Positions 1 through 43,243 of a DNA stretch of 43,243 bases are shown piece after piece. The notes under the pieces were generated by a model that saw only the letters and a program-made list of their open reading frames with translations, was not told the origin of the DNA and searched no databases. Made by a program: the position numbers and the translations under genes. This DNA comes from Bacteroidaceae bacterium (GTDB lineage: Bacteria > Bacteroidota > Bacteroidia > Bacteroidales > Bacteroidaceae): positions 1 to 43,243 of the forward strand of contig JAGCGS010000009.1 in NCBI GenBank assembly GCA_017649485.1. Direction: 5' to 3'. Numbering within the stretch: position 1 is the first letter of the stretch; each line of letters begins with the position of its first letter.

Positions 1-140
1 GCGCAGTATCTGCCACAACCGACGGAAAGCATTCCCATAGGGGGAGGGAAAGCATTCCGCCACCCCGTAGCAGACATCGCAACGACCCGCCGCAGGCATT
101 TGATTGCAAGAGGATTAGCAAGGGGGCTTGCCCCCTTGTT
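1..140. other. Left-edge non-coding segment with direct repeat and hairpin
   Basis: No convincing gene is seen. The 12-mer GGAAAGCATTCC occurs twice, at 24-35 and 47-58, and is itself an imperfect palindrome. A strong hairpin, CAAGGGGG-CTTG-CCCCCTTG, occupies 119-138 but is not followed by a run of T, so it is not a typical intrinsic terminator on plus. Short open frames cross the segment on both strands; none resembles a protein I recognise. It may be the tail of a repeat whose remainder lies outside the window. Confidence 0.4.
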
Positions 141-284
141 GTTACCACCACCGTTCGTTCGGACACACCGTTCGTTCGGATTTAGATAAATCGCTCCCGC
201 TCGCAAGCTACCGTTCGTTCGGATTTAGATAAATCGCTTCCGCTCGGCATAGTTCAAGCAAGCTTGACTCTGCTCTCGCTTACT

Positions 285-402
285 CGCGATTTTGTAATCC
301 GAACGTATCGAATATAAGCATTTGTAATGCGATAAAGAATTAATATATTTCGGATTTCAAATCCTAATACTCAGCCCGTTCGGATTGCAAATCCGAACGA
401 AC
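285..402. repeat. REP-like multi-hairpin element, copy A
   Basis: First of seven related elements in the first 4 kb. The order is: left arm hairpin (degenerate here, ending in TTTTGTAATCCGAACG), a short hairpin GCATT-TGT-AATGC, a middle hairpin GGATTTCAAATCC, and a right arm GTTCGGATTGCAAATCCGAAC followed by GAAC. The left arm is decayed compared with the other copies. The surroundings at 150-480 carry further half-copies of GTTCGTTCGG and CCGTCCGAACTAWGG. Confidence 0.75.
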
Positions 403-628
403 TAAAGGCGGATTACAAATCCGTCCGAACTAAAGGTTCCGTCCGAACTATGGGTAGCACGTTCGTTCGATTTTGCAATCCGAACATAGGTGTAGTTCAA
501 TGTTCAATGGAAACTGATACATTCGGTAATCTTTCTCTGGGATTGGAAATATACAAGAAATCGACTTTTTCTTTATGAAAGCACGAGGAAAAAAGTTGGA
601 TTTCGTGCTAATTCTAAAAATATAGTTG

Positions 629-636
629 TAACTTTG
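629..636 (+). promoter_or_regulatory. Putative -7 box (TAACTTTG) for the small ORF/GNAT pair
   Basis: TAACTTTG matches the Bacteroidota -7 consensus TAnnTTTG and lies about 38 bp before the ATG at 675. No good TTTG -33 element is seen at the expected 19-21 bp spacing, so this is only half a promoter match. Confidence 0.45.
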
Positions 637-674
637 CAGCGAAAAGATGTATAATAACGATTAGGAGGATAGTT

Positions 675-851
675 ATGTTAGGAGTTAATTCACCAAGAGA
701 ACCGATAACACCTGAATTCTCGAAAGAGATTCGGGCTTCTCTTCGTCGTGCCATGACAGGTCAGCTTAACGAGAAAGAGAAGGCTGCACAGCAAAGGTTA
801 AAGGATAGCGAGAAATATTGGTCAATGGAATGGAAAGGTCTGCATTTTTAG
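675..851 (+). CDS. Small 58-aa protein upstream of GNAT (antitoxin-like candidate)
   Basis: A 58-residue ORF starts at ATG 675 and ends in TAG at 849-851. It is preceded by a perfect AGGAGG at 663-668, six bases from the ATG. Such a strong Shine-Dalgarno sequence is unusual for this phylum and supports the start. The protein is charged and helix-prone: LRRAMTGQLNEKEKAAQQRL lies in the middle, with an aromatic end (EKYWSMEWKGLHF). It overlaps the next gene by 22 nt if that gene starts at 830, which suggests translational coupling. I do not recognise a family; it is not an obvious ribbon-helix-helix (TacA/DUF1778) antitoxin. Gene order (small protein first, GNAT second, overlapping) is that of GNAT toxin-antitoxin modules, so the antitoxin role is inferred from context only. 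Confidence 0.6.
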   Translation: MLGVNSPREPITPEFSKEIRASLRRAMTGQLNEKEKAAQQRLKDSEKYWSMEWKGLHF

Positions 852-1411
852 GAAAACTCGTTTCATATCCACTGACTGATTTTCAGTGTCTTAATACATT
901 CTCCTCTGGTGTTGAGTCTATGGACAAATTCATCAGAGGTGATTTTCGATTGAGCGTTGAGAATCACTATTGTCAGGCGTATGTCGTTAAACTTGAAGAA
1001 GATGTCGTGGCCATCTTTGCCCTTAGTTTCGATTCTCTCGATTTAGACCCTGATGATAAGGAAGAACTTCAGTCCGGCTTCTCGTCAACGGCATCACCAG
1101 ATATTGACTATGATTATCAGGAAATATTTTACGCAAAGCCTCGATACCCTGCAATGGATATTGCCTATCTTGCTATACAGGAAAAGTGGAAAGGTAAGCA
1201 TATTGGCGATTTCCTGATAAAACAGATAGCAGATCTGGCGAGAAGGCAGACGTTAGCTGGCTGTCAGTTCCTTACTGTTGAAGCACTTGCAACCAAGGAA
1301 TATAGCGCCGTTGGATTTTATGAACGATGTGGCTTTTCGCCCAATGAGGTAAAGAAACCCTATAAAGACACGCTGCGAATGTATATGGCGCTGTACTCCA
1401 AAGATGAATAG
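830..1411 (+). CDS. GNAT family N-acetyltransferase, toxin-like
   Basis: A 193-residue GNAT fold protein that would transfer an acetyl group from acetyl-CoA. Motif A is visible as IAYLAIQEKWKGKHIGDFLI, with the pyrophosphate-binding K-G-K-H-I-G at 121-126. The C-terminal FYERCGF at 153-159 supplies the usual catalytic tyrosine (Y154). The N-terminal part (MDKFIRGDFRLSVENHYCQAYVV) and the LTVEAL..EYSAVGFYERCGF end resemble TacT-type GNAT toxins, which acetylate aminoacyl-tRNA. The ATG at 830 is preferred over an in-frame TTG at 818; either overlaps the 58-aa ORF. Both genes lie among repeats with no other operon partner. GNAT identity is firm; the toxin role is inferred. Confidence 0.82.
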   Translation: MERSAFLGKLVSYPLTDFQCLNTFSSGVESMDKFIRGDFRLSVENHYCQAYVVKLEEDVVAIFALSFDSLDLDPDDKEELQSGFSSTASPDIDYDYQEIFYAKPRYPAMDIAYLAIQEKWKGKHIGDFLIKQIADLARRQTLAGCQFLTVEALATKEYSAVGFYERCGFSPNEVKKPYKDTLRMYMALYSKDE

Positions 1412-1509
1412 TTTAATGAATAAACAGAGGCTTACGATGAAAAATTTGGCAGCCTGACCACCTGCAACCTGTCCACATGGGCAGAAAGTATGAACCTCTT
1501 TAAAACCCT

Positions 1510-1632
1510 TTCGTTCGGATTTGTAAATCCGAACGTATTGAATATGAGCATTTGTAATGCGATAAAGAATTAATATATTTCGGATTTCAAATCCTAATAT
1601 TCAGTACGGCCGGATTGCAAATCCGTCCGAAC
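1510..1632. repeat. REP-like multi-hairpin element, copy B
   Basis: The left arm CGTTCGGATTTGTAAATCCGAACG is followed by the GCATTTGTAATGC hairpin, the middle GGATTTCAAATCC hairpin, and a right arm GGCCGGATTGCAAATCCGTCC ending in GAACTAAGGG. The right arm uses a GGMCGG/CCGTCC stem instead of GTTCGG/CCGAAC. Copies B and C lie head-to-tail 36 bp apart. Confidence 0.8.
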
Positions 1633-1668
1633 TAAGGGTAGGCTGTTCCACCGTTCGTTCGTACCCTT

Positions 1669-1790
1669 GTTCGTTCGGATTTGTAATCCGAACGTACTGA
1701 ATATGAGCATTTGTAATGCGAAAAAAAATATATTATCGGATTATAAATCCTAATATTCATCACGGCCGGATTTGCAAATCCGTCCGAACT
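1669..1790. repeat. REP-like multi-hairpin element, copy C
   Basis: Starts with GTTCGTTCGGATTTGTAATCCGAAC, then the GCATTTGTAATGC hairpin, an A-rich linker, a middle GGATTATAAATCC hairpin, and a right arm GGCCGGATTTGCAAATCCGTCC plus GAACTATGGG. The left-arm stem is perfect. Confidence 0.8.
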
Positions 1791-1848
1791 ATGGGGGAGC
1801 GATTTATCTCAATCCGAACGAACATAGGCGAGAACATAGGCGAAGCTC

Positions 1849-1876
1849 AATGGTTAATCGTCAATGCTTAATTGAA
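1849..1876. repeat. Short TCAATNN heptamer array upstream of xpt
   Basis: Four 7-bp units: TCAATGG, TTAATCG, TCAATGC, TTAATTG. This is a short, degenerate member of the heptamer family found at six or more other sites in the window. The rest of 1412-1956 is occupied by element copies B and C; no gene is supported there. Confidence 0.55.
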
Positions 1877-1956
1877 AAACTTGGCATGGTAATGTATGTT
1901 TTTCATTTTTTATTATTAACTTTACAGCCCTTACTAAATAATACAACAATAGAGCC

Positions 1957-2529
1957 ATGAAAATACTTCAAGAAAGAATCCTGCAAGACGGTCGCTGTTT
2001 AGAGGGCGGCATCCTGAAAGTAGATAGCTTCATCAACCACCAGATGGATCCTAACCTGATGAAGCAAGTAGCCGTTGAGTTCATCCGTCGATTTGCCGAC
2101 CTGCCTATCAACAAGATACTGACCGTGGAGGCGTCGGGCATCGCCCCGTCGGTGCTGCTGGGCTACCTGCTGGAGTTGCCTGTAGTGTATGCCAAGAAAA
2201 AGAAGCCCAAGACTGCCGGTGAGATGTATGTGGCTGAGGTTCGGTCGTTTACCAAGCAGCGCGACTATACGATGGTGATCAGCAAGGAGTACCTCACCCC
2301 CAAAGACCATATCCTTTTCATCGACGATTTCCTGGCTTATGGCAATACGGGATTGGGTATCATCGACTTGTGCCAGCAGGCTGGGGCGACCATCGAGGGC
2401 ATGGGCTTCATCATCGAAAAGGCGTTCCAGCATGGCAGGGATCTGCTCACCGACAATGGCGTTTATTGCATCGAGTCGCTCGCCATCATCGATTCCTTGG
2501 AAGGCAATAGGATTAGGCTGAGGAAGTGA
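1957..2529 (+). CDS. xpt: Xanthine phosphoribosyltransferase
   Basis: A 190-residue cytosolic purine-salvage enzyme that converts xanthine plus PRPP to XMP. It aligns by eye over its whole length with Bacillus Xpt (about 194 aa). [12 protein letters not shown] lies near residue 21, [15 protein letters not shown] follows, and the PRPP-binding motif [14 protein letters not shown] is in the middle, followed by [11 protein letters not shown]. The ATG at 1957 gives the expected N-terminus. A TAACTTTA -7-like box lies at 1917-1924. The gene stands alone between two repeat clusters, so it is probably monocistronic. A long antisense frame over this gene is a shadow. Confidence 0.95.
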
Positions 2530-2552
2530 TATCGCTGTTCGTTCGGATTCTT

Positions 2553-2676
2553 GTTCGTTCGGATTTGCAATCCGAACGTATTGAATATGAGCATTTGTAA
2601 TGCGATAAAAAATGGAAATATTTCGGATTGCAAATCCTGATATTCGTTCCGGACGGATTACAAATCCGTCCGAACT
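2553..2676. repeat. REP-like multi-hairpin element, copy D
   Basis: The left arm GTTCGTTCGGATTTGCAATCCGAAC is preceded by an extra half-arm at 2537-2547. The GCATTTGTAATGC hairpin and middle GGATTGCAAATCC hairpin follow, then the right arm GGACGGATTACAAATCCGTCC. It begins 24 bp after the xpt stop. Confidence 0.8.
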
Positions 2677-2802
2677 AAGGTAGCCGATCGAACTAAAGAG
2701 GGATGGGGAGCGGAGGATGAAGGATTGATAATGGATAATGGGGGAATGGATAATGGATGATGAAGAATAAACAATGCCCTCCCTCGTTCGTTCGTTCCCC
2801 TC

Positions 2803-2926
2803 GTTCGTTCGGATTTGTAATCCGAACGTATTGAATATGAGCATTTGTAATGCGATAAAAAAATAATATATTTCGGATTACAAATCCTGATATTCATAGC
2901 GGACGGATTACAAATCCGTCCGATCG
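2803..2926. repeat. REP-like multi-hairpin element, copy E
   Basis: The left arm is GTTCGTTCGGATTTGTAATCCGAAC, followed by GCATTTGTAATGC, middle GGATTACAAATCC, and right arm GGACGGATTACAAATCCGTCC ending CGATCGAGGG. Between copies D and E (2700-2780) are ATAATGG-type 7-bp units (for example 2730-2760) and no gene. Confidence 0.8.
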
Positions 2927-2931
2927 AGGGG

Positions 2932-3003
2932 GATCCGTCCGAACTAAGGGATCCGTTCGAACTAAGGGGACTGTCCGAACTATGGGTTCCGTCCGATCGA
3001 GGG
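2932..3003. repeat. Four-unit 18-bp tandem repeat next to element E
   Basis: Four consecutive 18-bp units start at 2932, 2950, 2968 and 2986. The consensus is GATCCGTCCGAACTAAGG. Units vary at CGAACTA versus CGATCGA. The unit is a direct extension of the right flank of the REP-like elements (CCGTCCGAACTAWGG). Further diverged pieces run to 3036, 32 bp before the RAYT start codon. Confidence 0.75.
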
Positions 3004-3067
3004 CGAACTGGGGAAGGGTAGCCGTCCGAACTATGGAATGATAAACAATTGATAATATACGTTGAAC

Positions 3068-3607
3068 ATGAAAAATGATTTTACTAAATCGCTTTATTTC
3101 GTTACTTCCACTGTCGTTGACTGGCTGGATGTCTTTACTCGTCCCTTATATAAACATTTGTTGATTGAATCTTTGGCGTATTGCCAGAAGCATAAGGGGT
3201 TGGAGATCTATGCCTGGGTGCTAATGACTAATCATCTGCACATGATTGTGGGTATTGATGGTGATAATCAGATTGGTGACGTGCTTCGTGACTTTAAGAA
3301 GTTTACCAGCAAGAACATCATTAAGGCGATTCAGGATAATCAGCAAGAGAGTCGGAAGGATTGGATTATAGACCGTTTTTACTTTCGTGGAGCTAATGAC
3401 GACAAAATATCGAAGTTCAAGTTTTGGCAAGACGGGAATAATGTGGAAGCTATCACTTCCCATGATTTCTATAAGCAGAAGTTAAACTATATACACATGA
3501 ATCCTGTTCGGCAGGAATTTGTTGAACGGCCAGAACAATTCCTTTACAGTTCAGCTCGCAATTATTGTGGCGAGAAGGGCTTGCTCGATGTTATTGTTCA
3601 AGTGTAG
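3068..3607 (+). CDS. REP-associated tyrosine transposase (RAYT, Y1_Tnp family)
   Basis: A 179-residue single-strand DNA nuclease of the IS200/IS605-like Y1 transposase superfamily. The HUH metal-binding motif appears as MTNHLHMIV (H56-L-H58). The nucleophilic tyrosine is Y141 in KLNYIHMNPVR, a hallmark of the RAYT group, followed by FLYSSARNY. RAYTs cut and join at REP palindromes and are usually single-copy domesticated genes rather than mobile elements. The ATG at 3068 is chosen over a TTG six bases upstream. REP-like element E ends about 140 bp upstream and element F begins 58 bp downstream, so the gene is bracketed by its likely substrates. No terminal IS ends or tnpB partner are seen. 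Confidence 0.92.
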   Translation: MKNDFTKSLYFVTSTVVDWLDVFTRPLYKHLLIESLAYCQKHKGLEIYAWVLMTNHLHMIVGIDGDNQIGDVLRDFKKFTSKNIIKAIQDNQQESRKDWIIDRFYFRGANDDKISKFKFWQDGNNVEAITSHDFYKQKLNYIHMNPVRQEFVERPEQFLYSSARNYCGEKGLLDVIVQV

Positions 3608-3664
3608 TTATGGCGGGTTGCATGGATCGGGATTTGTGGTGAAAAGTGTTTTACAGTGTTTCCC

Positions 3665-3786
3665 GTTCGTTCGGATTTGTAATCCGAACGGGTTGAATAT
3701 TAGCATTTGTAATGCGGTAAAATAAAATATTTTCGGATTATAAATCCTTATACTCGTTGCGTTCGGATTACAAATCCGAACGAACT
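3665..3786. repeat. REP-like multi-hairpin element, copy F
   Basis: The left arm is GTTCGTTCGGATTTGTAATCCGAAC; then GGGTTGAATATTAGCATTTG and the GCATTTGTAATGC hairpin; middle GGATTATAAATCC; right arm GTTCGGATTACAAATCCGAAC plus GAAC. The right arm is an exact reverse complement of the left. With copy G it forms a subfamily (GGGTTGAATATTAG linker, GTTCGG right stem) distinct from B-E. Confidence 0.82.
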
Positions 3787-3893
3787 AATGGACGAACTAA
3801 AGGACGAACTTGAATGCAGCTTATTTATCAATGGTCAATTGCCCGTTCGTTCGTATCCATATCATTCGTTCGTGCCCTCCCTCGTTCGTTCGG

Positions 3894-4004
3894 ATTTTTA
3901 ATCCGAACGGGTTGAATATTAGCATTTGTAATGCGGTAAAATAAAATATATTCGGATTACAAATCCTTATATTCGTTACGTTCGGATTGCAAATCCGAAC
4001 GAAC
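3894..4004. repeat. REP-like multi-hairpin element, copy G
   Basis: Closely matches copy F: the GGGTTGAATATTAGCATTTG linker, the middle GGATTACAAATCC hairpin, and the right arm GTTCGGATTGCAAATCCGAAC plus GAAC. The left-arm loop is altered (GGATTTTTAATCC). Bases 3608-4101 hold only copies F and G, scattered GACGAACTAA fragments and the heptamer array; no gene is supported. Confidence 0.82.
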
Positions 4005-4017
4005 TAAAGCGCATAGC

Positions 4018-4122
4018 TCAATTTTCAATCGTCAATGGTCAATTGTCAATCTTCAATTTTCAATCGTCAATGGTCAATCTTCAATCTTCAATGGTCAATC
4101 TTCAATTTTCAATTTTCAATTG
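4018..4122. repeat. TCAATNN heptamer array, 15 units
   Basis: Fifteen contiguous 7-bp units, each TCAAT plus CT, GG, TT, CG or TG, with no indels from 4018 to 4122. The last three units overlap the 3' end of the minus-strand hydrolase gene: its TGA stop (4102-4104) is the complement of the TCA opening the thirteenth unit, and its last six residues (QLKIEN) are encoded by the array. Confidence 0.9.
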
Positions 4123-4866
4123 TAAAAAATCCTGGATGGTGGTGATTGCTTCCTCGAAATGGGAGGGGGTGAAGAAGCCATGGTCGGCACCGGGGATGAT
4201 GTGGAGGGTGGCTTGGGGACAATACTTGAGGGCACGTTTTGAGAAGCCGAGAGGTACTGCCTGGTCCTTGTTGCCATGCAACAGCAGGATCGGACCCGGG
4301 TACTCCCTCAGGAAGGGATAATAATCCGCATGATATGCCTCAGCGAAATAACCCTTGCCCACGATGACACCCCACAGGTCGTACTGCTCAGGGAGGACCT
4401 TCTCATTCGGGAAGAAGGTGCGCGCCATATACGGAATCACAAACGCAGGAAACAGCAGGATCATGCCCTTGATGCTGTCTTTCAGGCTTGCCGCCAACAG
4501 CAGCGCCACCACACCACCTTGGCTTGCCCCCATCAGATAGATGGCGTTCTGGTCGATGCGCGGGTCCTGCTTCAGGGCATTGAGGGCACAAAGCATGTCC
4601 TCCACCTCGGTAGATACCGTCATCTCCCACGTCTCACCCTCACTTCTGCTCTGCTGACAAGCCCCGCCAAAGTCGATGGCATGCACCCAGTAGCCTTGCT
4701 CCACCAGTCGCAGCGCGTAAGGCTCCCAGCTGTCTGCCGTCTCCCCATAGCGATGTCCACAAAGAATCAATGGTAACTTATCCGTTTGGTTTTCAGGCAT
4801 GTAACTTCTGCCAAACACTTTGCGCCTGCCTCCCGCATGCATGGTCTCTTCTATGGTGTAGCTCAT
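4102..4866 (-). CDS. Alpha/beta hydrolase (esterase/peptidase-like)
   Basis: A 254-residue serine hydrolase without a signal peptide, so probably cytosolic. The nucleophile elbow is GASQGG (S115). The rest of the likely triad is D201 in HGNKDQAVP and H229 in GADHGF. The oxyanion-hole region reads CGHRYGE rather than the common HGxxG. The overall layout fits BAAT/serine aminopeptidase S33-type or acyl-esterase hydrolases; the substrate cannot be read from sequence. The gene is divergent from the ABM lipoprotein gene at 4996. Its C-terminus runs into the heptamer array, which supplies the stop codon, so the original end of the protein may have been altered. Confidence 0.85.
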   Translation of the reverse strand: MSYTIEETMHAGGRRKVFGRSYMPENQTDKLPLILCGHRYGETADSWEPYALRLVEQGYWVHAIDFGGACQQSRSEGETWEMTVSTEVEDMLCALNALKQDPRIDQNAIYLMGASQGGVVALLLAASLKDSIKGMILLFPAFVIPYMARTFFPNEKVLPEQYDLWGVIVGKGYFAEAYHADYYPFLREYPGPILLLHGNKDQAVPLGFSKRALKYCPQATLHIIPGADHGFFTPSHFEEAITTIQDFLQLKIEN

Positions 4867-4949
4867 GACTTATCTGATGATAATGGTTGTAAACTGCCGC
4901 AAAGGTACAAAAAAAAACCTTTATGATAACAAGGTAAAGAATTAATTCG

Positions 4950-4957
4950 TAACTTTG
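4950..4957 (+). promoter_or_regulatory. Putative -7 box (TAACTTTG) for the ABM/abc-f/M13 genes
   Basis: TAACTTTG lies 39 bp before the ATG at 4996 in the divergent gap after the hydrolase gene. No clear TTTG -33 box is found at 19-21 bp. It would drive the three-gene plus-strand run ending at the terminator at 9725-9758. Confidence 0.45.
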
Positions 4958-4995
4958 CCGCGGATTTTGAGATTATTATTATAAAGCAAAGTAAA

Positions 4996-5685
4996 ATGAA
5001 AAAGTTATTTTTAGTGATGGCAGTCGCAATGACTGCTTTGTTAGCCGCTTGTACAGGCAACAAGAAAGCAAATGAAGGAGCAGCCACCGCAGAGGCTGCA
5101 GAAAGCACCATCCGCATCAACTGCATGCTGACAGTAGATGCCGCTAACCGTGACAAGGCCGTTGAGCTGTGCAAACAACTGGTAGCAGCTTCATTAGGCG
5201 ATGAGGGTGTGATTGACTATGATGTGCTGGAAAGCGTTTCCCGTCCCACCAAGCTGATGATCTTTGAGACTTGGAAAGACCAGGCATCACTCGACAAACA
5301 TTCCGCTTCTATCCACTTCACCACCCTGGTACCTCAGATTCAGCAACTCGGCAATCTGGAGATCAAGCAGCTGGAACTGAAGAAAGACCCTCAGCTCGAC
5401 CCTGAGAAGCCTTTCCGTTTCAACATCATGATGACCACCGACAAGCGTGACGCCTATATCAACATCGTTAAGAGTGTGATTGAGGGTACCCGCAAGAACG
5501 ACGTGGGCAATATCGAATATGACTACTTCAACAGCCTGACCCGCTCTGACAAGACCATGCTGCTGGAGATCTGGGAGAACCAGAAATCACTGGATGCCCA
5601 CATGGTGGCTCCCCACTTCACTGAGGCACGTCCCAAGACACAGGGAATGACCAGTGGCACTGATTTTGCAAGAATGGCAGAGTAA
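4996..5685 (+). CDS. Lipoprotein with two ABM-like (monooxygenase) domains
   Basis: A 229-residue predicted lipoprotein. The signal peptide MKKLFLVMAVAMTALLAAC ends in a lipobox with C19. Two repeated alpha/beta ferredoxin-like modules follow, at about 34-130 and 140-225. Each has the ABM/YgiN pattern: RINCMLTVDAANRDKAVELC...IDYDVLESVSRPTKLMIFETW...LDKHSASIHF, and FNIMMTTDKRDAYINIVKS...IEYDYFNSLTRSDKTMLLEIW...LDAHMVAPHF. ABM proteins are cofactor-free monooxygenases acting on quinols or polyketides, or haem-degrading relatives; usually they are single-domain and cytoplasmic. A tandem, membrane-anchored form on the periplasmic or surface side is less common. Activity is not certain. The stop is nine bases before the ABC-F gene. 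Confidence 0.75.
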   Translation: MKKLFLVMAVAMTALLAACTGNKKANEGAATAEAAESTIRINCMLTVDAANRDKAVELCKQLVAASLGDEGVIDYDVLESVSRPTKLMIFETWKDQASLDKHSASIHFTTLVPQIQQLGNLEIKQLELKKDPQLDPEKPFRFNIMMTTDKRDAYINIVKSVIEGTRKNDVGNIEYDYFNSLTRSDKTMLLEIWENQKSLDAHMVAPHFTEARPKTQGMTSGTDFARMAE

Positions 5686-5694
5686 TCGTAAACC

Positions 5695-7671
5695 ATGATT
5701 TCAGTAGATAACCTGAAGGTAGAATTTAACGCAACCCCACTGTTTGAGGACGTGGGGTTCGTCATTAACCGCAAGGACCGCATCGCCTTGGTGGGCAAGA
5801 ACGGAGCAGGCAAATCCACACTCCTGAAAGTGTTGGCTGGCTTGCAGCAACCCACTGAAGGCCATGTGTCTGTGCCCCGCGACTGCAGCATAGGTTATCT
5901 GCCGCAAGTGATGGTGCTCAGCGATGAGCAGACGGTGATGCAGGAAGCTGAGCAGGCTTTCAACGACGTGAAGGAGATGCAGGCGCAGTTGGAGCAGATG
6001 AACCAGGAACTGGCAGACCGCACTGACTATGAGAGCGAAAGCTATCATGAACTGATAGAGCGGTTCACCCACCTGAGTGAGCGTTTCAACATGATGGGCG
6101 GTACCAACTACCAGGCAGAGATAGAGCGTACCCTGCAAGGATTGGGCTTTGAGCGCAGTGACTTCGACAGGCCTACCAGAGAGTTCTCAGGTGGCTGGCG
6201 CATGCGTATCGAACTGGCCAAGCTCCTGTTGAGACATCCTGACGTGCTACTGCTGGATGAGCCTACCAACCACCTTGATATCGAGAGCATCGAGTGGCTG
6301 GAGAACTACCTTGCCACCAAAGCCAATGCCGTGATGCTGGTGAGCCACGACAGGGCTTTCCTCAACAATGTGACTACCCGCACCATCGAGATATCCTGCC
6401 GCCATATCTATGATTATAAGGTTAAATACGACGAGTTTGTAACCCTACGCCAAGAACGCAGGGAGCAACAGTTGCGCGCTTACCAGAACCAGCAGAAGAT
6501 GATACAGGACACCACCGACTTCATTGAGCGGTTCAGGTACAAGGCCACCAAGGCCGTGCAGGTGCAAAGCCGCATCAAGATGCTGGAGAAGGTAGTGCCT
6601 ATCGAGGTGGATGAGGTGGATAACTCCACCCTGAAGCTGAAGTTTGTCTGCTCCGACCGCAGTGGCAGCTATCCCGTCATCTGCGATGAGGTGGGCAAGG
6701 CCTTTGGTCAGCACCAGGTGTTCGACCATGTGAACTTCACCATCAACCGTGGCGACAAGGTGGCTTTTGTGGGAAGAAACGGCGAGGGCAAGACCACGCT
6801 GGTGCGTTGCATCATGCAGCAAATCACCGACTATACCGGCAAGCTTACCATCGGTCACAATGTGAAGATAGGCTACTTTGCCCAAAACCAGGCACAGTTG
6901 CTGGATGAGGACCTGACCGTGTTCCAAACCATTGATTATGTGGCTACAGGAGAGTGGCGACTCAAGATACGCGACATACTGGGTGCCTTTATGTTCGGTG
7001 GTGATGACATCGACAAGAAAGTGAAGGTGCTCAGCGGTGGAGAGCGTACCCGACTGGCTATGATCAAGCTGCTGCTGCAACCCGTGAACTTCCTCATCCT
7101 CGATGAGCCTACCAACCACTTGGATATGCGTTCCAAAGATGTACTCAAGGACGCCATCAGTCAGTTTGAAGGAACCGTGATTGTGGTGAGCCATGACCGT
7201 GACTTCCTCGACGGCTTGGTACAGAAAGTCTATGAGTTTGGCGGAGGCAGGGTGAAGGAGCACCTGGGTGGCATCTACGACTTCCTGCGGGAGAAGCATG
7301 AACAGCTCTTGCGTCAAGGCACTGAAGCCAATGTCAGTGAGCGAGGCATCGATGCCTTGTTTAAAGCAGGGATCGCCAAGCCACTGGTTGAGGAAACCAA
7401 GCTACCCAAGGCAGGCGCATTGAGCTACGCCGAACAAAAGGAATATAACAAGAAACTGAAGAAGGCTGAACGTATGGTGGAGAATTGTGAGATTACTATC
7501 AGTGAGACGGAATCTGCCATCTCCATCATAGAAGCTCAGATGGCAACCCCAGAGGGTGCTGCCGACATGAGCCTATACGAGAAGCATCAGCGTATGAAAA
7601 AAGCTTTGGACAAGGCAATGGAAGAATGGGAAGTTGCCTCCGAAGAACTGGAAAAACTTAAACAACAATAA
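5695..7671 (+). CDS. ABC-F family ATPase (ribosome-associated, Uup/YdiF-like)
   Basis: A 658-residue soluble protein with two ABC ATPase domains in one chain and no membrane segments, the ABC-F layout. Domain 1 has Walker A GKNGAGKST (34-42), signature FSGGWRMRI (about 164) and Walker B LLLDEPTNHLD (about 185-195). Domain 2 has GRNGEGKTT (360-368), LSGGERTRL (about 446) and LILDEPTNHLD (about 467). A charged linker (about 240-310) and a C-terminal coiled-coil extension (about 575-658) are present. ABC-F proteins bind the ribosomal E site and relieve stalling or give antibiotic protection. Nothing here indicates a resistance subtype, so a housekeeping factor is likelier. It sits between two lipoprotein genes with tiny gaps. 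Confidence 0.92.
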   Translation: MISVDNLKVEFNATPLFEDVGFVINRKDRIALVGKNGAGKSTLLKVLAGLQQPTEGHVSVPRDCSIGYLPQVMVLSDEQTVMQEAEQAFNDVKEMQAQLEQMNQELADRTDYESESYHELIERFTHLSERFNMMGGTNYQAEIERTLQGLGFERSDFDRPTREFSGGWRMRIELAKLLLRHPDVLLLDEPTNHLDIESIEWLENYLATKANAVMLVSHDRAFLNNVTTRTIEISCRHIYDYKVKYDEFVTLRQERREQQLRAYQNQQKMIQDTTDFIERFRYKATKAVQVQSRIKMLEKVVPIEVDEVDNSTLKLKFVCSDRSGSYPVICDEVGKAFGQHQVFDHVNFTINRGDKVAFVGRNGEGKTTLVRCIMQQITDYTGKLTIGHNVKIGYFAQNQAQLLDEDLTVFQTIDYVATGEWRLKIRDILGAFMFGGDDIDKKVKVLSGGERTRLAMIKLLLQPVNFLILDEPTNHLDMRSKDVLKDAISQFEGTVIVVSHDRDFLDGLVQKVYEFGGGRVKEHLGGIYDFLREKHEQLLRQGTEANVSERGIDALFKAGIAKPLVEETKLPKAGALSYAEQKEYNKKLKKAERMVENCEITISETESAISIIEAQMATPEGAADMSLYEKHQRMKKALDKAMEEWEVASEELEKLKQQ

Positions 7672-7680
7672 TAAATGACA

Positions 7681-9702
7681 ATGAAAAAACTTATGACAAT
7701 TGCAGCTTGCTGTCTGATGGCAGCATCATGCACCCAGCAGCCTGGGCAGACCTCTGGCTTGCATTTAGAGAACTTGGACAAAACCGCCCAGCCAGGCACT
7801 GACTTCTATCAGTTTGCCACTGGTGGTTGGCAGAAGTTGAATCCTCTGCCCGCAGAGTATTCACGCTATGGCGCTTTCGACCAGTTGGCAGAGACCAACC
7901 AGAAGCGCATCAACGAACTGGTAGGGGCTTTGGCAAGCCAGGAGAATCCTGCCGGCTCAGTGGCTCAGAAAGTGGGCGACCTGTACAATATGGCTATGGA
8001 CAGCGTGAAGCGTAACGCTGACGGCTATGAGCCTATCAAGGCTGACCTGGCTGAGGTGGCTGCTATCAAGAACGTACACGATGTGTTTGCGTTGCTGCCT
8101 AAGATGGCGTTGAACGGCTCTGGCGCATATTTTGGCATCTATGTAGGTGCTGATGAGAAGAACAGCATGGAGAATGCCGTTCAGATGGGTCAGGGTGGCT
8201 TGACCATGGGTCTGCGTGACTATTACCTGGAAGAAGACGAGGCTACCGTGAAGATCCGTGAAGCTTTCAAGGACTATGTGGTGAAGATGTTCAAGCTCTA
8301 TGGCTATAGCGATGCCGATGCCAAGAGAGGCCGTGACGTAGTGATGGAAGTGGAGACCCGCATGGCTAAGGCTTTCCGCAGCAATGTGGAACTGCGTGAC
8401 CCAGAGGCTAACTACAACAAGATGAGCATGGAGCAGCTGAAGAACGACTATCCTTCATTTGAGTGGGATACCTACCTGAACGGTTTGGGACTGAAGGATG
8501 TGAAGGAGATCATCGTTGGTCAGCCTAACTCCCTGAAAGAAAGTGCTAATATCATCGCTACCCTACCTATGGACAAGCAGCGTATCTACCTCCAGTGGAA
8601 GTTGATTGACGATGCAGCATCTACCCTGAGCGATGAGATTGAGGCTACAAGCTTCGACTTCTATAGCCGTACGATGCGTGGCGTACAGGAACAGCAACCT
8701 CGCTGGAAGCGTGCCGTGAGCGTAGTAGGCAGTGTACTGGGTGAGGCTGTTGGCCAGATGTATGTGGAGAAATACTTCTCTGCTGAGGCTAAGGCTCGTA
8801 TGACCGAGTTGGTAGGCAACTTGCAGAAGGCACTGGGTGAGCGTATCCAGAACCTGGATTGGATGAGCGACGCTACCAAGGCAAGGGCAATGGAGAAGCT
8901 CTCTACCTTCATCGTGAAGATTGGCTATCCAGACAAGTGGAAAGACTATTCAACCCTGGAGATCAAGAATGACTCTTATTATGAGAACATGAAGCGCGCA
9001 ACCCAGTGGTACTATGCTGATATGTTGTCACGCTATGGCAAGCCTGTGGATCGCACAGAGTGGGGCATGACTCCTCAGACCGTGAATGCTTATTATAACC
9101 CGACAACCAACGAGATCTGCTTCCCTGCAGGTATCTTGCAGTATCCGTTCTTCGACATGAACGCTGACGATGCCTTCAACTATGGTGCCATCGGCGTGGT
9201 GATTGGTCATGAGATGACGCACGGATTTGATGATCAGGGTCGTCAGTACGACAAGGACGGTAACCTGAAGGACTGGTGGGAAGAGGCTGATGCCGAGAAG
9301 TTCAAGGAACGCGCTCAGGTCATCATCGACTTCTACAACAATATCGAGGTAACCGACGGTCTGCACGGTAACGGTAGCCTGACTCAGGGTGAGAACATCG
9401 CCGACCATGGTGGTCTGAAGATTGCTTACCAGGCATTCAAGAACGCTACGAAGGACAATCCGTTGCCTGTGAAGGATGGCTTTACACCTGAACAGCGTTT
9501 CTACATCGCCTTCGCTACCGTATGGGGTCAGAACATCACCGAGGCTGAGATACGCAACCGTACCAGAACCGATCCCCATGCCCTGGGTAAGTGGCGCGTA
9601 AACGGCACTATGCCACAGCTTGACACCTGGTATGAAGCGTTCAACATCACCGAGAAAGACCCGATGTACATCGCTCCAGAGAAGCGTGTGAACGTTTGGT
9701 AA
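7681..9702 (+). CDS. M13 family zinc metallopeptidase lipoprotein (PepO-like)
   Basis: A 673-residue neprilysin-type endopeptidase. The signal peptide MKKLMTIAACCLMAASC carries a lipobox cysteine, so it is anchored in an envelope membrane. The zinc site is VIGHEMTHGFDD (H510, E511, H514), with the third ligand E571 and D575 in ENIADHGG. The substrate-binding NAYYNP motif precedes it. Length and motif order match full M13 proteins. An in-frame ATG at 7675 is also possible; 7681 gives the cleaner signal peptide. It follows the ABC-F gene by a few bases and is closed by the terminator at 9725-9758. It probably degrades peptides in the periplasm or at the surface. Confidence 0.94.
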   Translation: MKKLMTIAACCLMAASCTQQPGQTSGLHLENLDKTAQPGTDFYQFATGGWQKLNPLPAEYSRYGAFDQLAETNQKRINELVGALASQENPAGSVAQKVGDLYNMAMDSVKRNADGYEPIKADLAEVAAIKNVHDVFALLPKMALNGSGAYFGIYVGADEKNSMENAVQMGQGGLTMGLRDYYLEEDEATVKIREAFKDYVVKMFKLYGYSDADAKRGRDVVMEVETRMAKAFRSNVELRDPEANYNKMSMEQLKNDYPSFEWDTYLNGLGLKDVKEIIVGQPNSLKESANIIATLPMDKQRIYLQWKLIDDAASTLSDEIEATSFDFYSRTMRGVQEQQPRWKRAVSVVGSVLGEAVGQMYVEKYFSAEAKARMTELVGNLQKALGERIQNLDWMSDATKARAMEKLSTFIVKIGYPDKWKDYSTLEIKNDSYYENMKRATQWYYADMLSRYGKPVDRTEWGMTPQTVNAYYNPTTNEICFPAGILQYPFFDMNADDAFNYGAIGVVIGHEMTHGFDDQGRQYDKDGNLKDWWEEADAEKFKERAQVIIDFYNNIEVTDGLHGNGSLTQGENIADHGGLKIAYQAFKNATKDNPLPVKDGFTPEQRFYIAFATVWGQNITEAEIRNRTRTDPHALGKWRVNGTMPQLDTWYEAFNITEKDPMYIAPEKRVNVW

Positions 9703-9724
9703 AAACCAAAGGTTTTTGATATAC

Positions 9725-9758
9725 GATGCCTCCCACCAAAACGGGAGGCATTTTTTTT
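9725..9758 (+). terminator. Rho-independent terminator after the M13 peptidase gene
   Basis: Stem ATGCCTCCC (9726-9734) pairs with GGGAGGCAT (9743-9751) across an ACCAAAAC loop, followed by a run of eight T. It lies 23 bp after the peptidase stop and separates this run from purH. Confidence 0.9.
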
Positions 9759-9803
9759 GCACTATTTAAGAGCAAAAATAAAAGATGTATCAATAATAAT
9801 TCG

Positions 9804-9811
9804 TACCTTTG
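9804..9811 (+). promoter_or_regulatory. Putative -7 box (TACCTTTG) for purH
   Basis: TACCTTTG matches TAnnTTTG and lies 47 bp before the purH ATG, just downstream of the terminator, where a new promoter is expected. No TTTG is seen at the usual -33 position. Confidence 0.5.
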
Positions 9812-9857
9812 CACCCTCAAATGCATTAGAAATTAGTAACTAAAAAATATTGCGACT

Positions 9858-11384
9858 ATGGCAGACGCTAAAAGAATTAAGACAGCTTTGATATCTGTCT
9901 ATCACAAAGAAGGTTTGGATGAGATTATTACCAAACTGCACGAAGAAGGAGTAGAATTCCTGTCAACTGGTGGCACTCGCCAGTTTATCGAAGGTCTGGG
10001 TTTCCAATGCCAGGCAGTGGAGGATTTGACCTCATATCCCAGTATCTTGGGTGGCAGGGTGAAGACCTTGCATCCAAAAGTGTTTGGTGGTATCTTGGGT
10101 CGCCGTGATGTGGAGCAGGACCAGGAACAGATGCAGAAGTATGAGATTCCTGAGATTGATTTGGTGATTGTGGATCTCTATCCATTCGAGGCTACCGTGG
10201 CTGCAGGTGGTACACCTGAGCAGGTTATTGAGAAGATTGACATTGGCGGCATCAGCTTGATCAGAGCTGCGGCTAAGAACTATAAAGACGTGGTTATTGT
10301 GGCAAGTCAGGCACAATATGCAACCCTGAAGGATATCTTGATGGAGAATGGCGCACAGACAACACTGGAAGAGCGTCGTCTGCTGGCAAGGGATGCCTTT
10401 AGCGTGAGCAGTCACTACGACAGCGCTATCTTCAACTGGTTTGACGGTGGCGAAGGCTCTGCCTTCAGAGCTACACAGGACGTTCGCAAGGTGTTGCGCT
10501 ATGGTGAGAACCCCCATCAGAAGGGTTACTACTATGGCAACCTGGATGAGATGTTCGACCAGATACATGGCAAGGAGATCAGCTATAACAACCTGCAGGA
10601 TATCCAGGCAGCTGTTGAGCTGATTGACGAATATCCGGATGAGACAGCTTTCGCTATCCTGAAGCACAACAACGCCTGTGGCTTGGCAGTGCGCGAGACA
10701 GTAGCAGAAGCATGGAAGGATGCCTTGGCAGGTGACCCTGTATCAGCTTTCGGTGGTGTGCTCATCACCAATGGCGTGGTGGATAAGGCTGCCGCAGAAG
10801 AGATTGACAAGATCTTCTTCGAGGTAATCATTGCCCCTGACTACGATGTGGACGCGCTGGAGGTGCTGGGTCATAAGAAGAACCGCATCATCCTGGTGCG
10901 CAAGCCCGTGGAGATGCCAAGTATGCAGTTCCGCTCTATGCTGAATGGCGTGCTGGTACAAGAACGCGACCTGAAGCGTGAGACACAGGAAGACTGCCGT
11001 CCGGTGACAGAGAAGAAGGCTACTTTGAAGGAAATAGAGGATATGCTGTTTGCTAACCGCATTGTGAAGCAGAGCAAGAGCAACGCCATCGTACTGGCTA
11101 AGAACGGTCAGCTGCTCGCCAGTGGAGTGGGTCAGACCAGCCGCGTGGATGCACTGAAGCAAGCCATCGAGAAAGCCAAGGGCTTCGGCTTCGACCTGCA
11201 TGGAGCCGTGATGGCAAGCGATGCTTTCTTCCCCTTCAGTGACTGTGTGACCCTGGCAGCTGATGAAGGTATCACGGCAATTATCCAACCTGGTGGTAGC
11301 ATTCGCGACCAAGAAAGTGTGGATGTATGCAACGAGAGAGGTATAGCAATGGTTATGACCGGTTTCAGACACTTTAAGCATTAA
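9858..11384 (+). CDS. purH: Bifunctional AICAR transformylase/IMP cyclohydrolase
   Basis: A 508-residue cytosolic enzyme for the last two steps of de novo IMP synthesis. The N-terminal MGS-like cyclohydrolase domain (about 1-150) has LISVYHKEGLDE, FLSTGGT and GGRVKTLHPKVFGGIL. The C-terminal transformylase domain has LRYGENPHQKGYYYG and the catalytic KHNNACG (K269-H270), then SAFGGVL and, near the end, DAFFPFSD and IIQPGGSIRD. Length is typical. It lies 42 bp upstream of mreB in the same direction, an order I recall for other Bacteroidales, so read-through into the elongation operon is possible. Confidence 0.97.
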   Translation: MADAKRIKTALISVYHKEGLDEIITKLHEEGVEFLSTGGTRQFIEGLGFQCQAVEDLTSYPSILGGRVKTLHPKVFGGILGRRDVEQDQEQMQKYEIPEIDLVIVDLYPFEATVAAGGTPEQVIEKIDIGGISLIRAAAKNYKDVVIVASQAQYATLKDILMENGAQTTLEERRLLARDAFSVSSHYDSAIFNWFDGGEGSAFRATQDVRKVLRYGENPHQKGYYYGNLDEMFDQIHGKEISYNNLQDIQAAVELIDEYPDETAFAILKHNNACGLAVRETVAEAWKDALAGDPVSAFGGVLITNGVVDKAAAEEIDKIFFEVIIAPDYDVDALEVLGHKKNRIILVRKPVEMPSMQFRSMLNGVLVQERDLKRETQEDCRPVTEKKATLKEIEDMLFANRIVKQSKSNAIVLAKNGQLLASGVGQTSRVDALKQAIEKAKGFGFDLHGAVMASDAFFPFSDCVTLAADEGITAIIQPGGSIRDQESVDVCNERGIAMVMTGFRHFKH

Positions 11385-11426
11385 CCATTAGCGATTTTAT
11401 TATTAATTATTCATTGTTCGTTAAAA

Positions 11427-12449
11427 ATGGGATGGTTTTCTTTTACACAAGAAATAGCGGTTGATTTGGGAACCGCAAATACCATTATCTCTACTGAAGG
11501 AAAGATAGTGGTGGACGAGCCTTCAGTGGTGGCACTGGATGCCAGCACTGGCAAGATGATAGCTGTGGGCGAGCAAGCAAAGTTATGGTATGAAAAGGCA
11601 GATAAGAGCATCAAGGTGATCCGTCCGCTGAAGGATGGTGTGATAGCCGACTTCAACGCTTGTGAGCAGATGATTCGCGGACTGATCAAGAAATGCCCCA
11701 GGAAGCACGGGCTTTTCTCTCCTTCCCTGAGAATGGTGATTGGTGTGCCAAGTGGCTCTACCGAGGTGGAACTGCGTGCCGTGCGTGACTCTGCAGAGCA
11801 TGCCGGCGGAAGGGATGTATATCTGATTTTTGAGCCTATGGCTGCCGCTATCGGTATCGGTATAGACGTGACACAGCCAGAGGGTAACATGGTGGTGGAT
11901 ATCGGTGGTGGTACCACTGAGATTGCCGTTATCTCATTGGGTGGCATTGTCAGCAACAACTCCATCAAGATGGCAGGTGATGAGTTTACTTTAGATATCC
12001 AGGAATATATGAGCCGTCAGCACAACGTGAAGGTGTCGGAGCGTATGGCTGAGCGTATCAAGATCAATGTGGGAGCCGCACTGACCGAGCTGGGTGAGGA
12101 CGCGCCAGACGACTATGTGGTGCATGGTCCTAACCGTATCACAGCCCTGCCTATGGAGGTGCCTGTATGCTATCAGGAAGTTGCCCATTGCTTAGAGAAG
12201 AGCGTTGCCAAGATTGAGACGGCTATCCTGAACGCCTTGGAGAACACGCCTCCTGAGCTGTATGCCGACATTGTGCACAATGGTATTTATCTGGCTGGTG
12301 GCGGTGCTTTGCTGCGTGGCTTGGACAAGCGTCTGACGGATAAGATTAATATCCCATTCCACATTGCTGAAGACCCATTGCATTGCGTGGCGAAGGGTAC
12401 AGCGAACGCGTTGAGGAATGTGGACAAGTATAAGTTCATGATGCGATGA
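11427..12449 (+). CDS. mreB: Rod shape-determining protein MreB
   Basis: A 340-residue actin homologue that polymerises under the inner membrane and directs lateral wall synthesis. Phosphate-1 motif DLGTANT is at 13-19, phosphate-2 DIGGGTTEIAVIS starts at D158, and the adenosine motif LAGGGALLRGLD is near the C-terminus. The N-terminal MGWFSF can serve as a membrane contact. It heads the mreB-mreC-mreD-mrdA-rodA set; its stop overlaps the mreC start by four bases (ATGA). Two ATTATTC-like 7-bp units lie just upstream at about 11400-11421. Confidence 0.97.
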   Translation: MGWFSFTQEIAVDLGTANTIISTEGKIVVDEPSVVALDASTGKMIAVGEQAKLWYEKADKSIKVIRPLKDGVIADFNACEQMIRGLIKKCPRKHGLFSPSLRMVIGVPSGSTEVELRAVRDSAEHAGGRDVYLIFEPMAAAIGIGIDVTQPEGNMVVDIGGGTTEIAVISLGGIVSNNSIKMAGDEFTLDIQEYMSRQHNVKVSERMAERIKINVGAALTELGEDAPDDYVVHGPNRITALPMEVPVCYQEVAHCLEKSVAKIETAILNALENTPPELYADIVHNGIYLAGGGALLRGLDKRLTDKINIPFHIAEDPLHCVAKGTANALRNVDKYKFMMR

Positions 12450-13279
12450 GAAGACTGCTTGACTTCCTGATCAAGTATAACTACTGGCTGGTGTTTGTGC
12501 TGCTTGAGGGAATATGCGTGGTGCTGTTGCTTGGGGCAGGCGGATATCAGGAGAGTGTGATCTTCACCTCTGCGAATGAGGTGGCTGGCCACGTACTTGA
12601 GATGGGAGGCAAGGTGAACAGTTATTTTGGCCTGCAGGAAACCAACGAGGCACTGATGCGTAGAAATACGAGGTTGGAGCAGAGGGTGGCTTTCCTGGAG
12701 AAAACGATGCGTCAGCAGCTGAACGACTCTGTGGCGTATGAGAGTCTGAGTCGCATGGCTGACTCGGCTTATATGGAATTTCCGGCGATGGTGATTGGCA
12801 ACAGTCTGCATCTGCTGGATAATTACATGACCTTGGATGAAGGAAGACGTTCTGGCATCATGCCTGAAATGGGTGTGGTGGGAGCCAAAGGTGTGGTGGG
12901 CATTGTGTATAAGGTGACGAGCAGGTACTCGCTGGTGATTTCACTGCTGAACAGCAAAAGCAGCTTGAGTTGCAAGATTGCCGGCAGTGACTATTTCGGC
13001 TATCTGAAGTGGGAGGGAGACGACCCACGCTATGCCTATCTGAAAGACCTGCCTCGCCATGCGGAGTTCAACTTGGGCGATTCGGTGGTGACAAGTGGTT
13101 ACAGTACGGTGTTCCCTGAGGGTGTGATGGTAGGCACGGTGGATGATATGGCCGACTCGAACGATGGCTTGTCTTATTTACTGAAAATCAAACTTGCCAC
13201 TGACTTTGGGAATATCTCACAGGTAAGGGTGATAGCCAGACGAGGACAGGAAGAGTTGAAGGAGCTGGAGGTGAATTGA
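12446..13279 (+). CDS. mreC: Rod shape-determining protein MreC
   Basis: A 277-residue bitopic inner-membrane protein. A short cytoplasmic end precedes the membrane segment YWLVFVLLEGICVVLLLGAG (about 13-32). A coiled coil (about 65-95: NEALMRRNTRLEQRVAFLEK) follows, then two periplasmic beta domains with GVVGAKGVVGIVYKV and DSVVTSGYSTVFPEGVMVGTV. MreC links MreB to PBP2 in the elongasome. The start overlaps mreB by four bases, so translation is probably coupled. Confidence 0.95.
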   Translation: MRRLLDFLIKYNYWLVFVLLEGICVVLLLGAGGYQESVIFTSANEVAGHVLEMGGKVNSYFGLQETNEALMRRNTRLEQRVAFLEKTMRQQLNDSVAYESLSRMADSAYMEFPAMVIGNSLHLLDNYMTLDEGRRSGIMPEMGVVGAKGVVGIVYKVTSRYSLVISLLNSKSSLSCKIAGSDYFGYLKWEGDDPRYAYLKDLPRHAEFNLGDSVVTSGYSTVFPEGVMVGTVDDMADSNDGLSYLLKIKLATDFGNISQVRVIARRGQEELKELEVN

Positions 13280-13307
13280 AGGAGTAGGGGCTTGCTAACT
13301 GAAGACA

Positions 13308-13823
13308 ATGAGTGTATTTGATGTCATTAACAAGATTCTGTGGTTTATAGGACTGATACTGCTTCAGGTGCTGCTGCTTGACAAGATTACCGTAGCCGGT
13401 GTAGCAACGCCTATGGCGTATATCTACTTGCTTATGCTATGGAACCGCAATGGCACCCGATGGATACTCTTGCTGGTGGGTTTTGTACTGGGCATCATCA
13501 TAGACTGTTTTGAGAATATGGCAGGGGTGAATGCCTCTGCTTGTGTGTTGTTAGCGATGCTGCAGCCCATCTATCTGAATCTGTTCATCCCACGAGAGTT
13601 GCAGGACGAGCCGTCAGTGGAGCCATCACTGAAGACATTGGGATGGGTAGGCTTTATGAAGTATGCCCTGTTCTGTGTATTCACACATCATCTGGTGGTC
13701 TTGGCATTGGAGTATTTCGCACTGACGGATATGGTTGGCATGCTGACAAGGATAGTAGGCTGTATGGCATTGACCATACTGGTTGTGTTGATTTTTGAAT
13801 TGATTAGGCGAAAGGATGGTTAA
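13308..13823 (+). CDS. mreD: Rod shape-determining protein MreD
   Basis: A 171-residue, very hydrophobic protein with about five membrane segments, including ILWFIGLILLQVLLLDKI, ILLLVGFVLGIIIDCFENM and IVGCMALTILVVLIFELI. Sequence is poorly conserved in this family, so the call rests on position between mreC and the PBP2 gene, size and the FVLGIIIDCFENMAGVNAS region. MreD is an accessory membrane subunit of the elongasome. Its end overlaps mrdA by eight bases. Confidence 0.9.
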   Translation: MSVFDVINKILWFIGLILLQVLLLDKITVAGVATPMAYIYLLMLWNRNGTRWILLLVGFVLGIIIDCFENMAGVNASACVLLAMLQPIYLNLFIPRELQDEPSVEPSLKTLGWVGFMKYALFCVFTHHLVVLALEYFALTDMVGMLTRIVGCMALTILVVLIFELIRRKDG

Positions 13824-15681
13824 TAAACCGTTTGCAAATAGGAAATATGTGGTTGGGCTGGCCGCCTTGATTGTGGTGGTCATCTATGTGATTCGCCTGT
13901 TTTTCCTGCAAATCCTGACGGAGGAATATAAGCAGAATGCTGACAGCAACGCTTTCCTGAACAAAATACAGTATCCTTCCCGAGGAGCTATCTACGACAG
14001 AAACAGCAAGCTGCTGGTTTATAACCAGCCTTCTTACGACATTACATTCATCCCCAGAGAGGTGACCGAGCTGGATACCCTCGACTTCTGCAGGACGTTG
14101 GATATCGACAAGGAGCAATTCCTGAAACGTATGGCAGACGTGAAGAACCGCCGTATGAATCCAGGCTACTCTATCTATACCAGTCAGGTGTTCATGCGTC
14201 AGCTCTCAGCTGAGGAATGTGGAGTCTTTCAGGAAAAACTGTTTAAGTTCCCCGGCTTCTACATCCAACGACGCACGGAACGCCAATACTCCTATAACGC
14301 GGCAGGTCACGCGTTGGGTGATATAGGAGAGATATCCGCCCGTGAATTGGAGAACGATGATTATTACATAAGAGGCGACTTTATTGGCAAGCAGGGCATC
14401 GAGCGCTCCTACGAGAAATACCTAAGAGGGGAGAAAGGAGTGGAGGTGCTGTTGCGTGACGCCCATGGCCGTATCCAAGGGCACTATATGGATGGTGCGA
14501 TGGACAGACCCGCCATTCCTGGTAAGAACCTGAAGTTAGGGTTGGACATCGACTTGCAGATGTTGGGTGAACGCCTCATGCAAGGAAAGATTGGCGCCAT
14601 CGTGGCGATAGAGCCCTCTACGGGTGAGATCCTGTGTATGGTGTCATCTCCCACCTTCGATCCCAGTCTGCTGATTGGACGTAAGCGTAGTGGCAACCAC
14701 CAACTGTTGATGCAGGACACCCGAAAGCCGCTTATCAACCGAGCCATTCAAGGAACATATCCCCCTGGCTCAACCTTCAAAACCGCTCAGGCGTTGACTT
14801 TCCTGCAAGAAGACATCATCCAGGAGGATTCGCCAACATTCCCTTGCGGTCATGGTTTTAACTTTAGGAACCTACATGTGGGATGCCACGGCCATGCCTC
14901 ACCCCTTTCACTGATACCTGCCATTGCTACCTCATGCAACTCTTATTTCTGCTGGGGCTTGTTCAGGATGTTTGGCAGTGAGAAATATGGCTCGTCACAG
15001 AATGCCATCACCGTGTGGAAGGATCACATGGTCTCACAAGGCTTTGGCTATCGACTGGGTACTGACTTACCAGGTGAGCAGCGTGGCTTGATTCCCAACG
15101 CACAGTTCTATGACAAAGCTTACAAAGGTTCATGGAATGGTTTGACAGTGATCAGTATCGCCATCGGACAGGGCGAGATTCTTGCCACACCATTGCAGAT
15201 TGCCAACTTGGGGGCAACCATTGCCAACAGAGGTCATTTCATTACCCCACATATCGTCAAGGAGATAGAGGATAATCAGTTGGATAGCACATACCTGGTG
15301 CCTCGCAAGACCTCCATCGACCGAGCATACTATGAAGAAGTGGTGGATGGCATGCGACATGCTGTTATAGGTAGTCATGCGGGTGCCACCTGCCGTGCCT
15401 TAGCAAACCTGTTGCCCGGTGTGGAGGTGTGTGGCAAGACTGGTACGGCTCAGAACCGTGGCAAAGACCACTCAGTGTTTATGGGCTTTGCGCCAATGAA
15501 TGACCCCAAGATTGCCATTGCTGTGTATGTGGAGAATGGTGGCTTCGGAGCTACCTACGGTGTGCCCATCGGGGGCATCATGATGGATCAGTATCTGCAT
15601 GGTGAACTCTCACCCTCCAACGAACGCTTGGCTGAGGAGTTTGCCAACCGAGTCATTTACTACGGGGATGAGGAGAGATGA
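13816..15681 (+). CDS. mrdA: Penicillin-binding protein 2 (elongasome transpeptidase)
   Basis: A 621-residue class B PBP that cross-links peptidoglycan during elongation. One N-terminal membrane anchor (YVVGLAALIVVVIYVIRLFF, about 11-30) precedes the pedestal (SRGAIYDRNSKLLVYNQPSYDI) and the transpeptidase domain. Active-site motifs are S319-T-F-K322, S373-C-N375 and K541-T-G-T544. It works with RodA, encoded next with a four-base overlap, as the transpeptidase of the RodA/PBP2 pair. Target of beta-lactams such as mecillinam in other bacteria. Confidence 0.96.
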   Translation: MVNKPFANRKYVVGLAALIVVVIYVIRLFFLQILTEEYKQNADSNAFLNKIQYPSRGAIYDRNSKLLVYNQPSYDITFIPREVTELDTLDFCRTLDIDKEQFLKRMADVKNRRMNPGYSIYTSQVFMRQLSAEECGVFQEKLFKFPGFYIQRRTERQYSYNAAGHALGDIGEISARELENDDYYIRGDFIGKQGIERSYEKYLRGEKGVEVLLRDAHGRIQGHYMDGAMDRPAIPGKNLKLGLDIDLQMLGERLMQGKIGAIVAIEPSTGEILCMVSSPTFDPSLLIGRKRSGNHQLLMQDTRKPLINRAIQGTYPPGSTFKTAQALTFLQEDIIQEDSPTFPCGHGFNFRNLHVGCHGHASPLSLIPAIATSCNSYFCWGLFRMFGSEKYGSSQNAITVWKDHMVSQGFGYRLGTDLPGEQRGLIPNAQFYDKAYKGSWNGLTVISIAIGQGEILATPLQIANLGATIANRGHFITPHIVKEIEDNQLDSTYLVPRKTSIDRAYYEEVVDGMRHAVIGSHAGATCRALANLLPGVEVCGKTGTAQNRGKDHSVFMGFAPMNDPKIAIAVYVENGGFGATYGVPIGGIMMDQYLHGELSPSNERLAEEFANRVIYYGDEER

Positions 15682-17120
15682 ATAGAAGGTCTATTTGGAA
15701 GCAGGTGGATTGGATTTCCATTGTTCTGTACCTGGTACTGATAGTCATTGGGTGGCTGACAGTCTGTGGTGCCAGCTATAGCTTTGAGAATGCCGATTTC
15801 TTTGATTTCTCTACCCGTGCAGGTAAACAGTTGGTGTGGGTGTGCTGCTCCTTAGGCATAGCTTTCATCCTGATGATGCTTGATGATGATCTGTACGACA
15901 TCTTTGCCTACCTGATCTATGCCGCCATGATTATCCTGCTGATAGTCACCCTGGCCATAGCCACAGAAACGAAAGGGTCGCGCTCCTGGCTTAACTTTGG
16001 CCCTGTGAGTCTGCAACCCGCAGAGTTTGCCAAGTTTGCCACTGCCCTGGCTCTGGCAAAGTTCATGAGTTCCTATGGGTTTACCATACGCAATTGGAAG
16101 AATGCCCTCATCATAGCAGCCCTGATATTGGTACCAATGGTCATCATTGTGTTCCAACAAGAGACAGGCTCTGCACTGGTTTATACCTCCTTCCTCATGG
16201 TGCTCTATCGCATGGGTATGCCTGGATCTGTGCTGTTCTCCGGCTTAGCGGCTACCATCTATTTCGTGGTGGGCATCCGTTTCCATGAAGACATCATCGA
16301 GGGCACATCTTCTGTACTCGGCATCTTTGCCGTGCTGCTCCTGATACAGCTCTTTGTCTGTGCCATGCTCATCATATACCGTCAGCTATGGAAAGAGGCT
16401 CTCCAGCTGGCTGGTGGCTCCTTAGCGATCATTGTCGCGGCATATCTGTTCTCGAAACATATCATTGAGTTCGACCTTGTCTATGTGGAGTGGTTCATCC
16501 TGATGGCTACTGTGGTCTATCTGCTTTACCTCTATCTGAGGGACAGGAAATACACTTATCTGCTGATAGCATTGTTTGCCGTACTATCCGTATCGTTCCT
16601 CTATGCCAGCAACTATATCTTCAACCATTTCAAGCCCTATCAGCAAGCCCGCATACAAGTGACCTTGGGTATTAAGGAAGACCTTTCGGGTGTGGGTTAT
16701 AATGTCAATCAGTCGAAGATAGCCATCGGCTCTGGCGGTCTCTTTGGCAAAGGTTTCCTGAATGGCACCCAGACCAAACTCAAGTATGTGCCTGAACAAG
16801 ATACCGACTTCATCTTCTGTACCATCGGTGAGGAGCAAGGCTTCTTGGGAGCTACCGGGGTGTTGGTGCTTTACTTGGTGTTGATCTGGAGACTGATAGC
16901 CGTGGCGGAGCGACAATCGTCCACCTTTGGCTTGATCTATGGCTATTCGGTGGTGAGCATCCTGCTCATCCACATCTTTGTAAATATAGGTATGGTGTTG
17001 GGCATCACCCCTGTGATAGGCATACCTCTGCCTTTCTTCAGTTATGGAGGTTCCTCGTTGTGGGGCTTCACCATCTTGCTCTTTATATTCCTGCGCATTG
17101 ACGCAGGCCGCAAGAGTTGA
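15678..17120 (+). CDS. rodA: RodA, SEDS peptidoglycan glycosyltransferase
   Basis: A 480-residue polytopic SEDS protein with about ten membrane segments that polymerises glycan strands from lipid II. Visible signatures are the GSRSWLNFGPVSLQPAEFAK region early on, IAIGSGGLFGKGFLNGTQ, FIFCTIGEEQGFLGA and GIPLPFFSYGGSS near the end. The central part (about 170-300) is longer than in the 370-aa E. coli protein, as I would expect in Bacteroidota. It closes the elongasome operon; its stop is nine bases from the convergent gldH stop, with no obvious terminator between. Confidence 0.95.
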   Translation: MNRRSIWKQVDWISIVLYLVLIVIGWLTVCGASYSFENADFFDFSTRAGKQLVWVCCSLGIAFILMMLDDDLYDIFAYLIYAAMIILLIVTLAIATETKGSRSWLNFGPVSLQPAEFAKFATALALAKFMSSYGFTIRNWKNALIIAALILVPMVIIVFQQETGSALVYTSFLMVLYRMGMPGSVLFSGLAATIYFVVGIRFHEDIIEGTSSVLGIFAVLLLIQLFVCAMLIIYRQLWKEALQLAGGSLAIIVAAYLFSKHIIEFDLVYVEWFILMATVVYLLYLYLRDRKYTYLLIALFAVLSVSFLYASNYIFNHFKPYQQARIQVTLGIKEDLSGVGYNVNQSKIAIGSGGLFGKGFLNGTQTKLKYVPEQDTDFIFCTIGEEQGFLGATGVLVLYLVLIWRLIAVAERQSSTFGLIYGYSVVSILLIHIFVNIGMVLGITPVIGIPLPFFSYGGSSLWGFTILLFIFLRIDAGRKS

Positions 17121-17129
17121 ATCTATCCC

Positions 17130-17597
17130 TTATTCCGACCTCTGAACTTTCACCCCGATATCATTTACTCCCACCAGGATGCTGTCGCTCATGGTATGAA
17201 AAGCATATACATGCCAAGTGCCTGCGGATGATCGTGGCAAGACAGCCTGTCCGATGTCCATCTGGTAGAGCCCTCCCTGTCCACTGCCTATCCAGTAACC
17301 GTCTTGGTTGACAAGTGGCACGTTGTAGTTCATCGTTTTTGCCACCTGCGAGTCGGGGGATAAAACTACCAAGCCAATGGACAGGTCACGATAGCGATAG
17401 CGTGAAGTATGGCGCAGTTGCAATGTCAGCTCATGGGTCAGCAGGGAGTCTGTCAAGGGAATGTCGAAGCTTAAAGTATCGCTCTGCCGCCATGCCGCTT
17501 GGTCTATGTGACGGAACTGGTGATAACGTGTCTGGCTGTTGCACGACGCTAACAGCCAGACCATCATCATACCATATATTGTCACTCGAATATTCAT
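17130..17597 (-). CDS. gldH: Gliding-motility-type lipoprotein GldH
   Basis: A 155-residue lipoprotein with signal peptide MNIRVTIYGMMMVWLLASC and a lipobox cysteine at 19. The body is beta-rich (LTHELTLQLRHTSRYRYRDLSIGLVV ... GYWIGSGQGGLYQMDIGQAVLP). GldH was defined in gliding Flavobacterium but is kept in non-gliding Bacteroidales, where its function is unclear. It follows ricT by 37 bp; holB-ricT-gldH is a recurrent order in this group. No gliding machinery is visible in the window, so a motility role should not be assumed. Confidence 0.88.
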   Translation of the reverse strand: MNIRVTIYGMMMVWLLASCNSQTRYHQFRHIDQAAWRQSDTLSFDIPLTDSLLTHELTLQLRHTSRYRYRDLSIGLVVLSPDSQVAKTMNYNVPLVNQDGYWIGSGQGGLYQMDIGQAVLPRSSAGTWHVYAFHTMSDSILVGVNDIGVKVQRSE

Positions 17598-17634
17598 TCG
17601 TAATTCATATCAGCAGGCTTCTCTTCCTTCCTCC

Positions 17635-18864
17635 TTAGTTATTCTTACCGGCACCTTTCTTGGTAGGCTGGTTCTGTTTAGGTTGAGGCTGAGGCGCATT
17701 CTGCTTAGGTTGTTCTTGCTGAGGAGGATTTTCCTCTGCCTGTGCTTTTACATTGCCAGACTTGTTCGCGCTTTTTTTCTTCTTCTTTTTCTTCTTCTTG
17801 GCACTGTCGAAGCGTGTCAGGCTCTCCTGTTCCACCAAATCCACCGTCTTGTTAATTACAGGCTTGGTACCATCTTCCAACAAACTGTCGGGCTTCACTC
17901 CCCGCTTGTTCATGCCAATAATCTCGAAAGCACGTTTCCCACTGATAGTAACGGCATTTGTCAGGTTCTGCTTGTCTGTTGAGTAGGTAATCAGGTTCGT
18001 CAGGATATCCGCTTTGAAGTAGAACCATTCGCCATCCATGGTGAATAGAGACACCTCCTTCGAAGGCAAACGCTTCTGGCTCTCCACATAGCAATCTATC
18101 TCATAGTTCAGGCAACATTTCAGCTTGGCACACTGTCCTGCCAGTTTCTGGGGATTCAGCGAGATATCCTGAATACGTGCCGCTCCTGTTGATACACTCA
18201 CGAACGAGGTCATCCAGGTGGCACAGCAAAGCTCCCTGCCACAAGGACCGATGCCACCAATGCGACCAGCCTCTTGGCGAGCACCGATCTGTTTCATCTC
18301 TATGCGCACACGGAATGCCTCAGCCAGCACCTTGATCAGTTGACGGAAATCCACCCTCTCATCAGCGATATAATAGAATATCGCCTTATTGCCATCGCCT
18401 TGATACTCCACATCGCCTATCTTCATCTGCAGGTTCAGGTCAAGGGCTATCTGGCGAGCCTCAATCATCGTACTATGCTCACGCGCCTTCGCTTCATAAT
18501 ACTTCTCCATATCCGTTTGGCGAGCCTTGCGATATACACGCTTGATATCGGCTTCTGAGCGGATATTGGTCTTTTTCATCTGTAGAGGCACCAACCGCCC
18601 TGTCAGGGTCACCACCCCGATGTCATGTCCCGGGGATGCTTCCACAGCCACGATATCGCCCTTCTGCAGTTGCAAGCCATTGGAGTTGCGGAAATATCCC
18701 TTTCGGGTATTCTTGAACTGCACCTCCACATATTGGCTCTCCAGGTCATTTCCCGGCACATCTGCCAGCCAGTCGTATGTGTTCAGTTGGTGGTCTTGCC
18801 TGCCAATACCTTTGGCACACAACCCCCTGCATATTCTATTTGTATTATATATCAATTCCTCCAT
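17635..18864 (-). CDS. ricT: RicT/PSP1 domain protein with polylysine tail
   Basis: A 409-residue PSP1-domain protein. Two cysteine clusters, GPCGRELCCATW and CAKLKCCLNYE, match the RicT (YaaT) pattern, which in Bacillus binds an iron-sulfur cluster with RicA/RicF and affects RNA processing. The ATG at 18864 lies three bases after the holB stop and is preferred over the TTG at 18870. The C-terminal ~80 residues form a low-complexity tail: a run of ten lysines encoded at about 17770-17800, then a Q/P/N/K-rich stretch. The tail may bind nucleic acid. RicA and RicF partners are not in the window. Confidence 0.88.
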   Translation of the reverse strand: MEELIYNTNRICRGLCAKGIGRQDHQLNTYDWLADVPGNDLESQYVEVQFKNTRKGYFRNSNGLQLQKGDIVAVEASPGHDIGVVTLTGRLVPLQMKKTNIRSEADIKRVYRKARQTDMEKYYEAKAREHSTMIEARQIALDLNLQMKIGDVEYQGDGNKAIFYYIADERVDFRQLIKVLAEAFRVRIEMKQIGARQEAGRIGGIGPCGRELCCATWMTSFVSVSTGAARIQDISLNPQKLAGQCAKLKCCLNYEIDCYVESQKRLPSKEVSLFTMDGEWFYFKADILTNLITYSTDKQNLTNAVTISGKRAFEIIGMNKRGVKPDSLLEDGTKPVINKTVDLVEQESLTRFDSAKKKKKKKKKSANKSGNVKAQAEENPPQQEQPKQNAPQPQPKQNQPTKKGAGKNN

Positions 18865-18866
18865 TT

Positions 18867-19976
18867 TCAATGGTTTTTTATCAGTACTGTCAATTGTAAT
18901 ATAAGGTCGAAGAACACCATCTTCGCATTTACATTCTGCTCAATATGCACCTCCGCCTCTTGGAGCTCATGCATGATGCCTATGGCATTCCGTTCACTCA
19001 CAAAAGGAGCGAAACGGCTTGAGAACTGCAACTCCTGCGCGTTCATGTAATTCAACTCAGGCCTATGCAGGTTAGCCGTAAAATTCTCCCTGATCATCCT
19101 ACTGGCATATTGCAGGAAGTCTTTTTGCCGTTCCCTTCCCAAGGATGCCATTTCCTCGCTCCAGGACTTCATCTCTTTTACCTTTCGGCTCCAAGCCAAT
19201 CGCATCAACGATGTGAAGTGGTTGAACATCTCCTCATTGTTGCCTCCTGCGGTGATAGCTTCCAATGCCTTAATATAGTTGCCATTTGCCATGTGAGCTA
19301 TCACTTGACTCTCCTTGGCTTCGATGCCCATCCGTTCTTGTAAGGCAAGACTGATGTCTTTGTCCGTCAGGCGAGGCATGTCTATGCGTTGGGCTCTACT
19401 CATGATGGTTCCCAGCATCTTCTGAGGCTCCTCACTTACCAGCAGGAACAGTGTTTGTGCAGGTGGCTCTTCCAGCAGTTTCAACATCTTGTTGGCTCCT
19501 GCCTCCTGCATCTTCTCAGGTAACCAGATAATCACGATGCGCCATCCTCCCTGCACCGATTTCAAGCTCAGCTTTCGCTGTATATTGTCACTCTCACGCG
19601 AGTAGATCACGGGTTGAGCGTTCTCCACCTCCATGAGTCTGGTCCAGTCGTTATAACTGAAATAAGGGTTTCTCAACACCATCTCCCTCCAAGCTGTTAT
19701 CCAATCGTCGCAAGTTTCTTTTTTCCTTGTCTTGCTTGCCAGGATGGGGAAGATAAAATGCACATCGGGGTGCATCAGCTGATCCCATTGACGATTCGAT
19801 ATCTCTCCCTTAGGGCCAGTGCAACTGACGTACTTCGCCAAAGCCAATGCCATCGGCATCTTGCCACAACCCTCTGGACCAGCCAGTAACAAAGCGTGGG
19901 GTAAGCGACCGGCATCTGCCTCACTCATCAGCCGTTGTTTCACAGCCTCTTGCCCTATGACATCCTCAATCTTCAA
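18867..19976 (-). CDS. holB: DNA polymerase III delta' subunit (HolB-like)
   Basis: A 369-residue AAA+ clamp-loader subunit. It begins DVIGQEAVKQRLMSEADAGRL; a P-loop-like GPEGCGK lies at about 34-40 and NKMLKLLEEPP in the middle, followed by IMSRAQRID. Delta' loads the sliding clamp with delta and DnaX. The start is odd: no in-frame ATG gives a full N-terminus. TTG at 19974-19976 lies inside the heptamer array, and the array puts an in-frame TGA two codons upstream. Initiation at this TTG is the best reading; the next ATG (residue 17) would delete the DVIGQE motif. The stop lies three bases before the ricT ATG. Confidence 0.88.
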   Translation of the reverse strand: MKIEDVIGQEAVKQRLMSEADAGRLPHALLLAGPEGCGKMPMALALAKYVSCTGPKGEISNRQWDQLMHPDVHFIFPILASKTRKKETCDDWITAWREMVLRNPYFSYNDWTRLMEVENAQPVIYSRESDNIQRKLSLKSVQGGWRIVIIWLPEKMQEAGANKMLKLLEEPPAQTLFLLVSEEPQKMLGTIMSRAQRIDMPRLTDKDISLALQERMGIEAKESQVIAHMANGNYIKALEAITAGGNNEEMFNHFTSLMRLAWSRKVKEMKSWSEEMASLGRERQKDFLQYASRMIRENFTANLHRPELNYMNAQELQFSSRFAPFVSERNAIGIMHELQEAEVHIEQNVNAKMVFFDLILQLTVLIKNH

Positions 19977-20077
19977 TCTTCAATCTTCAATGGTCAATGG
20001 TCAATGGTCAATCTTCAATCTTCAATCTTCAATCTTCAATGGTCAATGGTCAATCTTCAATCTTCAATCTTCAATCT
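19966..20077. repeat. TCAATNN heptamer array between metF and holB, 16 units
   Basis: Sixteen gapless 7-bp units, only TCAATCT or TCAATGG, in the order 3 CT, 3 GG, 4 CT, 2 GG, 4 CT. It fills the whole metF-holB gap: the metF TGA is at the distal end (20077-20079) and the first four codons of holB fall in the proximal end. On plus the array is open in all frames (S-I-F-N-L-Q-S repeat); on minus, the sense strand here, it has TGA every 21 nt in every frame. Confidence 0.95.
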
Positions 20078-21030
20078 CAATAAATCCCCTCAGCAATCTC
20101 CTTCACGCTATCAGCCGCTCCCAATGCATAGAAATGCAGACTGGGCACACCAGCTTGCATCAGCTCTTTACATTGCCTGATTCCCCATGCAATACCAAGA
20201 CGCTTCACCTCCTCATCAGATTGGCAACGCAATATCTCATCGGTCAGTTCCTTCGGCAAATCCACCTTGAAGGTCTTGGGAATTACCGTAAGCTGACTCA
20301 GCCTGCTCAACGGTTTAATACCTGGGATAATAGGGATTGTCACACCTGCCTTCTTGGCCTGCTCCACAAAGCTGAAGTACTTCTTATTATCATAAAACAG
20401 TTGTGTCACCGCATATTGGGCACCAGCTTCCTGCTTCTGCTTCAGCCAATAAATGTCTCGCTCAAGGTTTGGCGATTCCTCATGCTTCTCCGGATAGCAA
20501 GCCACTCCGAAGCTGAAAGGAGTCTTGGTCACCAGCATCTGACTACCATCCACGAAGATACCCCGATTGAAGTCCTGTATCTGATATGCCAGGTCAAGCG
20601 CATGCGCATTGCCGCCTTTCTCAGGAGTGAAAGACTTCTCGTCAGGAGCCTTGTCGCCTCGCAGAACCAGTAAGTCATAGATGCCTAAGAACTGCAGGTC
20701 AAGTAGCTCATATTCCGTATCTTCACGTGTGAATCCACTACACAGCACATGAGGTACCACCGTGATGTCATACTTGGTCTTGATAGCTGCCGTTACCGCC
20801 ACCGACCCAGGGCGACGTCTTAGACGCTGGCGGGTATAAACCCCTCCGCCCATGTCTTTGAATATATATTCGCTCCGATGATCGGTGATGTTGATATAAG
20901 CTGGTTCAAACTCCCTGAGCACGTCTATCGCATCATAGAGCTTGTCAATATTGTTTCCTTTCAGAGGTGGCAGCAACTCAAATGAGAATGCCGTTCCCTT
21001 CCGCCCTTTTATGATATCTAAAACACTCAT
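20077..21030 (-). CDS. metF: Methylenetetrahydrofolate reductase
   Basis: A 317-residue flavoprotein that reduces 5,10-methylene-THF to 5-methyl-THF for methionine synthesis. It is a TIM barrel with catalytic glutamate E18 in AFSFELLPP, then NITDHRSEY, VPHVLCSGFTREDTEYELLDL, YDLLVLRGD, and the FAD/folate-binding PFSFGVACYPEKH and QLFYDNKKYFSFV. Length is slightly above the 296-aa E. coli enzyme. The stop codon is contributed by the edge of the heptamer array. The gene may be transcribed into holB-ricT-gldH, though the array may separate translation. Confidence 0.96.
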   Translation of the reverse strand: MSVLDIIKGRKGTAFSFELLPPLKGNNIDKLYDAIDVLREFEPAYINITDHRSEYIFKDMGGGVYTRQRLRRRPGSVAVTAAIKTKYDITVVPHVLCSGFTREDTEYELLDLQFLGIYDLLVLRGDKAPDEKSFTPEKGGNAHALDLAYQIQDFNRGIFVDGSQMLVTKTPFSFGVACYPEKHEESPNLERDIYWLKQKQEAGAQYAVTQLFYDNKKYFSFVEQAKKAGVTIPIIPGIKPLSRLSQLTVIPKTFKVDLPKELTDEILRCQSDEEVKRLGIAWGIRQCKELMQAGVPSLHFYALGAADSVKEIAEGIY

Positions 21031-21051
21031 TATAGACTAAATAGTGAACGG

Positions 21052-22977
21052 TCAACTGACAACTTTCAGTTTCAGGCAAAGCATTGTCAAGTCATCTGAT
21101 GGTTCTGCCTCACCAACGAAATTAGCTACTGCATCCTGAATGCCCACGATTGTAGCCTTGGCAGTAGTAGCCTTATGTCGCATAAAGTCGAGGAGTCGGT
21201 CATCGCCAAATTGCTCGTGCGACATGTTCTCCGCCTCATTCAGACCGTCCGTATAGAACAACATCATATTATCCTCAATATCATCTATGGCTTCTCCAGT
21301 GAACTCCAATCCGCCGAACAAGCCCAAAGGCGCATTTGCCTCCATCTCGAGGAACTCACCTTTATATACAGGAGGATTATGTCCGCAGTTACAGAAATCC
21401 AACTTACCCGTCTTCAGATCCAAGACTCCAATGAACATGGTCACAAACATACCCTGCTCATTGTCCTCCGAAAGCGTATCGTTAATCTGTCTTGCCACCT
21501 CGCCAGGAGGTAACTCCTGTTGAGCCACCACACGGAATAAGTTGCGGGTCACTGCCATAAATAAGCTTGCCGGCACACCTTTGCCACTTACGTCACCGAT
21601 ACAGAAATACATCTTGTTGTGCTGGATGAAGAAGTCGTATAAGTCGCCACCCACCTCCTTTGCCGGAGCCATCGAAGCATATAGGTCAATGTCATCGCGT
21701 TCAGGGAATGCAGGGAACAGTCTTGGCACCATACCCATCTGGATTTCACGGGCGATACGGAGTTCACCCTCGATGCGCTCTTTGTTCGCTGTGGTAACCG
21801 TCAGTTCGTCGATATATTTCACCAGTGAAGCCTGCATGTTACGGAAAGAATGTGTCAGTTTTCCTATCTCGTCCATGCGGGTCGTTTCCGGAAGTGTCTC
21901 GTTAAAATTACCGTCCGCAATCGTTTCTGCCTGCTTAGCCAGCATACCCAATGGCTGCAACTCACGACTTAGGATCTTGCTCAGTGTCCACAGCATCAGC
22001 AACAGACCAATAATCAAGATGCCCATCACGATGCGCTGCAAACGCACATAACCCCCGAAAATATCACTCTCCGGGCAGATAATTGCCGTGCTCCATCCCG
22101 TATCACCCAAAGGCTTATAGAACACATAACTGTCTTTCCCGTCGATGTTCAGCTCCATCATACCTTCCTCGCCTGCCAACATGGCCTTGCCCAATGCTGT
22201 CAGCTTGGGGTTAGGCTTCTCCAGCGTTTCTGTGAAGATGGTCTGTACGGAAAGCTTCGTACTGTCAGGATGAACGAAATAGGTTCCACCCCTGCCCAGC
22301 ATGATGCTATATGAATTGGGATATGGCTTTACTGCCGATATCGTTTTTGAGAGCCAGCTCAAAGTGATATCCACTGACATCACCCCTACAAACGTACCCT
22401 TTCTATCCCACAGAGGCTTGCAATACGAGGTAATCGTTTCCGTTGCCGCAACACCACTTCCTGGGTTATCGTCATTGTAAGGCTCCGTCCAGCAAGGTGC
22501 CTGTCTCAATTTCGCCTGCTGATACCAGTCAAAATAGAAATATTGGTATTTACTGCTTCCCTCCTGTGTGGTCACAATCGTGTCGTTCTCATGCAGAGAG
22601 AATGCAGAGAAGTAATGTCCCTTCTCCTTGAAGTAATATGGCTCAAACGATATGGAGCAACCGTTCAAATCGGGATTGTTCTCCAGTATGCGTCGGGAAT
22701 ATACAAACATCGAATCGGGACCGTCCAAATGACGGGACACCAGCCAGTCCGTGTTATCTGTAGCTGTCTTTACCTTATCCAGTATTGAGTTCACACGCAA
22801 GGCAGTGGTGTTCAATAGTTCCGTGGCATGGCCAATCGCCTCACGTCTTACCGCGCTACGGCTTTCCGTGAACATATACCCCACCGCAATGATGAAAATC
22901 AGAGTAGCCAGTACCACAATCCACAGGCTCAATCTGCGAACCAGTGATTTCTTAATATATTCAATCAATCTATTCAT
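21052..22977 (-). CDS. Cache-HAMP sensor with SpoIIE/RsbU-type PP2C phosphatase
   Basis: A 641-residue transmembrane signalling protein. The first membrane segment is at about 17-37 (LWIVVLATLIFIIAVGYMF). A large periplasmic double-Cache-type sensor domain (about 40-310) contains FYFDWYQQAKLRQAPCWTEPY and GVMSVDITLSWLS. The second membrane segment is at about 316-337, then HAMP (about 340-390), a helical linker and a PP2C/SpoIIE domain with GGDLYDFF, GDVSGKGVPASLFM, CGHNPP, YTDGLNEAEN and DDLTMLCL. All metal-binding aspartates look present, so it should be active on a phosphorylated anti-sigma-antagonist-type protein. No kinase or STAS partner lies nearby. Its ATG is two bases after the stop of the solute-binding lipoprotein gene, implying one functional unit. 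Confidence 0.9.
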   Translation of the reverse strand: MNRLIEYIKKSLVRRLSLWIVVLATLIFIIAVGYMFTESRSAVRREAIGHATELLNTTALRVNSILDKVKTATDNTDWLVSRHLDGPDSMFVYSRRILENNPDLNGCSISFEPYYFKEKGHYFSAFSLHENDTIVTTQEGSSKYQYFYFDWYQQAKLRQAPCWTEPYNDDNPGSGVAATETITSYCKPLWDRKGTFVGVMSVDITLSWLSKTISAVKPYPNSYSIMLGRGGTYFVHPDSTKLSVQTIFTETLEKPNPKLTALGKAMLAGEEGMMELNIDGKDSYVFYKPLGDTGWSTAIICPESDIFGGYVRLQRIVMGILIIGLLLMLWTLSKILSRELQPLGMLAKQAETIADGNFNETLPETTRMDEIGKLTHSFRNMQASLVKYIDELTVTTANKERIEGELRIAREIQMGMVPRLFPAFPERDDIDLYASMAPAKEVGGDLYDFFIQHNKMYFCIGDVSGKGVPASLFMAVTRNLFRVVAQQELPPGEVARQINDTLSEDNEQGMFVTMFIGVLDLKTGKLDFCNCGHNPPVYKGEFLEMEANAPLGLFGGLEFTGEAIDDIEDNMMLFYTDGLNEAENMSHEQFGDDRLLDFMRHKATTAKATIVGIQDAVANFVGEAEPSDDLTMLCLKLKVVS

Positions 22978-22979
22978 AA

Positions 22980-24014
22980 TTACGGAATCATCTCTTCATA
23001 GGAAATTTCGTTTGCCATGATGCCACATTCGTGCAGGAGCTGGCCAGCCCGTTCCACCATCTCTTTCTTAAGTGTAAACTCCTGCTTGCCGGTTGTCTGG
23101 TCGCATTGCAGTCTGATGATTTCTTTCAGCATCAGCTTCTGCAACGTTCTGTTGGTTGCGACATGTCCTTCCTCCACATATTTCATCACTATATCCAACG
23201 CTTCATCTTGGTGCTCAGCTGCCCATTCCCATCCCTTGCGGCTTGCCTTGGCAAAGGCGATGGCCTGCTTGGTGTGGTTCAGGTAATAGTCGCGAGTCAC
23301 ATAAACCCCATCCTCCTGGATGTTATAGTCACTGTCACAGAAGCGGAACACATTCTGCTCTGACAACTCCATTCCCGCTTGTACCAGCTGGTAATACTCA
23401 TTATATGTCATCACAGTAATGGCATCCAAATCTCCTGAGATAAACAGATTGACATTGCTGGCTATGCGTATCCACTCAAATCCCAGCTCGTCTTTGATAT
23501 TCATACAGATAGGCAATTGGTCGAAACCGGCCGACCAGATACCCACGCGCGCACCTTTCTGATCCAGTGGGTTATTGCCTGTTTTTGAGACAATGGCCAA
23601 TCCGTTGTTCATTGACGTCTGCAAGATATTAACCATGGGTATGCCATTGTCGATGATTTCCATGGCCTGCACCAATTGCAAGGTCGTAGCATGGCTCTGG
23701 TTGTCGCGAATGCGATCCAGTGCTGAGTAAGTCACTGACGGATGCTCTATCTTCACATCCAGTCCTATCTTATCATACAAGCCCAACTCTTTCGCCACAT
23801 AATATCCGGCGAACTGAGCCTGGGCAGTCCATTGTGGGGTAAAGATAAGTGTGTTGTCTTCAGAGTCTGGTAGCTTCTCGAAGTCATCCCACACTATCTG
23901 CATAGCATCATTATTCTTTTTCTCCGCTATTTGGCCTCCACATGACATCAGGCAAAGTACTGTCAGTACCGCCATGATTCCTCCAAACCAGTTTTTGTAT
24001 CTAACCTTTTTCAT
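22980..24014 (-). CDS. THI5/NMT1-type substrate-binding lipoprotein
   Basis: A 344-residue periplasmic-binding-protein-fold lipoprotein. The signal peptide ends CLMSC with lipid cysteine at 25. The NMT1/SsuA-like features are TPQWTAQAQFAGYYVAKELGLYDKIGLDVKI, then QLVQAMEIIDNGIPMVNI, DQKGARVGIWSAGFD and GDLDAITVMTYNEYYQL. Such proteins usually bind pyrimidine (thiamin precursor), taurine or nitrate-like ligands for ABC importers. No permease or ATPase is adjacent; instead it is followed at two bases by the Cache-PP2C sensor, so presenting ligand to that sensor is plausible. It lies about 1 kb from a thiamin uptake operon but has no TPP riboswitch. Ligand unknown. Confidence 0.85.
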   Translation of the reverse strand: MKKVRYKNWFGGIMAVLTVLCLMSCGGQIAEKKNNDAMQIVWDDFEKLPDSEDNTLIFTPQWTAQAQFAGYYVAKELGLYDKIGLDVKIEHPSVTYSALDRIRDNQSHATTLQLVQAMEIIDNGIPMVNILQTSMNNGLAIVSKTGNNPLDQKGARVGIWSAGFDQLPICMNIKDELGFEWIRIASNVNLFISGDLDAITVMTYNEYYQLVQAGMELSEQNVFRFCDSDYNIQEDGVYVTRDYYLNHTKQAIAFAKASRKGWEWAAEHQDEALDIVMKYVEEGHVATNRTLQKLMLKEIIRLQCDQTTGKQEFTLKKEMVERAGQLLHECGIMANEISYEEMIP

Positions 24015-24036
24015 CCTTCGTAATAAAAGTTGAGGT

Positions 24037-24068
24037 CAAAGTTACATATTAATGACAAAAACGCCAAA
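24037..24068 (-). promoter_or_regulatory. Promoter (TTTG-N20-TAACTTTG) for the binding-protein/phosphatase pair
   Basis: On minus, TTTG (complement of 24065-24068) is followed after 20 bp by TAACTTTG (complement of 24037-24044). This fits both elements and the spacing of the Bacteroidota primary sigma promoter. It lies 23 bp before the ATG of the lipoprotein gene at 24014. It is the best full promoter match seen in the window. Confidence 0.7.
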
Positions 24069-24082
24069 TAAATTTAAACTTT

Positions 24083-24892
24083 TTACCCTTGATGTACCGT
24101 TAATTGTGGGAATGGGAAGCTAATCCCCTCTCGGTTGAATGTGGCATAAATCCGTCTGTTCATGTCGAAATTCACATCCCAATAGTCAATACTTTTTACC
24201 CAGCCGCGAATGACTACATTCACACTGCTGTCAGCCAACTCCTTCAGTGCCACAAACGGAGCCGGATCCTGCAGGATGCGGGCATCCTCGCTGATCAGTT
24301 TTCTGACCACAGCCTCCACCTTGTCGAAATCCTCGTTGTATTCAACTCCAACCGTCCACTCCACACGTCGGATGTCATTCGCGCTATAATTCACCACACA
24401 GCCACTGCTCAACCCTCCGTTAGGGATATACACCTCTTTATTATCAGGAGTCGTAATGATCGTATGGAAAATCTGGATAGCCTTCACGGTGCCACTCTGT
24501 CCCTGTGCCTCGATGAAGTCACCCACCTTGAATGGCTTCAACAGTAATATGATCAAACCACCTGCCAGATTGTTCAGGTTGCCACTCATCGCCATGCCAA
24601 TGGCAACACCTGCCGATGCCAGCAAGGCCGCGAACGAGGTGGTCTCCACGCCTAACCGGGCTGCTACTGCCACTAACAACAAGATTGTCAGTGTGATGTT
24701 CACCAAGCTCACTAAAAACGACTCCACGCTTGGCTCCACTTTACGTTTCTCCAGGATATTGTGCAACAGCTTCATGATAAACTTAATCACGAAGCGTCCG
24801 ACTATGTAAATGATAATGGCGCCCAGGATATTCCATCCTGCATTGACACACCATGTTATGACATTCGTCACCGCTGTTTCAATATTGCTCAT
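24083..24892 (-). CDS. mscS: Small-conductance mechanosensitive channel (MscS family)
   Basis: A 269-residue inner-membrane channel that opens under membrane tension to protect against hypo-osmotic shock. Three membrane segments are visible: ILGAIIIYIVGRFVIKFI, FLVSLVNITLTILLLVAVA and the pore helix FAALLASAGVAIGMAMSGNL with its Gly/Ala pattern. NNLAGGLIILLLKPFKVGDF follows, then the beta domain (GTVKAIQIFHTIITTPDNKEVYIPNG). The ATG at 24892 gives the usual MSNIETAV start; a longer frame to 25078 would run antisense through the riboswitch and is rejected. It is divergent from the thiamin operon. Confidence 0.95.
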   Translation of the reverse strand: MSNIETAVTNVITWCVNAGWNILGAIIIYIVGRFVIKFIMKLLHNILEKRKVEPSVESFLVSLVNITLTILLLVAVAARLGVETTSFAALLASAGVAIGMAMSGNLNNLAGGLIILLLKPFKVGDFIEAQGQSGTVKAIQIFHTIITTPDNKEVYIPNGGLSSGCVVNYSANDIRRVEWTVGVEYNEDFDKVEAVVRKLISEDARILQDPAPFVALKELADSSVNVVIRGWVKSIDYWDVNFDMNRRIYATFNREGISFPFPQLTVHQG

Positions 24893-24917
24893 GATACTTA
24901 TTTCTATAATTTTGCTG

Positions 24918-24956
24918 CAAAGATAATGAAAAAACCAAATAAATGCCTTATCTTTG
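24918..24956. promoter_or_regulatory. Divergent -7 boxes forming an inverted repeat
   Basis: TATCTTTG occurs on minus (complement of 24918-24925, reading toward mscS) and on plus (24949-24956, reading toward the riboswitch). The two boxes extend to an inverted repeat CAAAGATAA/TTATCTTTG separated by 21 bp. Neither has a clear TTTG -33 element. The plus box lies about 15 bp before the riboswitch, a reasonable place for its transcription start. Confidence 0.55.
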
Positions 24957-24970
24957 CCGACGATTTCGTA

Positions 24971-25043
24971 TAGGGGTGCCTTAATATGACGGGCTGAGAT
25001 CATACCCATTGACCTGATGCGGGTAATGCCGACGTAGGGAAAC
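24971..25043 (+). promoter_or_regulatory. TPP (THI-element) riboswitch
   Basis: A classic THI-box is readable: GGGGTGCC at 24973-24980, GGCTGAGAT at 24992-25000, ATACCC, GACCTGATGCGGGTAATGCC at 25011-25030, and GACGTAGGGAAAC at 25031-25043. It binds thiamin pyrophosphate and should reduce expression of the following TonB-receptor/pnuT/thiN genes when TPP is plentiful. Downstream, CCGCTGTGGCGG (25050-25061) can form a hairpin, and GGATCATCCCCTTTTT (about 25071-25086) is a weak terminator-like sequence. Whether control is by termination or initiation is not clear from sequence. Confidence 0.95.
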
Positions 25044-25111
25044 AAACGACCGCTGTGGCGGATTATACAATGGATCATCCCCTTTTTATGTTTAACTTAA
25101 AAAGGATTACA

Positions 25112-27331
25112 ATGAGAAAGAAATTGTTTTTCACCATCTGTCTTTTGAGTGGCATCATGGCTGTGCAGGCACAGACAGAGCCGCAAGACACGTTGCGTGA
25201 AGTGAGCTTGGAGGGTGTGGAGGTTATGGCGACCAGAGCCAACAAATCCACGCCGGTGGCATTTACCAACATCACGCGCGAAGAGCTCAAGCAAAGGAAC
25301 TTAGGACAAGACCTGCCTTACCTGATTTCTATGACACCGGGTGCCATCACCACCAGCGATGCGGGAGCAGGCATTGGCTATACCACCATCCGTGTGCGAG
25401 GCACGGATGCCACTCGCATCAATGTCACCGCCAACGGAATCCCTATCAACGATGCCGAAAGCCATGCGGTATTTTGGGTGAATATGCCCGACTTGGCATC
25501 GAGTGTGAAGGACATACAGGTGCAACGTGGTGTGGGTACAAGTACCAATGGCGCAGGCGCTTTTGGTGCCAGCATCAACATGCAGACAGGAGGACTGAGT
25601 ACTTTGTCATACGCTGAGGTGAACGCCTCTGCCGGTTCTTTCGGCACGCATAAGGAAACATTGAACATTGGCACAGGCTTGCTGGGTGGGCACTGGGCTT
25701 TCGATGCCCGACTGAGTAACATTGCCACCGATGGTTATATCGACCGTGCCAGTGTGTCGCTCAACTCTTATTACCTGCAAGGGGCATGGTATGGGGATAA
25801 CACCAACATCAAGCTGATTACATTCGCCGGCAAGGAACGTACTTATCACGCTTGGAACTATGCCTCGAAGGAGGAGATGGCGCTGTATGGACGCACCTAT
25901 AACTCTTGCGGTGAGTATTACGACGAACAGGGCAACAGGAAGTACTACAAAGACCAGACAGACAACTATGTGCAGAAAAACTGGCAACTGCTGCTCAACC
26001 ATAGCTTCAGCGATGCCTTGAAGCTCAACGTGGGCTTGCACTATACCAAAGGCGATGGCTACTACCAGGAATACAAGACTGGTCGCAAGCTTGTTGAATA
26101 TGGCATGCAGCCGTTCGAGAAAGATGGTGAGACGGTGAAGAAGAGCGACCTGGTGCGCAAGAAGGAGATGGACAACTGGTTCCTGGGTGGTGTATTCTCG
26201 CTCAACTATCAGCAAGGTGGTTGGAATGCCGCCTTGGGTGGTGGCTTCAACCGTTATGACGGTGACCACTACGGACGCGTGCTGTGGGTGAAGCAGAGTG
26301 GGGGAGATGCCAATCCTGACCGTGACTATTACTTCAACAATGCGACCAAGAACGATGGCAACATCTATGGCAAAGCCAGCTATACCTTCCTCAACGGATT
26401 GACTGCATACGCCGACCTGCAATACCGTCATATCGACTATAAGATCTTGGGCGAGAATGACAAGATGGATGGTGATGTCCACCAGCATTTTGACGTGAAG
26501 GAGCATTTCGATTTCCTCAACCCTAAGGCAGGTCTTTCTTGGGAGTTCAACCGCAATCATCGCGTCTATGGCTCTGTGGCTATGGCGCAGAAAGAGCCTA
26601 CCCGCAACAACTATACCGATGGCAACAGCTATGACCTGCCCACTTCTGAGCGACTGATTGACTATGAGTTGGGCTATCAATACACAGGGTCTTGGTTCTC
26701 TGGTGGCGTGAACCTCTACTACATGGATTACAAAGACCAGTTGGTGCTCACAGGCGAGCTGAACGAAATTGGCGAGCCAATGGCTGTTAATATGCCTAAC
26801 AGCTATCGCATGGGCGTTGAGCTCATGGCAGGCATCAAGTTGCCAATGGGTTTCTCATGGGAGGCAAATGCGACCCTCAGTCGCAACCGCATCCAGGACT
26901 TTGTGGAAACCCTTTACGACGATGACACTTACGAGGCTTGGCAAATCGAGCATGGCGATACACACATCTCATACTCGCCCAGCGTGATTCTTAACAATCG
27001 CTTGGCATACAACTATAAAGGCTTTAGCGCAGCCTTGCAGACACAGTATGTCAGTCGCCAGTTCATGAGCAATGCCGATGTCACCGAAACGCTGCTTGAT
27101 GCTTATTGTGTGAGCAACCTCACCTTAGATTATACCTTCAAGATGCGTGCCGTGAAGAGCATCACCATCGGTTGCACCATTTATAATATCTTCAACGAAG
27201 AATATGAGAACAATGGCTATGCCGGTAGTGGGTACTATACCGACAATGGCAAGAAGATAAGGTATAACTATGCTGGTTATGCGGCACAGGCAGGCATCAA
27301 TGCCCTGGCGCATGTCACCCTAAGATTCTAA
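25112..27331 (+). CDS. TonB-dependent receptor for thiamin (riboswitch-controlled)
   Basis: A 739-residue outer-membrane beta-barrel receptor. The start ATG at 25112 gives the signal peptide MRKKLFFTICLLSGIMAVQA, then a TonB-box region, a plug (VMATRANKSTPVAFTNITREE ... IRVRGTDATRINVTANGIPI ... VQRGVGTSTNGAGAFGASINM) and a barrel ending ALAHVTLRF with the terminal aromatic. A GTG at 25055 is less likely. Bacteroidota carry a thiamin-regulated receptor of this kind before pnuT and a thiamine pyrophosphokinase gene. Substrate is thiamin or a phosphate ester or precursor, inferred from the riboswitch and neighbours. It powers uptake across the outer membrane through TonB-ExbBD, encoded elsewhere. 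Confidence 0.92.
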   Translation: MRKKLFFTICLLSGIMAVQAQTEPQDTLREVSLEGVEVMATRANKSTPVAFTNITREELKQRNLGQDLPYLISMTPGAITTSDAGAGIGYTTIRVRGTDATRINVTANGIPINDAESHAVFWVNMPDLASSVKDIQVQRGVGTSTNGAGAFGASINMQTGGLSTLSYAEVNASAGSFGTHKETLNIGTGLLGGHWAFDARLSNIATDGYIDRASVSLNSYYLQGAWYGDNTNIKLITFAGKERTYHAWNYASKEEMALYGRTYNSCGEYYDEQGNRKYYKDQTDNYVQKNWQLLLNHSFSDALKLNVGLHYTKGDGYYQEYKTGRKLVEYGMQPFEKDGETVKKSDLVRKKEMDNWFLGGVFSLNYQQGGWNAALGGGFNRYDGDHYGRVLWVKQSGGDANPDRDYYFNNATKNDGNIYGKASYTFLNGLTAYADLQYRHIDYKILGENDKMDGDVHQHFDVKEHFDFLNPKAGLSWEFNRNHRVYGSVAMAQKEPTRNNYTDGNSYDLPTSERLIDYELGYQYTGSWFSGGVNLYYMDYKDQLVLTGELNEIGEPMAVNMPNSYRMGVELMAGIKLPMGFSWEANATLSRNRIQDFVETLYDDDTYEAWQIEHGDTHISYSPSVILNNRLAYNYKGFSAALQTQYVSRQFMSNADVTETLLDAYCVSNLTLDYTFKMRAVKSITIGCTIYNIFNEEYENNGYAGSGYYTDNGKKIRYNYAGYAAQAGINALAHVTLRF

Positions 27332-27348
27332 TTCTTTCATTATTCATT

Positions 27349-27921
27349 ATGATTTTTGATTGGCTCGACATACTCACCTCTATCCTTGGCCTGGTGTACA
27401 TCTGGTTGGAGTACAAGGCGCACATCGGTTTGTGGATTATAGGCATCATCATGCCTGCCCTCGATGTATATCTTTTTTACAATCATGGTCTCTACGGCGA
27501 TGCCGGTATGGCTGTCTATTACGCCTTGGCTGCTGTCTATGGCTATGTGGTTTGGAAATTGGGTAACCGGAATGTTGAGGCTCCCTTGCGAATCAGTCAC
27601 ACCCCCATGCGGTTGTATCTTCCCATCGTGGTTTTCTTCTTCCTGGCTTGGGGACTCACCTACTATGTGCTCATCACCTGGACAAACTCCACTGTGCCCG
27701 TGCTTGATGCCTTCACCAATGCCCTCTCATTCATAGGTCTTTGGGCATTGTCAAGAAAATACATCGAGCAGTGGTTCTTCTGGATTGTGGTCGATGTGGT
27801 TTGCACCATCCTCTACGTTCAGAAGGGCATCCCCTTCAAGGCAGGCCTCTATGGTCTCTATGTCGTCATTGCCGTCTTCGGCTACTTCAAATGGCTTAAA
27901 CTGATGAAAGATGAAAAATAA
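27349..27921 (+). CDS. pnuT: PnuC-family thiamin transporter (PnuT)
   Basis: A 190-residue inner-membrane protein with about seven membrane segments and the PnuC signature around WLEYKAHIGLWIIGIIMPALDVYLFY and the late WFFWIVVDVVCTILYVQKG. PnuC proteins facilitate uptake of a vitamin that is trapped by phosphorylation inside; the nearby pyrophosphokinase provides such trapping for thiamin, so PnuT rather than a nicotinamide riboside carrier is the call. It starts 17 bp after the receptor gene, with two TCATTAT 7-bp units in the gap (27336-27349), and overlaps the next gene by 11 bases. Confidence 0.92.
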   Translation: MIFDWLDILTSILGLVYIWLEYKAHIGLWIIGIIMPALDVYLFYNHGLYGDAGMAVYYALAAVYGYVVWKLGNRNVEAPLRISHTPMRLYLPIVVFFFLAWGLTYYVLITWTNSTVPVLDAFTNALSFIGLWALSRKYIEQWFFWIVVDVVCTILYVQKGIPFKAGLYGLYVVIAVFGYFKWLKLMKDEK

Positions 27922-28531
27922 CAGTCAATGTTCTGCCGTCATTTTAGCAGCAGGTTCCTATCCTGTTCACTGCATTCCATTGCAGATATTGCGCAATGCT
28001 GAAACCGTAGTATGTTGCGACAGCGCTGCCCAGCGATACTTGGCTGATGGTGGCACCCCCAGTGCCATTGTGGGCGATGGCGACTCGTTGCCGCAAGAAC
28101 TGAAAGAACGCTATGCCGCCATCTGGCATCAGGAGGCAGAGCAGGAGACCAACGATCTGAGCAAGGCTGTGCGTTACCTGATGCAGCAAGGCAAGCGTCA
28201 GATTGCCATTGTGGGAGCCACTGGCAAGCGTGAGGATCATACCTTGGGCAACATCTCCCTGCTCATAGAGTATATGCGTCAAGGTGCAGATGTTCGTATG
28301 TTCACTGACAATGGCGTGTTCATCCCCTGTCGTGGTACTTCTACCTTCAATGTATTCATAGGTCAGCAAATCTCCATCTTCAACTTCGGTGCCACAGACT
28401 TTAAGAGCGAGGGCTTAAAATATCCTCTTTACGATTTCACCAACTGGTGGCAAGGTACCCTGAATGAAGCCATTAGCAGTCAAATAACCATCCAAGCCGT
28501 TGGTGACTGGCTTATATATTTCCCCTATTAA
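27911..28531 (+). CDS. Thiamine pyrophosphokinase
   Basis: A 206-residue enzyme converting thiamin plus ATP to TPP and AMP. Motifs: VVCCDSAAQRYL, the catalytic IVGDGDSLP, QETNDLSKAVRYL and VGATGKREDHTLGNISLL, all in the order of the TPK catalytic domain; a beta-rich C-terminal thiamin-binding part follows. It is the last gene of the riboswitch operon and provides the metabolic trap for imported thiamin. Its start overlaps pnuT by 11 bases, supporting coupled translation. No ThiE/C/G biosynthetic genes are in the window. Confidence 0.94.
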   Translation: MKNNSQCSAVILAAGSYPVHCIPLQILRNAETVVCCDSAAQRYLADGGTPSAIVGDGDSLPQELKERYAAIWHQEAEQETNDLSKAVRYLMQQGKRQIAIVGATGKREDHTLGNISLLIEYMRQGADVRMFTDNGVFIPCRGTSTFNVFIGQQISIFNFGATDFKSEGLKYPLYDFTNWWQGTLNEAISSQITIQAVGDWLIYFPY

Positions 28532-28567
28532 TTGATGCATTATCCCCCATTACTTGACGTGATATCC

Positions 28568-28834
28568 TTAGCAAGGCGTTTGCATTGCGCTCTTATTCTC
28601 TGTTAATACCATGTTGAAACCGCCAGATGTACGGAAACGAGATGAACTCATGGGTGTGTCACTCAGTGTGTTATAGTTATCCTTGATGATGATGTCAGAA
28701 GCCCATCCTTCAGGGTTGGTGTTGCTCTTCAACTGCCAAAAAAAGATTGGGCGATTTTCGAAACGCAATGCCAAGAGGGCTTGGAAGAGTGTCTGGAGAG
28801 GTGCACAGCCGTTCTTATCGTAAAGTGGGAGCAA
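28568..28834 (-). other. Unrecognised short ORF or remnant between thiN and thrC
   Basis: Bases 28532-28872 hold no recognised gene. On minus, an 88-codon open frame ends in TAA at 28568. Its codon choice looks genuine (FENRPIFFWQLKSNTNPEGW, later SSRFRTSGGFNMVLTENKSA), but no family is recognised and its only upstream start is a TTG that overlaps a TACCTTTG box (complement of 28832-28839). If that box is a promoter, the transcript would begin inside the frame, and the first ATG would give only 25 residues. It may be a 5'-truncated gene remnant, a small protein or an untranslated RNA. Confidence 0.3.
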
Positions 28835-28872
28835 AGGTAGGGTTTATTTTTTCTATGGTTAAAATGATAATA

Positions 28873-30213
28873 TTACTGTGTCAGCAGGTATGCCTTGAAG
28901 TCCTCGAAACGACTGGTCATATCAATGCTCTGCTTGGTGCCTTTCATGAACTCCTGCAGACGCTGGGGGATGGCAACGGGCTGACCGATGATGCCCTCAA
29001 CGGTGTCTTTGAACTTGGCAGGGTGGGCAGTCTCAATAAAGAAGCCTGTCTCACCTGGCTGCAAGCCTTCACGCAGGGCACGGTATCCGCAAGCACCGTG
29101 AGGATCGAGCAGATAGCCTGTGGTCTCATAAACACGGCGAATCTCATCGGCAATCTCATCGTTAGTGTAGGTGGCTCCGCTGATGTCCTGACAGATGGCT
29201 GAATGACTGCCATCGTAGAGCGCTAACACACGGGCAAAGTTGCTGGGGTCGCCCACATCCATGGCATTGGCGATGGTGGTGATGCTGGGGCGTGGGTTGT
29301 ATTGACCAGTCTGCAGGTAGTTGTAGAAGATGTCGTTGCGATTGTTAGCGGCTATGAAACGCTTGATGGGCAGTCCCATGCGCTTGCCGAACAAACCTGC
29401 GGTGATGTTGCCGAAGTTGCCAGACGGCACACAGCAAACGATTGAAGATGGAAGATTGAAGATGGAAGATTGTAAACTATTCCCTGCGGTTTCCTTTACA
29501 ATATTATAAAGTTGCGCTACTGCCCAGAAGTAGTAGAAGGCTTGGGGCAGGAAGCGTGCCACGTTGATGGAGTTGGCACTGGTGAGCTGCATGTGGGCAT
29601 TGAGCTCGGCATCCATGAAGGCTGTCTTTACCAGACGTTGGCAATCATCGAAGGTGCCATCCACCTCCAAGGCTGTGATGTTCTTGCCCAAGGTGGTGAA
29701 CTGCTTCTCTTGGATGAGGCTCACCTTGCCTTTGGGATAGAGCACATAGACATGGATGCCCTCTACGCCTAAGAAACCATTGGCTACTGCGCTGCCTGTG
29801 TCGCCTGAAGTGGCAACTAATACGTTGACCGTCGAACGTTGACCAGTAACAAAGTGGCCAAGCATACGTGCCATAAAGCGGGCACCAACGTCTTTGAAGG
29901 CGAGGGTGGGGCCATGGAACAGTTCGAGGGAATAGATATTGTCGGATACCTTCACCAAAGGGATGTCGAAGTTCATGGTGTCATAAACGATCTGCTTCAA
30001 CTTGTCGGCAGGTATGTCTTCGCCAAAGAAGGCTTGGGCTACTGCATAAGCCACTTCTTGCAGGCTCATGGTTGACATATTATCAAAGAAGGATGCTGGC
30101 AAGGCGTTGATGCGCTCGGGCATAAACAAACCCTTGTCGGCAGCAAGTCCTTTTACCACTGCATCCTGCAGGGTAACATCGGGGGTTTGGTGATTGGTAC
30201 TATAGTATTTCAT
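28873..30213 (-). CDS. thrC: Threonine synthase
   Basis: A 446-residue PLP enzyme making threonine from O-phosphohomoserine. PLP lysine is K107 in GPTLAFKDVGARF, with ATSGDTGSAVANGF and CVPSGNFGNITAG as phosphate- and cofactor-binding loops. A 12-residue insertion, LQSSIFNLPSSI (about 247-258), lies just before the VCCVPSGNFGN strand and is encoded by a five-unit heptamer array; the frame stays open and motifs on both sides are intact. It is the last gene of the thrA/apgM-type/thrC set; about 30 bp separates it from the preceding gene. Confidence 0.96.
   Translation of the reverse strand: MKYYSTNHQTPDVTLQDAVVKGLAADKGLFMPERINALPASFFDNMSTMSLQEVAYAVAQAFFGEDIPADKLKQIVYDTMNFDIPLVKVSDNIYSLELFHGPTLAFKDVGARFMARMLGHFVTGQRSTVNVLVATSGDTGSAVANGFLGVEGIHVYVLYPKGKVSLIQEKQFTTLGKNITALEVDGTFDDCQRLVKTAFMDAELNAHMQLTSANSINVARFLPQAFYYFWAVAQLYNIVKETAGNSLQSSIFNLPSSIVCCVPSGNFGNITAGLFGKRMGLPIKRFIAANNRNDIFYNYLQTGQYNPRPSITTIANAMDVGDPSNFARVLALYDGSHSAICQDISGATYTNDEIADEIRRVYETTGYLLDPHGACGYRALREGLQPGETGFFIETAHPAKFKDTVEGIIGQPVAIPQRLQEFMKGTKQSIDMTSRFEDFKAYLLTQ
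29439..29473. repeat. Heptamer array inside thrC, 5 units
   Basis: Five 7-bp units read on the coding (minus) strand as ACAATCT, TCCATCT, TCAATCT, TCCATCT, TCAATCG. The coding strand here carries the TCAATCT sense, which has no stop codon in any frame, opposite to the intergenic arrays near other minus-strand genes. It encodes residues 247-258 of threonine synthase. Confidence 0.85.
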
Positions 30214-30244
30214 AAGATTTGAGTTTCAAGTTCCAAGTTTCAAG

Positions 30245-31507
30245 TTATTCGTTGATGGCCATCAGTTCGTTCATAAACTCCTGGTATTTCAACAGGCCGT
30301 AGCTGCCATTAACGCAACTCACCTCGTCGAACGCTTGCACCTGGTCTGGCTCGATGCCTGGGTGCCAGAAGAGGAAAGGTACGGGCTCTGCCACGTGGAT
30401 GCGCAACTCAACTGGCGTGGGGTGATCGGGTAAGACGGCTATGCACACAGGTTCGTCTATGTGCTGAACAGCCTCGTAGATGGGCGCCACAATGCGACGG
30501 TCGAAATCTTCGATGGTTCGGATTTTCAAGTCCAGGTCGCCATCATGACCTGCTTCGTCGCTTGCCTCTACATGCACGAACACGAAGTCGTCGCGTCGCA
30601 AAGCCTCGATGGCTGCTTGTGCCTTGCCTTCGTAGTTAGTGTTAGCCAAGCCAGTTGCTCCTTCTACGGGGATGCTCTGCAGACCTGCATATCGTCCAAT
30701 GCCCTTGATGAGATCAACAGCAGATATGACATCGCCTCGCTTGATTTGCGGATACATCTCCATAAGGGTTTGCATCTGAGGGCGGTAGCCTCCGCTCCAA
30801 GGCCAGATGGAGTTAGCAGGGTCTTTGCCTTGCTTTACTCGCTCAATGTTGAAGGGGTGTTGGGCAAGAAGTTCTTGGGATTTCAGAATCAGCTCGATAA
30901 GTAAGCTTGCCGTCTGTTCCGCACTATAATGATCAATGGTCAATGGTAAATCGTCAATGGTCAATGGTGAATCGTCAATCGCTTTTGGCAATAAGGATCG
31001 CCAATCTTCGCCTGGATGGTCATGGGGTGGGGCGCAGTCAACATACTTATTGCCGCCCTTGATGACCAGCAGGTGGCGGTATTGGATGCCAGTGATAAAC
31101 TGGATATGGTCATTGCCCAAGTGCTGGTTGAGGTACTTGATAAGCACATCGCCCTGCTCGGTGGTGAGGTGACCGCCATGATGGTTCTTAATCTTGCCAT
31201 CAGCCAAAGTGATGATGTTGCAGCGTATGGCCAGGTCGCCAGGTTGCATCTCGTAGCCGATGGAGGCAGCCTCCAACGGTCCGCGTCCCTCAAACACCTT
31301 GTTCATGTCATAGCCGAGGATGGTGGTATTCGCCACTTCAGAGCCAGGACTAAAGCCTTCGGGCACGGTGAGCAACCTGCCACAACGCCCTGCTTTGGCA
31401 AGTTGATCCATAACAGGGGTGTTAGCATATTGCAACAAGGTCTTACCACCCAGTCGCTCTACTGAATGGTCAGCCATGCCATCACCTAATAATATAATAT
31501 GTTTCAT
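30245..31507 (-). CDS. ApgM-type phosphoglycerate mutase homologue, proposed homoserine kinase
   Basis: A 420-residue alkaline-phosphatase-superfamily protein of the archaeal-type cofactor-independent phosphoglycerate mutase family. It starts MKHIILLGDGMAD with metal-binding D9, then PGSEVANTTILGYD (nucleophile serine S56), FEGRGPLEAASIG, HVEASDEAGHDGD and AVLPDHPTP. Its place between thrA and thrC, with no thrB, fits the TIGRFAM 'proposed homoserine kinase' group, so it probably phosphorylates homoserine. The ATG at 31507 is chosen; upstream codons are heptamer sequence. A loop insert AIDDSPLTIDDLPLTID (about 176-192) is encoded by a heptamer array. Confidence 0.88.
   Translation of the reverse strand: MKHIILLGDGMADHSVERLGGKTLLQYANTPVMDQLAKAGRCGRLLTVPEGFSPGSEVANTTILGYDMNKVFEGRGPLEAASIGYEMQPGDLAIRCNIITLADGKIKNHHGGHLTTEQGDVLIKYLNQHLGNDHIQFITGIQYRHLLVIKGGNKYVDCAPPHDHPGEDWRSLLPKAIDDSPLTIDDLPLTIDHYSAEQTASLLIELILKSQELLAQHPFNIERVKQGKDPANSIWPWSGGYRPQMQTLMEMYPQIKRGDVISAVDLIKGIGRYAGLQSIPVEGATGLANTNYEGKAQAAIEALRRDDFVFVHVEASDEAGHDGDLDLKIRTIEDFDRRIVAPIYEAVQHIDEPVCIAVLPDHPTPVELRIHVAEPVPFLFWHPGIEPDQVQAFDEVSCVNGSYGLLKYQEFMNELMAINE
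30933..30981. repeat. Heptamer array inside the apgM-type gene, 7 units
   Basis: Plus-strand units are TCAATGG, TCAATGG, TAAATCG, TCAATGG, TCAATGG, TGAATCG, TCAATCG. The gene reads the opposite strand, where a consensus unit ends in TGA. In this frame only the third and sixth units would give an in-frame TGA, and only those two deviate, giving TTA (Leu187) and TCA (Ser180) instead. Confidence 0.92.
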
Positions 31508-31517
31508 AAATTGCAGC

Positions 31518-31566
31518 TCAATGGTCAACAGTCAATGGTCAATGGTCAATGGTCAATAGTCAACCG
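31518..31566. repeat. Heptamer array between thrA and the apgM-type gene, 7 units
   Basis: Units TCAATGG, TCAACAG, TCAATGG (three times), TCAATAG, TCAACCG run without gaps. The next position in phase, 31567-31569, is TCA, the complement of the thrA TGA stop. The array thus fills the gap exactly from the thrA stop to just before the following ATG at 31507. Confidence 0.9.
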
Positions 31567-33999
31567 TCATACATTCGCTATTGACATAATATCTGCAAAG
31601 ACACCAGCGGCTGTAACACTGGCACCAGCGCCATAACCCTGAATCATCATAGGATATTCGTGGTAGCGCTCGGTGGTGAGCAGGATGATGTTATTGCTGC
31701 TCTCCAAGCTATAGAACGGATGGTTGTTAGCCACCTCCTCCAGTCCTACAGTTGCCTTGCCCTCATTAAGCCTTGCCACGAAACGCCAGCGTTTGTTCTG
31801 TTTCGCCAATGTCTGTCGGCGAGCCTCGAACTCAGCATCCAACTCGGGGATGCGTTTCCAGAAGTCATCCAATGACCCAGCCATCAACTCGTCCGGGATA
31901 AACAAGTGCTTCTCCACATCCTCTTGGTCGAGGCGATAGCCAGCCTCACGCCCTAAGATTACCAGCTTGCGAATCACATCCTTGCCACTGAGGTCGGTGC
32001 GTGGGTCAGGTTCAGAGAGACCCTTCTGCTTAGCCTCTGTAATGGCTTGGCTCAGGCTGGTTTCAGCACTCAGGGAATTGAAAATATAGTTCAATGTGCC
32101 ACTCAGTACGGCTTCGATCTTCAAAATCTTATCGCCGCTATGGATCAGGTCGTTAATCGTATTGATGATGGGCAAGCCCGCGCCTACGTTAGTCTCGAAG
32201 AGGAACTTAACCCCACGTCGGTGGGCTGTCTGCTTCAGACGCATATAATTCTCGTAAGGTGATGAAGCGGCAATCTTATTGGCAGCCACTACAGACACGT
32301 TGTGTTGCAGAAGTTGCTCGTACAGTGCTGCTACTCCACTGTTGGCAGTACAGTCAACAAACACAGCATTGAAGATGTTCATTCCAGTCACTTCTTCCAA
32401 CAGACCGTTCAAGTCACAGTCCTTGCCCTTCTCCAATAGTTCACGCTTATAATCCTTGAGGTTGATTCCCTCGCGGGTAAATAAGCCCTTCTTGCTGTTG
32501 GCAATACCCACCACATTCAACTGCAGGCCATTCTCACGCATCAGTTTCTCACGCTGACTCTCAATCTGTGTGATGAGGCTGTGTCCCACTGTGCCGATGC
32601 CGCAGATAAAGAGGTTCAGTACCTGGTATTCTGACAGGAAGAATGAGTCGTGTATCACGTTCAGCGACTTCCTCAGCAATTTCTTGTTTACCACGAATGA
32701 GATGTTCGTCTCGCTGGCACCCTGGGCACAAGCGATGACACTGATACCGCTTCGTCCCAAAGCACCGAACAACTTACCCGCGATGCCAGGGGTATGCTTC
32801 ATGTTCTCACCCACGATAGCCACTGTGGCCAAGCCATATTCCGCTTTCATGGGGACCATCTCACCCATCTCTATCTCTTTGCTGAACTCCATGTTCAGCA
32901 CATCGCAAGCCGTCACCGCATCGGCAGTTCGCACACCAATGGAGGTTGAGTTCTCACTGGATGCCTGGCTCACCATGAACACACTGATGCCATGCTCTGC
33001 CAGGGTACTGAAGATGCGGCGGTTAACACCAATCACACCCACCATGCCCAAGCCTTGTACGGTGATGAGGCATGTGTCGTCGATGCTACTGATACCCTTG
33101 ATAGCCTTGCCGCTACCATTGGCAGTGCCTTGACGTATAATGGTGCCTTTGGCTTCAGGGTTGAAAGTATTCTTGATTAAAATAGGTATGTTCTTATGAT
33201 AAACCGGCCAGATGGTAGGTGGATAAACCACCTTGGCACCGAAATTACAGAGTTCGGTAGCTTCCACGTAAGTCAGACTTGTGATGGTATAGGCACTGTG
33301 GATAACACGGGGGTCAGCAGTCATGAAACCATCTACATCCGTCCAGATCTCCAGGCTTTCAGCATTCAAGGCAGCAGCCACGATGGCTGCGGTATAGTCA
33401 CTACCACCACGTCCAAGGTTTGTAACCTCACCTGTGTTCTTGTCTGTAGCTATGAATCCTGGGATGAGGGTCAGCTTGGGCAGGTCGGTCAGTTGCTCCT
33501 TCACCAATTGGTTTGTCAGTTCGGCGTTCAGAATGTGTTTGCCTTGCTTGCGCTCTGTCTTGATAAACAGTCGGGAGTCCTTCCACAGTGCACCTGTTAC
33601 TTCAGCAACGATGAGACTGGAGAGGCGTTCGCCATAGCTCAGGATGGTATCATTGGTCTTACGGCTCAGATCCTTGATGAGGTAAATGCCCTGGAAGATG
33701 TCGCGCAATTCGCCCAACAACTGTTCCACCTGTGCCATCAAAGCGTCAAAACGTGTACCCTTGGCTATGTTGTCGTTGATTAAATCATAATGTCTCTGCA
33801 TCAGATCGGCCAGATCTTCCTCATAAGCCTTGTTGCCTTCAGAGGCCATCTTTGCGGTCTTGATAAGTTGGTCGGTCACACCTCCAAGGGCTGAAACCAC
33901 CACGATGACTTGACCTTGCTGATTCGCCACAATCTGTTTGACGTTCCTGATGCTCGCGGTGGTACCTACGGATGAACCACCGAATTTCAATACTTTCAT
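31567..33999 (-). CDS. thrA: Bifunctional aspartokinase/homoserine dehydrogenase
   Basis: An 810-residue fusion catalysing the first and third steps of threonine synthesis from aspartate. The aspartokinase domain starts MKVLKFGGSSVGT and has FIATDKNTGEVTNLGRGGSD. Two ACT-type regulatory repeats lie at about 320-460, with LITVQGLGMVGVIGVNRRIF and TVAIVGENMKHTPGIAGKLF. The dehydrogenase begins near 465 with LFICGIGTVGHSL and includes VDCTANSGVA, VVAANK, NVGAGLPII and SGTLNYIFNSL. Feedback inhibition by threonine is expected. The ATG at 33999 is the family start; an upstream open stretch to 34656 runs antisense through the asparaginase gene and is rejected. First gene of the threonine operon; a TAATTTTG -7-like box (complement of 34024-34031) precedes it. 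Confidence 0.96.
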   Translation of the reverse strand: MKVLKFGGSSVGTTASIRNVKQIVANQQGQVIVVVSALGGVTDQLIKTAKMASEGNKAYEEDLADLMQRHYDLINDNIAKGTRFDALMAQVEQLLGELRDIFQGIYLIKDLSRKTNDTILSYGERLSSLIVAEVTGALWKDSRLFIKTERKQGKHILNAELTNQLVKEQLTDLPKLTLIPGFIATDKNTGEVTNLGRGGSDYTAAIVAAALNAESLEIWTDVDGFMTADPRVIHSAYTITSLTYVEATELCNFGAKVVYPPTIWPVYHKNIPILIKNTFNPEAKGTIIRQGTANGSGKAIKGISSIDDTCLITVQGLGMVGVIGVNRRIFSTLAEHGISVFMVSQASSENSTSIGVRTADAVTACDVLNMEFSKEIEMGEMVPMKAEYGLATVAIVGENMKHTPGIAGKLFGALGRSGISVIACAQGASETNISFVVNKKLLRKSLNVIHDSFFLSEYQVLNLFICGIGTVGHSLITQIESQREKLMRENGLQLNVVGIANSKKGLFTREGINLKDYKRELLEKGKDCDLNGLLEEVTGMNIFNAVFVDCTANSGVAALYEQLLQHNVSVVAANKIAASSPYENYMRLKQTAHRRGVKFLFETNVGAGLPIINTINDLIHSGDKILKIEAVLSGTLNYIFNSLSAETSLSQAITEAKQKGLSEPDPRTDLSGKDVIRKLVILGREAGYRLDQEDVEKHLFIPDELMAGSLDDFWKRIPELDAEFEARRQTLAKQNKRWRFVARLNEGKATVGLEEVANNHPFYSLESSNNIILLTTERYHEYPMMIQGYGAGASVTAAGVFADIMSIANV

Positions 34000-34071
34000 C
34001 TGCTTATTCTTTATAATTTGGCGCAAAATTACAAAAATATTTGTATATTCGCAGCCAAATGGGAGATATTT

Positions 34072-35118
34072 ATGAGAACAGAAACTGATAACACATCTAT
34101 TTTGCTTGTCTATACAGGGGGTACCATTGGTATGATTGAAAATCCTGTGACTGGTGCTTTGGAGAACTTCAGTTTTGCGCAACTCAAGAAACATGTGCCG
34201 GAACTGCAGAAATTTGCCTTCCATATTGATAGCTGTCAGTTCGATAAGCCTATGGATTCTTCTGATATGGATGCCAAGGCTTGGCGAAGGCTGGTGGATA
34301 TCATAGTGAAGAACTACGACAAATATACCGGTTTTGTGGTGCTGCATGGCACCGACACGATGGCTTTCACAGCTTCTGCATTGAGTTTCATGCTGCGCGG
34401 TTTGACGAAGCCCGTCATCCTGACTGGGTCGCAGTTGCCCATCGGCGTGATTCGCACAGATGGCAAGGAGAACTTGCTGACGAGTCTGGAAATAGCCGCT
34501 GCTCAACGACCTGACGGAGAGCCAATGGTGCAGGAAGTGTGTGTGTATTTTGAGAATAAGCTGATGCGAGGCAACCGCACCACGAAGCTGAATGCTGAGG
34601 ATTTCAACGCTTTCCGTTCTTATAACTATCCTGATTTGGCGACTGTGGGCATACACATCAAGTATAATCTAAATGCCATTCATTACGAGAAGGTGAAAGT
34701 GCCGTTGGAGGTACAGACGGAGATGAATACAAGTGTGGCTATCTTGAAGCTTTTCCCTGGCATTCAGGAAACAGTGGTTCGCTCGGTATTGTCGATTTCC
34801 GGTCTGAAGGGAGTGGTGTTGGAAACATACGGCAGTGGTAACGCGCCCCGTAAAGGATGGCTCATCGATTGCCTGAGCCAGGCTTCTCGTCGTGGGATGG
34901 TGATTGTGAATGTGACTCAATGCAAGAGTGGTATGGTGGATATGGACAGGTATGAGACTGGCTATCAACTGAAGTCCGCCGGGGTGTTGAGTGGCTATGA
35001 CATCACCACAGAAGCCGCCCTGACGAAGCTGATGTTCCTCTTCGGACAAGGTCTCTCCGTCGAAGAAGTGCGTGAGGGTATGATGCACTCGTTAGTGGGT
35101 GAAATCTCGACAGTTTAG
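34072..35118 (+). CDS. ansA: Type I L-asparaginase
   Basis: A 348-residue cytosolic enzyme hydrolysing asparagine to aspartate and ammonia. The first catalytic threonine is T18 in VYTGGTIGM; the second set is HGTDTMAFTAS with T94-D95; RGNRTTKLNAEDFNAFRS follows, with the family lysine. No signal peptide is present, so type I rather than periplasmic type II. The start ATG 34072 is after a TATATTCG -7-like box at 34044-34051. It is divergent from thrA across a 72-bp gap, so aspartate release and aspartate-family synthesis genes share a control region. Its stop overlaps the convergent lipoprotein stop by four bases. Confidence 0.94.
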   Translation: MRTETDNTSILLVYTGGTIGMIENPVTGALENFSFAQLKKHVPELQKFAFHIDSCQFDKPMDSSDMDAKAWRRLVDIIVKNYDKYTGFVVLHGTDTMAFTASALSFMLRGLTKPVILTGSQLPIGVIRTDGKENLLTSLEIAAAQRPDGEPMVQEVCVYFENKLMRGNRTTKLNAEDFNAFRSYNYPDLATVGIHIKYNLNAIHYEKVKVPLEVQTEMNTSVAILKLFPGIQETVVRSVLSISGLKGVVLETYGSGNAPRKGWLIDCLSQASRRGMVIVNVTQCKSGMVDMDRYETGYQLKSAGVLSGYDITTEAALTKLMFLFGQGLSVEEVREGMMHSLVGEISTV

Positions 35119-36587
35119 TTCTTCCTATAAACCATATCTGTCCCTGCCTGGTTCTTCAGCGTGAGAGCAATCTTACGCTGAATGTTTTCTACCTTAGCCA
35201 TTATCAGTTCAGGCAGGTTGTAGCTCATCATCTGGTCTTGGTAGAATTTATAAGGGTTGTGTTGGGGTAGCAGGAAAGGCTTCGAAGCTCTGCCCTGTTC
35301 ATCAATGTATGTAATGTATGGGCGGGAATAATATCCGTTGATTCTGCGACTACTGAACACCATCCAGTGCGAGTTGCCGCTCCATGAATGGTAGCTGTCT
35401 GCACGCTGGCTGTTGGCTCCTTCCAGAAGTTTCATCTCACCTGTTGACATGTCGATGATGTAAAGGTCGGCATCCTTCTTGTTTGCAGGGAAGTTGCCGT
35501 ATTTGGTAAGGCAAACCACCATCTTGCTACCATCAGGCGATATCCTCGGATGTGATAGGCTCATCCCTGTCTTTTTGGCGCTGAACAGGGTGTCAACCTT
35601 TGTTCCGATAGTTGCCGTCTCTGCATCAAAGTCCACCCTGCACAGGCTATACTTGAGCTGTTCTATATGATATGCCAGACTGTCAACAAACTCGGCAGTG
35701 CAGAAATACAAACTCTTGCCGTCAGGGGAGAAGGTGGGGAAGGTCTCATAGGCAGAAGGAGAAGCCAACAACTCATTGCCAAACACCTCGTTGCCTTCCA
35801 TGTCATATACATATACATCCGATTCTGTGTCAAACACTTCCACTCGATCATTCGAGTGATAGTAATAGCTTTCCCAAGTGGAATTGACAGAGGCAACCAC
35901 ATATCTCCCCGATGGATGCCAGTAGGGGTATTGCATATTGGCGTTAGTCTCTGGCGTTCTGGTATTCAGCTTGTTGACTATGCCATTGTGTATATAGGCC
36001 GTTCCTGGTGCCTTGGCGCGGCTATGGAATAGCATTTGGTTGGGCTGCCGTTGGTTGAAGGTATGGCAGTTCACACATCCATAGTCCGTCATTTTATTCT
36101 CAAAGATGGGTGTTTCCTCAAAGCTCTCCAAATGACGCTGGTAAATACCCATACGGTTCCATTGTTCATAGGGTGGTATCTTACGGTAAGCAAGGTAAGG
36201 ATCGATGGCTTCAGAAGAGACTCTGACAAGGATGTCTTTATAGGCTATCCATCCCTCTGGTGTCTTTTTAGATACCTTCATACATATCTCCTTATCTGTG
36301 TTGGATGCGAGCAATTTCCTCCAAGCTTTCAGTGGGATATCAAAGGCACTGTTCTTTGAGCGGACATTTATGCTACTGTTCGCGCCCATGACCGTGAGGT
36401 GATACTCCCCAGGCTCCAACAATGAAAGATTCAGTGGGGCAATGTTCACAGGAACAGTCACGCCGTCATAATCAGGGAAAACAGGGAGTGTATCTTCTGT
36501 TTGCCCTACAATGTTCACATTGCCCTGAGAACAACCCCAAAGCATCATCATACAGATGAACGTGCCTATATACTTGATGTGGTTCAT
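35115..36587 (-). CDS. TolB-like propeller lipoprotein with CXXCH haem motif
   Basis: A 490-residue predicted lipoprotein. The signal MNHIKYIGTFICMMMLWGC has lipid C19. Residues about 30-125 form a beta-rich N-terminal part. A single c-type haem motif CVNCH (161-165), within MTDYGCVNCHTFNQRQPNQM, is followed by PD40/TolB-like propeller repeats: YPYWHPSGRYVVASV, ETFPTFSPDGKSLYF, SHPRISPDGSKMVV and HSWSGNSHWMVFSSRR. A cytochrome-like motif in a propeller lipoprotein suggests redox or haem-linked binding; function is not known. The ATG at 36587 gives the signal peptide. It follows the DUF6057-like gene by 13 bp, implying a pair. Confidence 0.8.
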   Translation of the reverse strand: MNHIKYIGTFICMMMLWGCSQGNVNIVGQTEDTLPVFPDYDGVTVPVNIAPLNLSLLEPGEYHLTVMGANSSINVRSKNSAFDIPLKAWRKLLASNTDKEICMKVSKKTPEGWIAYKDILVRVSSEAIDPYLAYRKIPPYEQWNRMGIYQRHLESFEETPIFENKMTDYGCVNCHTFNQRQPNQMLFHSRAKAPGTAYIHNGIVNKLNTRTPETNANMQYPYWHPSGRYVVASVNSTWESYYYHSNDRVEVFDTESDVYVYDMEGNEVFGNELLASPSAYETFPTFSPDGKSLYFCTAEFVDSLAYHIEQLKYSLCRVDFDAETATIGTKVDTLFSAKKTGMSLSHPRISPDGSKMVVCLTKYGNFPANKKDADLYIIDMSTGEMKLLEGANSQRADSYHSWSGNSHWMVFSSRRINGYYSRPYITYIDEQGRASKPFLLPQHNPYKFYQDQMMSYNLPELIMAKVENIQRKIALTLKNQAGTDMVYRKN

Positions 36588-36600
36588 AGTTCTGCTCCTT

Positions 36601-38364
36601 TTATCCAAACATATAATAATACCAATAAGTGTTCCTGTAGGCAGACAGTGCCGCCTGTTGGTTCACGTTGCTCCTCCTGGCGTTGAGCACGGCCTGCTTG
36701 AATGCCATGAAGCGGTTGGCAGTCTCGTCAGTCACTCCGTGGCTACGGCAATATTCCTCATCATGCTCCGCCAGGATGACAACTGCCTCCTGCATCAGCT
36801 CGGGCATGGTGTCGCCTTGCCAGTTGGCGAGGAACCTGTCGGAGAGATAGCGCACCCCGTCCATGTTCTTGTCAAGCATCATCATAGCCATCGCATATTC
36901 CAGGGCATGTCCCTCGTCAGTACCAGTCTCGGTCACCTTGACAAGGTCAGCCATGATACCGTCCAATACTACAAACCTCGGTTGCGGGCTTGGCAGGCTC
37001 TTGCGCTTTTTCCCCAGTTCGGGGTCATTCTCCACAGCTTGGTCATTATTGAGGAACCTCCGCATGTCTGTTGCCCATTCTTGATAGGCATAGGTCTTTT
37101 CAAGACGGGTAATATATTTCTCTGCCACCTGATAATCGCCATATATTAGTCGTTCCTTTACCAGCATCTTCAACAATGACGGATTGCCATAGGTAGTGGC
37201 AATCATGGTGCCGAACGATAGGCATAGTGCCTCGCTGATCACCCCTGTGTGATAGTATATGTGGCTGAAGAGTACATTGATGTCATTGTATGCCTGGTAG
37301 CCGACCATCAGGCTTTGTGCCCCTTTCTGAGGGTACTTGAACAGGTCGGTCATCATCTTTCCTTCGTGAGACAAAGCCAGGTTGATGCAGTTCAGGTGTA
37401 AGTAGTTCTGGTAATTAAGGTTCGGGTTGTTAATGATTCCTTCCCAGTCATTCTGGTTGATGCATAGCATGAGTTCTGTCAATGTACGGAAGTCCCTGTT
37501 CATCCTCCTCTCTGACTGAACATATAAGAATAGTCCACCTACCATCAAAATTATGCAACCTGTAGCAGCCTGGACGATTGGCTTTAGCAGGAATCTCTTG
37601 CTTATTCCGCCAGCAATCATGATGATAGGAACAACAATCCATGAGATTGATTGCCAAATTCCCTGTTCTACGTGATACTCATAATAGCCTTTTGTCCACA
37701 AGGCGTAATCATATCCTACAATGCTTCCGTTACTGACAGTTACCAGGGCAGCTAAAAAACAGGTTAAGAGATATAGGGATGATATCCAACCTTTCCTGTA
37801 ATCCTGTAGCATGTCGGCTATCAATGCGCAGACGGCAAATAGTGTGGCAATACTGCCTGCGAAAAAGTAAAGTAACAGGGTAAATACGATTCCTGAAAGT
37901 GTTTTGAGATATAGGTTACTGTCTTTGTATATCAGCAAATAAGCATAGAGTATGAGGGAGAAGCACAACATAGCTATCAAACCCTCATAGTGATAACCCA
38001 TCTCCAATAAATAGATGCCTTGCAAATAGGATGCCAGCAAGGCCAATGCACCATAAATGATGCTGTTATTTAGGATGCGGTTGAGAGACATCCATAGCAT
38101 GAAGCCGGTAATTGTTGTGATAAGAGCTGTTGTGATGGCACCTACCCAAGGTATAAGGAAGAACTGTACCAGGAACTGTGATGCCAAGGTAGCAAAACCT
38201 CCAACCTGTTTCAGTAGACTTGTCATATAGTCTCCATCCCATAGGAAGATTTGCTGTTGTTCCCTGTACATCAGCAATGGTTCCTGTGAATAATGAAGGT
38301 AGATGGCAAAGATGGTGCCACATAGCATGGACACAACAAGCACTATGAATAGTCTCGACTTCAT
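36601..38364 (-). CDS. DUF6057-like polytopic membrane protein
   Basis: A 587-residue protein with about ten hydrophobic segments in its first ~290 residues (for example LFIVLVVSMLCGTIFAIYL, LVQFFLIPWVGAITTALIT and ISWIVVPIIMIAGGI), then a soluble, helix-repeat-like C-terminal half (LTELMLCINQNDWEGIINN ... DYQVAEKYITRLEKTYAYQEW ... YLSDRFLANWQGDTMPELMQEAV). I associate this layout with DUF6057, a family of unknown function; family name is from memory. The ATG at 38364 is chosen over a TTG further up. It is the first gene after the susD terminator and pairs with the haem-motif lipoprotein. Confidence 0.72.
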   Translation of the reverse strand: MKSRLFIVLVVSMLCGTIFAIYLHYSQEPLLMYREQQQIFLWDGDYMTSLLKQVGGFATLASQFLVQFFLIPWVGAITTALITTITGFMLWMSLNRILNNSIIYGALALLASYLQGIYLLEMGYHYEGLIAMLCFSLILYAYLLIYKDSNLYLKTLSGIVFTLLLYFFAGSIATLFAVCALIADMLQDYRKGWISSLYLLTCFLAALVTVSNGSIVGYDYALWTKGYYEYHVEQGIWQSISWIVVPIIMIAGGISKRFLLKPIVQAATGCIILMVGGLFLYVQSERRMNRDFRTLTELMLCINQNDWEGIINNPNLNYQNYLHLNCINLALSHEGKMMTDLFKYPQKGAQSLMVGYQAYNDINVLFSHIYYHTGVISEALCLSFGTMIATTYGNPSLLKMLVKERLIYGDYQVAEKYITRLEKTYAYQEWATDMRRFLNNDQAVENDPELGKKRKSLPSPQPRFVVLDGIMADLVKVTETGTDEGHALEYAMAMMMLDKNMDGVRYLSDRFLANWQGDTMPELMQEAVVILAEHDEEYCRSHGVTDETANRFMAFKQAVLNARRSNVNQQAALSAYRNTYWYYYMFG

Positions 38365-38383
38365 GAACCGTTGATTAGGTATT

Positions 38384-38416
38384 AAAAAGAGGGGCAAGCC
38401 CAGAGACTCACCCCTC
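38384..38416 (-). terminator. Rho-independent terminator after susD
   Basis: On minus, GAGGGG (complement of 38411-38416) pairs with CCCCTC (complement of 38389-38394) across a 16-nt loop, followed by TTTTT (complement of 38384-38388). It lies about 40 bp after the susD stop and separates susCD from the DUF6057-like gene. Confidence 0.8.
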
Positions 38417-38455
38417 CTCGTTAAATCATAGTCAGATTCTATAACTGGTTATAGA

Positions 38456-40309
38456 TTACTGCCAGTCAGCATTCTGCTTGAAACGACCCATTGCAGTAAC
38501 AATTTCGTTGTGAGGAATTGGGAACATTACCCAGTTCTTACCATAGTTACTATACTTGTTGGGGAAGAATTGACCTTCATAGCTTACATAGTCGTTCAGC
38601 ACGTCAGCTGCAACACCCCAACGAGCGAGGTCGAACCAACGATGACCTTCCATACCCAGCTCAGCACGACGCTCAGCACGCAGAGCGGTGATAGCCTCTT
38701 CCTTGCTTGAGAATGAAGTATAAAGGCCAACACGGTAGTTACCTGCAGCACCAGCTACACTCTTGCCGTTTACCTTGTCATCCATTGTGTAAGAACCAAC
38801 TGTAGTAGCATTAGCCTTCACGAAGTCGTTAGCTGCACGAGCACGAACCTGGTTGATGTAGTTCTTTGCGCCATCCAGATCACCATCGTTGATCAAGCAC
38901 TCAGCATAGAGCAACAGGATGTCAGCAAAACGGATCACGTGGTAGTTCTTTGCAGAAGAAGCAACAGCTGTTGACACAGAAGTAGAACCACGATCGCTGA
39001 TGTAAGGCAGATTCTTCTTGTTCATGTACAGACCTGCGTTGTTCGGGTCACGAACCCAACCGTTAACGGCTACTGGAGTACCATAATCCAGGAATGGAAC
39101 GTTGAAACGACCCATAGTGAAGTCGATACGAGGATCCACAGCAACAGTCAGGTCAGTCTGAGGAATATCACCAGCAGAGGTAGAAACCATCTGAGTCAGA
39201 CGAGGCTGAGCTCGGTAAGCAGCAGTTGACAGAGGCAGACCATTAGCGTCAACGATGAAGCTGTTAGCAAAGTCGTAAGTTGGCTGATAGAAACCCCAAC
39301 CACCTAAACCAGATGCACCGGCCTGGCCGATTGCAGGGTTAGATGCGATAGCATTGGTATCAGTCTGAGTACCAGAGATGGTAAGCTGAACGTCGAACAC
39401 GCCTTCACCACCCCAGTCGCAATCAGGAGAATTAGCGTCAAACAAGTCGCCATAATTCTGAATCAACTGATATTTCTTACCCTTAGCGTCAACACCACTG
39501 TTGATGATGTCAGCCAACAGAGACTTAGCTTCAGACATCTTAGCTGAGTTAGAGCTCATGTTGCCGTTGTAAGGAGAAGCCCAGTACATGTACAGCTTAG
39601 CAAGAACGGCTTTAGCCATCCAAGAAGTAGCACGACCATACTGACCCAAACCATAACCGCTACCTGTCCAGGTTGCTGGCAGACCGTTAATAGCATCTCT
39701 CAAGTCAGCCTCTACCTTATCCCATACATAGATGTAGTTACCACTTTCATCGATGTTACCAATTGCTGGGTCGGTATTAGCCTTGTAGTCCTCAAGAGTG
39801 ATATAAGGGATGGCAGCACCAAACATCTTGATACCTTCGAACATCCAAACAGCCTTGATGAACTTAGCCTGAGCTTCGATGACAGCCCTGTTAGGAAGTG
39901 CATCGCCCATGTCTTCTGCCATCTTCAGCACGTTGTTAGCACGTTTTACTGCTTCATAAACAGAAGACCACTTACCTGCGATATAACCATTAGAAGCAGA
40001 GAATGTGAAGGTTTCCAACTGTGTCCAGTCTGGCTGGTCACCAGCCGTAGAACCCTTATTGGCGTCACCGCCAACAACATCACCATACACGAAGTTGAAG
40101 AGAGAACCATAGCCCATCCACGCAGTCTGGGTCATGCTGTTGAAAGATGAGTAAGCACCAGTCAGCACCATGTCAATACCCTCTTCAGTGGTCAGCGTTC
40201 CCTCAGATACAGAGCCTGCGGGGTCGATCAACAGGAAGCTGTCGCCGCAACTGCTCATGCCAAAACTTGTAGCAAGAGCTATCGCTGAATATAATATTGC
40301 TTTTTTCAT
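38456..40309 (-). CDS. SusD/RagB family nutrient-binding lipoprotein
   Basis: A 617-residue surface lipoprotein partner of the SusC-like receptor. The signal peptide has a lipobox MSSC with C21. Early features are GSVSEGTLTTEEGIDMVLTGAYSSFNSM, and AQAKFIKAVWMFEGIKMFGAAIPY is the TPR-like helical part. The typical C-terminal RADILLLYAECLIND, YINQVRARA and LRAERRAELGMEGHRWFDLARWG follow. Length is at the long end for SusD. It caps the barrel of the SusC-like receptor and binds the substrate, probably a glycan or peptide. No glycoside hydrolase or regulator is in the visible part, so substrate is unknown. Confidence 0.95.
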   Translation of the reverse strand: MKKAILYSAIALATSFGMSSCGDSFLLIDPAGSVSEGTLTTEEGIDMVLTGAYSSFNSMTQTAWMGYGSLFNFVYGDVVGGDANKGSTAGDQPDWTQLETFTFSASNGYIAGKWSSVYEAVKRANNVLKMAEDMGDALPNRAVIEAQAKFIKAVWMFEGIKMFGAAIPYITLEDYKANTDPAIGNIDESGNYIYVWDKVEADLRDAINGLPATWTGSGYGLGQYGRATSWMAKAVLAKLYMYWASPYNGNMSSNSAKMSEAKSLLADIINSGVDAKGKKYQLIQNYGDLFDANSPDCDWGGEGVFDVQLTISGTQTDTNAIASNPAIGQAGASGLGGWGFYQPTYDFANSFIVDANGLPLSTAAYRAQPRLTQMVSTSAGDIPQTDLTVAVDPRIDFTMGRFNVPFLDYGTPVAVNGWVRDPNNAGLYMNKKNLPYISDRGSTSVSTAVASSAKNYHVIRFADILLLYAECLINDGDLDGAKNYINQVRARAANDFVKANATTVGSYTMDDKVNGKSVAGAAGNYRVGLYTSFSSKEEAITALRAERRAELGMEGHRWFDLARWGVAADVLNDYVSYEGQFFPNKYSNYGKNWVMFPIPHNEIVTAMGRFKQNADWQ

Positions 40310-40331
40310 ATTATTCTTGTAATTTTAATTG

Positions 40332-40366
40332 TTAATTTTCAATCTTCAATTTTTAATCTTCAATCA
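40332..40366. repeat. Heptamer array between susC and susD, 5 units
   Basis: Units TTAATTT, TCAATCT, TCAATTT, TTAATCT, TCAATCA run without gaps in the 61-bp gap between the SusC-like stop (40371) and susD start (40309). This is the same family and orientation relative to the genes as the other intergenic arrays, but more degenerate. Confidence 0.75.
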
Positions 40367-40370
40367 AAAA

Positions 40371-43243
40371 TTAGAAGTCGATATTGATACCGAACAAGTA
40401 CTGATGAGGCATACCGTAGCTACCATAGTCAACACCCTTTGTACGGTCACCGCTCAAACCGAAGCTGTTTACTTCAGGATCGAGGCCATCGTAACCAGTG
40501 ATGGTGAATACGTTAGACAGCTGTGCATATACGCGGATACGAGACAGAGTCAACTTGCTAACCCACTTTCTTGGGAGGCTGTAACCCAAAGTCAGAGTCT
40601 GCATACGCAGGTATGAACCGTCAACAACATAACCTGAGTGAGATACACTTGCTTCAGGAGCTGTAGTACCTACAATCCAGATTGGCAGTGTGCCATTAGG
40701 ATTGGTTGTTGGATGCCATGCCTTCTCGATACGATCGTAGCTGTATGCATTACCCAACTGACCATAGAGAGTATAGTACTCGTAGTGCTTGTACAGGTCG
40801 TTGCCGAGTGAGAAGTACAGATAAGTACTCAAGTCGAAGTTCTTCCACTGCAGACCGAGGTTGAAACCACCAGTCAAATCTGGGTGAGGATTACCTATGA
40901 TGGTCTGGTCGTTAGAGTTGATCTGACCGTCACCGTTAACATCCTTAAACTTATAGTGACCAACCCAGTTGGTAGCATTTACACTTTCCCAGTTGGTTTC
41001 ACCGTAAGGCAGAGCACCGTAATTTCTTACATCATTAACATCCTTATAGATACCATCCAGCTGGTAGCCATAGAACATACCTACAGGCTGACCCTCTCTG
41101 GTAAGAGTGATATCAGTGATACGAGAAGAGTAGAGCAGGTCAGAAGCACCCAGCTTAACAACCTTGTTCTTATACCATGAAGCGTTTGCACTGATGTTGT
41201 AAGATACCTGACCGATCTTGTCTCTCCAACCGATAGAGAAGTCGATACCGGTATTCTTCATGTCACCAATGTTTACATTAGGCTTGGTTCCTGCACCTGA
41301 CATAGCCGTCCAAGAAGCAGATACCAACATGTCAGAAGTCTTCTTGATATAGAAGTCGAAGCTTGAAGTCAGCTTGTTGTTGAAAGCTGTGAGGTCATAA
41401 CCTACGTTGAACATCTTGATGGTCTCCCACTTTGCACCAGAGTCACCCAGAGCGGTTGCACCGTAACCAGTGTTAGCACCTGAGTTAGAACCTGTGATAC
41501 CATAGAGGTAGCGAGTGTTGTTACCATACTGGAATGCATAGTTGTAAGCACCGATGTTAGAGTTACCGGTTGTACCGTAACCAGCGCGGATCTTCAAGTC
41601 ATCCAACCAAGTTGCGCGAGCCTTCTCGAGGAACTTCTCGTCAGAAATACGCCAACCCAAAGAAACTGATGGGAAGGTACCCCAACGGTTAGAGCTAGAG
41701 AATCTTGAAGAAGCATCACGACGGATAGTAGCTGTTACCAGGTACTTGCCCATATAAGAGTAGTCCAAACGACCGAAGAGACCGAACATGGTAGTCTTAG
41801 AACCCATACCACCACCGTTACCTACGGTAGAAGTACCACCATTACCAATGGTCCATGTGTTAGGATCGTTTTCGAATACGTAGTCATAACGATATGCACT
41901 GATGTTACGGCCAAGACCCTGCTTCAGGGTTTCAGTACCGCCAAGTACAGTGAAGTCGTGATTTTCAGCAACTGTGAACTTGTAAGATACAGTGTTAGTC
42001 CACTGCCAGCCGAAACTCCAAGAACCGTTTTCATTCAACTGGTTACGAGCAGCACCTTCCTTATCACCGGCGATGGTGATTGGTGAGAAGCTCAGACCCC
42101 AACCGCCGTTCAAGTTAACAGCGAACTGAGAACGGAGAGTCAAACCCTTGATCCAAGGATCCTTCAATTCAGCGAAGAATGAAGACTGCAGACGGAAGTT
42201 ACGGTTCCAGTTCTCCTTTGAAGCCTCGATGCTCTGGAGAGCTGAGAAGTTACGACCACCATTACCCTGAGAACCTGCCCAGTGACCACCTACGGTATAA
42301 GGAGGTACCCATGCGTTCATGGTATAAGTAGAACCGAATGCGTTACCGTCGGCCTGACCACCACGCTCACCGCGAGTCAGCATCAAAGCTGCGTTGGTAT
42401 TCTGACCGATAGTGAAGTGCTTAGTAGGATTGAAGGTAGTATTTACACGGAGTGAGTAGCGCTCGAAGTTAGAGCCCTTAACCGTACCGTTACGATCCTG
42501 ATATGCCAAAGACATTGAGTACTGGCCTCTTTCGCCACCGCCCATCACTGAGAGCTCGTGGTTCTGTGACCAACCTGTTCTAACGATCATGTCATACCAG
42601 TCGGTACCCTTCTTAGCCTCTTCGTCATTCATACCCAGAATTTCCTTGTTATAGTAATATGAAGACAAAGCGTAAGAGTTAGCACCATTTCTCTGATAAT
42701 CAGCAACCATACCTTCGTATGAGCCGAAACGAGCCATAGCCTCAGCCTTGCTCAAACCAGCAGGAACGATGGTATAAGGCATCTGCAGCTCACCATTCTT
42801 GATAGAGCCGAACTGCTGGTGGTTAACAGAATTGATGTCAACACCGAGGATGTCTACCTGATTTCTCTGGCTGGTCTCGATAGCCTTCATGTAGTCCCAT
42901 GCACCCAGCATGTGGAAACCGTCATTTGCCATGGTTGAAGCAGAGATGTAACCGTTGTAAGATACGCGAACCTTACCTTCTTTGTTACCCTGCTTGGTGG
43001 TGATGATGATGACACCGTTAGCAGCACGCGCACCGTAGATAGCGGTTGCAGCAGCATCCTTCAACACCTGGAAAGAATCGATGTCGTTAGGGTTCACTGA
43101 GTTCACATCAACACCCTGTACACCGTCAACGATGATCAGAGGGTCAGAACCGTTCACAGATCCGACACCACGGATACGGATGGTTGTACCTGCACCAGGA
43201 GCACCAGAAGAAGATACGAACACACCAGATGCACGACCCTGCA
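40371..43243 (-). CDS. SusC/RagA family TonB-linked outer-membrane protein (5' part outside window)
   Basis: A partial gene; the frame is open to the window edge at 43243, so the signal peptide, carboxypeptidase-like domain and TonB box are missing. About 956 residues are visible. The plug has the SusC hallmark IRIRGVGSVNGSDPLIIVDG, then DIDSFQVLKDAAATAIYGAR and ANGVIIITTKQG. The rest is a long barrel with KARATWLDDLKIRAGYGTTG, SLGNDLYKHYEYYTLYGQL and a C-terminal YLFGINIDF ending in Phe. It imports large nutrients across the outer membrane with the SusD-like lipoprotein encoded 61 bp downstream. No anti-sigma/ECF genes are in view. Confidence 0.96.
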   Translation of the reverse strand, partial: QGRASGVFVSSSGAPGAGTTIRIRGVGSVNGSDPLIIVDGVQGVDVNSVNPNDIDSFQVLKDAAATAIYGARAANGVIIITTKQGNKEGKVRVSYNGYISASTMANDGFHMLGAWDYMKAIETSQRNQVDILGVDINSVNHQQFGSIKNGELQMPYTIVPAGLSKAEAMARFGSYEGMVADYQRNGANSYALSSYYYNKEILGMNDEEAKKGTDWYDMIVRTGWSQNHELSVMGGGERGQYSMSLAYQDRNGTVKGSNFERYSLRVNTTFNPTKHFTIGQNTNAALMLTRGERGGQADGNAFGSTYTMNAWVPPYTVGGHWAGSQGNGGRNFSALQSIEASKENWNRNFRLQSSFFAELKDPWIKGLTLRSQFAVNLNGGWGLSFSPITIAGDKEGAARNQLNENGSWSFGWQWTNTVSYKFTVAENHDFTVLGGTETLKQGLGRNISAYRYDYVFENDPNTWTIGNGGTSTVGNGGGMGSKTTMFGLFGRLDYSYMGKYLVTATIRRDASSRFSSSNRWGTFPSVSLGWRISDEKFLEKARATWLDDLKIRAGYGTTGNSNIGAYNYAFQYGNNTRYLYGITGSNSGANTGYGATALGDSGAKWETIKMFNVGYDLTAFNNKLTSSFDFYIKKTSDMLVSASWTAMSGAGTKPNVNIGDMKNTGIDFSIGWRDKIGQVSYNISANASWYKNKVVKLGASDLLYSSRITDITLTREGQPVGMFYGYQLDGIYKDVNDVRNYGALPYGETNWESVNATNWVGHYKFKDVNGDGQINSNDQTIIGNPHPDLTGGFNLGLQWKNFDLSTYLYFSLGNDLYKHYEYYTLYGQLGNAYSYDRIEKAWHPTTNPNGTLPIWIVGTTAPEASVSHSGYVVDGSYLRMQTLTLGYSLPRKWVSKLTLSRIRVYAQLSNVFTITGYDGLDPEVNSFGLSGDRTKGVDYGSYGMPHQYLFGINIDF

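Follow-up and report, generated by a model that had tools for sequence, protein, structure and literature searches.

Results and Discussion

The threonine locus and its heptamer arrays

The window, i.e., the whole stretch of 43,243 nucleotides which was analysed, contains on its minus strand a thrB2-type gene (30248..31507), with thrC for threonine synthase downstream (28873..30213, minus strand; TIGR00260, 299.3 bits). The open reading frame upstream (31567..34656, minus strand) is listed too long, its true start being internal, and is presumably of the thrA type (aspartokinase/homoserine dehydrogenase), judging from its sequence; an ORF of this type was found by tblastn next to thrB2 in the loci of seven relatives. 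Searches with protein profiles gave 529.5 bits for the thrB2-type product with TIGR02535 ("proposed homoserine kinase", cut-off 446.3), 544.5 bits with NF003242 (cofactor-independent PGM, cut-off 426) and 496.6 bits with TIGR00306 (cut-off 320). Since all three cut-offs were passed, ThrB2 and PGM cannot be told apart by the profiles alone. Passages in two published studies use the name ThrB2 for this family and describe BT2402 of B. thetaiotaomicron as required in minimal medium unless threonine is supplied (PMC7311316, PMC9026213); its activity, the formation of O-phosphohomoserine, is left uncertain by its authors in the relevant passage (PMC7311316). The window gene resembles the BT2402 family (TIGR02535) in its gene family and in its neighbourhood of threonine genes, and differs from it by a heptamer insert. 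The family score, the thrC/thrA context and the reports on BT2402 make a glycolytic role less likely; judged by sequence, this gene probably encodes ThrB2 and not a glycolytic mutase. The designation "apgM-type" in the original prediction should thus probably be replaced by thrB2, in view of the TIGR02535 score and the neighbouring thrC.

The insert (30933..30981, minus strand) consists of seven units, which read on the plus strand TCAATGG, TCAATGG, TAAATCG, TCAATGG, TCAATGG, TGAATCG and TCAATCG, five of them with an exact TCAAT. It encodes AIDDSPLTIDDLPLTID, so that the protein reads LLPK-AIDDSPLTIDDLPLTIDHYS-AEQTA at this position. Every consensus heptamer ends in TGA when read on the strand of the gene; the two units which would place this triplet in frame, the second and the fifth, carry TCA (30968-30970) and TTA (30947-30949), and the remaining five have kept TGA out of frame. 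Coordinates and bases, as originally described, were confirmed, the five out-of-frame TGA by reading unit by unit. The tandem TCAAT cores with their spacing of 7 bases assign the array to the TCAATNN family described below. Tandem Repeats Finder (TRF) reported positions 30933-30979 as a 21-bp repeat with 2.2 copies and 96% matches. From an alignment with the archaeal PGM 2zkt, which has a gap across part of the stretch, the array would be located in a loop.

Further arrays are present in the window. One lies within thrC (29439..29473, minus strand; TCAAT orientation, five units, two of them exact) and encodes ..SLQSSIFNLPSSI.., another of seven units occupies the thrA/thrB2 junction (31518..31566, plus strand), where the aligned flanks in the related genome G027 are 5 bases apart. 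Arrays of 15 units (4018..4122, plus strand) and 16 units (19966..20077, plus strand; 42-bp higher-order unit according to TRF) are situated at, and abutting, the 3' ends of called genes, respectively. A different 7-base array was noticed between thrB2 and thrC (30222-30246; 3.6 copies of AGTTTCA by TRF).

A dispersed repeat family

In the following, G000 denotes the genome of the window, and G013 and similar labels denote related genomes. The closest named relatives were uncultured Bacteroidaceae or Bacteroidales assemblies, several of them labelled as originating from rumen or omasum (e.g., RUI513, RUG12436, RGIG6796). The pattern CAATNNTCAATNNTCAAT, comprising three units, had 467 overlapping matches (249 + 218) in the 2.6-Mb assembly G000, the reversed pattern a single one. 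At least one match occurred in 82 of the 119 genomes of the "genus" as defined by the tool, G000 included, and more than 100 in six genomes: G000 (467), G013 (353), G006 (310), G058 (228), G154 (199) and G023 (172), with at most 7 matches of the reversed control in these six. The repeat origin of the thrB2 insert, which had been proposed originally, is supported by the 467 matches versus one, together with the array-free orthologues in G027, G008, G006 and G058; a chance likeness to a repeat was ruled out by the same counts and the comparison of orthologues. The reversed control was frequent in four other genomes (G045, 92; G056, 99; G031, 52; G118, 46), perhaps due to another dispersed repeat.

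A tolerant scan of 1,093,346 bases of G000 (42% of the assembly, including the window) detected 93 arrays, versus 2 in the reversed sequence: 46 at gene edges, 29 intergenic and 18 within called ORFs. This sample was not random, as some contigs were chosen for having matches and others by number; it covered 219 of the 467 matches. In 400,000 bases of G013, 21 arrays were found, 10 of them in ORFs, and none in the control. ORFs were called with a home-made program (codon score, longest start). Rfam searches with seven sources returned one tRNA and nothing else.

Orthologues and history of the thrB2 array

The orthologue from G013 contains an array at the same site: its protein reads LLPK-PIDHSPLTIDHYP-ADETA, with four units, the second of which carries TCA, and is 21 bp, or exactly 7 amino acids, shorter than in G000. 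No array was present in thrB2 of G027 (AINSK), G008 (NVQS, with one TCAAT), G006 and G058, which together with the shorter array of G013 provides the orthologue comparison suggested with the original prediction. Among the ThrB2 stretches of 80 fetched relatives, the scan flagged an array only in that of G013. In a tree built after masking the arrays in five concatenated genes, G000 and G013 were sisters (97.3/97), followed by G027 and G008; sequences missing from this tree were thrC of G008, the FAD gene (see below) of G058, and the whole of hisDC together with the greater part of thrC of G023. The subclade was unresolved in a tree of ThrB2 only. A sequencing error as the source of TCA was rejected, as the separate assembly of G013 carries the identical triplet.

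Since G013 has the same TCA in an array shorter by 21 bp, and the next relatives are free of arrays, the loss of both stops is explained most simply by a single stop-free unit which was duplicated. The simplest history is a gain on the stem of G000 and G013, followed by a gain of 21 bp in G000 or a loss of 21 bp in G013; with one array and few lineages, independent gains in G000 and G013 are still conceivable. From the points observed directly (family membership, identical site, common TCA, 21-bp difference and array-free near relatives), we infer the order of events and the neutrality of the peptide as follows. A short array from the genome's own dispersed TCAATNN/NNATTGA family would have been gained once, in the common ancestor of G000 and G013, at a ThrB2 loop of variable length. 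It could have survived because its sole unit in stop phase was TCA (or TTA), either at arrival or through an early mutation. In the lineage of G000 a block of three units (21 bp) would then have been duplicated, whereby the frame was kept and the stop-free unit copied; a later single C/T change would have left one copy with TCA and the other with TTA. Selection would have acted as a filter on stops and frame, and the peptide itself is probably a tolerated filler. To this explanation as a whole (one gain, a stop-free unit, duplication of a 21-bp block, and a filter) we assign a probability of about 0.8. The 21-bp period with its 96% match agrees with such a duplication.

The original prediction implied that the gene had been invaded by an array of consensus units, two of them with TGA in frame, and that selection removed each stop separately. 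Both in-frame units are indeed without TGA and the other five with it, for which the chance within the array is 1 in C(7,2) = 21, given two changed units; this figure is worth less if both stop-free units are copies of one. However, G013 has the identical TCA with three units fewer, each of the two units of G000 belongs to one copy of a duplicated 21-bp block, and a gene with two stops would need to have stayed useful in between. Two independent losses of stops are therefore not supported, considering the TCA unit common to the sisters and the one extra 21-bp block of G000, and we regard separate removal as highly improbable.

That the array grew where it stands, through slippage on a native seed resembling the heptamer and with no insertion from outside, has more in its favour and is still rather unlikely. 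G027 bears GCTATTAACTCA at the thrB2 site, and the native second site in thrC is likewise similar to the heptamer; such seeds do not account for composite repeats with a conserved core, which occur in frame at differing sites of related species (see below), nor can one seed explain the thrB2 stretch of RUG12887, where two units of opposite orientation were recognised (KMVNGQST; by eye, below the scan threshold). At this site, G023 and G154 have an A-rich run in which a 7-base period is faintly visible (by eye), which suggests that the deeper history of the site may be less simple.

The distance between PPHD and the next conserved helix was 28-62 amino acids in the 69 of 80 relatives which were readable by motif; three of the other 11 were read separately. 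This wide variation of the stretch in length and sequence, and the absence of the array from the nearest relatives, speak against a peptide which is functional in itself and for whose coding content the array was retained. In its favour could be mentioned that three of five comparable in-ORF arrays are common to G000 and G013, versus one of nine other arrays of G000, but the difference gave only p = 0.095 in Fisher's test; a functional peptide appears very improbable to us. The same one of nine comparable non-ORF arrays with a counterpart in G013 indicates that turnover is fast. In the ThrB2 stretch of Prevotella RUG383, PPHD is followed by a run of heptamers of unrelated sequence (CACTCC plus one base).

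Selection or a filter on insertion

In 491 units from the 75 non-ORF arrays of G000, the triplet in stop phase was TGA in 427, TTA in 26, TAA in 21, TCA in 8 and others in 9 cases. The presence of TTA and TCA in non-ORF arrays means that stop-free units pre-exist. An array which starts at the stop codon of a gene and continues past it (G000:C2:23416-23506) shows TTA at intervals of three units, four times in all; duplication of blocks can thus yield the pattern without coding constraint. Four-unit windows were open in 76.3% of the frame-window pairs in the TCAAT orientation versus 7.0% in the other orientation. If insertion were blind to orientation and all broken genes were lost, 8.4% of the arrays in genes should be stop-bearing. 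Of 25 distinct in-ORF sites from the sampled parts of two genomes (18 in G000, plus 7 in G013 once three common sites had been removed), 23 had the stop-free orientation and 2 the stop-bearing one; expected were 2.1 with four-unit windows and 0.63 with seven-unit windows. These sites fall in 20 called genes and are not all independent, as some genes hold several, and the definition of an ORF itself excludes broken genes. The counts of orientation support a filter, with repair neither required nor excluded; as seven-unit windows predict just 0.63 of 25, some change after insertion is possible. That no stop is in frame is, moreover, already implied by an open gene. Of the purifying selection on a repeat invasion, which had been suggested originally, the filter on an intact gene can be retained, while the share of orientations equals that predicted by a filter on insertion alone.

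Arrays in other genes

The in-frame arrays in the 20 called genes of the two species (samples of G000 and G013) included thrC, the join of hisD and hisC domains, dihydroorotase, a DegT aminotransferase, a TamB protein, an ABC ATPase, a binding protein, and others. Family searches were run on 12 of the 14 array-bearing genes of G000 (all except C22:19375-21621 and C5:18932-21340), and on none of G013. Reading by eye, the stretch of thrC ahead of the conserved motif VPSGNFGN was seen to hold arrays with differing units in G000, G006, G013 and G154; that of G027 has no array. The gene for an FAD-dependent protein (G000:C10:135211-136908; PF21688) contains the second of the two stop-bearing arrays, with which a TCAAT array 84 bases further on is paired. 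Its in-frame units, read by eye, were GGA and TCA in G000, GGA and TGC in G023, and GGA and GAC in G154; in these three genomes, the three units around and between the in-frame ones retain an out-of-frame TGA (by eye). The stretch was recognisable in G027, G006 and G008, where some out-of-frame TGA are gone, and nearly all are gone in G013. Going by these sequences, it looks like an old insertion held open across the subclade, and would be the best hint of a continuing constraint.

Some other observations concern proteins with heptamer-coded parts. hisD and hisC form one ORF in G000 (L072:11975-14338) and in most of the relatives searched; the join is coded by heptamers in G000 and G013 (G013:C5:110491-112845), with different types of units. 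Heptamer-coded stretches similar to MVNGQWS end apparent signal peptides in three genes (L080:1807-2916, L128:12275-13024, G013:C29:26243-27124). Truncation of genes by arrays at their 3' ends was also considered and rejected: 10 of 30 such arrays had a match in the part of G027 searched, two of these were uninformative (21% and 28% identity), and the eight checkable cases (at least 75% identity) end within 0-4 amino acids of the G027 orthologue.

The array in thrB2 is a true but modest case, and the class of in-frame arrays the stronger story. It offers a testable case in which the survival in genes of a repeat whose length is not a multiple of three is set by orientation and frame, the length then changing in steps of 21 bases. 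Peptides coded by heptamers may mislead annotation and length-based comparison of genes in rumen Bacteroidota. Also, defined loci with empty sites are now at hand for studying the spread of heptamers.

Composite repeats and comparison with known systems

Dispersed heptamer repeats include, among others, the STRR of cyanobacteria. According to passages in the respective reports, GGGAATC heptamers of Xanthomonas and Nostoc are under-represented in coding regions (PMC4692102), and TAACTGA heptamers of Beggiatoaceae, Cyanobacteria and five Bacteroidetes are mostly found just upstream of starts (PMC4679880). The present family resembles GGGAATC, TAACTGA and STRR repeats in its tandem 7-base units, which are distributed genome-wide and often intergenic; it differs from the GGGAATC and TAACTGA heptamers in the sequence of the unit and in having arrays in frame in housekeeping genes. 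The TCAATNN family, or heptamers in genes of Bacteroidaceae, were not recognised in the literature searched, which comprised few subscription journals.

Among close pairs of arrays in the G000 sample, 8 of 11 had the order minus-then-plus and none of 11 plus-then-minus; the former layout recurred in 19 pieces, selected for showing it, from eight other genomes. With the core GCCGAGTCGCGACGAAATNGGA (up to 3 mismatches), 25 matches were obtained in G000, 32 in G013, 12 in G008, 6 in G006 and 6 in G027; G058, G023, G154 and G030 had no match. A similar scan of the G000 sample gave nine copies of the core, of which seven lie no more than 39 bases from an array. In thrC of G013 (G013:C13:666-2165), a composite repeat of core and arrays (ca. 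53 amino acids) is inserted in frame just before NVLVATSG, and this thrC is 53 residues longer than that of G000. The core is also in frame at the N-terminus of a G013 protein which we take to be hisB-like; the match in G000 begins at residue 39. Inverted pairs of heptamers around short cores were noted in several genomes (L299-L317), and some resemble terminator hairpins.

For Rickettsia palindromic elements, the source describes dispersed repeats in frame within unrelated (metabolic) protein genes, to which they add peptides (PMC10969869). The heptamer family as a whole shares the in-frame insertion in unrelated genes; these elements are palindromes of ca. 150 bp, whereas the unit here, in Bacteroidota, is a heptamer in tandem, which stands by itself or forms the arms on both sides of a core. 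The insert in thrB2 is a tandem array of 49 bp, and no further array lies within 150 bp of it; lacking a partner arm, it is not classed with them. Compared by description, these elements would be the nearest parallel, and membership is not claimed. Tentatively, and at somewhat less than even odds, a subclade of rumen Bacteroidaceae might possess a recently active (NNATTGA)n-core-(TCAATNN)n family, spreading through genomes and inserted repeatedly in frame in housekeeping enzymes, as a counterpart to the Rickettsia elements; that its arms are mostly open frames in one orientation would be part of this reading.

For detecting duplications of target sites, both flanks were found in the G027 part for 23 of the 93 arrays (27 rows, some arrays twice), and 12 could be aligned; flanking copies (AAGATGA) were seen by eye at one of these 12, C5:6594. 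There (G000:C5:6594-6621), the heptamer insert comprises ca. 31 bases and lies at the overlap of a stop and a start codon, with AAGATGA on either side, and both genes are open.
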